Positions 1 through 49,744 of a DNA stretch of 49,744 nucleotides are shown piece after piece; the first letter of the stretch is position 1; every line of letters starts with the position of its first letter. Made by a program: the position numbers and the translations under genes. The notes under the pieces are model-generated. The model was not told where the DNA came from, did no database searches, and saw only the letters and a list, made by a program, of their open reading frames with translations. The DNA is taken from the NCBI GenBank assembly GCA_009777935.1, contig WRKU01000010.1, forward strand, positions 1 to 49,744, in the 5' to 3' direction. The stretch comes from Coriobacteriia bacterium (GTDB lineage Bacteria; Actinomycetota; Coriobacteriia; WRKU01).

Positions 1-139
1 TATCTGGTACAATCAGTGGCTGCGGTCTCCGGGCAACGCTGCCACTACGGCGGCTCGCGTGAACATCACTGGGGCCGTGGCGGGCGACATTGCTGCCACC
101 AATGTGCGTGGCGTGCGTCCAGCCTTGTGGGTTCGCTAA
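1..139 (+). CDS. 3' end of a DUF6273-like / C-type-lectin-fold-like protein (partial)
   Basis: The reading frame is open from base 2 to a TAA at 137-139 and is cut by the window edge. The 45 visible residues contain WLRSPGN, then AARVNITGAV, and end in GVRPALWVR. The order WLRSPG, a run rich in Ala/Asn/Thr, and a terminal GVRPAL is what I recall for the C-terminus of DUF6273-type domains in secreted or surface proteins. A small-residue-rich tail fixed on both sides is also how the variable region of DGR target proteins looks, and a DGR-type reverse transcriptase lies 2.3 kb downstream. The fold and the DGR link are inference. The N-terminus and any signal peptide lie outside the window. Confidence 0.6.
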   Translation, partial: IWYNQWLRSPGNAATTAARVNITGAVAGDIAATNVRGVRPALWVR

Positions 140-170
140 TCGTCAATCCGTAGGCGCATGACGAAGTCGT

Positions 171-956
171 ATGAGGCGCCCACGACGAAGTGTTAATGAT
201 AGGTTAGAGCCAGCTCTCGATGTTCGAGAGCTGGCTCGCTTGGACGATTTATACCGCACCGAAGAGCGCTTACGGCGCCAGCGGGGGTACCGGTTCATTG
301 CCGGCGCGGATGAGGCCGGACGCGGTGCTTTAGCTGGGCCTTTAATGGTCGGGGTCGTCGTTTTAGATGCGGGCAAGGACGCTATCCCGTGGCTTGATGA
401 CAGTAAGAAAATGACGGTGCGGCGCCGGGCGGAAGCCTGCGAGCGCATCAAGGAAGAAGCGATAGCGTGGGCCGTAGGGTCTGCAGACATCCATACAATC
501 GATAAATACGGGCCTGATCACGCAGAAAGCGTGGCGTTAGTTGAGGCGTTTAAGGATGTAAAAACCCAGCTAGAAGGTGTTAATCCCGATATATTGTTAA
601 TCGATGGTGACGGTGCGCTTGAGTTCCCGTCAGACGACGTTGAGGTCGAATATTTGGTAGGCGGGGACAGTACGGTTGCCGTCATTGCGGCGGCATCGGT
701 AGTGGCGAAGGAAGCGCGTGACGAATACATGCGCCGGCTCTGTGAGCTGGGCGAAGGTAGCGAAGTGCTCTATAACTTCGATGTCAATAAAGGGTATCCG
801 ACGGCAGCACACATTAAGGTCATTAAGAAGCACGGGTTTTGTGAACATCACCGGCTACGGTACCTTAAGAAGCACATGCCGTACGAAATACTCACCGAAG
901 AGTACCAAAAACGCGAGAAAAAAATCGCCGCCAAGAAAAAGTTTTCCACAGGATAA
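171..956 (+). CDS. rnhB: Ribonuclease HII
   Basis: Cleaves the RNA strand of RNA-DNA hybrids and removes single ribonucleotides from DNA in the cytoplasm. The 261-residue protein has the family motif DEAGRGALAGP with catalytic D47 and E48, a third acidic residue D145 in LLIDGD and a fourth D184 in RDEYM. NKGYPTAAH follows, another type II signature. The roughly 40-residue N-terminal extension before the core resembles the longer Gram-positive form. The first codons contain the perfect hairpin at 207-237, so the ATG at 171 is only the longest choice and translation may begin further in. The Lys-rich tail (KKIAAKKK) is not part of the catalytic core. The gene stands alone. Confidence 0.93.
   Translation: MRRPRRSVNDRLEPALDVRELARLDDLYRTEERLRRQRGYRFIAGADEAGRGALAGPLMVGVVVLDAGKDAIPWLDDSKKMTVRRRAEACERIKEEAIAWAVGSADIHTIDKYGPDHAESVALVEAFKDVKTQLEGVNPDILLIDGDGALEFPSDDVEVEYLVGGDSTVAVIAAASVVAKEARDEYMRRLCELGEGSEVLYNFDVNKGYPTAAHIKVIKKHGFCEHHRLRYLKKHMPYEILTEEYQKREKKIAAKKKFSTG
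207..237. repeat. Perfect 14-bp inverted repeat (hairpin or cruciform)
   Basis: GAGCCAGCTCTCGA (207-220) is followed by TGT and the exact reverse complement TCGAGAGCTGGCTC (224-237). It lies 67 bases after the stop of the partial upstream gene and inside the first codons of the ribonuclease HII frame. No T-run follows, so it is not a classical intrinsic terminator. In the Bordetella phage DGR a DNA hairpin just downstream of the variable repeat is needed for efficient retrohoming. This one is in a comparable place relative to the putative target gene. Confidence 0.85.
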
Positions 957-991
957 TCTCCGCCGCCCCCCATTACAGCCCCTCCACATTG

Positions 992-1066
992 TTACTACCT
1001 TAATCTCACTATTTTTGCTAGGCTATTCTCTACATTTTTACTACCTTAATCTCACTATTTTTGCTA
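992..1066. repeat. Two 29-bp direct repeats upstream of an AAA ATPase gene
   Basis: Two identical 29-bp copies beginning TTACTACCTTAATCTC and ending TTTTTGCTA lie at 992-1020 and 1038-1066, a 46-bp period. ACATT precedes both, one mismatch away. The second copy runs into a TACAAT (1065-1070) that could be a -10 box. This AT-rich block is unlike the surrounding sequence. Two copies directly before a gene fit a regulator-binding site. The ATG follows at 1103. Confidence 0.8.
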
Positions 1067-1102
1067 CAATGATAGGCGTGTACCTGTGAAGAGAGGCATA
1101 CG

Positions 1103-2377
1103 ATGACCAAAAGTACCTATCTGCCGCGCCTGACTGATATCGATATTGAGCGTCAGCTCAGAGCAATGGGCGGCGTACTTATTGAGGGGCCCAAGTGGTG
1201 CGGGAAAACTCGTAGCTCACTTGAATTTGCACGTAGTGTTTTTTACACGACCGATAATCGAGATTTGGCGCGCACCTTATCCGATGAGGTGCTTATGGGT
1301 GCGACTCCTCGTCTGGTGGATGAATGGCAGCTTGAGCCTGTGTTGTGGGACAAAGCGCGCCGTATCATCGATGAGCGTAGTGTGCCCGGACAGTTTATCT
1401 TTACCGGCTCATCGACGGGCACGACACGTGCTCCTGCTCATAGTGGGGCAGGGCGTTTTGCACTTATTCGTATGCGCACGATGTCGCTGTTTGAATCAGG
1501 TGAATCGGATGGCTCGGTGTCGTTGGCACAGCTATTCGACGGTACCTCGCTTGAGATGCATCAGATAACAGCTAATCTGAAGACTGATATTCTCTGGGCA
1601 CTTACCCGCGGGGGGTGGCCGGCCGCTCTTTCGCTTGATCGAGATGCTGCCGGGCTGGTAGCAGGAAACTACGTTAAGCTTATTCAGCACCGTGAGAACA
1701 GTCATCAGGAGGACCATGCATCACGCAACGGTGGTGCGCGACTCGATCGTGCTAAGCAGACATTATTTGTTAGGGCGCTTGCGCGCAATGTGGCACAGCC
1801 GGTGAAGGTCTCGACGCTCATTGAGGATGTGCGCGAACGTGGGGGCACGCTGTCTCGTTCGACTGCGGACAACTATCTTAACTATCTTAAGAGCGTGTAC
1901 TTTGTAGAGGAACAGCCTGCATGGAGTGTGTCGTTGCGCGCAAAAACGGTTTTACGTCAGGCTCCCAAGCGCCACCTAACCGACCCATCCCTTGCCGTAG
2001 CAGCACTTGGCGCTTCGCCGGCGCAGCTGTTGCGAGACTTTCGCACGCTTGGCCATATGTTCGAATCATTATGCTACCGCGATCTGTGTATTTACGCACA
2101 GCATCTTGGCGGCGAGGTAGCACACTATCGTGATGCATCTGGTTTCGAGATAGACGAAATCGTCACGCTCTCTGATGGGCGTTGGGCGGCGCTGGAGGTC
2201 AAACTAGGTGATGCACAAATCGATGAGGCAGCACAACAGCTACGGACATTGACCGAGCGTATCGATACGCGCCATATTGGTGAGCCCGCATTTCTGGCCA
2301 TTCTTTATGCAGGACAGTATGCGTACACCCGTCCCGATGGGGTGCACGTCATACCGATTGCCTGCTTGAGCGCGTAA
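1103..2377 (+). CDS. AAA family ATPase with DUF4143-type C-terminal domain
   Basis: A 424-residue protein of the AAA_14/DUF4143 family, common in anaerobes and of unsettled function. Walker A is GPKWCGKT (29-36). A Walker B-like segment, PRLVDEWQ, lies near residue 72, followed by FIFTGSSTG, the usual sensor-like strand. The C-terminal part has FEIDEIVTL and WAALEVKLG near residues 345-365, an arrangement of acidic residues and ExK resembling PD-(D/E)xK nuclease folds, as seen in this family. It is preceded by GAGAGG (SD-like) and by the direct repeats at 992-1066. It converges on the reverse transcriptase gene with 14 bases between the stops. A second family member starts at 9760. Confidence 0.88.
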   Translation: MTKSTYLPRLTDIDIERQLRAMGGVLIEGPKWCGKTRSSLEFARSVFYTTDNRDLARTLSDEVLMGATPRLVDEWQLEPVLWDKARRIIDERSVPGQFIFTGSSTGTTRAPAHSGAGRFALIRMRTMSLFESGESDGSVSLAQLFDGTSLEMHQITANLKTDILWALTRGGWPAALSLDRDAAGLVAGNYVKLIQHRENSHQEDHASRNGGARLDRAKQTLFVRALARNVAQPVKVSTLIEDVRERGGTLSRSTADNYLNYLKSVYFVEEQPAWSVSLRAKTVLRQAPKRHLTDPSLAVAALGASPAQLLRDFRTLGHMFESLCYRDLCIYAQHLGGEVAHYRDASGFEIDEIVTLSDGRWAALEVKLGDAQIDEAAQQLRTLTERIDTRHIGEPAFLAILYAGQYAYTRPDGVHVIPIACLSA

Positions 2378-2391
2378 CGCGCGTCGCTACG

Positions 2392-3537
2392 TTACTCGTT
2401 GAGTGCGTTCTTGAGGTCCTGCTGCGCCCGATAGCGCTCCAGTGCCGCACCACGCAACGGCCGTGAAGGCTGATAGGGGTTCGGCGGGGTATGGAGCTCA
2501 AGAAGCTTCTCACGAAGACGGTAGGTATTGCCGTGGTAGAGATGCGCGAGGTAGCTGTTGACGATGGTATCGAGCTCGGCACGCTTGATGGGATCGTTGC
2601 CCATGTTCTTGCTTAATTTGCGCACATAGCGCACCATGCGCGTGCGGGTCGAGTTGCGTATCTTGCGCACGATGTAGCCGGTCTTCTTGTCGATGATGTA
2701 GCGCCAGCCGATCGCCTCCACACCATTTTTCATGTGCGTGATCTGGGTCTTACTGTTCAAGAAGAGGCCCAGGTCGTCTTCTACGTGCTCGGTGATGCGC
2801 GCCTTTACCTCTTGAAGATGCGCCTTCGATTCGTGCAGCACGATGAAGTCGTCCATGTACCGTATGTAGTGAGGAATACCAAGCTCTTGGGTGACCAGCT
2901 TGTCGACACTGTCGAGGTAGAGCAGCCCGTACCACTGGCTTGATTGGTTGCCTAGGGCGAGCCCTCTTTGAGGGGTACCCGGCGTGTGGAAGTAGTCGAT
3001 GAACTGGAAGCACAGACGCACAAAGCGCTCATCATCGACGCCGTACTCATGGAATGCTAAGAGCAGTTTTTCCTTGAGCTGCCGGTGAGGAATACTGGGG
3101 AAGAACTGTCTGATATCGCACTTCAGCGCATAAAAATCTCTCCCGTGCGTATCCCGGATGTCGGCGATAAAGCTCTCGAAGAGATCGAGCGTGAAGTGGC
3201 TGCCCTTTCCCTTCTGGCATGCTGCGTTCGCCTCGATAAGAGTGGCTCCGATGATGTCGGCCAGCGCGTTGTCGCACAACGAGCGCAAGACAACGCGGTC
3301 CCGATAGGGCGGGGCATAGATGGTGCGCGTCTTGGGGCGAGTCAGGGTGAAGCAGTAGTGTTTCTCCGGTTGATAGGTGCCTTGTTGGAGCTCGTCGGCA
3401 AGCCGTGCGAGCTCTATAGAGGCGTTCAGGTTGAACTGAGCAGCCTCCGTCTTCATCCGCTTCCCGCACAGTGAGCGACGCATGGCCTCATGAAGGCTGA
3501 GGAAATCGCTAATCTTTTCGTAATGCATAGTAACCAC
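2392..3537 (-). CDS. Reverse transcriptase, diversity-generating-retroelement type
   Basis: RNA-directed DNA polymerase of 381 residues. D141 in LKCDIRQFFPSIPH and YMDD (227-230) are the catalytic core. Between them LGNQSSQ (195-201) replaces the QGxxxSP of most group II and retron enzymes; the [IVL]GxxxSQ form is the hallmark of DGR reverse transcriptases. PPYRDRVV (76-83) and ACQKGKGSH (106-114) also fit that family. No maturase or endonuclease domain follows. The GTG start at 3537 overlaps the stop of the Avd-like gene by one base; an in-frame ATG lies at 3528. A DGR needs a template repeat, usually beside avd/RT, and I find none in the flanks. Confidence 0.87.
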   Translation of the reverse strand: MVTMHYEKISDFLSLHEAMRRSLCGKRMKTEAAQFNLNASIELARLADELQQGTYQPEKHYCFTLTRPKTRTIYAPPYRDRVVLRSLCDNALADIIGATLIEANAACQKGKGSHFTLDLFESFIADIRDTHGRDFYALKCDIRQFFPSIPHRQLKEKLLLAFHEYGVDDERFVRLCFQFIDYFHTPGTPQRGLALGNQSSQWYGLLYLDSVDKLVTQELGIPHYIRYMDDFIVLHESKAHLQEVKARITEHVEDDLGLFLNSKTQITHMKNGVEAIGWRYIIDKKTGYIVRKIRNSTRTRMVRYVRKLSKNMGNDPIKRAELDTIVNSYLAHLYHGNTYRLREKLLELHTPPNPYQPSRPLRGAALERYRAQQDLKNALNE

Positions 3538-4031
3538 TATCCTTTCTCATCGGTGGGACTTTCATCGGTGGAACTTCCCTTGGAGGGACTCTTGCCCGTG
3601 GGGCTTTCCGGCACACCCCAGCGCTTGAGATCACTGTCACGCCACGCGACGATCATCCAATAGAGGCTCGTAGACTTTTTGGCGATCTGCGTGTATTGCT
3701 TGCCGGTTATCGTTTCGAGCAAGAACATGACGTGCGCAAGACGAGTAAGGGAGTGCACGGCATGCTTCGCCTTGTTTTGGAGCCGGACACGTTCTTCGAG
3801 CTCGCTGAGGCGCGTCTTGTCGTCCATATCGGGCGACAGGAACACGTCGTTTGCACGAAGAATGTGGTCCATCGGCTTGAGCACCGCATTCTCCAGACGC
3901 ATTCCTAGGCTGCCGCGATTTGCCCGAGCCATCTTGCGGGTTGCCTGGAACGTATAGAGGCAGAGCTCCTCCGATACGTGCAGCACTTTGAGCTGCTCTC
4001 CGGGCAGGGGTTGATAGGGCGTAGTACTCAT
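3537..4031 (-). CDS. avd: Avd-like four-helix-bundle accessory protein
   Basis: A 164-residue, mostly helical and basic protein directly upstream of the reverse transcriptase and overlapping it by one base. Avd proteins form pentameric four-helix bundles that bind the RT and template RNA in DGRs. The order Avd then RT and the helix pattern (LYTFQATRKMAR, LENAVLKPMDHIL, RLARLAHVMFLLE-like segments) support this. The start is set at ATG 4031 (MSTTPYQP), preceded by AAGGAG; a longer frame runs to 4085 without a ribosome site. The C-terminal 25 residues are a low-complexity Ser/Pro/Thr/Asp tail (SPTGKS, STDESPTDEKG) beyond the usual Avd length, perhaps an unstructured linker. Confidence 0.75.
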   Translation of the reverse strand: MSTTPYQPLPGEQLKVLHVSEELCLYTFQATRKMARANRGSLGMRLENAVLKPMDHILRANDVFLSPDMDDKTRLSELEERVRLQNKAKHAVHSLTRLAHVMFLLETITGKQYTQIAKKSTSLYWMIVAWRDSDLKRWGVPESPTGKSPSKGSSTDESPTDEKG

Positions 4032-4168
4032 AACTAAACTCCTTTCTGTCCGCTGATGTCTTGCAGGATAACACATAAAAAGCACATATAAAGTTCATTA
4101 TTCATACATATTTCAGTGGGTTTTTGTGCTATCCTATGATATTATCGCTGTTCCGCAAGGGAGGACCG

Positions 4169-4381
4169 ATGGCAGCACGAATTACCGTTGACGAGACTTA
4201 TTGTAAAGGCTGCAAACTCTGTATAGAGGTCTGTCCGAAAGATATTCTCGCGCTCGATGAAACAAAACTGACGCCCAAAGGCTATCGTCCGGCGACGTGC
4301 ACGGATCCAGAGGCATGCATCGTCTGTGGCCAGTGCGCCGTGATATGTCCCGACGTTGCCATAATGGTCGAGGAGGTGTAG
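4169..4381 (+). CDS. 2-oxoacid:ferredoxin oxidoreductase, ferredoxin-like delta subunit
   Basis: A 70-residue 2[4Fe-4S] protein with CKGCKLCIEVCP (Cys 12, 15, 18, 22) and CIVCGQCAVICP (Cys 50, 53, 56, 60). It passes electrons from the thiamine enzyme to free ferredoxin. ATG 4169 is chosen because GGGAGG lies 5 bases upstream; an upstream in-frame ATG at 4124 has no such site. It is the first gene of a four-gene operon with the alpha, beta and gamma subunits, and is divergent from the Avd/RT pair. Confidence 0.95.
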   Translation: MAARITVDETYCKGCKLCIEVCPKDILALDETKLTPKGYRPATCTDPEACIVCGQCAVICPDVAIMVEEV

Positions 4382-4382
4382 G

Positions 4383-5492
4383 ATGGCTCCCAAAACCACC
4401 GAGAAAGCTACCGAAAAAGTCCTGATGAAAGGCAATGAAGCGCTCGCCGAGGCAGCGCTCCGCGCCGGATGTGAGGCGTACTTTGGCTATCCCATCACGC
4501 CACAAAACGAGCTCGCCGCCTACATGTCCAAGCGCATGCCCAAAGAGGGCGGTGCCTATCTGCAGGCCGAAAGCGAAGTCGCCGCAATCAACATGGTCTA
4601 CGGGGCCGCCGCTTCCGGCGTGCGCACGATGACCTCAACCTCAAGCCCTGGTATGTCGCTCAAGAGCGAAGGCATCAGCTACCTTGCCGGCGCCGATCTG
4701 CCGGCGGTCATCGTGAACGTCCAGCGCGGCGGCCCCGGGCTCGGCGGCATTCAGCCCTCGCAGTCTGACTACTGGCAGGCCACGCGTGCAGCCGGTCACG
4801 GCGACTTCCACCCTATTGTGCTTGCACCTTCGACCGTCCAGGAGATGGCCGATACGATACACATTGCCTTTGATCTCGCCGACCGCTACCGCACGCCGGT
4901 TATCGTGCTCGTCGACGGTATGCTGGGCCAGATGATGGAGCCGGTCGCCCTCCCTGAGCCCGGTGGCGCGACAGTCGTCGAGAAGCCATGGGCAGCTAAC
5001 GGGCACCAAGATAAGCGGCCCCACAATACGATCACCTCGCTGTTTCTCGTTGCCGACGACCTCGAAGCGTCGAACCGAGCCCGCTTTGCACGCTACGAAG
5101 ACATCAAACGTAACGAACAACGTGTCGAAGAGTATCGCACCGAAGACGCCGAGATCGTGCTCGTGGCGTTTGGCGCGTCGGCGCGTACCTCGCGTACCGC
5201 CGTTGACCTGGCGCGCGAAGCCGGGATTAAGGCCGGCCTGCTGCGTCCTATCACGCTCGTGCCGTTTCCGGTCGATGCTATCGAGGCGCGTATCCCGCAG
5301 GCGAAGGCGTTTTTGTCGGTCGAGATGAACATGGGCCAGATGGTCGAGGATGTGCGGCTCGTCGTCAACGGTCGTACCCCCGTTGAGTTCTTTGGCCGGG
5401 TGGGCGGCATCATTCCGGCCCCGACCGAGATCCTTGCCGCGATCGAGCGTATCGCCGGTGATGACGCGTGTGCGAAAGGCGGTGATGCGTAA
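4383..5492 (+). CDS. vorB: 2-oxoacid:ferredoxin oxidoreductase alpha subunit (VorB/KorA type)
   Basis: A 369-residue alpha subunit that forms the thiamine/CoA active site together with the beta subunit and oxidatively decarboxylates a 2-oxoacid to acyl-CoA. Visible are the pyrimidine-binding domain with GYPITPQNE (near residues 35-43), QAESEVAAINMVYGAA, and GGPGLGGIQPSQSDYWQATR. Overall wording and length match proteins annotated as 3-methyl-2-oxobutanoate dehydrogenase VorB, but sequence alone does not separate branched-chain oxoacids from 2-oxoglutarate. It starts one base after the delta subunit and overlaps the beta subunit by one base, so the subunits are probably made by translational coupling. 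Confidence 0.93.
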   Translation: MAPKTTEKATEKVLMKGNEALAEAALRAGCEAYFGYPITPQNELAAYMSKRMPKEGGAYLQAESEVAAINMVYGAAASGVRTMTSTSSPGMSLKSEGISYLAGADLPAVIVNVQRGGPGLGGIQPSQSDYWQATRAAGHGDFHPIVLAPSTVQEMADTIHIAFDLADRYRTPVIVLVDGMLGQMMEPVALPEPGGATVVEKPWAANGHQDKRPHNTITSLFLVADDLEASNRARFARYEDIKRNEQRVEEYRTEDAEIVLVAFGASARTSRTAVDLAREAGIKAGLLRPITLVPFPVDAIEARIPQAKAFLSVEMNMGQMVEDVRLVVNGRTPVEFFGRVGGIIPAPTEILAAIERIAGDDACAKGGDA

Positions 5493-6244
5493 TGGCTACC
5501 GATACCAAGGTTTTTGGGGGGCGCCCTCATGCGCTGACCGACGCGCCGTTTACCTACTGTCCGGGCTGTACGCACGGCATCTCGCACCGATTGATCGCCG
5601 AGGTGCTCGATGAGCTCGGCGTCGAGGGGCGCGCCATTGCTATTGCGCCGGTCGGCTGTTCGGTGCTGGCTTACGAGTTCTTCAACTGCGATGGCATACA
5701 GGCCGCCCATGGGCGCGCCCCGGCCGTCGCCTGCGCCGTCGCCCGCACCCATCCCGATGCCGTTGTCTTTACCTATCAGGGCGACGGCGACCTCGCCTCA
5801 ATCGGTGCCGCTGAGATGGTACACGCGGCGACACGCGGCGACAACATCGTCATCATCTTCATCAACAACGCCATCTACGGCATGACGGGCGGCCAGCTCG
5901 CGCCGACCTCGCTTCTCGGTCAGGTTACGCAGACGTCACCGTATGGGCGCGAGGTCGCGCGTGACGGACACCCGATTCGCGTCGTCGAGATGCTCTCAAC
6001 GCTTGAGGGGGTGGCGCTGGCACAGCGTGTCGCGCTCGATACTCCGGCACACATACGCGAGGCCAAACGTGCCATCAAACGCGCGTTTGAGAACCAGATC
6101 GCCGGCAAGGGCTTCTCGATCGTCGAGCTGCTCTCAACATGCCCGACGAACTGGGGACTTTCACCGGCAGATTCGTTTACGTGGCTACAGGAAAACCTGC
6201 TGCCGTACTATCCGCTGGGCGTCTATAAGGAGATCGACAAATGA
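5492..6244 (+). CDS. vorA: 2-oxoacid:ferredoxin oxidoreductase beta subunit (thiamine diphosphate)
   Basis: A 250-residue beta subunit carrying the thiamine diphosphate site. GDGD (97-100) and NNAIYGMTGGQ (125-135) form the cofactor/Mg motif. CPGC (23-26) and C56 in PVGCSV are in the positions of the [4Fe-4S] ligands of this family. It overlaps the alpha gene by one base and the gamma gene by four (ATGA). The usual substrate-discriminating features are not clear enough to name the oxoacid. The symbol follows the VorB call for the alpha subunit. Confidence 0.93.
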   Translation: MATDTKVFGGRPHALTDAPFTYCPGCTHGISHRLIAEVLDELGVEGRAIAIAPVGCSVLAYEFFNCDGIQAAHGRAPAVACAVARTHPDAVVFTYQGDGDLASIGAAEMVHAATRGDNIVIIFINNAIYGMTGGQLAPTSLLGQVTQTSPYGREVARDGHPIRVVEMLSTLEGVALAQRVALDTPAHIREAKRAIKRAFENQIAGKGFSIVELLSTCPTNWGLSPADSFTWLQENLLPYYPLGVYKEIDK

Positions 6245-6792
6245 CTACCAACTTCCAGCTTGCCGGCTTTGGGGGACAGGGCGTGCTCTTTGCGGCAAAG
6301 GTGCTGACCTACGCCGGCCTCCTCGAAGGCCTCGAAGTCAGCTGGATGCCCAGCTACGGCCCCGAAATGCGCGGTGGTACCGCGAACTGTAGCGTCGTGC
6401 TCTCTGAAGCGCCTGTCGGCTCGCCCATCGTGACCGAGCCCGACGTGCTGCTTGCGATGAACCAGCCGAGCTTCGATAAGTTTTACCATGCGGTCGTCCC
6501 CGGTGGTATCTGTATCTTCGACTCGACATTCGTGACCGATGTGGCCGAGCATGATGGTGTGGCCGAGCGCGCCGAGGTGCGGCTCGTGCCGGTGCCGGCG
6601 AGTACGCTTGCTCTCGATAACGATCTCAAAGGCGGCGCCAACGTCATTATGACCGGCGTCATCGTGCGCCAGAGCGGCGTCGTTTCGCTCGAGACGGCCG
6701 AGAAGGCTATCGAGAAGTCGATGAGCGCACGTCATCTGCACCTGCTCGATGACAATCTTAAGGCGCTTCGTCTGGGGTACGACTATGAGTAA
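6241..6792 (+). CDS. vorC: 2-oxoacid:ferredoxin oxidoreductase gamma subunit
   Basis: A 183-residue gamma subunit of the pyruvate/2-oxoacid ferredoxin oxidoreductase family. It opens with the glycine-rich GFGGQGVLFAAK (8-19), continues with YGPEMRGGTANCSVVLS, and has the FDSTFV strand typical of this Rossmann-like domain. It forms part of the CoA-binding face of the complex. The start overlaps the beta subunit stop by four bases. Its own stop overlaps the start of the XRE-cupin gene by eight, tying the regulator into the same transcript. Confidence 0.93.
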   Translation: MTTNFQLAGFGGQGVLFAAKVLTYAGLLEGLEVSWMPSYGPEMRGGTANCSVVLSEAPVGSPIVTEPDVLLAMNQPSFDKFYHAVVPGGICIFDSTFVTDVAEHDGVAERAEVRLVPVPASTLALDNDLKGGANVIMTGVIVRQSGVVSLETAEKAIEKSMSARHLHLLDDNLKALRLGYDYE

Positions 6793-7342
6793 CGACCTGC
6801 GCGAGCTCGGCCAGCGCCTTAAGGGTATTCGTGAGGCGTGCGATGTCACGCGCCACGAGATGGCCGAGGACCTCAACGTTACCGTCGAGCAGTACGCCGC
6901 CTACGAGGAGACCGGCGCCGATGTGCCGATTAGCGTCGTCTATCATATAGCGCATAAGTTCGGCCTCGATATGACCGAGATTTTGACCGGCGTGCGCGGC
7001 CGGCTCGACACCTACCAGCTTATTCGTAAGGGCGAGGGACGCCTTGTCGAGCGCAGCACCGGCTACACCTTTGAGGATCTGGCGTGGCGGTACTCGAACA
7101 AGATTATGCAGCCACTGCTGGTGACGCTTGAGCCGGGGAGCCCCGCGCCGGCCGACGACGTGCTGAGCCACGACGGACAGGAGTTCAACATGGTGCTTGA
7201 GGGCACGATGGCGCTCACCCTTGACGGCCACACGATTACGCTCAACGCCGGTGATTCGATTTACTTCAACGCGAGCCTGCCACACCATCAGGCGTGCGCG
7301 GGCGATGAGCGCACCGTATTCGTAACGGTCATCGCGGAGTAG
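6785..7342 (+). CDS. XRE-cupin transcriptional regulator (first copy)
   Basis: A 185-residue protein with an N-terminal XRE-type helix-turn-helix (about residues 5-60, LREACDVTRHEMAEDLNVT-like) and a C-terminal cupin barrel with GQEFNMVLEGTMALTLDGH and AGDSIYF. Such proteins usually bind a small carboxylate or other ligand in the cupin and control a nearby operon. The ATG at 6785 overlaps the gamma-subunit stop; a longer frame from 6749 would overlap more. It sits between the oxidoreductase and an acyl-CoA synthetase. A paralogue at 39154 also precedes an acyl-CoA synthetase, and both share an (I/M)R(K/R)GEG stretch before the cupin. Confidence 0.9.
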   Translation: MSNDLRELGQRLKGIREACDVTRHEMAEDLNVTVEQYAAYEETGADVPISVVYHIAHKFGLDMTEILTGVRGRLDTYQLIRKGEGRLVERSTGYTFEDLAWRYSNKIMQPLLVTLEPGSPAPADDVLSHDGQEFNMVLEGTMALTLDGHTITLNAGDSIYFNASLPHHQACAGDERTVFVTVIAE

Positions 7343-7415
7343 CCGCACGCGACCCCTCACCGCCCCCTCGTCGATCACCCCGAACCGGCCACCCCGAACG
7401 CAAGGAGTACCGCCT

Positions 7416-9089
7416 GTGGATTACCTTCTGAAAAAATACTGCCCGCGCCTCGAATTCGACTCGTATGAAGACTTCGTCGATAACTTCGACATCAAGATTC
7501 CTGAGAACTTCAACTTTGCCTACGACGTCGTCGACGAGTGGGCAGCCGTCGAGCCCGAAAAGGTCGCGCTCGTGTGGTGCAACGATGACGGCGAGGAGCG
7601 CACCTTCACCTTTTCTGACATCGCCCGTTTGAGCGACCAGTGCGCCAACGCGTTGACTGCGCTCGGCGTTACAAAGGGCAGCGTCGTGCTGCTGGTGCTG
7701 GGGCAGCGTTGGGAGTATTGGGTTATCGCCACCGCGCTCTTTAAGATCGGCGCCGTGCTCATCCCCGGGACGACTCAACTGACGAAAAAGGACCTCGCCT
7801 ACCGCGCCAATGCGGCCGATATCGAGATGGTTATCTGTCAGGACAACGACTACGTTATCGAGCAGGTCGAGGCGGCGTGTGCCGAGGCCCCCAGCATCAC
7901 GAACACTATCGTTGTCGCAGGTCAACGCGATGGCTGGCGTATCTTTGACGAGCTACTCGCCGAAGCGCCTACAACGTGGGAGCGCCCCACCGGCTCGCGT
8001 GCGACGACCAACGACGACACGCTCATGATCTACTTCACCAGCGGCACGACCGGCAACCCCAAGATGGTGCGCCACAACCATACGCATCCGCTGGGCCACA
8101 TCATCACGGCGCGCTACTGGCAGCAGGTGCGTGAAAACACGCTGCACCTGAGCGTGAGCGATTCAGGCTGGGCCAAGTTCGGCTGGGGCAAGATCTACGG
8201 CCAGTGGATCTGCGGCGCCGGCGTCTTCGCCTACGATATGGCGAGCTTCGTACCGACGAATCTGCTGCAAAAGATCCAAGACTATAAGCTGACGACGTTC
8301 TGCGTTCCGCCGACGATGTATCGCTTTATGCTGCAAGAAGATGTGGCACGCTACGACCTTTCGAGCGTCCAAAACTTCACGACCGCCGGCGAGCCACTTA
8401 ACGCCGAGGTTACGCGCCAGTGGAAGGAACTGACCGGGCACACCATCCGCGAAGGCTTCGGCCAGACCGAAAGCGTCGTGCTTATCGCAACGTGGCCGTG
8501 GGTGACGCCGCGCGCAGGCTCGATGGGCAAACCCGCCGCGCTCTATAACATCCGGCTGCTCGCCGAAGACGGCGCCTACGCACCCGACGGCGAGGAAGGC
8601 GAGATCTGTGTCACGGGGCTCAGCAAACAGTGGCCACCGGGGCTCTTCGTTGGCTACTGTCACGATGAGGAGCGCACCGCACAGGTCTTCTCTGACCATC
8701 GTTACAATCTGGGTGACGTGGCGTGGTGCGACAGCGACGGTTATTATACCTTCGTCGGGCGCAACGATGACGTCATCAAGTGCAGCGGCTACCGCATCGG
8801 CCCCTTTGAGGTCGAGAGTGCGCTGATCGAGCACCCGGCCGTCGTCGAGTGCGCGGTAACCGGTGCCCCCGATAGCTTGCGCGGGCTCGTCGTCAAGGCG
8901 ACCGTCGTGTTGGCTTCGGGCTGGACCGGCGACGAGACGCTCACGCGTGAGCTCCAATCACACGTCAAAAAGACGACCGCGCCCTATAAATACCCGCGCA
9001 TCGTCGAGTTCGTCGACGAGCTACCTAAGACGATTTCAGGTAAAATAAGGCGTAATGAAATCAGACGAGCGAGCGAAGACGCGTCGTAG
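7416..9089 (+). CDS. AMP-forming acyl-CoA synthetase (first copy)
   Basis: A 557-residue member of the adenylate-forming family, close in layout to medium-chain acyl-CoA ligases. It activates a carboxylic acid with ATP and joins it to CoA, or may run in reverse. Motifs: YFTSGTTGNPKMV (about 206-218, phosphate loop), GFGQTES (about 346), YNLGD with GRNDDVIKCSGYRIGPFEVE (A8 hinge), and the near-terminal catalytic lysine in SGKIRR (about 544). The GTG at 7416 follows AAGGAG at 7402-7407. Adjacent to the oxidoreductase, it may convert the acyl-CoA product to a free acid with ATP gain, or feed acids into it. A paralogue starts at 39764. Confidence 0.93.
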   Translation: MDYLLKKYCPRLEFDSYEDFVDNFDIKIPENFNFAYDVVDEWAAVEPEKVALVWCNDDGEERTFTFSDIARLSDQCANALTALGVTKGSVVLLVLGQRWEYWVIATALFKIGAVLIPGTTQLTKKDLAYRANAADIEMVICQDNDYVIEQVEAACAEAPSITNTIVVAGQRDGWRIFDELLAEAPTTWERPTGSRATTNDDTLMIYFTSGTTGNPKMVRHNHTHPLGHIITARYWQQVRENTLHLSVSDSGWAKFGWGKIYGQWICGAGVFAYDMASFVPTNLLQKIQDYKLTTFCVPPTMYRFMLQEDVARYDLSSVQNFTTAGEPLNAEVTRQWKELTGHTIREGFGQTESVVLIATWPWVTPRAGSMGKPAALYNIRLLAEDGAYAPDGEEGEICVTGLSKQWPPGLFVGYCHDEERTAQVFSDHRYNLGDVAWCDSDGYYTFVGRNDDVIKCSGYRIGPFEVESALIEHPAVVECAVTGAPDSLRGLVVKATVVLASGWTGDETLTRELQSHVKKTTAPYKYPRIVEFVDELPKTISGKIRRNEIRRASEDAS

Positions 9090-9650
9090 ATGCAGACAAT
9101 AGCCGCAGTCGCACTCATTATTGGTGCGCAAACGTTGCAGATTGTGACGGCAGTGTTTCCTGCCGCGCCTATTCAGGTGTTCGCCGGTCTCGCATATGGC
9201 CCGTGGTGGGGGACGGCAATCTGTTTAACCGGCGTTATGCTGGGTAATACGATCGCGTTTATCGCAATGCGCACCGGGCGCACCTTTGTGCGTCGGCGCT
9301 TTCCGCAGACCGTCAAGCCGTCGAAGATACGACTGCTCGACCCCGATCGCCTCGATGGTTTGCGCTATCCTGAGCTCGCCGTAGTAGCATTTTCGATGAT
9401 TCCGTTTCTGCCCAATGGGCTGGTGCCGTACGTTTTTGCGCGCACCACGATGAAGCTGTATCGATATCTCATCGCGGCCTTTATCGGTGCGGTCCCAGCG
9501 ATACTCGTCTTTACCGGCCTCGGTGCGGCGATCGCCGGCGAGCACCTGAAGCTCGTCATCGGAATCGTCGTTTTCGCCGTCATTGTGGCCATCGTCGCCT
9601 TTCTCCTTCGTAATCGCATCCTCGACGTTCTCGAAAAACTCAGCCGCTAA
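9090..9650 (+). CDS. VTT-domain (TVP38/DedA-like) membrane protein
   Basis: A 186-residue integral membrane protein that begins at the base after the synthetase stop, so it is probably co-transcribed. It has about five hydrophobic segments. The VTT signature is visible as FAGLAYGPWWGTAICLTG followed by GNTIAFIAMRTGR, and as PFLPNGLVPYVFARTTM in the second half. VTT proteins act as scramblases or transporters for undecaprenyl or other phospholipids in better-studied members. The substrate here is unknown, and no link to acyl-CoA metabolism is evident beyond position. Confidence 0.85.
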   Translation: MQTIAAVALIIGAQTLQIVTAVFPAAPIQVFAGLAYGPWWGTAICLTGVMLGNTIAFIAMRTGRTFVRRRFPQTVKPSKIRLLDPDRLDGLRYPELAVVAFSMIPFLPNGLVPYVFARTTMKLYRYLIAAFIGAVPAILVFTGLGAAIAGEHLKLVIGIVVFAVIVAIVAFLLRNRILDVLEKLSR

Positions 9651-9668
9651 TGGGGTATATTGCCATAT

Positions 9669-9724
9669 GCCCGCAACTTCGGGTAAAATTACAAAAATAG
9701 AAAAACGCCCGCAACTTCGGGTAA
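9669..9724. repeat. Two 18-bp direct repeats with internal hairpins upstream of an AAA ATPase gene
   Basis: GCCCGCAACTTCGGGTAA occurs at 9669-9686 and exactly again at 9707-9724, a 38-bp period. Each copy can form a small hairpin (CCCG-CAACTT-CGGG). The spacer is A-rich and may hold the promoter. The ATPase ATG is at 9760 after a GGGGAG. The arrangement parallels the two 29-bp repeats before the other DUF4143 gene, although the sequences differ. Confidence 0.8.
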
Positions 9725-9759
9725 TTTTTTGTATTGGAGCTAGCTGAGGGGAGTCGAGT

Positions 9760-10989
9760 ATGTATATCTCTCGTGATATTGAGGCACGTATCGCTGAGCT
9801 CACTGAACAGTTTTTTGTGCTTATCCTTACCGGTCCTCGTCAGGTAGGCAAGACCACGCTGCTCACTCATCTTTCGCAGAACATGCACGACAAGCGTACG
9901 ATAATCTCTCTCGACGATCTTGAGCTCCGTGCGTTTGCGCAGGCGGATCCGCATGGGTTTCTCGCAGAGTATCGGCCGCCGCTTTTGATCGATGAGGTGC
10001 AGTATGCACCCGAACTTTTCAACTATCTGAAGATTGAAGTCGATCGACGTAAAAGTCCGGGGGACTATTGGCTTACCGGCTCGCAGACGTATCGCCTTAT
10101 GCGTGGTGTGAGCGAGTCGCTTGTCGGACGCATTGGGATACTTCAGCTCGGCTCCATGAGCCAAAACGAACTATACAATCACTTTGATACTCCGCATTTC
10201 GACTACACCGTACGGGAGGCACAGAGCCGTGTTGATGCGACGGAACCGCTTACGCGCGCCCAGATGTATCAGCGCGTTTTTGATGGTGGCATGCCGCGTG
10301 TCCATACGGTAGCTCAACTTGACCGATATGTTTTCTTTGATTCGTACGTGAAGTCCTATATCGAACGAGATGTCAAATACCTTGAGCCGTCTATCGATAC
10401 GGTCGGTTTTCTGCAGTTTCTCGATGTGGTGGCGGCACGCAATGGCCAGCTTCTTAATGTTGACGGCATTGCACGTGACGCGCGACTTGATCGCAAGCAG
10501 GCGCGTATTTGGCTTGAGGTACTCGAAACACTAGGCGTTATCTATTATGTACGCCCGTATTCAAATAACCTTCTTACGCGTACGGTGAAGACACCGAAGC
10601 TCTATTTTTTCGACACAGGTTTTGTGTGCCATCTGCTTAACATTCGCTCTGTTCAAGAACTCATGGCCAGCAATGCCGCACCGACATTGTATGAAAATTA
10701 TCTTATCAATCAGCTTGCACTTTCGCGCACAAACAGCGCGTGCTCCTCGACACTCTATTACTATCGTGACTACGACGCGCGCGAAATCGATTGGGTTGAG
10801 GTCGACGGCAACGGTGTACATCCTATCGAAATTAAGGAGACGAGTAGCCCGAGCCCGCATCTAACACGTGCGTTCCGGGCACTCGACAGAGGAGCAACCG
10901 TGCGTGGAAAGGGCGCGATAATCTCGACCTCGTCGACCGTCCAGCTTCTCGATAATCGTACGGTCACACTCCCCGCATGGTGCGTATGA
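9760..10989 (+). CDS. AAA family ATPase with DUF4143-type C-terminal domain (second copy)
   Basis: A 409-residue ATPase with Walker A GPRQVGKT (25-32), a Walker B-like strand in PPLLIDEVQYAPEL, and the family's DYWLTGSQTYRLMRGVSESLVGR sensor region. The C-terminal DUF4143 part contains YYRDYDAREIDWVEVD and HPIEIKETSSPSP, an acidic pair followed by ExK as in PD-(D/E)xK folds. The first copy (1103) is clearly a diverged relative and not a recent duplicate. It lies between the VTT gene and the heme permease with no shared operon. Function is unknown; the family is sometimes proposed to act in DNA or conflict biology. Confidence 0.9.
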   Translation: MYISRDIEARIAELTEQFFVLILTGPRQVGKTTLLTHLSQNMHDKRTIISLDDLELRAFAQADPHGFLAEYRPPLLIDEVQYAPELFNYLKIEVDRRKSPGDYWLTGSQTYRLMRGVSESLVGRIGILQLGSMSQNELYNHFDTPHFDYTVREAQSRVDATEPLTRAQMYQRVFDGGMPRVHTVAQLDRYVFFDSYVKSYIERDVKYLEPSIDTVGFLQFLDVVAARNGQLLNVDGIARDARLDRKQARIWLEVLETLGVIYYVRPYSNNLLTRTVKTPKLYFFDTGFVCHLLNIRSVQELMASNAAPTLYENYLINQLALSRTNSACSSTLYYYRDYDAREIDWVEVDGNGVHPIEIKETSSPSPHLTRAFRALDRGATVRGKGAIISTSSTVQLLDNRTVTLPAWCV

Positions 10990-11006
10990 TATCCTTGCGG
11001 TATCAT
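10986..11006. promoter_or_regulatory. Palindrome upstream of the heme permease (possible metal-regulator operator)
   Basis: ATGATA (10986-10991), nine bases, then TATCAT (11001-11006). The inner TGATA...TATCA spans 19 bp, the footprint size of Fur-family boxes. It overlaps the stop of the upstream ATPase and ends 8 bases before the permease ATG. The match is to symmetry and size, not to a full consensus. It could also be a weak terminator stem, but no T-run follows. Confidence 0.4.
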
Positions 11007-11014
11007 AAGGTGCT

Positions 11015-12007
11015 ATGAGGAAACCGTTACTGATTACTATGGTCTTTGCCGCGACCGCCGCGATGCTCGTCGGGCTGTTCTTCTTTGCTGTCAATCAGGG
11101 AAGCATCCAGGTCTCGTTCGTTGAGCTCTTACGCGGCCTCTTTGTCGAGTACGACCCTAGCGTTGCCGCCATCTATGACCTGCGCTTTCCTCGTATTTTG
11201 ATAGCGCTCTTTGGCGGCGCCGCCCTCGCGGTGGCCGGCGCACTCTTCCAGGCGGTACTGCGCAATCCGGTAGCCGACCCCTCCATCATCGGTATATCGA
11301 GCGGCGCCGCCCTCGCGTCTGCCCTCGTCGTCGGCCTGTTCCCGATGCTGTACTTCTCCTCACCTTTGTTTGCGATAGGGGGCGGCCTACTCACCTTCGC
11401 CATCGTGTACGCGCTCTCGTTTCATGGAGGGCTTGCCCCCATGCGCGTCATCCTCGTCGGTATCGCCGTCAACGCCGTGCTCGTCGGCTTGGGCGAGGGG
11501 ATCGGTGTTTTGATGTCGGGTGGTGCGTCGATGGGCGGCTCGATGACCTTTGCCGGGAGCCTTGCGATGAAGACGTGGAACGACGTGCGCCTTCTCGTGT
11601 TTTACGTGACGCCGGCCTTGCTGGCAGCACTGCTGCTCTCTGCACGATGTAATCTGCTGGGGCTCGAAGACGATACGGTTCGCTCGTTGGGCGTTAACGT
11701 GACCGTCCTGCGTGTCATGGTCTCCTTGGTAGCGGTGATGCTCGTCTCAGTGGCAAGCGCCGTGATGGGTGTTATCGCCTTTCTCGGGCTCATCGTGCCA
11801 CACCTCGGTCGTTTGCTTGTGGGCAGCGACCACCGCGTACTGCTACCGTACTGCGCCCTGTCCGGCGCACTTCTCATGCTTTTGGCCGATACGACAGGGC
11901 GCCTTATCGCGTTTCCCTACGAGATCAACGCGGGAATCCTGATGGCTATTGTGGGTGGCCCGCTGTTTATTGTTCTCCTGCGCAGTAAGAATACCTACTA
12001 TGGCTAA
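11015..12007 (+). CDS. FecCD/BtuC-type ABC transporter permease (heme or iron)
   Basis: A 330-residue polytopic membrane protein with about nine or ten hydrophobic segments, the normal size for FecCD permeases. Family motifs: LRFPRILIALFGGAALAVAG (after the first loop), NPVADPSIIGISSGAALAS, and IAFLGLIVPHLGRLLVGSDHR, the coupling region for the ATPase. It forms the channel for heme, siderophore or cobalamin. Its stop overlaps the proposed ATPase start by eight bases. The NEAT, Shp-like and IsdE-like genes downstream point to heme. Confidence 0.92.
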   Translation: MRKPLLITMVFAATAAMLVGLFFFAVNQGSIQVSFVELLRGLFVEYDPSVAAIYDLRFPRILIALFGGAALAVAGALFQAVLRNPVADPSIIGISSGAALASALVVGLFPMLYFSSPLFAIGGGLLTFAIVYALSFHGGLAPMRVILVGIAVNAVLVGLGEGIGVLMSGGASMGGSMTFAGSLAMKTWNDVRLLVFYVTPALLAALLLSARCNLLGLEDDTVRSLGVNVTVLRVMVSLVAVMLVSVASAVMGVIAFLGLIVPHLGRLLVGSDHRVLLPYCALSGALLMLLADTTGRLIAFPYEINAGILMAIVGGPLFIVLLRSKNTYYG

Positions 12008-12911
12008 GCAGAGCACACCTGGCTTCGCATCTCTGTGTCGTGAACCTGATTCGCTCGAATCGAGTAGGTCACTACACTCATCTCACGAATCAGAATCACT
12101 CCTTGACCTGCATTGCCAGGAGCACTCTGATGTCTCTGATAGCGTTTACCGGGTGCGCGACCTTTCGTTTTCGTATCCAGAGGCCACCGTCTTCGAAGGG
12201 ATATCGTTCGATATCGCGCGCGGCAAAATCACGGCGCTCATGGGCGCAAACGGCTCCGGCAAATCGACCCTGTTCAAGCTGCTTACGAAGAACCTGAAGG
12301 CAGACGCAGGCTCGCAAATTATGCTCGACGAGCGCGAGCTATCGGCCTATCGCTTGAGTGAACTTGCGCGCAAGGTTGCCGTCGTGTGGCAGCAAAACAC
12401 GGCGCCGTATGACATTACCGTGCGTCAACTCGTAGCGTTTGGGCGCGTGCCGCACAAGCAGCCCTTCCAGACCCTGAGCCACGCCGACGAGGCCGCCATC
12501 GACGAGGCCATCGATTTCTGTGACCTGCGCGATGTCGCCGACCGGCGTATGCGCGAGCTTTCCGGCGGACAGCAGCAGCGCGTTTGGATTGCGCTGGGGC
12601 TCGCTCAGCAGACGCCCGTCATGTTCCTTGACGAGCCCACGACCTTCTTGGATGTTCACTATCAGGTCATGGTTTTGCGTCTGATTCGGCGGCTCAATCA
12701 AGAGCTCGGCCTGACCGTTGTGCTTATCTTGCACGACATCAACCAGTCCTTTGAGCTGTGTGATGAGCTTATCGCGCTTCGTGCCGACGGCACCCTCGTG
12801 CAGGGAAGCCCCCACGCACTCGTCAACGAAGACTTTTTGCGCGATATTTACCGCACTGACCTGCGTGTTGGCTGCATCGATGAGCAGCTCGTCGTCCACG
12901 CCCCCTTGTAG
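12000..12911 (+). CDS. ABC transporter ATP-binding protein (heme/iron)
   Basis: A 303-residue ATPase partner of the permease. Walker A GANGSGKST lies near residue 81, the signature LSGGQQQR near 186, Walker B VMFLDEPTT near 207, and the switch histidine in LILHDINQS. This layout is typical of FecE/BtuD enzymes. The conserved domain starts only at VYRVRDLSFSYP. The first 40 or so residues (Ser/His/Glu-rich) are encoded by a palindromic element at 12010-12128 and do not belong to the family. The ATG at 12000 overlaps the permease stop; a later start is possible. The substrate-binding lipoprotein is encoded 3.4 kb downstream. Confidence 0.92.
   Translation: MAKQSTPGFASLCREPDSLESSRSLHSSHESESLLDLHCQEHSDVSDSVYRVRDLSFSYPEATVFEGISFDIARGKITALMGANGSGKSTLFKLLTKNLKADAGSQIMLDERELSAYRLSELARKVAVVWQQNTAPYDITVRQLVAFGRVPHKQPFQTLSHADEAAIDEAIDFCDLRDVADRRMRELSGGQQQRVWIALGLAQQTPVMFLDEPTTFLDVHYQVMVLRLIRRLNQELGLTVVLILHDINQSFELCDELIALRADGTLVQGSPHALVNEDFLRDIYRTDLRVGCIDEQLVVHAPL
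12010..12128. repeat. Palindromic element inside the 5' end of the ATPase gene
   Basis: An imperfect terminal inverted repeat, AGAGCACACCTGGC (12010-12023) against GCCAGGAGCACTCT (12115-12128), matches at 11 of 14 positions. Nested inside is a perfect 8-bp pair, CTGATTCG (12046-12053) and CGAATCAG (12086-12093). The element keeps the ATPase frame open and encodes its non-conserved N-terminal segment. This resembles palindromic insertions that become part of proteins, as in Rickettsia. Confidence 0.6.
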
Positions 12912-12936
12912 TCGAGTGCCCTATACGCTATACTTT

Positions 12937-12967
12937 TGACGTACATCTATTGAAGATGTGTACGTCA
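12937..12967. promoter_or_regulatory. Inverted repeat at the toxin-antitoxin promoter
   Basis: TGACGTAC-ATCT (12937-12948) faces AGAT-GT-GTACGTCA (12954-12967), an 8-bp plus 4-bp inverted repeat with a two-base bulge. A TATACT at 12929-12934 is a possible -10 box, with TTGTAG (12906-12911) 17 bases upstream. A symmetric site between promoter and ATG is the usual place for autoregulation by a ribbon-helix-helix antitoxin. Confidence 0.55.
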
Positions 12968-12986
12968 GAAAGATGGTGAGCACCTT

Positions 12987-13295
12987 ATGGCAACAGCAAC
13001 AAAGCTTACGCTACGCATGGACAAAGACCGCATTGCTGCGGGGAAAAAGATGGCACGCATCTACGATAAATCGGTATCTCAGCTCGTTTCTGATTACTTT
13101 TACCTGCTCGAACAGCAAAAATTAGCGCAGCAAAGACGAGAGCAAGGATTACAAGAGGTGCAGGATGTGAAAAGTGACCCTGAGATTGATTCGGTTGTGC
13201 GTTCGCTCATCGGCATAATTCCCAACGCAAGTACCCTAAGCGACGAGCAAGTCAAAGAAGAGTACTACGGTTATCTTGAAAAGAAGTATTTATGA
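12987..13295 (+). CDS. Ribbon-helix-helix-type antitoxin (DUF6364-like)
   Basis: A 102-residue protein with TKLTLRMDKDRIAAGKKMARIYDKS at its start, a strand followed by two helices as in ribbon-helix-helix DNA-binding antitoxins of the DUF6364 type. The rest is acidic and probably wraps the toxin. Its stop overlaps the ATG of the PIN-domain gene (ATGA), the usual toxin-antitoxin coupling. It likely represses its own promoter through the inverted repeat at 12937-12967. Confidence 0.85.
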   Translation: MATATKLTLRMDKDRIAAGKKMARIYDKSVSQLVSDYFYLLEQQKLAQQRREQGLQEVQDVKSDPEIDSVVRSLIGIIPNASTLSDEQVKEEYYGYLEKKYL

Positions 13296-13714
13296 GAATA
13301 CTAATTGACACCAATGTTGTTCTTGATGTGCTTCTCAGCCGTGCTCAGCATATACGTGATTCAGCATCCGTTCTCTCAAAGATAAGAAGCGGCGAAGCCG
13401 ATGGCTATCTTGCAGCTCACACCGTTACGACTATCTATTATCTTGCGTGTAAGCGCATAGGGGACCAAAAAACGAGAGAGTTCCTTGAGGAACTCGTCAA
13501 GTTCTTTCGTATCGCACGCGTCGACGAGTACGTGATTGAGAGCGCGCTCGCGTCGCCGTTCGCCGATTTCGAGGATGCGGTAGTGCACGAGGCTGGCGAT
13601 GCGTCCGACGTACTTGCCATTGTCACGCGTGACAAAGCAGGGTTTGCGCAAGCGACAATCCCCGTGTTTAGCCCCGATGAGATGCTCGCCACTCTTGCAA
13701 AAACTACTGCTTAA
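13292..13714 (+). CDS. PIN-domain ribonuclease toxin (VapC-like)
   Basis: A 140-residue PIN domain. The first acidic site is in RILIDTNVVLDVLLSR (D6), with later acidic residues in FADFEDAVVHEA and GDASDVLAIVTRDKAGF, matching the metal-binding positions of VapC-type RNases, which cleave RNA when free of antitoxin. It overlaps the antitoxin gene by four bases. The pair splits the heme-uptake genes into two groups, permease/ATPase before and surface/binding proteins after, which suggests later insertion. Confidence 0.9.
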   Translation: MRILIDTNVVLDVLLSRAQHIRDSASVLSKIRSGEADGYLAAHTVTTIYYLACKRIGDQKTREFLEELVKFFRIARVDEYVIESALASPFADFEDAVVHEAGDASDVLAIVTRDKAGFAQATIPVFSPDEMLATLAKTTA

Positions 13715-13752
13715 ATCTTCCAAAAAAGCCCCACGAAACGCCCATTTTACGG

Positions 13753-13758
13753 TATAAT
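13753..13758 (+). promoter_or_regulatory. Probable -10 box of the heme surface-protein operon
   Basis: TATAAT (13753-13758) lies 42 bases before the ATG of the NEAT protein gene in an AT-rich stretch. No good -35 hexamer is visible 16-18 bases upstream. CAAGGGGG at 13783-13790 is the ribosome site. Confidence 0.5.
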
Positions 13759-13800
13759 AGATAGTAGGTATAACTGTTCAGGCAAGGGGGATCAGCAACT

Positions 13801-15600
13801 ATGCATATCTTTGTCGGCGAGAAAAGTTCGTCATGTGTGCCCGTCGGAAAAAGGGCGATGAGGGCTATGAAGATGAGGAGAGCTATGGCGTCAGCTATGG
13901 CTCTTTTGATGTTGATAGTGCCTGTTTTGGCGGTCGGTCCGGCCGTCGCCGGTGCCTTTGAGGAGCCGAGCACCGAGTTCGGCACCACACAGGGCTCTGT
14001 CGAGGGCCTACCCGAAGGCTCACTTGAGAGCACCGATACTGCGGGCACGGACGGTGTGGGGACGACTGCCCCCAGCACGACCGCAGCCGGTATCTCGGCC
14101 ACCAGCGGCGATATCGGTATCGGTGCTACCAGCGCAACCATTCTTCAAGTAGGCAAAACCTACGTCGTTCCTGTCACACTCACCGATGCTTTTGGCGCTT
14201 CGTCGAGCCAGGCGAGCAACTTTGATACCAACGCTATCGTTGAAGTAACGAGCACGGGATATACGGTAAGCTTCTTTCAAACTGCCGGTATCATTATCGG
14301 TACGCCGATTGTGGGTGGTCCCACCGGATCGATGGGATTGGTTGACTACCGCTATGACGCAGGACAGAGTGCAAACTTTAGTACCGGTGCGGCAGCAGCA
14401 AACTTTGTTAATGCGCTTCGTGAAGAGGTGAATGCAGCGCAAGATGCTCTGGTCGTTACGGTAGATTGGCCCAACCCGAACAGTGAACTTATCGTGAGCG
14501 CTATGAACTATCGCGGCGCAATGCCGCCCGCTATGGGAAATCCTGCGGTAGTCAATTTTGGCCTACAGCTTAACATTACCAGTGCAGCTGAATTGCAGGG
14601 AACCACGTATCGTGGGTTTGAGTTCAACGGGTATGTACCGCCGCCGCCACCCGCAGTCGATAAGACCGCTCTCCGGCATCTCATCTGGCGTGCTGAGCGT
14701 GTAAATCGTGCGCACTACACCGAGCTTTCTGTTGCTGCGCTTAATGAGGCACTTGGTGCTGCGCGTATTGTGGAGGCCAACCCCAACGCCTCGCAGCTCA
14801 ACGTCAACATTGCACACAGCACTCTCCTTACGGCCTACAATAATCTCGTGCGTCGCCCAACCGGCGACACCGTTGTCACCGCCGACAACATGACCGAGGG
14901 ACGCTACACCGTGCGCGTTGATTTCTGGCACGCGACGGACAACGCTCCCTCCTTTGCGAATAACTCACTCAACAACACCGCAATTATCGATATGCGGGAT
15001 GGCAGCATGACGATGTCGCTCTCGACGCGGCCGATTCGTGTGGGTACCATCACGGCGTATCTGCGTGCGCTTACCGTTAACGGCAGCAGTGCCGGGGTCA
15101 TCGCGCGCAATCTGCCCGGCGGGATGCCCAGCAGCTTCAGCTTCTCGCTTCCTAATACGAACGCGTATCAGCCGGCCGTATTCCACCTGACCGAGAACCC
15201 CGGTCCGTCTAATCCTCCGGGTCGCCTCCGCATCAGCTGGGATACCCTGCAGCGAGCCGACGGAGCAGTCCTCTCGACGAACACGGCTGCTAACGTAGTC
15301 ACCCTTGACGACGCCGCTCTCGATGCTATCGAGCGCTCGGCAGAGACGACGACGGCTGCCGCACCTGAGCCCGTCATCGGCGCTACGCCTGAGAGCGGTG
15401 CCGGTAGCGATGGCTCGGCGGGTGGCGATAACAGCGGTGGTATCGGCCAGCGCATTGCGGATCTGCCGTGGCAGGTTCACGCAACGGCGATTGGCCTTGG
15501 CACACTGGGCCTCGGGGCCGCCGGCAGAATGCTTGCCGTCAAGAACATCGGGCCGATAGGGAGGGGCTTGCGTGCGCTTGCAAAACTTTTCGTTAGATAA
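13801..15600 (+). CDS. NEAT/FIVAR-domain cell-surface heme-binding protein
   Basis: A 599-residue secreted protein. A basic start and hydrophobic stretch (MALLMLIVPVLAVGPAVAGA, to about residue 50) form a signal peptide. After a Ser/Thr/Gly-rich linker comes a NEAT-like domain (about 115-280, from VGKTYVVPVTLTDAFG). A FIVAR-type helical domain follows (about 286-350), then a clearer NEAT domain (about 363-490, GRYTVRVDFWHATDNAPS ... IDMRDGSMTMSL). NEAT domains bind heme or hemoproteins; the canonical YxxxY heme pair is not obvious here. A Gly/Ala-rich hydrophobic segment and short basic tail end the protein, with no LPXTG. The next gene overlaps its 3' end. Confidence 0.8.
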   Translation: MHIFVGEKSSSCVPVGKRAMRAMKMRRAMASAMALLMLIVPVLAVGPAVAGAFEEPSTEFGTTQGSVEGLPEGSLESTDTAGTDGVGTTAPSTTAAGISATSGDIGIGATSATILQVGKTYVVPVTLTDAFGASSSQASNFDTNAIVEVTSTGYTVSFFQTAGIIIGTPIVGGPTGSMGLVDYRYDAGQSANFSTGAAAANFVNALREEVNAAQDALVVTVDWPNPNSELIVSAMNYRGAMPPAMGNPAVVNFGLQLNITSAAELQGTTYRGFEFNGYVPPPPPAVDKTALRHLIWRAERVNRAHYTELSVAALNEALGAARIVEANPNASQLNVNIAHSTLLTAYNNLVRRPTGDTVVTADNMTEGRYTVRVDFWHATDNAPSFANNSLNNTAIIDMRDGSMTMSLSTRPIRVGTITAYLRALTVNGSSAGVIARNLPGGMPSSFSFSLPNTNAYQPAVFHLTENPGPSNPPGRLRISWDTLQRADGAVLSTNTAANVVTLDDAALDAIERSAETTTAAAPEPVIGATPESGAGSDGSAGGDNSGGIGQRIADLPWQVHATAIGLGTLGLGAAGRMLAVKNIGPIGRGLRALAKLFVR

Positions 15601-16279
15601 GAGAGTTATCACGACACTTGCTTTGTGTGTACTGCTTGCGGGGGCACTCGTTGCCTCCGCTGGCCTTGCCGGTGCTGCCGAGGAGCAGGCTCTTCAGGCC
15701 GTACCCTCCTACGTCAACCCTCTCACGGGCGAGATTGAGGACGCCGGCAACAACGTGGGGCTCGGCCAAGGCATGACCGAAAACCTCATCATGAAGACAC
15801 CGGCAACGCTACTCATCGATAACGAAGGCAGCGTCTTCATTACCTTCCGGGTGGGGCTCGTCGCCGAGTCGAGAGACTTCGCCATCGAACTCCTTGACGC
15901 ACAGGGCAGGGCCGTTGAGGCGATTCCGTACCGTATCGTCGCCGAGCAGCCCGACGACAACACGCAAGACCTCCAGATAAAGGTGCCGAGCAAAGACGCC
16001 GTTCTGCGCGTGTCGCTCATCTCGATCCCGATGGGGCGTGAGGTCGTCGGCTTCGTCCACTTTGCCCCCGAAGGGGAAGCTGTCGCCGTTCCGCTGGCCG
16101 AAGAAGAGGTCGATGACGAGGCTATTTCTATCTTTGAAAACGCCAACAACGACGAAGTCGCGGGGGTCAGCGACGAAGCGCGCGGGCCGCTCCTCATCTT
16201 CCTGGGCGTTGCCGGCGGTCTTTTGCTCGTTATCGGCGTCGTTGTGGGTATTACGTACTTTCTCAAGAGAAAAAAGTGA
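15572..16279 (+). CDS. Shp-like membrane-anchored heme-binding protein
   Basis: A 235-residue protein with a signal peptide (about 1-36), an extracellular domain and a C-terminal membrane anchor (about 207-231, ending KRKK). The domain resembles the streptococcal Shp family, which relays heme to a lipoprotein. MTENLIMKTPATL, VFITFRVGL and IPMGREVVGFVHF follow the family pattern, and Shp uses two methionines as heme ligands. M68 or M74 together with M154 are the candidates here. GTG 15572 follows GAGGGG and overlaps the NEAT gene by 29 bases. The acidic linker before the anchor probably spans the wall. Confidence 0.72.
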   Translation: MRLQNFSLDKRVITTLALCVLLAGALVASAGLAGAAEEQALQAVPSYVNPLTGEIEDAGNNVGLGQGMTENLIMKTPATLLIDNEGSVFITFRVGLVAESRDFAIELLDAQGRAVEAIPYRIVAEQPDDNTQDLQIKVPSKDAVLRVSLISIPMGREVVGFVHFAPEGEAVAVPLAEEEVDDEAISIFENANNDEVAGVSDEARGPLLIFLGVAGGLLLVIGVVVGITYFLKRKK

Positions 16280-17169
16280 AGGTTCGGGGTACGTTGATCG
16301 TCGCCATACTGTGTGCGGCGGCCTTCATGACGACGGGCTGCGTAGACCAATATCCTGAGGGCAGAGGCGGTCCCAAAATCATTACCGGTACCGAGCAAGT
16401 CGTCGCTACCTCGCGCGCCGTTGCCGAGATTATGGCGCGCCTCGACGTCGATGTCATTGGTGTCCCGCAGAGCGAGCTTGAAGCCTCTGACCGTTTTGCG
16501 AAAGCCGCCAACGTAGGCGCCTCGATGAATCCCGACATGGAAATTATCCGCTCCCTGCAGCCCGATTGGGTCTTTGCGCCCAAGACGCTTGAGAGCAGTC
16601 TGCAGCCACGTTTCGAGGCGGCGCGCATCGACGTAGCGTTTCTCAACCTACGGAGCATCGACCATATGTATGCCTCAATCGCCGAGCTCGGGCCGTTGCT
16701 GGCGCGCGAAGAGGAAACGCAAGCGCTGCTCGACGAGTACGAAGCGTTTCGGGCACAGTATCGAGAAGGGGTCGCCTTCGACACACCGCCTCGGGTGCTG
16801 ATTCTGATGGGGCTGCCCGGCTCCTACCTCGTTGCGACGGAGAACTCGTATATTGGATCGCTCGTGGCGATGACCGGCGCTGCCAACGTCTATGAGGACG
16901 AGGCCGCCGAGTTTATCTCGGTCAATACCGAAGATATGCTCTCCAGACAGCCGGATATCATCTTGCGTGCGGCGCATGCGCTTCCGCAGGATGTGCTCGA
17001 TATGTTCGACGAAGAGTTTCGGGAGAACGATATCTGGCGCCACTTCGATGCGGTGAAGGCCGGCCATGTCTTCGACCTCCCGTACACGGAGTTTGGCATG
17101 AGCGCGACGTTCGAGTATCCGCAAGCTTTGAGGACGTTACGTGAAATCTATCAAGAGGTGCTACGATAG
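16276..17169 (+). CDS. isdE: Heme ABC transporter substrate-binding lipoprotein (IsdE-like)
   Basis: A 297-residue TroA-fold binding protein. The signal peptide ends in the lipobox FMTTGC (Cys 22 lipidated). The wording follows the IsdE group: IGVPQSELEAS, GASMNPDMEIIRSLQPDWV, FLNLRSIDHMYASI, and HFDAVKAGHVFDLP near the end. S. aureus IsdE holds heme by one Met and one His. The methionine of SMNPD and the histidine of GHVFD are in matching regions. GTG 16276 overlaps the Shp-like stop by four bases. It delivers heme to the permease/ATPase encoded at 11015-12911. Confidence 0.82.
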   Translation: MKVRGTLIVAILCAAAFMTTGCVDQYPEGRGGPKIITGTEQVVATSRAVAEIMARLDVDVIGVPQSELEASDRFAKAANVGASMNPDMEIIRSLQPDWVFAPKTLESSLQPRFEAARIDVAFLNLRSIDHMYASIAELGPLLAREEETQALLDEYEAFRAQYREGVAFDTPPRVLILMGLPGSYLVATENSYIGSLVAMTGAANVYEDEAAEFISVNTEDMLSRQPDIILRAAHALPQDVLDMFDEEFRENDIWRHFDAVKAGHVFDLPYTEFGMSATFEYPQALRTLREIYQEVLR

Positions 17170-17204
17170 CGGTACGATTAAAGGTACGACCCAAAGGAGT
17201 CAGC

Positions 17205-18461
17205 ATGTCAGCTAACACGCCAAAGCCAAAGCCCCTACACATCGCGTTTGTGTCGAACTTTCTGACGCATCATCAGACGCCGATGAGCGACTATCTTGTC
17301 GCGCAGAAAGACGTTACGTATCACTTTATCGCGCTCGAGCCGATGTTGGCTGAGCGCAAAGCGCTCGGCTGGGACGAAGAGATAACGCAGCCATATCTCG
17401 TGCAGTATGAAGAGGGCGGGGTCGTTAACGATGCTGCCACTAAGATTATCGCTGAGTGCGACATTTTGATGGTGGGGCGTGCGCCGTTCGAGCTGTTCGC
17501 TAAGCGCATTGAGGCCGGCAAGCCAACGATCTACTATACCGACCACCTCCTCAAGAACGTGAAGGCGCACTTCGAGCTGCGTCGGACGGGGCGTCTGACG
17601 AACGAGTACCTCCGGCCCGGCATGTTGCCGAACACCTATCTGCTCGCTGCAAGCGGATTCGTGGCGGCCGAGATGAACGAACGTGGCGCTTTTATAGATC
17701 GTTCCTTCAAGTGGGGATATTTCCCGGAGACTCACCATAGGCCGCCACTCGACGAGCTTATTGCCGGAAAGCCGACGGGCGCAGCTTCGAGCCGCTCCGA
17801 CACCGACGGGCCGCTTGAGATTGCGTGGGTTGCGCGTACGCTCGACTGGAAGCACCCTGAGATGGCGATCTTTATGGCGCGACGCCTCCGCGACAAGGGC
17901 TATCGCTTTAAGCTGCGTATGCTCGGCACGGGGCCTGAAGACGAGCGCATCGAGCGCATGATTGTGCGCTACGGTCTGGATACATGCGTGGATTTTGTGG
18001 GTGCCGTGCATGCATCTGACGTCAAAGACTACCTTAATGCGGCGAACATACTCATCTTTACGAGCGATCTTAACGAGGGTTGGGGTGCCGTCGTCAATGA
18101 GGCGATGAACGCGGCCTGTACCGTCGTTGCGAGTAACAAAGCTGGTGCCGTGCCGTATCTTATCGAGGACGATGTCAACGGGCTTGTCTTTCGCAGTGGC
18201 TCGGTCGACGGTCTGACGACGCACGTGATGCGCGCACTCGACGATGCCGCGTTACGTGAGCGTCTGGGGCGCGCGGCGTATGCTACCATCGTTGACGAGT
18301 GGAACCCCGAGGTTGCCGCCGCGCGCCTGCTCGCGCTTTGTCGCGCTATCGCCGCGGGTACCGACCCGGCCGGCGCGACCGGTCAGACCGCCACCGACCC
18401 CGCCGACCGAACCGCCACCGACCTCCCGTATTACGCTTCCGGCCCGGTGAGCCCCGCGTAA
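17205..18461 (+). CDS. Glycosyltransferase family 4-like
   Basis: A 418-residue cytoplasmic GT-B glycosyltransferase. The C-terminal half has LEIAWVARTLDWKHPEMAI, RMLGTGPEDERIERM, and NILIFTSDLNEGWGAVVNEAMN, the E-x7-E nucleotide-sugar motif of family 4, then VVASNKAGAVPYLIEDDVNGLVF. The N-terminal half (FVSNFLTHHQTPMSDYL) is typical for acceptor domains. The last 45 residues are Thr/Ala/Asp-rich with short repeats (TATDPADRTATD) and look like an unstructured tail. AAGGAG lies before ATG 17205. Sugar and acceptor are unknown, and no polysaccharide cluster surrounds it. Confidence 0.88.
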   Translation: MSANTPKPKPLHIAFVSNFLTHHQTPMSDYLVAQKDVTYHFIALEPMLAERKALGWDEEITQPYLVQYEEGGVVNDAATKIIAECDILMVGRAPFELFAKRIEAGKPTIYYTDHLLKNVKAHFELRRTGRLTNEYLRPGMLPNTYLLAASGFVAAEMNERGAFIDRSFKWGYFPETHHRPPLDELIAGKPTGAASSRSDTDGPLEIAWVARTLDWKHPEMAIFMARRLRDKGYRFKLRMLGTGPEDERIERMIVRYGLDTCVDFVGAVHASDVKDYLNAANILIFTSDLNEGWGAVVNEAMNAACTVVASNKAGAVPYLIEDDVNGLVFRSGSVDGLTTHVMRALDDAALRERLGRAAYATIVDEWNPEVAAARLLALCRAIAAGTDPAGATGQTATDPADRTATDLPYYASGPVSPA

Positions 18462-18498
18462 GAGGGGTTGCGTAAGCGACATCGCTCAAAACGAAACT

Positions 18499-18527
18499 TT
18501 GCGCAAATCGTTCGTGTGCCCTATAAT
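18499..18527 (+). promoter_or_regulatory. Promoter of tRNA-Thr
   Basis: TTGCGC (18499-18504) and TATAAT (18522-18527) are separated by 17 bases. The mature tRNA starts 27 bases after the -10 box. Confidence 0.8.
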
Positions 18528-18553
18528 GACCTTCGCTGCAAAATGCGGTAAAA

Positions 18554-18629
18554 GCCGACGTAGCTCAGCTGGTAGAGCACATCACTCGTAATGATGGGGT
18601 CAGGGGTTCAAATCCCCTCGTCGGCTCCA
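18554..18629 (+). tRNA. tRNA-Thr (anticodon CGT)
   Basis: A complete 76-base cloverleaf. The acceptor arm GCCGACG pairs with CGTCGGC, the D-arm is GCTCAGCTGGTAGAGC, the anticodon stem CATCA/TGATG encloses loop CTCGTAA (anticodon CGT, reads ACG), and the T-arm is GGGGTTCAAATCCCC. The CCA end is encoded. Confidence 0.97.
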
Positions 18630-18654
18630 CGCGCACACGAGGACGTGTTGCAGA

Positions 18655-18683
18655 TAGTAATACTATTTGCTAAAGTAATACTA
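18655..18683. promoter_or_regulatory. Repeated half-sites over the AbrB antitoxin start
   Basis: TAGTAATACTA (18655-18665) is itself palindromic, and AGTAATACTA recurs at 18674-18683, ending on the A of the start codon. No ribosome site is visible between. Two sites 18 bases apart suit an AbrB-type autorepressor. Confidence 0.55.
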
Positions 18684-18940
18684 TGACGCAATATACTACC
18701 ATAACGAGTAAGGGTCAATTAACGATCCCCGTCTCATTTCGCCAAGAACTCGGTTTGAAGCCAGGAAGGAAAATCGCGGTCAGCTTGACTGCCGGGGTTA
18801 TCACAATTCGTGAGCAAACCGCACTCGATACCTTACGCCCTCAACTTCACGAACAGATGCAGAAAAAGGGAACGCTTGAGACCTCAGCAGAGAGCGGTGC
18901 TGGGTTTACAGCCCACGTGAAAGAGAAATATGCCGGCTAG
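18683..18940 (+). CDS. AbrB/SpoVT-type antitoxin
   Basis: An 85-residue protein with the swapped-hairpin AbrB fold at the start (TTITSKGQLTIPVSFRQELGLKPGRKIAVSL), the DNA-binding half of VapB-like antitoxins. The C-terminal 35 residues would bind the toxin. Its last 11 bases overlap the start of the PIN gene. The ATG sits within the repeated AGTAATACTA sites, so translation may be from a leaderless or very short leader mRNA. Confidence 0.9.
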   Translation: MTQYTTITSKGQLTIPVSFRQELGLKPGRKIAVSLTAGVITIREQTALDTLRPQLHEQMQKKGTLETSAESGAGFTAHVKEKYAG

Positions 18941-19340
18941 CCTTGACACGAATTGTCTTTTGCGATGGGTACTCATGGATGTGCCCTCACAAGCCCTCTC
19001 AATTCAAAGACTTATCGATTCGGGTAAGCCCTACGAAGTGTATGATGCAGCGTTAATCGAGATGATTTTCGTATTAGAGAAGGTAAAAGAAATCGAACGT
19101 CCTCTCATACACCAGGTGATTCAGGCGATTTTTTCCGAGCCGGGATTGCGTTGCGATAGAGAATTGTTTGAGCTTGCTTTTGTCGGCTATCTCGAACACA
19201 AGAGTCTTTCGTTCATGGATTGCTATCTCGTGGCGAAGGCAACGATGAGGGAAGGTCTCCCGCTTCTCACGTTTGACAAGGCGTTGTCGAACAAGTTGCC
19301 GATGCAGGTCTCGCTTGTCCCTAAAGACGCACTTCCATAA
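18930..19340 (+). CDS. PIN-domain toxin (VapC-like)
   Basis: A 136-residue PIN domain with the first acidic site in SLDTNCLLRWVL (D6), a mid acidic residue in LIEMIFVLEK, and later sites in SFMDCYLVAKA and LLTFDKALSNK. This is the order of VapC RNases. It overlaps the AbrB-type antitoxin gene by 11 bases. It is not closely similar to the PIN protein at 13292, which pairs with a different antitoxin class. Confidence 0.9.
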   Translation: MPASLDTNCLLRWVLMDVPSQALSIQRLIDSGKPYEVYDAALIEMIFVLEKVKEIERPLIHQVIQAIFSEPGLRCDRELFELAFVGYLEHKSLSFMDCYLVAKATMREGLPLLTFDKALSNKLPMQVSLVPKDALP

Positions 19341-19349
19341 ATAGGGCAC

Positions 19350-19784
19350 ATGTTGTTTCTTGTGCCGCTCATAGGAGTGCTCGTCACTATTGCTATCGTA
19401 GACGCACGCACGCATACTATTCCTGACATGCTGTGGATTGTCGTCGCTCTTCTCGGCATCGCACGCGTTATTGCCGGCCAGCTCACGTGGCAGGATGCCG
19501 TGCTTGGCGCGTTCATCGTCAGCGTTCCGCTATTCGCCATCGCGTATTTTACCGATGGCTTTGGTGGCGGTGATATCAAGCTCATGTTTGCAGCCGGTAT
19601 CTATCTTGGCGCAACGATCGTCGTTCTTGCGTTTGCGCTCGGTACGGTGTTGGCGGCATTCGTAGGGATTGTGCTCTTGCTCGCTCGCCGCACGACCCGA
19701 AAGAGCGCAATCGCTTTTGGCCCGTATCTCGCAATCGGCATTGCCGTAATGGCCACGCTTGACACGTTTGCACTAATTCTGTAA
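19350..19784 (+). CDS. A24-type prepilin peptidase (peptidase-only form)
   Basis: A 144-residue membrane aspartyl peptidase with about four to five hydrophobic segments. The two catalytic aspartates are in IVDARTHTIPD and in GGGDIKLMFAAG (the GxGD motif). It lacks the N-terminal cytosolic methylase domain of PilD, like CpaA/TadV enzymes. It would cleave the leader of type IV or Tad-type pilins. No pilus genes lie nearby. It starts nine bases after the PIN toxin stop; the nuo operon follows. Confidence 0.87.
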   Translation: MLFLVPLIGVLVTIAIVDARTHTIPDMLWIVVALLGIARVIAGQLTWQDAVLGAFIVSVPLFAIAYFTDGFGGGDIKLMFAAGIYLGATIVVLAFALGTVLAAFVGIVLLLARRTTRKSAIAFGPYLAIGIAVMATLDTFALIL

Positions 19785-19788
19785 AAAC

Positions 19789-19819
19789 TTTACACAATAT
19801 ATAGATTATTTGCGATAAT
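19789..19819 (+). promoter_or_regulatory. Probable promoter of the nuo operon
   Basis: TTTACA (19789-19794) and TGCGATAAT (19811-19819, an extended -10 with TG one base before GATAAT) are 19 bases apart. It lies in the only gap between the peptidase stop and nuoA. The long spacer is partly offset by the extended -10. Confidence 0.5.
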
Positions 19820-19836
19820 AAGGCAATCAAGTTCAC

Positions 19837-20235
19837 GTGCAGATGCGCGCGAGTGCGATTAAGGGGCTGATGTTTGGCATGTTCGAGCAGGTTGTCATTG
19901 CGATGTTCGTCATCGTTGGAGCGGCGTTTGCCTGCATCGGTCTCGGCGCGTCATGGCTCCTCTCGCCAACCAATCCTACCGAAGGCAAAGGGGTCACCTT
20001 CGAGTCCGGCGTCGAGCCTATCGGCGACCCATGGATTCGCTTTAAGCCCGGCTATTTCATGTACGCTATCCTTTTCGTCATCTTCGATATCGAGGTTGCC
20101 TTTATTTTCCCGTGGGCCGTCGCACTCGGCACACTTTTGGGCTGGTTCGAGGTCACCGCGATGATCGTTTTCGTTGCGATTATTCTCGTGGGACTTGCGT
20201 ACGAATATAAGGAAGGAGTGCTCGGGTGGCATTAG
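19837..20235 (+). CDS. nuoA: NADH-quinone oxidoreductase subunit A
   Basis: A small membrane subunit (132 residues from GTG 19837) with three hydrophobic helices. The hallmark GDPWIRFKPGYFMYAILFVIFDIEVAFIFPWA is present in consecutive pieces, including the conserved acidic residue on helix 2. The start is unclear: GTG 19837, ATG 19843 and ATG 19870 are in frame, and AAGGGG sits only 3 bases before the last one. It heads an 11-gene operon and overlaps nuoB by ten bases. Confidence 0.93.
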   Translation: MQMRASAIKGLMFGMFEQVVIAMFVIVGAAFACIGLGASWLLSPTNPTEGKGVTFESGVEPIGDPWIRFKPGYFMYAILFVIFDIEVAFIFPWAVALGTLLGWFEVTAMIVFVAIILVGLAYEYKEGVLGWH

Positions 20236-20732
20236 ACCGACACACGGGCGAAAACTCACTTCTGTTCATTAAATCCGAGCAGCTCTTTGACTGGGCGCGC
20301 GCCCATTCGCTCTGGTACCTTGCGTTTGGTATTGCGTGCTGCTCGCTTGAGGGCCTTATCGGGGCAAGCGGTCCACGCTTCGACTTCGATCGCATGGGCG
20401 TGTTCTTTCGCGGCGTGCCACGTCAGGCCGATGTCATGCTCGTCGCCGGCACCGTCAACTATAAGATGGCCGAGGTGGTCGAGCGTCTCTATAACCAGAT
20501 GCCCGAGCCACGCTACGTCGTTTCAATCGGCGCGTGCGCGAACACCGGTGGGCCGTTTCGTGAGTACCCGAACGTCTATCTTGGCGTTGATGAGATAATC
20601 CCTGTTGATGTCTATATTCCCGGCTGCCCGCCGCGTCCCGAAAGCGTCCAGTACGCATTTCTGCAGCTGCGTGAGAAGATCTATGCGCAGACGCCGGAGC
20701 GCCTGAAGGAGCGCGAAAATGCCCGCCGTTAA
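20226..20732 (+). CDS. nuoB: NADH-quinone oxidoreductase subunit B
   Basis: A 168-residue peripheral-arm subunit that holds the terminal [4Fe-4S] cluster N2 next to the quinone. The ligands are visible: adjacent cysteines in GIACCSLEG, one in SIGACANTGG and one in IPGCPPRPE. MGVFFRGVPRQADVMLVAGTV is the family core. It starts with GTG inside the end of nuoA after AAGGAG, and overlaps nuoC by 14 bases. Confidence 0.95.
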   Translation: MALDRHTGENSLLFIKSEQLFDWARAHSLWYLAFGIACCSLEGLIGASGPRFDFDRMGVFFRGVPRQADVMLVAGTVNYKMAEVVERLYNQMPEPRYVVSIGACANTGGPFREYPNVYLGVDEIIPVDVYIPGCPPRPESVQYAFLQLREKIYAQTPERLKERENARR

Positions 20733-21279
20733 CGCGCCCGTGACCTCACCGCTCAAGCTCGATGCGATTGGTCTGCGTGGCATTCTTGCCAGTGCCGGCG
20801 CAAGCTTTATCTCGTGCGTTGACGAGGGCAAGCTCGGCACCGTCATACGCGTCCACGCTACCGAGCGCGACACCGTCATTGCGGCACTTCGTGACGGCGA
20901 GACGGCCTTTACCCAGATGATTGACCTCTTTGGCGCTGACCTCGAGGCCTGTGAAGCGGTCGAAGCTGACGAGGAAAAAGGCATCGAAGCACAGCCTGCC
21001 CAGCCCGGCTGTGTTGAGGTCACGTACTTCCTACGCTCGATGAAGTATGATTACGACGTGCGCGTTAAGATGCAGCTTGCCTACCAGGCAGACTACCATT
21101 CGGTCATCGACTTTTTCTTGAGCGCGCTTCTCTCCGAACGCGAGCTCTGTGAGATGTTTGGGCTCACGCTGCTCGATCATCCGAATCCGAAGCGTCTCGT
21201 GACAAACAAGAACTACCCGACGCCGTTGCTCAAGACGACCCCGATTCGCAGCAAGGAGGTCGTGTGGACACGCAGCTAG
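20719..21279 (+). CDS. nuoC: NADH-quinone oxidoreductase subunit C
   Basis: A 186-residue 30-kDa-type subunit that packs against NuoD and NuoB in the peripheral arm. It has SERELCEMFGLTLLDHPNPKRL, the conserved family element, followed by a short tail. It is separate from NuoD, whereas the two are fused in E. coli. A short acidic insert (EADEEKGIEAQPAQPG, residues about 82-97) is not conserved. ATG 20719 lies within nuoB and its end overlaps nuoD by 16 bases. Confidence 0.92.
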   Translation: MPAVNAPVTSPLKLDAIGLRGILASAGASFISCVDEGKLGTVIRVHATERDTVIAALRDGETAFTQMIDLFGADLEACEAVEADEEKGIEAQPAQPGCVEVTYFLRSMKYDYDVRVKMQLAYQADYHSVIDFFLSALLSERELCEMFGLTLLDHPNPKRLVTNKNYPTPLLKTTPIRSKEVVWTRS

Positions 21280-22493
21280 CGCCCGGCCTCGAACGATTCG
21301 ATGGCTACGACCTGCAGGGATGGCTCTCACCCGAGCCGCCCGAGGGCATCGTCGTGCCACGCAATCTGCGCCGTCAATCGGATAGTCCGCACGAGCTTCC
21401 CGCCGACCACTTCCTCCTCAACCTCGGCCCCTCGCATCCTTCGACGCACGGCGCCTTGCGCTGTATTCTCGAGCTTAACGGCGAGACGGTCATGAGCAGC
21501 GAGGCTCACGTTGGTTATCTCCATCGTGGTATCGAAAAACTTGCTGAGCATCGCCGTTACAGCGCGCTTGCGACCTTGATGGACCGTGGTGATTACGCTG
21601 CCAGTATTATGGGCGAATGGGCGATGGTGCGTGCGGTCGAGACGCTCGGCGAGATCGAGGTACCGGCACGTGCCGAGTGGATTCGCACCGCCGCCGCCGA
21701 AGTCTGTCGTCTCGCCAGCCACCTCGTTTGGTATGCGGCGCTCGGTGTCGATACCGGCGCGATGGGCGTCTTTCTCTACGCAATTCGTGACCGCGAGGAC
21801 TGTCTTGAGATACTCGAAGCACTGACCGGCCAGCGCATGATGTTTAACTATCTGCGCCCCGGCGGTGTCGCTGCCGACTGGTGCACCGAGGCCGATCTCA
21901 AGCTCCGGCGCTATCTCAAAAAGGCCGACGAGTATCTCGACGAGCACTGGGAAGCACTCATCGGCAGCGACCTGTTCCAGCAACGTGTGCAGGGCGTTGG
22001 CGTTGTGCCGCACGATATGGCACTCTCGTTTGCTGCGACTGGCTGGGTGGCGCGCGCGTCCGGTATCGATTGGGACCTGCGTCGTGATCGCCCGTACGGC
22101 TACTACGACAAACTCGACTTCGACGTACACACGATGACGGCCGGCGATGTATGGGCACGCACGATCGTGCGCTTCGACGAGATGAAGCAATCGGTACGCA
22201 TGCTTGAGCAACTCATCGAGATGGGTCCGCCCGAAGGTGAGCACATCGCAAAACTTCCGAAGGTGCTGCGCCTGCCGAAGGGCGAGGCATACGGGAGCGT
22301 TGAGGGCGCGCGAGGTGAACTCGGCGTCCATATATATAGTGAGGGTGGCGACATGCCGTATCGCATGCGCTATCGTCCGCCGATTCAGTATCACCTTGCG
22401 CTCGCTGACACAATTTTGCCTGGTCAGATGCTTGCCGACGCTATCGTAACGCTCGCTTCGTTCGACTTCTGCTTTGGGGAGGTTGATCGATGA
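21264..22493 (+). CDS. nuoD: NADH-quinone oxidoreductase subunit D
   Basis: The 409-residue 49-kDa-type subunit, related to [NiFe]-hydrogenase large subunits but without the metal cysteines. It forms the quinone cavity with NuoB. The histidine in NLGPSHPSTHGALR and the tyrosine in DRGDYAAS match the two quinone head-group residues known from Thermus and E. coli, so quinone reduction is expected. SEAHVGYLHRGIEKLAEHR and the C-terminal SFDFCFGEVDR are typical. GTG 21264 is preceded by AAGGAGG. The stop overlaps nuoH (ATGA). Confidence 0.95.
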   Translation: MDTQLAPGLERFDGYDLQGWLSPEPPEGIVVPRNLRRQSDSPHELPADHFLLNLGPSHPSTHGALRCILELNGETVMSSEAHVGYLHRGIEKLAEHRRYSALATLMDRGDYAASIMGEWAMVRAVETLGEIEVPARAEWIRTAAAEVCRLASHLVWYAALGVDTGAMGVFLYAIRDREDCLEILEALTGQRMMFNYLRPGGVAADWCTEADLKLRRYLKKADEYLDEHWEALIGSDLFQQRVQGVGVVPHDMALSFAATGWVARASGIDWDLRRDRPYGYYDKLDFDVHTMTAGDVWARTIVRFDEMKQSVRMLEQLIEMGPPEGEHIAKLPKVLRLPKGEAYGSVEGARGELGVHIYSEGGDMPYRMRYRPPIQYHLALADTILPGQMLADAIVTLASFDFCFGEVDR

Positions 22494-23509
22494 GCACCGA
22501 AACGATGAGTACCGTGGGCATGTGGTCAACGGCGTTCGTACACGTGTCGTGTATCCTCGCCATCATGATATTTAACGGCGGCATCACCATCTACATGCTG
22601 CGCAAAGTGCTCGGCCATCTACATCTGCGCCTTGGCCCGACCGAGCTCGGCCCGGCTGGTATCGCTCAGCTTATTCCCGACATCCTCAAGTTGCTCGTCA
22701 AAGAAGACCGGCACCCGAATCGTACCGACTACTGGCTCTACTGCCTCGCGCCGGCGATGGTCTTCATGCCGGTACTGGCGGCCTACGCGGCACTGCCGTT
22801 TTCCGAAACGCTTATCGCCGCCGACATCCACCTGGGTCTTTTGATGACGCTCGGCTTCGTCTCGCTCGTGCCGCTCGGCGTCTTTGCGGCCGGATACGCA
22901 AGCCGCAACAAGTACGCGCTCATTGGCGCGATGCGTGCCATCGGTGGCTCGATTAGCTACGAGATTCCGCTTATCTTGGCCTGTGTGGTGCCGGTTATGC
23001 TTGCCGGTTCGCTCAACCTGCGCGAAATCGTGTTGGCGCAACAGGCGTCGATCTGGTTCGTCATTCCGGCGCTGCCGAGCGCGATTATCTTCTTTATCTG
23101 CGCACTGATGGAGACCGGCCAGGTGCCGTTTGACATGGCCGAGTCCGAAAGCGAGCTCATCAGCGGCTTTTCGACCGAGTACTCGGCGATGCGCTTCGGT
23201 TTTATGTATCTGGCCGAGTTCTCAGGCAACTTCGTGATGGCTGCTATCATGGTCTCGCTTTTCCTGGGTGGCTGGACGTTGCCGTTTGTTCCCGATGCCA
23301 TTGCGGCACCGATTGCACCGGTCATCTTCGTAGCTAAATGCTACCTCATCATCTTCTGCTTTATGGTCGTGCGCGGCACGCTTTCGCGCTATCGTGTCGA
23401 CCAGTTCGCCGCGCTCGGCTTCAAGAAGCTTATACCGATTACACTTATCTGGACGCTCGTCTTTGCTATCGGCTTTAAGGTCTTCACAATGTGGGGAGGG
23501 GGCGCGTAG
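22490..23509 (+). CDS. nuoH: NADH-quinone oxidoreductase subunit H
   Basis: A 339-residue membrane subunit with about eight helices that forms the quinone entry and links the two arms. Visible family elements include GPTELGPAGIAQLIPDILKLL near the start, RAIGGSISYEIPL, and PFDMAESESELISGFSTEYSAMRF, the acidic loop with the key glutamates. It is coupled to nuoD by a four-base overlap. Confidence 0.95.
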   Translation: MSTETMSTVGMWSTAFVHVSCILAIMIFNGGITIYMLRKVLGHLHLRLGPTELGPAGIAQLIPDILKLLVKEDRHPNRTDYWLYCLAPAMVFMPVLAAYAALPFSETLIAADIHLGLLMTLGFVSLVPLGVFAAGYASRNKYALIGAMRAIGGSISYEIPLILACVVPVMLAGSLNLREIVLAQQASIWFVIPALPSAIIFFICALMETGQVPFDMAESESELISGFSTEYSAMRFGFMYLAEFSGNFVMAAIMVSLFLGGWTLPFVPDAIAAPIAPVIFVAKCYLIIFCFMVVRGTLSRYRVDQFAALGFKKLIPITLIWTLVFAIGFKVFTMWGGGA

Positions 23510-23512
23510 CAC

Positions 23513-24043
23513 ATGGCAGCGAACAAACACGATAGTTGGCACGATAACCAGGCCGCGTATCAACGTCGCCTCGCTGCGGCCGAAGCGCCCTATCGCCGCC
23601 GCTTTATCCCGTGGGGAATCTTTAGCGCGTTTCGTATCGCGTTTCGCAATCTCTTTCGGCCCAATATCGTCATCCAGTACCCGTGGCAAAAGTATGAGCT
23701 GCCCGAACGAGCACGCTGGGCCGTGCGTATGAAGTACGACGATGCCGGCAACCACAAGTGTCAGGCCTGCCTTATCTGCGAAAAGACCTGTCCGGACTAC
23801 ATCATCCGTATCGATGTCGAGGCCGGCGAAGATCGCTCAAAGTTCATCAAATCGTTCGAGTATCAGCAAGGAGCGTGCATGATGTGTGGCCTGTGTGTGG
23901 AGGCATGCCCGTTCGATGCGCTACGGGTCGATAACGACTACGAGCTCGCTCATATCGACGAGGCCGGGCTGACGATGCTGCTGCTTGAAGACACGCCGGC
24001 CGCGGCGCGTCCCGCACGTAAGGAGGGCGGAAGCGATGCTTAA
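23513..24043 (+). CDS. nuoI: NADH-quinone oxidoreductase subunit I
   Basis: A 176-residue peripheral-arm ferredoxin-like subunit with two [4Fe-4S] motifs, CQACLICEKTCP and CMMCGLCVEACP, carrying clusters N6a/N6b that feed N2. In complexes lacking NuoEFG this subunit and its neighbours are the likely docking place for external ferredoxin. It starts three bases after the nuoH stop. Its last bases overlap nuoJ. Confidence 0.95.
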   Translation: MAANKHDSWHDNQAAYQRRLAAAEAPYRRRFIPWGIFSAFRIAFRNLFRPNIVIQYPWQKYELPERARWAVRMKYDDAGNHKCQACLICEKTCPDYIIRIDVEAGEDRSKFIKSFEYQQGACMMCGLCVEACPFDALRVDNDYELAHIDEAGLTMLLLEDTPAAARPARKEGGSDA

Positions 24044-24548
24044 CCTTACGGTATTTCTCGTCCTCTCGACCATCGTCATCTTCAGCGCCATTAAGATGCT
24101 CTCGGTGCGCAACGTGCTTCACGCAACCTACTGGCTGTTACTTACGGCGATTACTGCTGCCGGCATCATCTGGTTTCTCGGCGCTGAGTTTATCGCTATT
24201 ACGCAGCTGCTTATCTACGCCGGTGCCGTCGGCATTCTGACGATATTTGCCCTGATGGTGACCGTACGCACCGAAGGCGAGCTCATTCGTTCGCGCGACC
24301 TGAGCCTTGCGGCGGCGATATGCGCGTCCGCATTCTTCGGGCTGATGGCCTACGCCATCACGACAAGTCCCTCGCTCATGCGTGTCACCGAGTACGACCC
24401 GCCCACCTTTGCCGAGTTCGGCGCGACGCTCTTTGCGCTCGATGGCTGGGTGCTGCCGTTTGAGCTCGTTGCGCTGGTGCTGACCGTCGCACTTATCGCG
24501 GCCGTGTGGTGGACACGTGAGGTACGTAAGGGGGGTGACGAGTCATGA
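24036..24548 (+). CDS. nuoJ: NADH-quinone oxidoreductase subunit J
   Basis: A 170-residue membrane subunit with five hydrophobic helices, part of the E-channel. LGAEFIAITQLLIYAGAVGILTIFALM is the conserved third helix, including the pi-bulge region. ATG 24036 with AAGGAGG upstream is chosen over the longer frame from 23985, whose first residues are basic and unlike the family. Overlaps nuoI by eight bases and nuoK by four. Confidence 0.93.
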   Translation: MLNLTVFLVLSTIVIFSAIKMLSVRNVLHATYWLLLTAITAAGIIWFLGAEFIAITQLLIYAGAVGILTIFALMVTVRTEGELIRSRDLSLAAAICASAFFGLMAYAITTSPSLMRVTEYDPPTFAEFGATLFALDGWVLPFELVALVLTVALIAAVWWTREVRKGGDES

Positions 24549-24856
24549 GTGTCGGTCTTGAAGCATTCATGCTGCTCGCCGCCGTGCTCTTTGCGCTTGG
24601 CCTCTACGGCGCCATCTCGAAGAAGTCAACGATTCAGATGCTCATGTCGTTTGAGCTCATGGCAATCGCTATCTCTATCAATCTCATCGCCATCAACCGC
24701 TGGGTTACCCCTCGGGAGATGACCGGCCAATACTTTGCGCTCTTCGAGATGGCGCTTGCCGCCGCTGAAATCGCCATCGGCCTCACACTCATCGTTGCGC
24801 TCTATCGCCGCGCGCAGTCCGAAGAGGTCGATGACTTCACGGAACTTAAGGGATAG
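24545..24856 (+). CDS. nuoK: NADH-quinone oxidoreductase subunit K
   Basis: A 103-residue three-helix membrane subunit, exactly the normal size. LFALGLYGAISKKSTIQMLMSFELMAIAISINLIA contains the conserved glutamate of helix 2, and AAAEIAIGLTLIVALYRR the one of helix 3, both needed for proton translocation. Confidence 0.95.
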   Translation: MSVGLEAFMLLAAVLFALGLYGAISKKSTIQMLMSFELMAIAISINLIAINRWVTPREMTGQYFALFEMALAAAEIAIGLTLIVALYRRAQSEEVDDFTELKG

Positions 24857-24868
24857 GGGGTACACGCG

Positions 24869-26851
24869 ATGTCATCGACTATGTCATACTACCTCCTGTT
24901 AATCCCGCTTATTCCGACGCTTGTCTTTGCGGCGTTACTCTTCTTGCCGCGCGATCTGCGTAATCGCCTTATGTATGTGTCACCGATTGCGATGGGCACG
25001 AGCGCCCTTATCTCGATTATCGCCGGTCTCACGGAGTTTCCCGGCGGTCCGTACTCGATTTTGCGTCTCGACTATCGTCTCGCAACGCTGGGGGAGATGC
25101 CGCTCAATTTGACGATCGATGTGGGGCCGCTCAGCCTTATTATGCTGGTGATGGTCACGGTTATCGGTACCTGCGTGCAGGTCTACTCGCTCAGCTACAT
25201 GAAAGACGACGAGCGACGCGGCTGGTACTTTACGGTGATGTCGCTCTTTACGGCAGCGATGTTGCTGCTGGTGATGTCGGGCGACCTCCTGCTCATCTTT
25301 GCGATGTGGGAGATTATGGGTCTGTGCTCGTACATGCTGATTGGTTTCTGGTATAAGGAGAAGGCGCCGCGTCGCGCCTCGCAGAAAGCGTTTCTCGTGA
25401 CGCGCGCTGGCGACGGAGGTTTCTTCGTTGCGCTGGCGGCAATCTATGCGGCATGCGGCACCTTTAACATTAACGATATCCTCGCCAGCGCGCCGGGGTG
25501 GGCTCCGTGGGTCGCGGCCGTCGCCGCGCTCGGCCTCCTGTGGGCGGCGATGGGCAAGTCGGCGCAGCTGCCACTTTCGGTGTGGCTGCCCGATGCGATG
25601 GCCGGACCCACGCCCGGCTCGGCGCTCATCCATGCGGCGACGATGGTCGCGGCCGGTGTTTTTATGGTCGCGCGCATGCTGCCACTCTTTGAGCTTACGC
25701 CGTTCGTTTTGACGATTACGCTCTGGATTGGTGTCGCAACGGCACTCTTTGGCGCGATTCTCGCGTGCTTCCAAAACGACATCAAAAAGGTGCTCGCGTA
25801 CTCGACGATATCCCAGCTTGGCGTGATGTTTGTTGCGCTTGGCGTTGGTTCGGCTCTTGCCGCACTCTTCCACCTTTACACACACGCGTTTTTCAAAGCA
25901 TTACTTTTCTTGGGTGCCGGCTCGATTATACACGCCACACACACGCAAGATACGCGTAAGATGGGCGGCCTTGCCCAGAAGATGCCGCTGACGACGGTCT
26001 GCTTTACCATCGGTGCCTTTGCGCTTGCCGGCGTGGCGCCATTGACGGGCTTTTTCTCGAAAGATGAGGTCTTTGCCGTCATCAAGTATGCTTCAAACTA
26101 CCCGGCGCTGGTGCTGGCGTGCGCCATGGGCGTAACGACCTCGCTCTACGTGACGAAGATGTGGCTGCGCGTTTTCTTTGGCAAGGCAAAGACGCCCCAT
26201 GTGCATGAGGGTGGCATTCTCGAACTCGCCCCCCTTGGTGTGCTCGCTGCCGCCACACTCTTCGGTGGTATCAGCACGCGTGCCTTCGGCGACTACATTG
26301 GAGATATCGGTGTATGGCCCAGCTGGTACATGGCCACGATTTCGACGTGCGTTACGCTCGCCGGTGCGACGCTCGGCTACTTGGCCGTGCGCGGTAAGTT
26401 CGACCGCTTCAAAGAGCCACTGCGGTTCGTTGGCGCTATTATGGACAACAAGCTCTACCTCGATGCTTTTTATGACAACGTCATCATCAAGCCGTACTTT
26501 ATCGTAAGCGATCTGCTGTGGAAGTTTGACGAAGTCGTCGTCGATGGTATCGTCAACGGTGTCGTTGCACTCTATCGGCGTCTGACGCGTCTGACGTGGC
26601 GTTTTGATGAGGTTGTTGTCGATGGTGCCGTTAACGGCACGGCGGCGGCCTACCTCGAAGTGACCGAGGCCAGTCGCATTATCGATGAGAGTATCATCGA
26701 TGGCGCCGTCAATTCGTCGGCGACGCTCTCGCAGCGCTTTGGCACGCTGCTCCGTAAGGCCCAGACCGGAAAACTCCAGACGTATCAGCGTCTTGCTATA
26801 GGTGGTCTCGTACTTGTGTTGGTACTTGTCGTTGTCTTGAAGGGAATGTAG
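24869..26851 (+). CDS. nuoL: NADH-quinone oxidoreductase subunit L
   Basis: A 660-residue antiporter-like proton pump subunit with about 16 helices and the long lateral helix. The core has LLIFAMWEIMGLCSYMLIGFW (key Glu), GKSAQLPLSVWLPDAMAGPTPGS and KVLAYSTISQLG (key Lys residues), and HAFFKALLFLGAGS. The C-terminal region is unusual: a 26-residue unit of the form WxFDEVVVDGxVNG repeats at about 551, 577 and, more diverged, 603, before the last helix. It follows nuoK by 12 bases. Confidence 0.95.
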   Translation: MSSTMSYYLLLIPLIPTLVFAALLFLPRDLRNRLMYVSPIAMGTSALISIIAGLTEFPGGPYSILRLDYRLATLGEMPLNLTIDVGPLSLIMLVMVTVIGTCVQVYSLSYMKDDERRGWYFTVMSLFTAAMLLLVMSGDLLLIFAMWEIMGLCSYMLIGFWYKEKAPRRASQKAFLVTRAGDGGFFVALAAIYAACGTFNINDILASAPGWAPWVAAVAALGLLWAAMGKSAQLPLSVWLPDAMAGPTPGSALIHAATMVAAGVFMVARMLPLFELTPFVLTITLWIGVATALFGAILACFQNDIKKVLAYSTISQLGVMFVALGVGSALAALFHLYTHAFFKALLFLGAGSIIHATHTQDTRKMGGLAQKMPLTTVCFTIGAFALAGVAPLTGFFSKDEVFAVIKYASNYPALVLACAMGVTTSLYVTKMWLRVFFGKAKTPHVHEGGILELAPLGVLAAATLFGGISTRAFGDYIGDIGVWPSWYMATISTCVTLAGATLGYLAVRGKFDRFKEPLRFVGAIMDNKLYLDAFYDNVIIKPYFIVSDLLWKFDEVVVDGIVNGVVALYRRLTRLTWRFDEVVVDGAVNGTAAAYLEVTEASRIIDESIIDGAVNSSATLSQRFGTLLRKAQTGKLQTYQRLAIGGLVLVLVLVVVLKGM

Positions 26852-26854
26852 GCG

Positions 26855-28336
26855 ATGCTCACACTCATCATGTTCCTCCCGTTGGTTGGCGTCTTACTGT
26901 GCGCGCTGCTACCTAAGCGTTTTGAGGGGGCGGCGAAGTATATCGCGCTCTTCACAACCGCAGCCAACGCGTCGCTCGCGGCGTTTTTGGTCGGCGGGTT
27001 TACGCGCGGTGGCGGTATGCAGTTCGAGACCGTCATCGATTGGATTCCGCAGATCGGCATGCAGTATCACGTAGGCGTCGACGGCATCTCCATGCCCATC
27101 CTCGTGCTCTCGTGCGTGCTCGCCTTCCTTGCGGTCATTGCCAGCTGGAAGATAGACGAGAAGCCGAAGTTCTACTTTGCGATGCTGCTCTTGCTCGCAA
27201 CCGGTATGAACGGTGTCTTTACGGCGCTCGACTTCGTGCTGTTCTACGTCTTCTGGGAGATCGTGCTCGTACCGATGTACTTCATCATCAACCAATGGGG
27301 TGGCGAACGACGCCAATACGCAGCTGTCAAGTTCTTCCTCTACACCTTCTTCGGTTCGGTCTTTATGCTCGTCGGCATCATCGCGCTCTACCTACAGACC
27401 GGCACCTTCAACATGGTCGAGCTGGCTAACGGCGCCGCTGCACTACCGGCCTTCGTACCGTTTGGCTTCCAGTGGTGGGTCTTTGCCGCCTTCCTGCTGG
27501 GCTTTGCTATCAAGGTGCCGATGTGGCCGTTCCACACCTGGCTTCCCGATGCGCACGTCGAGGCACCAACGGCGGCTTCGGTACTGCTCGCCGGTATCAT
27601 GCTTAAGATGGGTACATACGGTCTGATTCGTATCGCGCTGCCGATTCTGCCCGAAGCGTTCCTTTGGTTCCAGCCGCTCATTGCGGTACTCGCTGTCATT
27701 TCGATTATCTATGGCGCAATCGTTGCCTTTGCGCAGACCGACGTCAAGAAACTCGTGGCGTATAGTTCGGTATCACACATGGGCTTTGCGATGCTCGGTA
27801 TTGCGGCCGGTACCGCTACCGGTATCAACGCTGCGATGGCCGTCAACATCAGCCATGGCCTGACGACCGGCATGCTGTTTTTCCTCGTCGGGATGATCTA
27901 CGAGCGCACCCATACGCGCAAGATTAAAGATCTCAGAGGTGTGGCCGCACAGATGCCGATTTACGCAGGTCTGTTCGTCTTCGCTTCGTTTGCGTCGATG
28001 GGTCTGCCGATGCTCTCCGGCTTTATGGGCGAGTTCCTCGCGCTCGTCGCCGCATGGCAGGGCTTTGCTGCTATCAACATGCAGTATCTGACGGTCTTTG
28101 CTGCCATCGGAATACTGCTGGGTGGCGCTTACATGCTCTGGCTGTTGCAGCGTGTCATCTTCGGCGAGCCGAGCGAGGTCGTCGAGGGTCAGAAAGACCT
28201 CAACTTCCGCGAGATATTCGTGCTGGTGCCACTGGCAGTCTTTGTGGTGGCATTCGGTGTGCGCTGGTCGCTCTTGCTCGATTATGTCGATCCGGCAGCC
28301 AAGGCGATTGCACGCGCCATTGGGCTGGGGGCTTAG
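26855..28336 (+). CDS. nuoM: NADH-quinone oxidoreductase subunit M
   Basis: A 493-residue antiporter-like proton pump subunit. YVFWEIVLVPMYFIINQWGG carries the conserved glutamate; KVPMWPFHTWLPDAHVEAPTAAS and KKLVAYSSVSHMGFAMLG hold the conserved lysines; NISHGLTTGMLFFLVGMIYERTHTR is the discontinuous-helix region. Length is normal. It starts three bases after nuoL, and nuoN begins at the base after its stop. Confidence 0.95.
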   Translation: MLTLIMFLPLVGVLLCALLPKRFEGAAKYIALFTTAANASLAAFLVGGFTRGGGMQFETVIDWIPQIGMQYHVGVDGISMPILVLSCVLAFLAVIASWKIDEKPKFYFAMLLLLATGMNGVFTALDFVLFYVFWEIVLVPMYFIINQWGGERRQYAAVKFFLYTFFGSVFMLVGIIALYLQTGTFNMVELANGAAALPAFVPFGFQWWVFAAFLLGFAIKVPMWPFHTWLPDAHVEAPTAASVLLAGIMLKMGTYGLIRIALPILPEAFLWFQPLIAVLAVISIIYGAIVAFAQTDVKKLVAYSSVSHMGFAMLGIAAGTATGINAAMAVNISHGLTTGMLFFLVGMIYERTHTRKIKDLRGVAAQMPIYAGLFVFASFASMGLPMLSGFMGEFLALVAAWQGFAAINMQYLTVFAAIGILLGGAYMLWLLQRVIFGEPSEVVEGQKDLNFREIFVLVPLAVFVVAFGVRWSLLLDYVDPAAKAIARAIGLGA

Positions 28337-29779
28337 ATGCTTAGTGGTTACTGGACGTTGATTCCGTACGCCATTCTCTTTTTCGGCGTACTCATTGCTC
28401 TTTTTGCCGATTGGGCGGGGCTGAGCAGTCGTCTCGCCGCGCTCTTTGGTGCCGCATGCGCGCTGGTGGCCGGACTTGGGTTTACCCTTTCAGAGGCGAG
28501 CCAGCTGCTCTTTGGCGGACGATTTATGCTGAGCGTTTCGGGACGTCTCGTCAGTGTGGGGCTGTGCATTATCACGGCGCTCTGGCTCATGTGGATTGCC
28601 GATCGGGTCAAGGGTCGCACTCGTGAGGCGACGGCGCTCGCGCTCCTTTCGGTGATGGGTGCGTGTATGCTCGTGGGTGCACGCGAATTTATCACGCTGC
28701 TCGTCGCGCTTGAGCTGACGGCGATGCCGTCCTACGTGCTGCTCGGCTACTGGGCGCATCGGCGTCGCAGTCTCGAAAGCGCAATGAAGTACTTCCTGTT
28801 CTCCGTGCTCACCACACTCGTGATGACGTACGGTGTCTCGCTCGTCTACGCGGCGAGCGGCACGACGATGATCGTCGGTGCCGACGTGAGTGGAGGCGGG
28901 TTGATTGGCCTTATTGGGCTTGTCATGTTGATGGTCGGCATCTTTGCCAAGGTCTCGGCCGTACCGTTTCACTTTTGGGCACCCGATGCCTACGCCGGCG
29001 CATCGGCGTGGGGCGTTGCCTTCGTGGCGACGGTACCGAAGGCCGCCGCGATGGTGACGTTATTGCGTCTACCGGCGCTTATGGCAGATACGCTTCCCGA
29101 AAGTCTGATAACGGTCTTTGTCATCATCGGCATCATGTCGATGGTCGTCGGCTCTTTTGCCGCGCTGACGCAGGACACGATTCGCCGCATTATGGCGTAT
29201 TCGGGTGTCGTTAACGTCGGCTTTCTGTTGACCGGTATCGCTGCATTGCAGACGGCTGGTTCGTTCGCCATCTTTGCCGGTGTGCTCTTCATCCTGTTCT
29301 ATGTGCTGGCGGTCTTTGGCGTCTTGTTGGTGACGGCCACCGAGGGCGATCGCGTGAGCGACCTTGCCGGCTTGAGCGAGCGACGTCCGGTCGCTGCCTG
29401 GATTCTTGTGCTGCTAAGCCTTTCGCTTATCGGGGTGCCACCGCTGGCCGGCTTCTTTGGCAAGCTGTATATCTTTACCTCAGCGCTGACGTCGTCGTAC
29501 GTCTACATGGTCGTTATCGCGGTGCTCTGTAGCGTCGTTTCGGCGTTTTACTATCTGCGTTTCATGAAGGCTGCGTTCTTTGATGCGGTACCGAGCAAAG
29601 ATGGTGCGCGTACGGGCGAGGAAATTGCAGGGAACGGTGCCGTGTCCGAGGGCTTGGATGAATACGACACCAAACACCGCCTCTTTGCACGTACTGCGCT
29701 TGTCGTGGCGACGACGCTCATCGTGGTGTTGGGTCCGCTGTCGGGCTACCTTATCGACTGGATGATGGCAGGTATCTGA
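28337..29779 (+). CDS. nuoN: NADH-quinone oxidoreductase subunit N
   Basis: A 480-residue antiporter-like subunit ending the operon. LVALELTAMPSYVLLGYW (conserved Glu), AVPFHFWAPDAYAGASAW and RRIMAYSGVVNVGFLL (Lys/His) are in order. A 30-residue hydrophilic stretch (DAVPSKDGARTGEEIAGNGA) lies before the last helix. There is no nuoE, F or G in the operon or window, so this is the 11-subunit form that does not take electrons from NADH by itself. Confidence 0.95.
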   Translation: MLSGYWTLIPYAILFFGVLIALFADWAGLSSRLAALFGAACALVAGLGFTLSEASQLLFGGRFMLSVSGRLVSVGLCIITALWLMWIADRVKGRTREATALALLSVMGACMLVGAREFITLLVALELTAMPSYVLLGYWAHRRRSLESAMKYFLFSVLTTLVMTYGVSLVYAASGTTMIVGADVSGGGLIGLIGLVMLMVGIFAKVSAVPFHFWAPDAYAGASAWGVAFVATVPKAAAMVTLLRLPALMADTLPESLITVFVIIGIMSMVVGSFAALTQDTIRRIMAYSGVVNVGFLLTGIAALQTAGSFAIFAGVLFILFYVLAVFGVLLVTATEGDRVSDLAGLSERRPVAAWILVLLSLSLIGVPPLAGFFGKLYIFTSALTSSYVYMVVIAVLCSVVSAFYYLRFMKAAFFDAVPSKDGARTGEEIAGNGAVSEGLDEYDTKHRLFARTALVVATTLIVVLGPLSGYLIDWMMAGI

Positions 29780-29788
29780 GTATCTGCA

Positions 29789-29814
29789 ATAAGATTAGTA
29801 TAAACTAATCTTAT
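29789..29814. promoter_or_regulatory. Perfect 11-bp inverted repeat covering the tmk start
   Basis: ATAAGATTAGT (29789-29799), ATAA, ACTAATCTTAT (29804-29814). The right arm includes the first two bases of the tmk ATG (29813). TAGTAT (29797-29802) inside it may be a -10 box, which would give a leaderless mRNA. No ribosome site is present. As RNA it would hide the start codon; as DNA it would be an operator. It could also help end nuo transcription. Confidence 0.6.
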
Positions 29815-30445
29815 GCAACGACCTCTCTTCATAACGCTTGAGGGTGGCGAGGGCGCCGGCAAGACCTCGCATATCGAGGCTCTGCGCGCTGATTTCGAGA
29901 GCGCCGGGCGTACTGTACTTGTCGTGCGCGAGCCGGGCGGGACCGCTATTGGCGAGGCCATCCGCACCATTCTTCTCTCACCTGAGCACGGCGCGATGGT
30001 GCCGCGCGCCGAGCTGTTGCTCTACGAGGCGGCTCGCGCGCAGCTCGTCGATGAGGTCATCAAGCCGGCGCTCGCAGATGGCGCGGTCGTGCTCTGTGAT
30101 CGCTTTTTTGACTCGACGAGTGCCTATCAAGGGGCAGGTCGAGGACTTGAGAGCGCTTTTATCGATAAGCTTAACCTTTTTGCGACGGCAGACCTTGTTC
30201 CTGACGCGACTATCGTCCTCGACCTGCCCGTCGATGTTGGCCTCACGCGTGCACGCACGACCGGCGCCCCCGATCGCCTCGAGGCTGCAAGCCACGGTTT
30301 TCATGAACAGGTTCGCACTGCCTTTTGCGCGCTCGCCGAAGCCCATCCTGCCCGTGTACGCATGGTCGATGCGACACAACCGCTCGACGTGACCTATGTG
30401 GCCGTACGCACTGCTCTAGAGGAGGTACTCGGTGAGGTTTTCTGA
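29813..30445 (+). CDS. tmk: Thymidylate kinase
   Basis: Phosphorylates dTMP to dTDP. The 210-residue protein has the P-loop GGEGAGKT (about 10-17), VVREPGGTAIGEAIR (DR/EPGG motif binding the nucleotide), CDRFFDSTSAYQG and a short lid region RARTTGAPDRLE. Length is normal. ATG 29813 is forced by the family N-terminus (MQRPLFITLEGG) and lies inside the inverted repeat. Its stop overlaps holB by 14 bases. The order tmk, holB, ricT is familiar from Gram-positive genomes. Confidence 0.95.
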   Translation: MQRPLFITLEGGEGAGKTSHIEALRADFESAGRTVLVVREPGGTAIGEAIRTILLSPEHGAMVPRAELLLYEAARAQLVDEVIKPALADGAVVLCDRFFDSTSAYQGAGRGLESAFIDKLNLFATADLVPDATIVLDLPVDVGLTRARTTGAPDRLEAASHGFHEQVRTAFCALAEAHPARVRMVDATQPLDVTYVAVRTALEEVLGEVF

Positions 30446-31505
30446 CGCACTCACCCATGCCTATCTTTTTGCAGGCGCAGCTGGCACCGGTAAAACCGAC
30501 GCTGCACACAAACTCGCCTGCCGGATTGTCTGCCCAGACTGTGCGGCCGATACGCGCACATGTCCCACGTGTCGCCGCATCGCGCGTGGCCTTCACCCGG
30601 ACGTCATCACGCTTGAACCTGAGGGTGGCGAGTACCTTATCGAGCAAATCCGTGACCTTATTTACCGTACTTCGCTCGCGCCGATTGAAGCATCGGCAAA
30701 GGTCTACCTTATCACCGATGCCGATCGTTTTACCGATCAAGCCGCAAACGCCTTTCTTAAGACGCTTGAAGAGCCGCCGACACGAGTCACGTTTATTCTG
30801 TTCGCCCATAGCGCCGGTGCCGTTATCGAGACGATACGCTCGCGCTGTCAGGTCGTGCGCTTTGTGCCGAAGCCAGAATCAGAGATGATTGCCGAGCTCA
30901 TACGTGAGACCGGCTGTGACGCTGCCGATGCACGTGCTGCGCTTGCGGCGACCGGCTCTGTGTTTGCCGATGCCAAGCAGTTTCTCACCTCGGTCGCACG
31001 TCAGAATACGCGCGCCGAGGTCGTACGCATCTATCAAGATCTTCCCGCGATGACCGATCACGAGGTCGTTGCTGCCGTCAAACGCCTACAAGAGATAATC
31101 GCTGGGCCAGTCAAAGAGCTCAAAGATGCTCACGTGCTTGATAGCAAAGATGCTGCCGATTTTCTTGTGGGAGCTGCACTCAAAGAGCTTGAGAAGACAC
31201 ACGCACGCCGTGAACGCGCCTACGAGCGTCGATGCTACGTGGAGGTCTGCGCCGTGCTCGAAAGCCTGTTGCGCGACGCCCTTTGCCGAGGAAGTGGTGC
31301 CGGTGCACTTGCGCGCAACGACGATGTTCGAGATGATAGTATTGGTCGTACACCCGCGATTACTCCGGGCTCTGCTGCGCGCTGCTTTGCAGCAATACGT
31401 CAGGCGCGCTGGCGGCTCGGTGCAAATGTTAATGCGCAGCTGACTCTTGAGGTGCTGCTTCTGAACTTACGAAAGGAATGTCTGTGGCGCAAGCTGCCCG
31501 TATAG
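30432..31505 (+). CDS. holB: DNA polymerase III delta' subunit
   Basis: Part of the clamp loader. The 357-residue protein starts with THAYLFAGAAGTGKTDAAH (Walker A) and has the zinc module CPDC ... CPTC and the core TDADRFTDQAANAFLKTLEEPPTRVTFIL, followed by SRCQVVRF. The region after residue 220 is a helical collar, with a basic stretch near 255-290 that is poorly conserved. GTG 30432 lies within tmk. Overlaps the RicT-like gene by 28 bases. Confidence 0.92.
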   Translation: MRFSDALTHAYLFAGAAGTGKTDAAHKLACRIVCPDCAADTRTCPTCRRIARGLHPDVITLEPEGGEYLIEQIRDLIYRTSLAPIEASAKVYLITDADRFTDQAANAFLKTLEEPPTRVTFILFAHSAGAVIETIRSRCQVVRFVPKPESEMIAELIRETGCDAADARAALAATGSVFADAKQFLTSVARQNTRAEVVRIYQDLPAMTDHEVVAAVKRLQEIIAGPVKELKDAHVLDSKDAADFLVGAALKELEKTHARRERAYERRCYVEVCAVLESLLRDALCRGSGAGALARNDDVRDDSIGRTPAITPGSAARCFAAIRQARWRLGANVNAQLTLEVLLLNLRKECLWRKLPV

Positions 31506-32635
31506 GATTTCGTCATGCGCCCGATCTTTGGTTTGATACAGGCGGTCTGATGCTCGTTGTCGATGATGTCGTCATCGTGGAAACCGAGCGGAGCGAAGAG
31601 ATGGGCATTGTGCGCGAGTTAGCTGCTGAAGCCCCCGTTGCCGCGCTTGAGACAGACGACGGCGTTACCGAGTTGACTCCGGTTATACGCATTGCAACTG
31701 AGGACGACATGATCTTCTCACTTGAGCTGCGTGAGCGCGAAAAAGAGGCGCTCGGACCGTTTCGTGAGCTGATTGTCAAACATAACCTTGAAATGAAGCC
31801 TGTCGAGGTCGAATATCTCTTCGGTGGCGACAAAATTCTCTTCTACTTTGCGAGCGAAAACCGTGTTGATTTTCGCCAGCTCGTCAGGGACCTTGCCGCG
31901 CGCTTTCAGGCACGTATCGAGATGCGTCAGATTGGCAATCGTGACCATGCGCGCATCGTCGGCGGGCTGGGCGGCTGTGGTGACGAGCTGTGCTGTGCAC
32001 GTATGAGTGGCGAGTTCAAGCCGGTTTCGATTCGCATGGCGAAAGACCAAGGACTTCCACCGAATCCGACCAAGATATCCGGTGCCTGCGGGCGGCTGAT
32101 GTGCTGCCTGCGTTATGAGGTTGAAGCGTATCAAGACTTTGCGCGTCGCGCGCCGGAACAGGGTGCGCTGATTGAGACGCCGAAAGGCAAGGCGAAGGTA
32201 TGCGATTTACATGCACTCAAAGAGCTTGTGACGCTCCAGTTTCGTGCCGATGAGGGTGACAAACCTGAGACGATGACGGTACCGCTTGCGGCGATGACCT
32301 GCTCCTCCTCTTGCTCGCGTCCGTGCAAGATCACCAAAAAGGACTTTGACGAGCTTGCGGGCGAGACCCTTGACCCGCTTGAGATGCTGCCGATATCCTT
32401 CAAAGGCGAAACCAAAGGGAAGCCTGAGACGCGCAAACGTCGTTCACGTGGGGGACGCAGAAAGCGAAAGGGCAATGATGAGGCCGGATCATCTCCTGCT
32501 CCGCGCAAACGTCGCTCTCGTGGAGGACGATCACGGGCGAAGAAAACAGCATCTAAGCCGAAACAGGCCGGTGCCTCATCCGATGTATACGTGAAACAGG
32601 CGACACGCGTACCGCGTCGGCGTCGCTCGTCGTGA
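31478..32635 (+). CDS. ricT: RicT/PSP1-family protein with a long basic tail
   Basis: A 385-residue protein. The PSP1 domain fills residues about 1-275. It has LKVEYLFGGDKILFYF-like wording (VEVEYLFGGDKILFYFASENRVDFRQLVRDLA), GGLGGCGDELCC and SGACGRLMCCLRYE; these cysteines match the Fe-S ligand region of the Ric (Y) complex that affects RNase Y in B. subtilis. The last 80 residues are a Lys/Arg-rich tail with RKRRSRGGR occurring twice, suggesting RNA binding; tails like this are not part of the core family. ATG 31478 follows AAAGGA. Confidence 0.88.
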   Translation: MSVAQAARIGFRHAPDLWFDTGGLMLVVDDVVIVETERSEEMGIVRELAAEAPVAALETDDGVTELTPVIRIATEDDMIFSLELREREKEALGPFRELIVKHNLEMKPVEVEYLFGGDKILFYFASENRVDFRQLVRDLAARFQARIEMRQIGNRDHARIVGGLGGCGDELCCARMSGEFKPVSIRMAKDQGLPPNPTKISGACGRLMCCLRYEVEAYQDFARRAPEQGALIETPKGKAKVCDLHALKELVTLQFRADEGDKPETMTVPLAAMTCSSSCSRPCKITKKDFDELAGETLDPLEMLPISFKGETKGKPETRKRRSRGGRRKRKGNDEAGSSPAPRKRRSRGGRSRAKKTASKPKQAGASSDVYVKQATRVPRRRRSS

Positions 32636-32648
32636 ACCGGCAGGTCGT

Positions 32649-34760
32649 GTGGCGTATCTGATCGGTATAGAACGCGAGGGGCTACGCGTCACGGCAGACG
32701 GAAAACTCGCCTCCTCACCCCACCCTGCAGTCTTTGGTGACAAGCTCGCCAACCCGCATATCACCGTCGATTACGCCGAGCAGCAGGTTGAAATCATTAC
32801 GACGCCGCAGCCGAGCGCACAGGAAGCCTACGATGCAACGCTCGCCTTGTCGCGTGTCGTGCAGCTTGAGCTGCGCAAGACTGGTGAGCTATGGTGGCCA
32901 TCGTCACGCCCACCCGAAGATATCGTAGCCGAGCAGATTGAGCTTGCATGTTTTGCCGACGATGTGCCCGGCTGTGCGGCGCGCGCGTATCGTGAGATGC
33001 TGTGTGCGCAGTACGGCAGTCACACGCAGCTCTTTTCCGGCGTGCACTTCAACATTTCGTTTGCCGATGCCGATACCGAGTTCTACCTGCGGCTGGCCCG
33101 CAACGTTACCTGCTATGGATGGCTGCTCACGTATTTGTTCGGTGCCGCACCTGATCCGTGCAATCCACATTCGATTTCGCAACGCCAGGGCGAAGGAGGC
33201 TATCGCAACACGACACCGCTTGCACCCAGCTATGCGAGTATCGAGGCGTACTGCGCTTCGGTCGAGCAGATGGTCGCCGACGGTCAACTACGCGAACTAC
33301 GCGAACTCTACACGCCGGTGCGCCTCAAGCCGCTTAACCAAAGTGACTGGTTTGGCTCGCTCCGTCGTGACGGTGTGGCGTACGTTGAGATTCGCTTGCT
33401 TGATCTCGACCCCTTCGATGAGGCCGGCATCGCGCTTGAGACACTCGAGTTTCTCGTTGCGTTCACCAGGTGGTGCGCTGAAACCCCGTGCGATACGTTC
33501 GATGATGATCTGCACCAAGCAGCACTCGAGAACATACGCCTCGTAGCAGATCATGGCCTCGATCCTGCGCTGACATTTACCTGCGACGGCATCGTTGCTA
33601 CCCCCGCCGCGCATGCCGAACGGCTGCTTGCGCAAATTGATGCAGGTGTAGACGTAGGCGACAATTTCCCCGCAGTCCATGCTCTGCGTGATACTGATAT
33701 GCTCGAGCTTGCGACTGCTCATCAAGAGCGTGCGTACGAGACACGCTGGCTTTTGCCGGGCTTCGAGGGCTGGGAACTTTCGACGCAGATACTCGCTAAA
33801 GAAGCACTCAAGCGTGGCATCGGTGTCAAGCCGCTCGACCGTGCCGACAACCTTATCGTTCTCGAAAAACCACCTTCACCGCAACAACCTGACGCATGTT
33901 CTGAGTACGTGATGCAGGCGACAAGAACGTCGGCTGACTCCTACATCGTGCCGTTGCTGATGAACAACAAGACGGTCTCCAAGCAGATACTCGCCAAGCA
34001 CGATATCTGTGTACCCGTCGGCGAAGAGCTTACCCGTGAGATACTCGATGCCGTTGACAGTCCCTTGCAGCGATGGGTGGGCATCCCGGCCGTCGTTAAG
34101 CCAAAGTCGACGAACTTCGGTATCGCCGTCACGATGTTCGAGCGCGGCGCGACCGTAGAGGAACTACACGCTGCCGTACTCACTGCGCTCGAACACGACA
34201 CTATCGCGCTCATCGAAACCTACGTTCCCGGTACCGAGTATCGTTTTCTCGTCATCGACGGAGAGGTGCGTGGCGTCCTTCATCGCAAGCCTGCCAACGT
34301 TGTCGGTGATGGCACCCACACGATTGCCGAGCTCGTTTCCCGGAAGAATGAGCACCCGTATCGCTCGCGTGGCTACTGTGACCCGCTCATCACGATCGAA
34401 CTCGATGACGCGGCGTGCAGCTATCTTGCGCGCGCTGGCTATACGCCGCAGAGCGTGCCCGATGTCGGTGTTGAGGTGCTGCTTCGCCCCAACTCGAACA
34501 TCTCGACGGGTGGCGACTCAATCGACGTGACCGACGAGATGCCGCAACGCTTCAAAGACATCGCAACCTGTGCTGCCGCCGCATTTGGTGCCGTATTTTG
34601 CGGTGTCGATATGATTATCGAGGATATGCAGAACGCGGATTCGCCCTACGCGGTCATCGAGGTCAACTGGAATCCTGCGATACACATACATGCGTTTCCG
34701 GCCGTCGGTACCGAACGCGAAATTGCTCCGGCCATACTGCGTGCCCTCAAGCTCCTATGA
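32649..34760 (+). CDS. gshF: Bifunctional glutamate-cysteine ligase/glutathione synthetase (GshF type)
   Basis: A 703-residue two-domain enzyme for glutathione or gamma-glutamylcysteine-type thiols. The N-terminal GshA-like half starts IGIEREGLRVTADG and has VDYAEQQVEIITTPQ and FSGVHFNISF. The C-terminal half (from about residue 430) is an ATP-grasp domain: GIPAVVKPKSTNFGIAV, LIETYVPGTEYRFLVIDGEV, HRKPANVVGDGTHTI, and VIEVNWNPAIHIHAFP. GshF is usually about 750 residues; this one starts close to the first strand, so the GTG at 32649 may not be the true start, though no better codon is visible. The stop overlaps the next gene. Confidence 0.9.
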   Translation: MAYLIGIEREGLRVTADGKLASSPHPAVFGDKLANPHITVDYAEQQVEIITTPQPSAQEAYDATLALSRVVQLELRKTGELWWPSSRPPEDIVAEQIELACFADDVPGCAARAYREMLCAQYGSHTQLFSGVHFNISFADADTEFYLRLARNVTCYGWLLTYLFGAAPDPCNPHSISQRQGEGGYRNTTPLAPSYASIEAYCASVEQMVADGQLRELRELYTPVRLKPLNQSDWFGSLRRDGVAYVEIRLLDLDPFDEAGIALETLEFLVAFTRWCAETPCDTFDDDLHQAALENIRLVADHGLDPALTFTCDGIVATPAAHAERLLAQIDAGVDVGDNFPAVHALRDTDMLELATAHQERAYETRWLLPGFEGWELSTQILAKEALKRGIGVKPLDRADNLIVLEKPPSPQQPDACSEYVMQATRTSADSYIVPLLMNNKTVSKQILAKHDICVPVGEELTREILDAVDSPLQRWVGIPAVVKPKSTNFGIAVTMFERGATVEELHAAVLTALEHDTIALIETYVPGTEYRFLVIDGEVRGVLHRKPANVVGDGTHTIAELVSRKNEHPYRSRGYCDPLITIELDDAACSYLARAGYTPQSVPDVGVEVLLRPNSNISTGGDSIDVTDEMPQRFKDIATCAAAAFGAVFCGVDMIIEDMQNADSPYAVIEVNWNPAIHIHAFPAVGTEREIAPAILRALKLL

Positions 34761-37700
34761 TACGCATTGGATTAGACGTAGGGTCGACGACCATCAAGTG
34801 CGTCGTTCTCGATGACGACGCCCCTGCCGCCGTCGAACAGCTCATCTTTTCGGCATACGAGCGCCATTACGCACGTATTCAGGAGAAGACGGCCGAGCTC
34901 CTCGCATGTGTTGCTCGTGAGCTCGCCCCACGTATCGGGAGCGAGCCGGTCGCACTCGCCATTGCGGGCTCGGCCGGTATGGGTGTGGCCGAAACACACA
35001 ACATCGAGTTCATCCAAGAAGTCTACGCGACACACAAGGCGACGCAACGGCTCGTGCCGGAGGCACGCGTCGTCATTGAGCTCGGCGGAGAAGATGCCAA
35101 GATTATCTTCTTTGAGCCATCGCTCGATGTCTGCATGAACGGCACCTGCGCCGGCGGCACGGGTGCGTTCATCGATCAAATGGCAACGTTACTCAATGTG
35201 AGCCCTGATGAGCTGGGCGAGCTGGCGTTGGCACATGAGAAGATCTACGCGATAGCTTCGCGCTGCGGTGTCTTTGCAAAGACCGATATTCAGCCGCTCA
35301 TCAATCAAGGCGCACGTAAAGAGGATATCGCTGCTTCCATTTTGCATGCGGTCGCCAACCAGACGATTGCCGGGCTGGCGCAGGGACGCCGTATCGGTGG
35401 CGTCGAGGGAGGCGTCGTCTATCTGGGCGGGCCGCTGACCTTTTTGCCGGCGCTGCGTACGGTCTTCGATGAAAAGCTCGATACAACCGGCACATGTCCG
35501 GAGAACTCGCTGCTCTTTGTCGCATACGGGGCAGCACTTCTCGCCGATGACACGCGTGTTGACCTTGCAGGACTCGCTGAAAGTATTGCGCATTTTGCCG
35601 GTGGCGAGACCTACGCACACACCGCCCCACTTTTCACGAGTCAGGCCGAATACGATGCGTTTTGTGTGCGGCACGATCGCGCCACGGCGCCGGCACCTAC
35701 CGAGGTGCGAGATGCAACCTACTCCGGTGATCTCTACCTTGGCGTCGATGCCGGCTCGACGACGATTAAGGCACTCGTAATCGATGATGACGGTGCGATT
35801 ATCGATACGCTCTACGAGACGAACGACGGCAATCCTGTGCCGGCGGTGCGCACCTTCCTGCAACGCATCTACGCGAACTGGCCGCAGGCGACGTTGCGCG
35901 GTGCGTGTGCGACCGGTTACGGCGAAGCGCTCATAAAAAATGCGTTCAATCTCGACTTCGGTATCGTCGAGACGATGGCACACTTCTATGCGGCGCGCGC
36001 CTTCGACCCCCAAGTCGAGTTCATCATCGACATCGGTGGGCAAGACATCAAGTGCTTTCACATCCGTAACGGCGCACTCGACAATCTCTTTTTGAACGAA
36101 GCATGTTCAAGCGGTTGCGGGTCGTTTCTCCAGACCTTTGCCGCTGCTCTCGATGTCGATATCGAGCAGTTTGCCCGGCTTGGGCTGTTCGCTGAAAATC
36201 CCGTTGACCTCGGGTCGCGCTGTACGGTATTTATGAACTCAAGTGTCAAGCAGGCTCAGAAAGAGGGAGCAACGCTCGCCGACATCAGTGCTGGTCTGTC
36301 GATGAGTGTCGTCAAAAACGCACTCTACAAGGTGATTCGTACCACCTCGCCCGAGCAGCTTGGCGCACACATCGTCGTGCAGGGCGGCACGTTCCTCAAC
36401 GATGCGGTGCTGCGTGCTTTCGAACGCGAGATTGGGCGCGAAGTGGTACGTCCTTCGATTGCCGGACTTATGGGGGCATATGGCTGCGCCCTCTATGCTC
36501 ACGAGCACACGAGACACCGTCTAAGTTCGTCGTGCGGCGCAACGATTCGTGCTCACGACCAGAAACAGGTCGCTGCGCGCCCAATCGGCTTGCACTCCTG
36601 CTTACACGGCGTCTCGAGCACTCGTCACCTATCAAGTACGATATCAGCAGCGGAACTTGAAGCCTTTACGCAGACAACAGAGCCGACGACCTGCACACTC
36701 TGCTCGAATAGCTGCGCACTCGTCGTCTCACGATTTGGCTTCGACCGCACCTTCATCGGTGGCAATCGCTGCGAGCGCCCTATCACCGGAGCGTCCCACG
36801 CGCCACATCTCAATCTTTTTGCCTATAAGCGCAAACTCATCGATACATATCGTACGACACACAATGAGCAGGCGTTTCGTGGTACGGTTGGCATCCCACT
36901 CGTCCTTAATAACTACGAACTTCTGCCGTTTTGGCATACGTTTTTCACGACGCTCGGTTTTGAGGTCGTTACCTCAACGCCCTCAACACGCGCAACGTAT
37001 CTTGCTGGCCAACATACCATCCCCTCCGATACCGTTTGCTATCCGGCAAAGCTGGCTCACGGCCACATTGAAGAGTTACTGAGCCGCCTGAGTCCGCCTC
37101 AATGGATTGATGGCATTTTCTATCCGTGTATGCATTTTAATGTGGACGAAGGCCAATCCGAAAACCACTTCAACTGTCCGATCGTCGCCTACTATCCCGA
37201 AACGATTGCAGCCAACGTGCCGGGCGTCACCGAGACCACGTTTGTCCACGACTTTGTGGGGATTCATCGTTCTCAGGACTTTATCCGTCGCATCGGCGCC
37301 ATCATTGCCCCACTCGTTGCCTCAGGTGCCTCCCAACCGTCGACTGCTGAAATCAAAACCGCTGCCCGCGCGGCCTACGCTGAGCTCGACCGATACGTTA
37401 CGAAAATCCGCACCCATGCTCAAGACATCATCGTACAGGCGCGTGCCGAAGGGATGCCGATTATTGCGCTGTGTGGGCGGCCCTACCACATCGATCCCGA
37501 GGTCTGTCACGGTATCGATCGACTTATCTGTGAGGGCGGTGCCGCAGTTATCAGCGAAGACGCGCTTGAGCCGGCCTCCGGCCCACCCGCGACCCACACG
37601 CTCAATCAGTGGACCTATCACGCACGTCTCTATCGCGCGGCTCAGTTTGCGGCAGAGCACGATGACGTACATCTTATTCAGCTCGTCTCTTTCGGGTGTG

Positions 37701-37858
37701 GCCTCGATGCCATCACCGCCGATGAGGTCTGCGAGACAATCGAGCAAAACGGTAAGATATACACCCAGATTAAGATCGACGAAATCACGAATACCGGCGC
37801 CGTTAAGATAAGACTGCGCTCACTTTTCGCTGCTATAAAGCAAGGAGACACGTACTGA
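34757..37858 (+). CDS. Acyl-CoA dehydratase activase, two BadF/BcrA-type domains plus DUF2229
   Basis: A 1033-residue ATP-dependent activase. Two ASKHA domains each begin with a phosphate loop (LDVGSTTIK near 5, VDAGSTTIK near 331). Each has the subunit-bridging [4Fe-4S] cysteine pair: CAGGTGAF and SRCGVFA in the first, CSSGCGSF and SRCTVF in the second. The C-terminal third has the DUF2229 pattern CTLCSNSC, GGNRCERP, DTVCYPAKLAHGH and FYPCMHFN. Such proteins push one electron into 2-hydroxyacyl-CoA dehydratases; large forms like this have no proven substrate. The ATG at 34757 overlaps the gshF stop; a longer frame from 34598 lies inside gshF. Ends in a one-base overlap with its partner. Confidence 0.9.
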   Translation: MIRIGLDVGSTTIKCVVLDDDAPAAVEQLIFSAYERHYARIQEKTAELLACVARELAPRIGSEPVALAIAGSAGMGVAETHNIEFIQEVYATHKATQRLVPEARVVIELGGEDAKIIFFEPSLDVCMNGTCAGGTGAFIDQMATLLNVSPDELGELALAHEKIYAIASRCGVFAKTDIQPLINQGARKEDIAASILHAVANQTIAGLAQGRRIGGVEGGVVYLGGPLTFLPALRTVFDEKLDTTGTCPENSLLFVAYGAALLADDTRVDLAGLAESIAHFAGGETYAHTAPLFTSQAEYDAFCVRHDRATAPAPTEVRDATYSGDLYLGVDAGSTTIKALVIDDDGAIIDTLYETNDGNPVPAVRTFLQRIYANWPQATLRGACATGYGEALIKNAFNLDFGIVETMAHFYAARAFDPQVEFIIDIGGQDIKCFHIRNGALDNLFLNEACSSGCGSFLQTFAAALDVDIEQFARLGLFAENPVDLGSRCTVFMNSSVKQAQKEGATLADISAGLSMSVVKNALYKVIRTTSPEQLGAHIVVQGGTFLNDAVLRAFEREIGREVVRPSIAGLMGAYGCALYAHEHTRHRLSSSCGATIRAHDQKQVAARPIGLHSCLHGVSSTRHLSSTISAAELEAFTQTTEPTTCTLCSNSCALVVSRFGFDRTFIGGNRCERPITGASHAPHLNLFAYKRKLIDTYRTTHNEQAFRGTVGIPLVLNNYELLPFWHTFFTTLGFEVVTSTPSTRATYLAGQHTIPSDTVCYPAKLAHGHIEELLSRLSPPQWIDGIFYPCMHFNVDEGQSENHFNCPIVAYYPETIAANVPGVTETTFVHDFVGIHRSQDFIRRIGAIIAPLVASGASQPSTAEIKTAARAAYAELDRYVTKIRTHAQDIIVQARAEGMPIIALCGRPYHIDPEVCHGIDRLICEGGAAVISEDALEPASGPPATHTLNQWTYHARLYRAAQFAAEHDDVHLIQLVSFGCGLDAITADEVCETIEQNGKIYTQIKIDEITNTGAVKIRLRSLFAAIKQGDTY

Positions 37859-39123
37859 TGGCCGCTTCTCGTACACGTGCGTATGTCGAATTTACGCGCG
37901 AGATGAAGGACACGCACACCATCTTGGCGCCCAACATGTTGCCGGTACACTTCGAGCTGCTCTGCACCGTCTTTGAGCACGAAGGCTATCGTCTCGAGCT
38001 GCTCGACAATGAGGGACCCGGCGTCGTCGAAGAGGGATTGCGTTACGTACACAATGATATCTGTTATCCGGCGTTGCTCGTTATCGGCCAGTTCATCGAT
38101 GCACTCAAAAGTGGTGCGTACGATACCGATCGTGTTGCGTTGATGCTCACGCAGACCGGTGGTGGATGTCGTGCGTCGAACTATATATTTTTGCTGCGAA
38201 AGGCGCTCGCACAGGCGGGGTTTGGGCACGTGCCGGTCGTGCCGCTTGCCGCCGGGAGCAGGGAAAAACACGCCGGCTTTCGGCTTACCGTCTCGACGAT
38301 GCGCAAACTCATCACCGCCGTTGCCTATGGCGACCTGATGATGCAGATGGGTAATCAGACACGTCCGTACGAGATGTATCCCGGCACGACCGATGCGCTA
38401 CGTGCGCGGCTCGTTGCCGGTCTCGCACAGCAGCTGAGCGTCGGGCAGGGGCTACGCTTTCGTGAGCTTGAGGCAAATCTGCACGCTATGGCCGCCGATT
38501 TTGCGGCAATCGAGCTTGACCGCAGCATCCCGAAGACCAAGGTTGGCATTGTCGGTGAAATATACGTCAAATATGCGCCACTGGGCAACAACTATCTTGA
38601 GGAGTTTCTGCATTCGCAAGAATGTGAAGTCATGGTGCCGGGGCTGATGAGCTTTCTCATGTACTCGCTGACGGCCGAGCCCTACGACATTGAACTCTAC
38701 GGCGGAAGCCGTCTACGTGCCCTTGTGCTCGAACGTTTTATCGGATATTTTCGCAGGATTGAACAGGCACTCGTCGATGCCGTCGCTGCACAACCCGGGT
38801 TCATTGCACCTGCCACCATCGAGCATCTGCAGGAGCTCTCTGCGCCGGTCATCAGCCGTGGTGTGCACATGGGTGAGGGCTATTTGCTGACCGCCGAGAT
38901 GGTCGAACTTATCGAGAATGGCTACCCCAACATCGTCGTTGCTCAACCTTTTGGGTGCCTGCCGAACCACATCGTCGGCAAGGGTATGGTCGGCAAACTC
39001 AAGAGCCTCTACCCACAGACAAATATCGTCGTTATCGACTACGATCCGGGTGCTACGCCGGTGAATCAGCACAATCGCATTAAATTAATGCTCGCCGTTG
39101 CGCGCGAAAACCTGCTACCATAA
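37858..39123 (+). CDS. HgdB-like acyl-CoA dehydratase-related protein
   Basis: A 421-residue protein of the 2-hydroxyglutaryl-CoA dehydratase D-component type, as found at the C-terminus of the largest activase proteins. Conserved pieces: HNDICYPALLVIGQFIDAL, LTQTGGGCRASNYIFLLRKAL, VGIVGEIYVKYAPLGNNYLEEFL, and QPFGCLPNHIVGKGM. The cysteines in DICYP, GGGC and FGCLP could hold a [4Fe-4S] cluster. The TGATG junction with the activase implies translational coupling, so this looks like a split version of a single longer polypeptide. No second dehydratase subunit is present. Confidence 0.85.
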   Translation: MAASRTRAYVEFTREMKDTHTILAPNMLPVHFELLCTVFEHEGYRLELLDNEGPGVVEEGLRYVHNDICYPALLVIGQFIDALKSGAYDTDRVALMLTQTGGGCRASNYIFLLRKALAQAGFGHVPVVPLAAGSREKHAGFRLTVSTMRKLITAVAYGDLMMQMGNQTRPYEMYPGTTDALRARLVAGLAQQLSVGQGLRFRELEANLHAMAADFAAIELDRSIPKTKVGIVGEIYVKYAPLGNNYLEEFLHSQECEVMVPGLMSFLMYSLTAEPYDIELYGGSRLRALVLERFIGYFRRIEQALVDAVAAQPGFIAPATIEHLQELSAPVISRGVHMGEGYLLTAEMVELIENGYPNIVVAQPFGCLPNHIVGKGMVGKLKSLYPQTNIVVIDYDPGATPVNQHNRIKLMLAVARENLLP

Positions 39124-39144
39124 CTCTACGCCTAATGCGTAGAG
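39124..39144 (+). promoter_or_regulatory. Hairpin overlapping the ribosome site of the second XRE-cupin gene
   Basis: CTCTACGC (39124-39131), CTAAT, GCGTAGAG (39137-39144): a perfect 8-bp stem directly after the upstream stop. Its 3' arm runs into AGAGGAGG, the ribosome site of the next gene (GTG 39154). It may lower read-through translation or act as a processing site. No T-run follows. Confidence 0.6.
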
Positions 39145-39153
39145 GAGGACATC

Positions 39154-39738
39154 GTGGAACAAAGAACTATCGAGCAAATTGCGACGCGCGTACGTGCGCT
39201 ACGCGAAGATATGGAGTTTTCGCCGGCCGAAATGGCCGACGCCATCGGTATTGACGTTGTAAAATACGAGCAGGCCGAGGCAGGCGAATATGACTTTTCG
39301 TTCACGTTTCTCTATCGTGCTGCCGAGAAGTTCGGCGTCGATATGATTGATCTTCTCACCGGCGAGGGTCCGCATCTGACGGGCTACTCGTTGATGCGTC
39401 GAGGTGAGGGGCTCGAGATTACGCGTGACGAAGGCTTTAAGTATCTCCACCTTGCGCCTGAGTTCAAGAACAAGCTGTGCGAGCCATTCATGGTGACCGC
39501 ACCCTATCGTGAAAGCGAGCAAGACGTACCTATCAAAATGCAATCGCACGCCGGCCAGGAATTTAACTACATCGTAAGCGGACGCATGCGCTTCGCCTAT
39601 GAGGAGCATATCGAAGATCTCGGTCCGGGCGACACCGTGCTCTACAACTCGAATAGAGACCATGGCATGATTGCCGTCGGGGGAGGCCCGTGCACGTTTT
39701 TGGCGATTGTGCTTAAAGACCCGGCTGACAACGATTAA
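39154..39738 (+). CDS. XRE-cupin transcriptional regulator (second copy)
   Basis: A 194-residue paralogue of the protein at 6785: N-terminal XRE helix-turn-helix (about 6-60, with PAEMADAIGIDVVKYEQAEAG) and a cupin with GQEFNYIVSGRMRFAYEEH and GPGDTVLYNSNRDHG. It directly precedes an acyl-CoA synthetase, as the first copy does. The ligand is unknown; a carboxylate or acyl-CoA related to the synthetase is a reasonable guess. GTG 39154 has a strong AGAGGAGG site, part of which can be sequestered in the hairpin just before it. Confidence 0.9.
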   Translation: MEQRTIEQIATRVRALREDMEFSPAEMADAIGIDVVKYEQAEAGEYDFSFTFLYRAAEKFGVDMIDLLTGEGPHLTGYSLMRRGEGLEITRDEGFKYLHLAPEFKNKLCEPFMVTAPYRESEQDVPIKMQSHAGQEFNYIVSGRMRFAYEEHIEDLGPGDTVLYNSNRDHGMIAVGGGPCTFLAIVLKDPADND

Positions 39739-39763
39739 GGAAACTATTAAGGAGTATTACCCT

Positions 39764-41503
39764 ATGCAAAATCTACACGCTGCGTACGTGCAGGAGCTGT
39801 ATGGCTCCGAAGGGGAGCTCAAGAGTTTTGCGCTCACCTATCCCGATAGCTTCAACTTCGGCTACGATGTGGTCGATCGCATCGCTGAGACCGATCCCGA
39901 GCGCGAAGCACTCATCTGGCTTAATCCTGAGGGCGAGGAGCACCGTTTCACCTTTGCCGAGATGAAGAAGTGGTCGGACAAGACGGCGAACTATCTGGCC
40001 TCGCTCGGCATTGAGAAGGGTGATAACGTCATCGTCATCTTACGCCGCCACTACCAGTTCTGGTTCGTAGCTACGGCACTTCATAAGCTCGGTGCCGTGC
40101 TGGTACCGGCAACGTTCATGCTTAAAGAGCACGACCTTGAGTACCGCATCAACGCGTGCAGTGCTAAGGCCATCATCGTGACGACCTGCGGCGATATCGC
40201 TGATGTTACCGATGCGGTGGCGCCCAAGTGCTCGTCGCTTGAGCTCAAAATTCTCGTTAACGGCGGGGGTGGGGGGCTTGCTGTTGGAAGCGATACTCCC
40301 GATGCCGACCAGTCACACCTTTCCGGTGCAGATGGCCTGTGTTCGCTCGCTGCCGAGCGTGACGGCTGGCATGATTTCAATACCGGCATGCGCGCGGCGT
40401 CTGAGAGCTTCGAGCGTATCGACACTAACGTACACGATCCGTTCTTAATGTATTTCTCGAGCGGTACGACCGGTAACCCCAAGATGGTACTGCACGATGG
40501 TGCGTATGCGTTGGCACACATCGTGACGGCCAAACACTGGCATCGCGTCGTCAGCGATGGCGGCGCACATCTGACCGTTGCAGACAGCGGATGGGGCAAG
40601 TTCGTGTGGGGCAAGCTCTACGGTCAGTGGCTGATGGAGGCGTGTGTGCTCGCCTACGACTTCGACCGCTTCAATGCGGCCGATTGGCTCAGCATCATCG
40701 CACGCTATAAGGTGACCACACTCTGCGTGCCGCCGACGATGTATCGCTTCTTTGTGGCAGAGGGCATCGAGAAGTACGACCTCTCAAGTCTGACCCACGC
40801 CACGACGGCCGGCGAGGCTTTAAGCCCCGATCTGTTCGAGTCGTGGAAGGCGGCGACCGGTCTTAAGCTTTACGAAGGCTTCGGCCAGACCGAGACGACG
40901 CTTTCTATCTATACGCCTATCGATGTGACGCCGAAGCCCGGTTCAATGGGCAAACCGTCACCGGCGTTGACCATCGACCTGCACGACGAAGACGGCCGCC
41001 CCTGTAACCGTGGCCAGACCGGCGAAATCGTCGTTGACGTGCGCTCCGGCAAGCCCGAGGGTATCATGACCTGCTACTATCGCAATGAGGAAAAGACGGC
41101 AGAAGCGATTCGTGATGGTTTCTATCACACCGGCGACCTCGCGTGGGTCGACGAGGACGGCTACTTTTGGTACGTCGGCCGTAACGATGACCTCATCAAG
41201 AGCAGTGGCTACCGCATCGGACCGTTCGAGGTCGAAAGCGTACTCTCTGAGCACCCCGCCGTCTTCGAGTGTGCGGTGACTGGGGTACCTGACGATTTGC
41301 GCGGCTTTGCGGTAAAGGCAACCATCGTTTTAAGCCCAGACTATAAGGTAAGCGACGAGCTGACGCGCGAGCTGCAGACGTGGGTCAAGAAGGAGACCGC
41401 GCCGTACAAGTATCCGCGCATCATCGACTACGTCGACGCGTTACCGAAGACCGTTAACGGCAAAATCCGCCGCGCCGTCATCAGACAACAAGATATGGCT
41501 TAA
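39764..41503 (+). CDS. AMP-forming acyl-CoA synthetase (second copy)
   Basis: A 579-residue paralogue of the synthetase at 7416. YFSSGTTGNPKMV, GFGQTET, YHTGDLAWVDEDGYFWYVGR and the terminal NGKIRR lysine motif are all present, as is the shared DSGWGKFVWGKLYGQW block. A Gly/Ser-rich insert (about residues 166-190) is absent from the first copy. ATG 39764 has AAGGAG nine bases upstream; the frame stays open to 39671 but without a start that makes sense. Substrate unknown; position next to the activase genes suggests an acid made by reductive amino-acid fermentation. Confidence 0.93.
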   Translation: MQNLHAAYVQELYGSEGELKSFALTYPDSFNFGYDVVDRIAETDPEREALIWLNPEGEEHRFTFAEMKKWSDKTANYLASLGIEKGDNVIVILRRHYQFWFVATALHKLGAVLVPATFMLKEHDLEYRINACSAKAIIVTTCGDIADVTDAVAPKCSSLELKILVNGGGGGLAVGSDTPDADQSHLSGADGLCSLAAERDGWHDFNTGMRAASESFERIDTNVHDPFLMYFSSGTTGNPKMVLHDGAYALAHIVTAKHWHRVVSDGGAHLTVADSGWGKFVWGKLYGQWLMEACVLAYDFDRFNAADWLSIIARYKVTTLCVPPTMYRFFVAEGIEKYDLSSLTHATTAGEALSPDLFESWKAATGLKLYEGFGQTETTLSIYTPIDVTPKPGSMGKPSPALTIDLHDEDGRPCNRGQTGEIVVDVRSGKPEGIMTCYYRNEEKTAEAIRDGFYHTGDLAWVDEDGYFWYVGRNDDLIKSSGYRIGPFEVESVLSEHPAVFECAVTGVPDDLRGFAVKATIVLSPDYKVSDELTRELQTWVKKETAPYKYPRIIDYVDALPKTVNGKIRRAVIRQQDMA

Positions 41504-41514
41504 GCGAAAGGCTC

Positions 41515-41652
41515 GGTGACCGAATTTTGTATACGCCCCGCTTCATATCGCTCCGACGAGCCTGTAGTCTCGTCTACGCTTACGAGCGAACTAACTCGCT
41601 GCGCGAGTGGATTTCGCTCTAATTCCGCTAAAGGCTCCACAAAATTGTCCCC
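41515..41652. mobile_element. MITE-like palindromic element at the 5' end of an ATPase gene
   Basis: GGTGAC-CG-AATTTTGT (41515-41530) faces ACAAAATTGTCCCC (41639-41652), an imperfect terminal inverted repeat. Inside are GACGAG...CTCGTC (41554-41573) and ACTCGC-TGC-GCGAGT (about 41594-41608). The element covers the proposed start and first 45 codons of the next gene, which are not conserved in its family. No transposase is encoded. The size of about 138 bp fits a miniature element. Confidence 0.5.
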
Positions 41653-42256
41653 TGCGCCTTCACTTAAGCTGCTCGTCATACTAACCGGTCATTATGGGGT
41701 CGGCAAGACGACCTGCGCGCTGAGCCTTGCACACGACTTCGCCGAAGCTGGCGAGAAGGTCACGCTCGTCGACCTCGACATCGTCAACCCGTACTTTCGG
41801 AGCTCAGACCATCGCCGTGCGCTTGAGGCCGCCGGAATCGATGTCGTAGCACCTACCTTTGCCGCGACGACGCTCGACGCACCGTCGCTTCCGGCCGCAC
41901 TTGGCGGTGCGCTCGAACGCGAGGGCCGCGTTATCGTTGACGTAGGGGGGGACGATGCGGGCGCGACGGCACTCGGCCGGTTTCGCGCACAGATTGCCGC
42001 ACGCGACTACGACCTCCTCTACGTTGTCAATGCACGTCGCAACCTGACATCGACGCCTCAAGAGGCCGTCGCCATCTTGCGAGAGATCGAAGACGCGTGC
42101 GGGCTGCAGGCGACCGGCATCGTTGACAACACGCATCTGCAAAATGAGACGACCGACGCAATTCGCGCACAGGGCGAGACGTTTGCCGCAGAGGTTGCGC
42201 GCCAGACCGATTTGCCGCTTGTGTCTATTCCTCGTTCTGGCACTACGGTCCGATAG
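41516..42256 (+). CDS. P-loop ATPase (MinD/CobQ-like), start uncertain
   Basis: A 246-residue frame. The conserved part starts at about residue 51: KLLVILTGHYGVGKTTCALSLAH (deviant Walker A), VTLVDLDIVNPYFRSSDHR, VIVDVGGDDAGATALGRF, LLYVVNARRNLTSTPQEA and GIVDNTHLQNETT. Small ATPases of this kind occur near ferredoxin-linked oxidoreductase genes, but their role is unknown. The first 45 residues are encoded by the palindromic element at 41515-41652; if translation starts at TTG 41645 the protein would have normal length. Probably co-transcribed with the synthetase, 12 bases upstream. Confidence 0.8.
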   Translation: MTEFCIRPASYRSDEPVVSSTLTSELTRCASGFRSNSAKGSTKLSPAPSLKLLVILTGHYGVGKTTCALSLAHDFAEAGEKVTLVDLDIVNPYFRSSDHRRALEAAGIDVVAPTFAATTLDAPSLPAALGGALEREGRVIVDVGGDDAGATALGRFRAQIAARDYDLLYVVNARRNLTSTPQEAVAILREIEDACGLQATGIVDNTHLQNETTDAIRAQGETFAAEVARQTDLPLVSIPRSGTTVR

Positions 42257-42313
42257 CGGCACGTCGAGAGCGACATGCTCATGTTGTGGCCTTGCGGTGA
42301 GATGTTTTAGTTG

Positions 42314-42439
42314 GTACTATGGGTTAGTACTACGATAATGGTGCAGCCTGATGCTTGGTGGTGAGGCGGTCCCATGAGGGCTAGGAAACCGCGTACCGCG
42401 CATCAGGCCGCTACATCTTCATCATAGCAGGGGATGCTA
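42314..42439. ncRNA. Hairpin-rich non-coding stretch, possible structured RNA
   Basis: The 320-base gap 42257-42576 has no credible gene. It holds three perfect hairpins in a row: GTACTA-TGGGT-TAGTAC (42314-42330); a long arm GCCTGATGC/GCATCAGGC (42346-42354 with 42400-42408) enclosing GCGGT/ACCGC and CCC-ATGA-GGG; and TAGCA-GGGGA-TGCTA (42425-42439). It does not match SRP, tmRNA, RNase P, 6S or a riboswitch I know. The strand is not certain because the stems are symmetric. The rest of the gap, to 42576, is AT-rich with no further structure. Confidence 0.45.
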
Positions 42440-42576
42440 CTCTCCTTGGCCTATCTCACACAAAATCCATAACACCAGCTCTATTCATCGCTCCATCACT
42501 TTGTCTTAGTATTCTGTCTTAGCATTCGAGCTTTTTAGAGTTCCTCTCCTTTGAGTTATGGTACAATGAGGGGTAT

Positions 42577-42652
<76 letters not shown>

Positions 42653-42709
42653 TCTTTTATGCCATCTACCTGCGCTTTTGATATACTGGCTAAGCGTGCA
42701 AGCATACGA

Positions 42710-42783
42710 GGCGACGTGGCCAAGTGGTAAGGCAGGGGCCTGCAAAGCCCTTATCCCCGGTTCAAATCCGGGCGTCGCCTCCA
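42710..42783 (+). tRNA. tRNA-Cys (anticodon GCA)
   Basis: A complete 74-base cloverleaf: acceptor GGCGACG/CGTCGCC, anticodon loop CTGCAAA between GGGC and GCCC, T-arm CCCGGTTCAAATCCGGG, encoded CCA. TATACT at 42682-42687 is a likely -10 box. Its 3' end is the left attachment site of the island that follows. Confidence 0.97.
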
Positions 42784-42785
42784 AG
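42761..42785. repeat. Left attachment repeat (tRNA-Cys 3' end)
   Basis: A 25-base stretch covering the T-arm, acceptor arm and CCA of tRNA-Cys plus AG, beginning TTCAAATCCGGG and ending GCCTCCAAG. It recurs without mismatch at 49592-49616. Insertion at a tRNA 3' end by a tyrosine recombinase leaves this signature. Confidence 0.92.
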
Positions 42786-43043
42786 AAACACCCTAATCTA
42801 CCTGCGATTTTAATGAAAAGATTTTGTTTTTGCGCCATTCCTGCGCCATTTTTTCAAAAAAGCATACTGAACTACCGAATATATACCTGTCTGGCTCATG
42901 TGGATTTGCGCACTATTTGGAGCTGAGATGGAAGAGTTTCGTGGGGATTTTTGATTTGCAATATGCTCGTCTACTTCAGTCTGTTAGGATTATCTCATGA
43001 TGAGTGTAAATTGCGATATTGAAATTTGATAGGGGAAAATAAA

Positions 43044-43655
43044 ATGAGTGACGAGACATTAATCACAACGGCAATCAGTTCGTTCAATACCAATTACAAT
43101 CAAGAGGACCTTGCGTATCTCAAGGATTTGTTTAGTGAGCAACCACATACAAATGTTCACGGAGCATGGGGACCTGCCGCCGGACCTTCTGAGATTATTG
43201 ATGTGGCAATAACAGTTTGGGAGAATCCGGTTTCTCGGTTTTTGGTAGAAACGGCCTTGGCCCATATACTGACGACCGCAATTACAAAATTGTCAGATTA
43301 TGTAAAGCAAAGAAAAACTGAACCAGCGGGAGATTCTGTTGGCATTACCATATCTGTTACCGATAACGAAAAGACAATCAGGTTTCGGGGCCTTCAGCCG
43401 GAAGACCTCAAAATCGTAGAACCAACCTTATTGGCGATTGCGCAGCAATTTGATGCAGGCAATCTTGATTCGACTAATATCGCAGAAGTCTGGACGCCAT
43501 GCTTATTCGATCCCGAAACGTCGAGGTATTATTCGGGCGAAGGCTGTGGGTCATTTGATATATGGTATCTATTTCCACGCAGTGCCATGGCTACCGATAC
43601 AGCGACAGACCAATACTACGACTCCGCTACTGACACAATTATCGAACAGCAGTAA
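43044..43655 (+). CDS. Hypothetical island protein
   Basis: A 203-residue acidic protein I do not recognise. ATG 43044 follows AGGGGA; a TTG at 43026 would add six residues. The middle (ETALAHILTTAITKLSDYVKQRK) looks like a helix that could pack on a membrane or partner. It is followed by a two-strand segment (VGITISVTDNEKTIRF) and a helix (EDLKIVEPTLLAIAQQF); this order is reminiscent of small adaptor-like domains beside effector proteins in conflict systems, but the match is weak. The C-terminus is Asp/Thr/Tyr-rich. It converges with the next gene, 12 bases apart. Confidence 0.7.
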   Translation: MSDETLITTAISSFNTNYNQEDLAYLKDLFSEQPHTNVHGAWGPAAGPSEIIDVAITVWENPVSRFLVETALAHILTTAITKLSDYVKQRKTEPAGDSVGITISVTDNEKTIRFRGLQPEDLKIVEPTLLAIAQQFDAGNLDSTNIAEVWTPCLFDPETSRYYSGEGCGSFDIWYLFPRSAMATDTATDQYYDSATDTIIEQQ

Positions 43656-43667
43656 AAACGACTGTTT

Positions 43668-44612
43668 CTACTCGGGAATTCCGTCGTCCCTTGAGGTCAC
43701 ATAATTTCGGCAAATACCCTCAGGGCGCGCATTTTCGTAGGCGTATCGCTTTCTTGTCTCTATTGTTCTCTCGAAAAGATTGATTGCTCGAAACTCTCCG
43801 GATTCGTCTGCCACAGCTACAAGACTATCGCGGTCTTCGCCAAACAGACTCTGTACTGCATCAATCGTTGAAATGATAAGGGCATCTGCTTCCACCAAAT
43901 CATTATTTAGTAGTCCTCTGACTTCTCGGTGAATTCCCCCAAGCGCACTAACATATTCTCGGATATAGGGAATCAATGGCAGCATATCCTGACTCTTTGA
44001 GGCTGTGGCAAGCAATTCGTCAAGCAATGCTCGTTGGGTTGCATTGCATTTGACATAGAAATTGCTGTGGATTGCGGACATATCAATTTTTGGAGAAGCA
44101 GAATAGTGAGCCAGTCCTCTTGAGTTACGATCATCAAGTGCAGAAGTAATTGACATGGATCTAATGGGTAGGTCTCTGTGTTGAATGTAATTTCGAAGCA
44201 GTTCCATTACTCGATAGCCGATATATGAGTCGTATGCGCTCTTTGTTAATACTCTGAATTTCTTAAGCTGCGTAGAATCTTTCCCGTACAACGATGAGAG
44301 GTCATGGGGTATTTGATCCAAATATAATCGTGCAGTAGTGAGTAGATTGGCAACTCGACGATTGAATAGAGGGATGCCCTCAACCAGCAATCTTTCAGCT
44401 CTTCCATGGTGAACAGAGTATTCAGCTGCCGTGGACAAAAGCTCTTTTTCTAACTCAGTGTAGTTGTCTAACAAAATATTGAATTTCGATTCTATCGATA
44501 GCCCATACTCAATGTATCTTTTGGCACGCTCAATTGCCTCAAACTCAGATTCGGAAATGGGCTGTTTTGTCTGATATGCCACTATCCTTGATGCGATGTA
44601 GTAATTAGCCAT
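43668..44612 (-). CDS. Hypothetical helical protein with a HEPN-like RNYIQH motif
   Basis: A 314-residue, almost entirely helical protein. ELLRNYIQHRDLPI (about residues 138-151) fits the Rx4H pattern of HEPN-fold RNases, and the surrounding helices are compatible with that fold. A longer acidic C-terminal part has no known motif. No partner nucleotidyltransferase is beside it in the same operon, but one is encoded divergently 157 bases away. HEPN function is inference from one motif. Codon use is AT-rich like the rest of the island. Confidence 0.7.
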   Translation of the reverse strand: MANYYIASRIVAYQTKQPISESEFEAIERAKRYIEYGLSIESKFNILLDNYTELEKELLSTAAEYSVHHGRAERLLVEGIPLFNRRVANLLTTARLYLDQIPHDLSSLYGKDSTQLKKFRVLTKSAYDSYIGYRVMELLRNYIQHRDLPIRSMSITSALDDRNSRGLAHYSASPKIDMSAIHSNFYVKCNATQRALLDELLATASKSQDMLPLIPYIREYVSALGGIHREVRGLLNNDLVEADALIISTIDAVQSLFGEDRDSLVAVADESGEFRAINLFERTIETRKRYAYENARPEGICRNYVTSRDDGIPE

Positions 44613-44716
44613 TGAAATTCCAATCTAACCTTACAGTCGTCTGCAGTATAGCATTGTATTACTAGATGACATGGGCTGACTGACCCCCGCGTTAGGATTT
44701 CCGTTCATCTTATCAT

Positions 44717-44745
44717 TTGACGAATATATGCCAAAGTGGTAAAGT
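44717..44745 (+). promoter_or_regulatory. Promoter of the nucleotidyltransferase module
   Basis: TTGACG (44717-44722) and TAAAGT (44740-44745), 17 bases apart, with TGG directly before the -10. A GGAGG lies at 44761-44765, ahead of ATG 44770. Confidence 0.65.
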
Positions 44746-44769
44746 ATTAGACATGGCAATGGAGGACAA

Positions 44770-45432
44770 ATGAGTGCATCCGCAACAATGAAGACCTATG
44801 ATGAACTAATTGATCTTTTGAAGGCTCTTGACAATGAGCTTGGCTCTGCTGGGCTGGGCGAGGATCACACCATTGTTCTCGATGCGGTTGGCGGGTTTTC
44901 CTTGATGTATTACGGGATGCGCGGGGACCACGCTCTTAGTCGAGATATCGATATTGTCAACAAACTCGATAGAAATGCCTATGAAATAGCGCAGTCCATC
45001 GACAGCTCAAATTGGCTCAATGATGACATTCGTAACGTACTCCCAAAGATTATGCCCGAGATAAGAGACCATCTTGAGTTTGCTGAAGACACTCGGTATA
45101 AGTTTAAGCATATTAGGCTTAGGATAGCGACTCTAGATACTGTATTTAGAATGAAGCTGGATGCACTGCTACGAACGGCAAGGGACGGACACGGTCTTCT
45201 TTCAACCCAAAGGCTGCAGGATGTAAGTGATCTGCGGTCCTTGTTGGGATACATGAATATCAAGACCGAAGAAGGTTTTCTCAAAGAGTTCCCCTCATTG
45301 ACGATATTCGTCAATGAGTTATTCGTCGAATCGGACGAATACATGACGCATACTGCCGCAGAATATCAGAGAGATGCAGGAGCGAGACAGGTAAACATTT
45401 TTGAAAAGTTCGACTTGTTTGACCATGGGTAG
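44770..45432 (+). CDS. Nucleotidyltransferase-fold protein (possible toxin of a toxin-antitoxin module)
   Basis: A 220-residue protein. VGGFSLMYYGMRGDHALSRDIDIV (about residues 40-63 in consecutive pieces) has the small-residue turn and D59/D61 pair of polymerase-beta-type nucleotidyltransferases, like AbiEii or DUF6036 proteins. IRLRIATLDTVFRMKLDALLR follows, as in that group, where a later Asp completes the metal site. It heads a three-gene unit with a 97-residue unknown protein and an XRE-type DNA-binding protein, the layout expected of an autoregulated conflict module. The nucleotide transferred and the target are unknown. Confidence 0.8.
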   Translation: MSASATMKTYDELIDLLKALDNELGSAGLGEDHTIVLDAVGGFSLMYYGMRGDHALSRDIDIVNKLDRNAYEIAQSIDSSNWLNDDIRNVLPKIMPEIRDHLEFAEDTRYKFKHIRLRIATLDTVFRMKLDALLRTARDGHGLLSTQRLQDVSDLRSLLGYMNIKTEEGFLKEFPSLTIFVNELFVESDEYMTHTAAEYQRDAGARQVNIFEKFDLFDHG

Positions 45433-45437
45433 GTTCT

Positions 45438-45731
45438 GTGATGAAATTATTTTATGAACTTGATAGCATAGATAAAACCGCAGAAGACGAAGAATTCTTT
45501 TGGAAATTGGTGAAGTTCTACCAGTCTCAGCCAGCAGATAAGATTTATGCTGACATCAATGCCTACGATATCGCGGCGCTTGACCCTGGCAAGAAAAGCA
45601 TATTTGTTAATATGGCAAAAAGGTGTTTTGTCTATGGTCCCGAAAAGAGAGACATCACGGATATCATGGAGTATGACAACGGTCTTTATGACATTAAGCG
45701 CATGAGTACAGGAAGATTGGTTCATGCCTAA
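45438..45731 (+). CDS. Small hypothetical protein of the nucleotidyltransferase module
   Basis: A 97-residue protein (96 if the ATG at 45441 is used), acidic at the start and mixed in the rest, without a recognised domain. It lies five bases after the nucleotidyltransferase stop and overlaps the XRE gene by eight bases, so the three are surely one operon. It may be an adaptor or part of a tripartite system. Confidence 0.75.
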   Translation: MMKLFYELDSIDKTAEDEEFFWKLVKFYQSQPADKIYADINAYDIAALDPGKKSIFVNMAKRCFVYGPEKRDITDIMEYDNGLYDIKRMSTGRLVHA

Positions 45732-46008
45732 TCAAGGGAAGGGAATCGCGCAAGGGACTCCTGCGAGACCTGGGCCAAAACCGGCTGAGGAAATTATAAC
45801 CCCTAGGCAAATCAGCGATGCCCTCGCATTCTTGGGCTGGTCACAGCGAGAGCTTGCCAGACAATCGGGTATGTCGCACACTTCTGTCAAGGGGTATGTG
45901 ATGGGGAAGTATCCCGCTCCCCAGAAGATCGTAAGTAGCCTTTTGGGTGCAGTTACAGAACGGATGAATCCTGTGCTCCCCGACAGTCTTAAAGAGCTGA
46001 TTGGCTAA
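45724..46008 (+). CDS. XRE-type helix-turn-helix protein
   Basis: A 94-residue DNA-binding protein. LGWSQRELARQSGMSHTSVK (about residues 37-56) is a clean helix-turn-helix. The N-terminal 25 residues are Pro/Gly-rich and flexible. It overlaps the small gene before it and probably regulates the operon from the promoter at 44717-44745, or acts as antitoxin to the nucleotidyltransferase. The phosphoesterase gene starts 12 bases further on. Confidence 0.85.
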   Translation: MPNQGKGIAQGTPARPGPKPAEEIITPRQISDALAFLGWSQRELARQSGMSHTSVKGYVMGKYPAPQKIVSSLLGAVTERMNPVLPDSLKELIG

Positions 46009-46020
46009 CGCATTCCACGT

Positions 46021-46914
46021 ATGGATTACATATCCGATATCCATGTCAATGCGTGGTTAGATCCGCAGGGTTCCGACCATTTGTTCAGCCGGTTTGCGTC
46101 AAGTCTATTGCCATCTGACCCAGCTGATATTTTGCTCGTTGGTGGCGATTTAGGTAGCCACAATGCGCTTACCGTTGAGCTTCTCGGGGCGCTTTCGGAG
46201 CATTACAAGCATATTGTCGCAGTCCTTGGAAATCATGATGTCTACCTTGTTGGTCCAGACGAAGAACTCTATGCTACATCTACTGAAAAAGTTGAGGCAC
46301 TGAAGGCAGATATCGCCGCGCTTGATTGCGTAACCTTACTTGATAAATCTTCCGTTTGTATCGATGGCATCACTATCGCTGGCACATCTGGCTGGTGTGA
46401 TTTTACATATCGTGTTGACTGGACAGATGAGTGGGAGATGGGTAAATCGTACTATGATGAGCTTGCTGATTTGCATTGTATCTCGTCCGATTTCTTTGGG
46501 TTTTCCGCCAAGGCACTACATAGTCAATCGTTTGAGACAGTTGCTTGTGCAGTCAGGGCATTTGCAGAAGATCAAAAGAGTGCTTTGCGCGAGCTTTCCA
46601 AGAATGCTGACATTTTGCTTACCCATTATCCGGGCAATCGTCACCTCGTTTCTCCAAAATGGGAACGTGATCTAGGTACTGCATTTTTCTTCATGAATTG
46701 CTCAGATTTCGGGCTCGATAAAAAAGTATGGGTGTCAGGGCATACGCACGACCAATATGACATCATGCACAAGGGTACACGCTACCTCAATAACGCATAC
46801 GGTTATCCTCGCGAAAATCCTAAAGTATCTGGTATTAAGTCGTTTGAAATTCAACACATAGTGATTGCTAATTTCTTGTTATACCGAAGCGCTGAGCCGA
46901 CAGGGAGACGTTAG
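46021..46914 (+). CDS. Calcineurin-like metallophosphoesterase
   Basis: A 297-residue enzyme with the complete metal-binding set: SDIHVN (D6, H8), VGGDLG, GNHD, LTHYPG and SGHTHD. Such proteins hydrolyse phosphomonoesters, phosphodiesters or nucleic acids; the substrate cannot be told. The N-terminus is very close to the first motif, so either the start is at ATG 46021 or a few residues are missing; no upstream ribosome site is obvious. It closely follows the XRE gene and may belong to the same transcript, as phosphoesterases do in several defence-like loci. Confidence 0.9.
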   Translation: MDYISDIHVNAWLDPQGSDHLFSRFASSLLPSDPADILLVGGDLGSHNALTVELLGALSEHYKHIVAVLGNHDVYLVGPDEELYATSTEKVEALKADIAALDCVTLLDKSSVCIDGITIAGTSGWCDFTYRVDWTDEWEMGKSYYDELADLHCISSDFFGFSAKALHSQSFETVACAVRAFAEDQKSALRELSKNADILLTHYPGNRHLVSPKWERDLGTAFFFMNCSDFGLDKKVWVSGHTHDQYDIMHKGTRYLNNAYGYPRENPKVSGIKSFEIQHIVIANFLLYRSAEPTGRR

Positions 46915-46916
46915 TA

Positions 46917-47027
46917 ATGGGCAAATGGTTTGATCTACTCATAATTCCATTCATCCTCGCCATTCTGGTTCCTACAATAAATTTGATATGGTCCATAGTC
47001 ACAAATCAGAAACGAAGAAGGTATTGA
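46917..47027 (+). CDS. Small single-helix membrane protein (36 residues)
   Basis: An ATG two bases after the phosphoesterase stop opens a 36-codon frame with a hydrophobic helix (LLIIPFILAILVPTINLIW) and a basic end (QKRRRY). GGGAGACG lies seven bases before the ATG. The tight spacing and clean helix make it plausible. It might assist the following membrane protein. No homologue is known to me. Confidence 0.5.
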   Translation: MGKWFDLLIIPFILAILVPTINLIWSIVTNQKRRRY

Positions 47028-47045
47028 GACGATCTTCTTTCGAAC

Positions 47046-47531
47046 TTGCAATTCTACAAAGAACTTTCGGAAACCGATATTGAAGGTGTGGATATAGAGA
47101 AATCTGCCTTATACGGAGTGCGTAACGAGATACTATGTAGTCTTGAGAAATACAGAAGTGCGCCCGGCAAACGAAGGCGACGGTACATAATCCTTGTATC
47201 GATTGCAAACATAATTTCCTTTGTTGTATTGACACCTTGCATATACATCGGAGGTCTGTGGCTGATAGAAATGACGCTGGATAGGGATCCATTAGATGCT
47301 GCTATAGGTGTTGCGCTAATGTCCGCCCCGCTGATTGCCCCACTAGCCTATTTTGCATGGGTTAGCGTTGAGAACCTGATTGATGAACTCAAGTATTGGT
47401 GGCGGTGCAAACGCGACAAAAATGTAAGCCTTCAAATTCGAAGAATAGAAAAACGCATACGAAAAGAAGGAGGGCGCACATTGCCAACTCGTATTAAGAA
47501 ATGGTTATTCCGTAACTCAGGAGCGAACTGA
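47046..47531 (+). CDS. Hypothetical membrane protein with two helices
   Basis: A 161-residue frame starting at TTG 47046. A charged N-terminal 50 residues precede two hydrophobic segments (IILVSIANIISFVVLTPCIY and an Ala/Leu-rich one about residues 92-110), then a strongly basic tail (RRIEKRIRKEGG). The start is uncertain because no ribosome site stands out. It is not recognised. From 47532 to 47657 there is only a short AT-rich gap containing a fragment that resembles the end of the bactofilin-like gene in reverse. Confidence 0.6.
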   Translation: MQFYKELSETDIEGVDIEKSALYGVRNEILCSLEKYRSAPGKRRRRYIILVSIANIISFVVLTPCIYIGGLWLIEMTLDRDPLDAAIGVALMSAPLIAPLAYFAWVSVENLIDELKYWWRCKRDKNVSLQIRRIEKRIRKEGGRTLPTRIKKWLFRNSGAN

Positions 47532-47657
47532 AGCGACTACTTAACACCGACCATGAGTGCGTCGGTTATTTCAGGATCCCAATGGTGCATGCGCGTTCAT
47601 GCTTACCTAAATCTGTTACCGTAACTAACCGCATACTTGTGTTACTATCGCTAGGCT

Positions 47658-48821
47658 GTGAAAACCTCAACACATACATCGCTTTCTGACAGGAAAAAAG
47701 GACCGTGCCTCAAACGCATTAACAGCGGTCCTTGCGGTGCGATGTGGGACTCCGTGTGTCAGGTAAGTGGGGATCTCTGTTGCCGTTATAATCGAACTCC
47801 AACTACGGCAGGTATATCACATAAACCGCGACCCGAAACCCCTTCGATTTTCGATAGAGGCTTTATTGTGACTGCTGAGGTCAACCCACCAAAACCAAGA
47901 GAGAACGGTGAGCGTGCAGGTGCAATGCGACGAGCTATCAAGAAGTGGGCCGATTGCGGCGTTGATGCCGTCAACATTACCGACTCTCCAAGTGGAGTAT
48001 TGCGTATGGAGTCAATCGAGGCGGCAGAAAAGGTCAAGGATTTACTTGAGTCCACAAAACTTGAAGGCACACTTAAAGATATAGGTATTGAGTTTATCGT
48101 TCAAAAGGTGTGCCGTGGTGTTGAGCGCGCGAATGTCAAACCTGAAATCCTCGACAAGTTAGATAGCATCGAGGAGTTTCGTCATGTTCTTGCACTGACC
48201 GGTGATGCCCCACGTCCTACCATCATAAATAAGCATGGAGACCACACAGGTCTAAACTCTACGAGACTCCTCGAAGCTGCAACCGACGAATTCGGCTGTT
48301 TCCATTTGGGAGCAGCAGCGTTTCTTGAGACAGAGCCATGGGAAGCACAATTTGCGCGTATTTGTGAAAAAGTAGAAAAAGGTGCAAGGTTCTTCCAGAC
48401 TCAGGGAGTTATGGATGTCAATGATAAAGTCATAGAGCGCATAAAGCAGATAAAAGCACTTGATGTGAAGGTTATCGTCGGTGTCTTTATTCTGGGATCA
48501 TCTGATAGCATTGGCTTGATCAAAGGTCTTGAAGGAATAGACATACGGGATGAGAATCCCATCCTAGAGAGACTCCGGAAATCTAAGGGCGGGTATAAGA
48601 CCGGCACCGAGTTCCGTAGGGAAGCCATCAAAATTGCAACTGAACAAGCTCTCGCATTAGTCAAGCCTGCCGACGGAATCCACCTAATGACCTTTGGCCC
48701 GATCGATGACGGGGTTAAGGTTTATAAAAACGCAGGGTTACGCGATGAGCAAACCATTCATAAAACTAACAGCAAGCTATCATCTACAACCCAAGAACGA
48801 ATCGAGATGATAGCTATTTAA
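47658..48821 (+). CDS. Methylenetetrahydrofolate reductase family protein with Cys-rich N-terminus
   Basis: A 387-residue protein. From about residue 70 it is a MetF-type TIM barrel: FIVTAEVNPPKPRENGE (catalytic Glu region), DAVNITDSPSGVLRMES, LALTGDAPRPT and DGIHLMTFGP. The first 50 residues contain KRINSGPCGAMWDSVCQ and CCRYNRT (Cys 17, 26, 34, 41, 42), like the NGPCGG...CEV...C.W cysteine motif of MetV or the MTHFR C-terminal zinc/Fe-S domain. This looks like a MetV-like fragment fused in front of MetF. Such reductases often lack NADH use and take electrons from a partner. It is inside the island, far from other folate genes. Confidence 0.82.
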   Translation: MKTSTHTSLSDRKKGPCLKRINSGPCGAMWDSVCQVSGDLCCRYNRTPTTAGISHKPRPETPSIFDRGFIVTAEVNPPKPRENGERAGAMRRAIKKWADCGVDAVNITDSPSGVLRMESIEAAEKVKDLLESTKLEGTLKDIGIEFIVQKVCRGVERANVKPEILDKLDSIEEFRHVLALTGDAPRPTIINKHGDHTGLNSTRLLEAATDEFGCFHLGAAAFLETEPWEAQFARICEKVEKGARFFQTQGVMDVNDKVIERIKQIKALDVKVIVGVFILGSSDSIGLIKGLEGIDIRDENPILERLRKSKGGYKTGTEFRREAIKIATEQALALVKPADGIHLMTFGPIDDGVKVYKNAGLRDEQTIHKTNSKLSSTTQERIEMIAI

Positions 48822-49380
48822 TACCAGTCATGAGTGTGCCGTTGGGAATCTCAATGGTTTGATACTCTGTGTGAACCTTTATGCGCACACTCCCATTCTC
48901 GGATGCGAGGTGATCAGCTTTTAGGGTGACTGCATCAATGTTTCCTCTAGCACGAACCTCTCCACGTGCCTTAATCTCTGCCTCCGATTGAATGTAGCCC
49001 CCGGACTTAACGGAGCCATGCCTTGCGAGTATGTCCCCGTCTACGTCGATCGAACCATTGGTATGGACATCTCCCTCTGCCTGAACTGTTCCAGCAAAAA
49101 TCTCACCAACCGCCATAACATCATAGCCAGAGCAGATAAGACCACCGGCCTCAAGTTTGCCGTCTACTTTCACCGAACCCTTGCAGCGCATATCGCCCTC
49201 GACAGAGATCGAGTCCACAACCAGGAGCGAGGAATTGCACGTAAGGTTTCCGGACACACGTACCTCTTTGAGGAAGTAGTCTGTCGGTAGTGGTGTCTCA
49301 ATATCGAGGTCTCCCTCAACCTCTAACGTCTCACCTAGATAGTAGGTGTCATCACCAAAATCTTTGTCTGTTAGTTTCAT
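48814..49380 (-). CDS. Bactofilin-like polymer-forming protein
   Basis: A 188-residue protein made of short repeated turns such as VEGDMRCKGSVKVDGKLEAGG and VQAEGDVHTNGSIDVDGDI, the pattern of a right-handed beta-helix as in bactofilins or DUF583 proteins. It is likely to polymerise. The start is ATG 49380 after GGAGG; the frame stays open to 49533 but the earlier codons have no such site. It converges with the folate reductase, the stops overlapping by eight bases. The ending is IPNGTLMTGIK. Confidence 0.82.
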   Translation of the reverse strand: MKLTDKDFGDDTYYLGETLEVEGDLDIETPLPTDYFLKEVRVSGNLTCNSSLLVVDSISVEGDMRCKGSVKVDGKLEAGGLICSGYDVMAVGEIFAGTVQAEGDVHTNGSIDVDGDILARHGSVKSGGYIQSEAEIKARGEVRARGNIDAVTLKADHLASENGSVRIKVHTEYQTIEIPNGTLMTGIK

Positions 49381-49466
49381 GTATGCCTCCGTTGTTCCAA
49401 TTGCAAGCATACATGAAAGTCTCTCGGGCAAAAGAAAAGCAGAATCGATGCAATCTGCGACATTTT

Positions 49467-49508
49467 TGCGCCCCCGCTCCACCCTTATGCGCCCAGCTCC
49501 ACCTTGCG
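49467..49508. repeat. Two tandem 21-bp GC-rich units near the right island end
   Basis: TGCGCCCCCGCTCCACC and TGCGCCCAGCTCCACC start at 49467 and 49488, a 21-bp period with a few mismatches. They lie about 85 bases inside the right attachment repeat. They could be recombinase arm sites or a replication or regulatory element. The rest of 49381-49591 shows no gene. Confidence 0.45.
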
Positions 49509-49591
49509 ACTGATATTTTGAACAAAATGCCATGTCGAAAACTACCTAATTTAACTGCACTTTTGTATAGGTCATATTTAAGGATTCCTGT

Positions 49592-49616
49592 TTCAAATCC
49601 GGGCGTCGCCTCCAAG
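49592..49616. repeat. Right attachment repeat
   Basis: An exact copy of the 25 bases at 42761-42785 (T-arm to CCA plus AG of tRNA-Cys) without the rest of the tRNA. It marks the right end of the island. The 128 bases beyond it to the window end contain no gene I can support. Confidence 0.92.
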
Positions 49617-49744
49617 TGTTCGTGTAACTTTGTTCGGGGTTTTAGGAATCGATGTACCTGACCATCATAGCGCATCTAGCTCCACAGATGTAGATAGTTA
49701 GGATTGCTTGCACGATCTCCATTGTGCGCTACATGAGCCTGCCT

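What the first reader, a model, noticed from the sequence alone, without database searches (positions are those of the whole stretch)
2392..4031. DGR-type reverse transcriptase and Avd pair with no visible template repeat
The RT has LGNQSSQ and YMDD, and an Avd-like helical protein overlaps it, so the two protein parts of a diversity-generating retroelement are present. Seen directly: the 138 bases upstream of avd, the 14 bases downstream of RT and the gap 957-1102 hold no roughly 100-bp repeat matching any gene end. Either the template lies to the left of the window or acts in trans, or this pair does something other than classical mutagenic retrohoming. The low-complexity tail on the Avd-like protein is also unusual.
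Basis: partly seen in the sequence, partly recalled or inferred. Interest (0 to 1): 0.72.

Follow-up and report, generated by a model that had tools for sequence, protein, structure and literature searches.

The report
Mutagenic retroelement with twelve scattered templates
A bacterial gene-diversifying retroelement, which normally copies one template next to its enzyme into target genes, here has no template beside the enzyme but about a dozen different template-RNA genes scattered over a 1.1-Mb genome, so that variation for one surface-protein end appears to be stored in a library as well as made by mutation.

Summary
Window 1-122 is a variable repeat (VR): it ends a surface-protein gene whose front is at the end of contig C6; both contigs break inside the VR.

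The templates are elsewhere. Twelve intergenic copies (11 complete, 372-398 nt) of one structured RNA element lie on seven contigs. Each holds a ~130-bp template repeat (TR) matching the VR. They are templates, not targets: they carry a covarying RNA scaffold and end CCAGACTT where the gene reads CCAGCCTT. The same difference separates the single TR from VRs in a relative (G330), which has one template RNA and about 28 TR-only copies. Here the ratio is reversed: 12 templates, one assembled target.

The TRs differ from each other at almost every adenine (19 of 22 adenine columns variable, 28 of 106 others, p=2e-7; no bias in flanks) and hold few AAY codons (1-7 against 11-16 in relatives). The VR reads as a mosaic of templates plus changes at adenines. 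DGR membership is solid; the dispersed template-RNA family is a new variant. Activity, expression and completeness (86% MAG) are untested.

The parts
2392..3537 (-). DGR reverse transcriptase (381 aa; ATG at 3528 possible); LGNQSSQ, YMDD
   Evidence: PDB best match BPP-1 bRT 8ub7 E=3.6e-23; PHROG_1423 E=9e-89; ~40% identical to RTs of class relatives with verified TR/VR; tree; only RT of its kind in the genome
3537..4031 (-). Avd-like accessory protein with low-complexity C-terminal tail
   Evidence: PHROG_3206 'Avd protein of DGR' E=1.1e-11 over residues 12-144
1..122 (+). Variable repeat (VR), 5' end cut by the contig start; homologous to twelve dispersed templates. Its last 13 bases (110-122, GGCGTGCGTCCAG) are the invariant 3' end where TR and VR agree (IMH-like)
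   Evidence: (13 further near-copies), alignment, mosaic with adenine changes
1..139 (+). 3' end of the target gene (..GVRPALWVR*); the rest is probably the 543-aa open frame at G000:C6:3-1631(-), which also breaks inside the VR
   Evidence: the join C6-C10 is inference
207..237 (.). Perfect 14-bp inverted repeat with 3-nt loop downstream of the VR; candidate target hairpin/cruciform, but 84 bp from the VR end (4 bp in BPP-1)
   Evidence: role by analogy with PMC3240598
171..956 (+). RNase HII-like gene between target gene end and ATPase; probably not part of the system
   Evidence: translation (recognised by eye, not by a family search)
1103..2377 (+). AAA_14/DUF4143 ATPase, convergent with RT; probably not part of the system
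   Evidence: Pfam PF13635 E=1e-29, PF13173 E=2e-7

Best explanation
The RT/Avd pair is the protein half of a diversity-generating retroelement whose template has been separated from the enzyme and multiplied. At least twelve stand-alone template-RNA genes (~385 nt: conserved TG(T/C)TACACTAG start, 5' hairpin, ~130-nt TR, spacer with conserved helices, GC-rich end hairpin) lie on contigs C4, C6 (3), C7 (4), C9, C11, C14 and C17. Proposed working: each RNA recruits RT-Avd through its spacer, cDNA is made from the TR 3' end with errors opposite adenines, and the cDNA replaces part or all of the VR at the end of the surface-protein gene read at C6:1 / C10:1 (window 1-139). Because the templates differ at the variable codons, successive partial retrohoming from different templates assembles mosaic VRs, and residual adenines add new mutations. 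Shown: the parts, the RNA fold, the TR/VR relation, adenine bias, mosaic pattern. Inferred: transcription, RT use of these RNAs, retrohoming, and how the templates themselves became diversified (retrohoming from template to template, or recombination back from VRs).
For: RT: best solved relative is BPP-1 bRT; it groups with class relatives whose TR/VR pairs were verified (0-1 non-A and 11-18 A mismatches over 70 nt). Templates: 12 elements found by DNA and by covariance model, none elsewhere in the genome. Scaffold is RNA-like: 98.7% of pair cells kept, 20 double-sided changes, slid controls 37-52% and 1-5. The TR inside the scaffold is noncoding: its frame relative to the upstream ATG varies and stops intervene. 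Polarity: templates end CCAGACTT, gene CCAGCCTT; the relative G330 has TR CCCGATTT and VRs CCCGCTTT, with one full-length template RNA and ~28 TR-only copies. Adenine bias: 19/22 A columns vary vs 28/106 others, p=2e-7; flanks 23/53 vs 92/190, p=0.54. Mosaic: VR g_C10 is explained by template segments with only adenine mismatches; in a neutral model 7 of 12 residual mismatches are at template A (A is 16% of sequence, p=0.001) and 24 of 54 between templates (p=1e-6).
Against: No transcription, cDNA or population data. No single template yields a sampled VR by adenine changes alone (nearest 9 A / 10 other mismatches), so the mosaic step is needed, or the real parent template is unassembled. The covariance model does not find the RNA in relatives' loci, so homology of the scaffold to canonical DGR spacers rests on position and the 3' junction. 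No sigma-70 promoter or T-tailed terminator was found by the simple scan of one element. The genome is an 86% complete MAG: a master template and further targets may be missing.
Confidence: 0.85

Rival explanations
1. A classical single-template DGR whose AAC-rich master template is missing from the incomplete assembly; the twelve elements are old copies of the template RNA spread as inert repeats.
For: MAG 86% complete; elements hold few AAY codons (1-7 vs 11-16 in canonical TRs); one is truncated (t_C7a); MITE-like repeats around DGRs are described in Thiohalocapsa (PMC10907252).
Against: Eleven of twelve are complete with compensatory changes kept in helices and an invariant start and 3' junction; adenine columns, and not others, vary, which drift of inert copies does not give; VR segments match specific elements exactly.
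Confidence: 0.2
2. The elements are additional targets (noncoding VRs) of the DGR rather than templates.
For: Their TR segments are adenine-diversified like VRs and not AAC-rich.
Against: They carry the template-type 3' junction (GACTT, as in the G330 TR) and an RNA scaffold, while the ~28 TR-only copies of G330 lack the spacer. They may be both, if templates also receive cDNA.
Confidence: 0.06
3. Template-to-target flow is ordinary homologous gene conversion from silent DNA cassettes (as in vlsE or pilS), and the RT is unrelated or dead.
For: Mosaic pattern of VR and between templates, one assembled target with many donors.
Against: Adenine-specific variation and the RNA fold are not expected of DNA cassettes; RT and Avd are intact.
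Confidence: 0.1

Closest known systems
Bordetella phage BPP-1 DGR
   Same: DGR RT with Avd; ~130-bp TR/VR; adenine-directed variation; 3' junction that differs between TR and VR; structured spacer 3' of TR (PMC12875486).
   Different: BPP-1 has one TR between avd and brt; here no TR near the RT and at least twelve TR RNAs in trans.
Canonical DGRs of the same class (G330, G354, G229, G290)
   Same: RT 33-41% identical; TR/VR of the same C-type-lectin-like kind (LRSPG..GVRP); in G330 the same template/target junction change.
   Different: TR AAC-rich and near the RT; in G330 one template RNA and about 28 TR-only copies, the reverse of the ratio here.
Multi-TR DGRs listed by MetaCSST (PMC6642488) and TR variants of Treponema denticola (PMC4891356)
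   Same: More than one TR reported.
   Different: Those are a few TRs on one DGR-containing sequence, 'highly repetitive' cases with few A-to-N changes, or variants between strains; not a dispersed family of scaffolded RNA genes in one genome.
Thiohalocapsa PB-PSB1 DGRs acting in trans (PMC10907252)
   Same: Inferred action of RT/TR on remote targets.
   Different: Trans action from complete loci to remote VRs; no template library.
Silent-cassette antigenic variation such as Borrelia vlsE (PMC11499132)
   Same: One expression site, many variant donors, mosaic products.
   Different: DNA gene conversion without reverse transcriptase; cassettes contiguous, not separate RNA genes.

Membership tests
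Diversity-generating retroelement (DGR) | RT of the DGR clade ((I/V/L)GxxxSQ in place of QGxxxSP) | tested here: met
   LGNQSSQ, YMDD; best PDB match BPP-1 bRT; groups with TR/VR-verified DGR RTs away from group II RTs
Diversity-generating retroelement (DGR) | Accessory protein (Avd or equivalent) | tested here: met
   PHROG_3206 E=1e-11; NCBIfam Avd model below cut-off
Diversity-generating retroelement (DGR) | TR/VR near-repeat pair, 100-150 bp, VR at the end of a coding gene | tested here: met
   VR at window 1-122 and twelve dispersed TRs, about 80-90% identical, shared over TTCCGCCGCT..GTGCGTCCAG
Diversity-generating retroelement (DGR) | Differences confined to template adenines for a given TR/VR pair | tested here: inconclusive
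   Strong adenine bias over the family (p=2e-7), but no single TR gives the VR by adenine changes alone; met only if several templates contribute
Diversity-generating retroelement (DGR) | Different 3' junction in TR and VR (IMH*/IMH) | tested here: met
   CCAGACTT vs CCAGCCTT; matches G330 CCCGATTT vs CCCGCTTT
Diversity-generating retroelement (DGR) | Structured template RNA downstream of TR | tested here: met
   covarying spacer
Diversity-generating retroelement (DGR) | TR beside the RT gene (usual, not defining) | tested here: not met
   no TR in the window; nearest template probably t_C6a on another contig, ~0.8 kb upstream of the target gene
Diversity-generating retroelement (DGR) | Adenine-mutagenic retrohoming activity | not testable with these tools
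   needs reads or experiment
Group II intron | QGxxxSP RT and maturase (equivalog cut-off) | tested here: not met
   71 bits vs cut-off 300 for TIGR04416; LGNQSSQ motif
Retron / DRT defence RT | curated retron or DRT family score | tested here: not met
   all curated NCBIfam retron/DRT scores far below cut-off

The most novel reading that the evidence does not exclude
A retroelement-driven silent-cassette system: a dispersed library of RNA genes stores pre-diversified templates, the RT copies segments of them into one expressed surface-protein gene, and the templates themselves are renewed by error-prone retrohoming between RNA genes, so that the template is heritable and evolving rather than fixed.
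Probability: 0.4. Interest if true: 0.88.

Novelty: new variant of a known kind. Interest (0 to 1): 0.76.

Why it matters
DGRs are described as one constant template that rewrites targets at its adenines. A genome with at least twelve distinct, adenine-eroded template RNAs and a mosaic target would mean that DGR templates can be genes in their own right, act fully in trans, multiply, and themselves be diversified. It links DGRs to silent-cassette variation, gives a natural stand-alone template RNA with defined ends (useful for separating RT-Avd from template), and explains why template searches near the RT fail in some genomes.

Tried and rejected
A-tolerant scan of the window for a template: nothing. 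Rfam on eight element loci: no credible match. Exact RNA motif in viral contigs: none. Covariance model in 400 class genomes: only one weak hit, inside a kinase-like coding sequence, judged chance. Same model on relatives' RT loci, viral loci and BPP-1: none. Search for a template of the second VR class with a reconstructed pattern: only paralogous genes. Simple promoter/terminator scan on one element: none. Idea that elements are short protein genes: frames differ and stops intervene. Idea that they are targets: rejected by junction and scaffold. Avd gave no solved-structure match. Structure prediction was not used: it would not change the verdict.

Full report
OBSERVATION. The window is the whole of contig C10 of a 1.107-Mb, 86% complete MAG (G000, 21 contigs). 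The RT (2392-3537, minus) and Avd-like protein (3537-4031, minus) are as described. The best solved relative of the RT is the BPP-1 bRT (8ub7, E=3.6e-23; group II maturases 3e-7 and weaker). It is about 40% identical to RTs of four other genomes of its class. In three of those (G330, G354, G229), and in a 33%-identical relative (G290), I found adenine-biased TR/VR pairs close to the RT (0-1 non-A mismatch with 11-18 adenine mismatches over 70 nt). A tree puts the window RT with these and apart from group II RTs (end branches are long). There is no TR in the window and no second RT of this kind in the genome.

THE VR AND ITS GENE. Window 1-139 ends a gene with ..NQWLRSPG..GVRPALWVR*. Searching the genome with it gave 13 further near-copies. 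One is coding: C6:1-105 (minus), the end of a 543-aa open frame that also runs off its contig inside the VR. The two VR pieces overlap but differ at about a quarter of the shared positions. A population that is hypervariable in one VR would break an assembly in just this way, so C6 and C10 probably join there; this is inference. The protein has an N-terminal membrane segment and a weak match to SipW-dependent biofilm matrix proteins. A perfect 14-bp inverted repeat lies downstream of the VR at 207-237. In BPP-1 such a hairpin helps target recognition (PMC3240598), but it lies close to the VR there and 84 bp away here.

THE TEMPLATES. The other twelve copies are intergenic and share long flanks: eleven complete elements of 372-398 nt (coordinates) and one truncated (t_C7a). 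They lie at C6:2404-2787, 5048-5432 and 37630-38024; C4:48923-49310; C7:53712-54109, 54887-55258, 55822-56206 and a truncated copy near 52750-53046; C9:47853-48225; C11:46183-46576; C14:2653-3028; C17:1476-1849. All start with TG(T/C)TACACTAG, which resembles an extended -10 box; DNA before it is mostly unrelated. Within the element the TR is preceded by a hairpin and followed by a spacer whose helices are conserved: 98.7% of cells paired, 20 double-sided changes against 8.6 in shuffles (none of 500 as high), 1-5 when slid. One hairpin alternates between GC/CG/GC and AU/UA/AU pairs in three adjacent positions. The element ends in a GC-rich hairpin without a T-run. A covariance model of the spacer finds exactly these twelve in the genome. 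It finds nothing in the related RT loci searched nor in 400 class genomes apart from one chance hit in a kinase-like reading frame. Rfam has no such family. The TR reading frame is not linked to any start and has stops, so these are RNA, not protein, genes.

TEMPLATE OR TARGET? Homology between gene and elements runs from TTCCGCCGCT to GTGCGTCCAG. Just beyond it the elements read ACTT(ACCC) and the gene CCTT(GTGG). In G330, a template RNA query matches the genome once at full length and about 28 more times over the TR only. Three of these that were checked are in open frames; the TR has CCCGATTT and the VRs CCCGCTTT. The twelve elements therefore carry the template-type junction and a template-type scaffold. 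G330 has one template and many targets; this genome has twelve templates and one assembled target.

ADENINES. Within the TRs of the eleven complete elements, 19 of 22 adenine-consensus columns vary, against 28 of 106 others (odds ratio 17.6, p=2e-7). In the flanks of the same elements adenine columns are no more variable than others (p=0.54). Variable columns sit at codon positions 1 and 2 (20 and 19) more than 3 (10), and a 3-bp length difference occurs at an AAC-like site; slippage in AAC repeats is reported for BPP-1 (PMC12875486). The templates hold 1-7 AAY codons, against 11-16 in four canonical TRs of the class: they look like templates that have themselves been diversified and have lost adenines. 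A copying model explains the C10 VR by segments of t_C7c, t_C7d, t_C6a and t_C4 with three mismatches, all at template A; the C6 VR needs four mismatches at A and one at T. That model favours A, so I repeated it with each base in turn (A cheapest in every case) and with equal costs: 7 of 12 residual mismatches in the genes (p=0.001) and 24 of 54 between templates (p=1e-6) are at template A, which is 16% of the sequence. Numbers for the genes are small.

MECHANISM. Most likely: separate transcription of the template RNAs, recruitment of RT-Avd by the spacer, error-prone cDNA synthesis from the TR 3' end, and replacement of part or all of the VR. Different templates supply different codon sets; remaining adenines add new ones. 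The diversity of the templates suggests that they too receive cDNA, or are overwritten by recombination from VRs. Every step after 'parts present' is inference from sequence and from BPP-1.

WHAT IS KNOWN. More than one TR has been counted in some DGR-bearing sequences (PMC6642488), TR variants exist between Treponema denticola strains (PMC4891356), and trans action was inferred in Thiohalocapsa (PMC10907252). I found no description of a dispersed, scaffolded family of template RNAs in one genome (the library lacks most subscription papers and all preprints). In organisation it resembles silent-cassette systems such as vlsE, with an RT in place of DNA gene conversion.

LIMITS. Incomplete MAG without reads; a canonical template, more targets or more RNAs may be missing.

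Noticed in passing
G000, 24 loci, e.g. C9:45728-50585, C15:1-4662, C4:21546-26733: About 24 paralogs of the target protein (same N-terminal membrane segment) in a 1.1-Mb genome. Seven compared ends of a second class (..WWSRSRG..GLRPALWVR) also vary mainly at adenine columns (25 of 27 vs 53 of 135, p=2e-7), but no template for them was found.
   Followed up: partly
G000:C4, C6, C7, C11, C14 next to templates: Toxin-antitoxin-like pairs lie directly downstream of many template elements (MazE/Fic, Phd/ParE, MazE/PIN, HEPN/nucleotidyltransferase). In C7 four elements alternate with such modules about 1 kb apart, like a cassette array.
   Followed up: partly
G000:C9, C11, C17 (and a remnant at C7:54109-54159): Several template elements start within ~10-30 bp after the stop codon of a second-class surface-protein gene, and one is preceded by just the last bases of such a gene, as if gene end and template had moved together.
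   Followed up: partly
L249, L292-L296 (G330): A related genome with one AAC-rich template RNA and about 28 VR-like copies, an unusually large target set for one DGR.
   Followed up: partly
window:982-1066: Imperfect tandem repeat CTCCACATTGTTACTACCTTAATCTCACTATTTTTGCTA before the AAA_14/DUF4143 ATPase gene; possibly an operator.
   Followed up: no
window:3540-3610 (-): Low-complexity tail of the Avd-like protein (SPTGKSPSKGSSTDESPTDEKG), encoded by short imperfect repeats just before the RT start.
   Followed up: no
L290 (Aeromonas caviae plasmid NZ_AP022111.1): A distant RT (25% identical) lies divergently beside a gene annotated as a four-helix-bundle protein.
   Followed up: no
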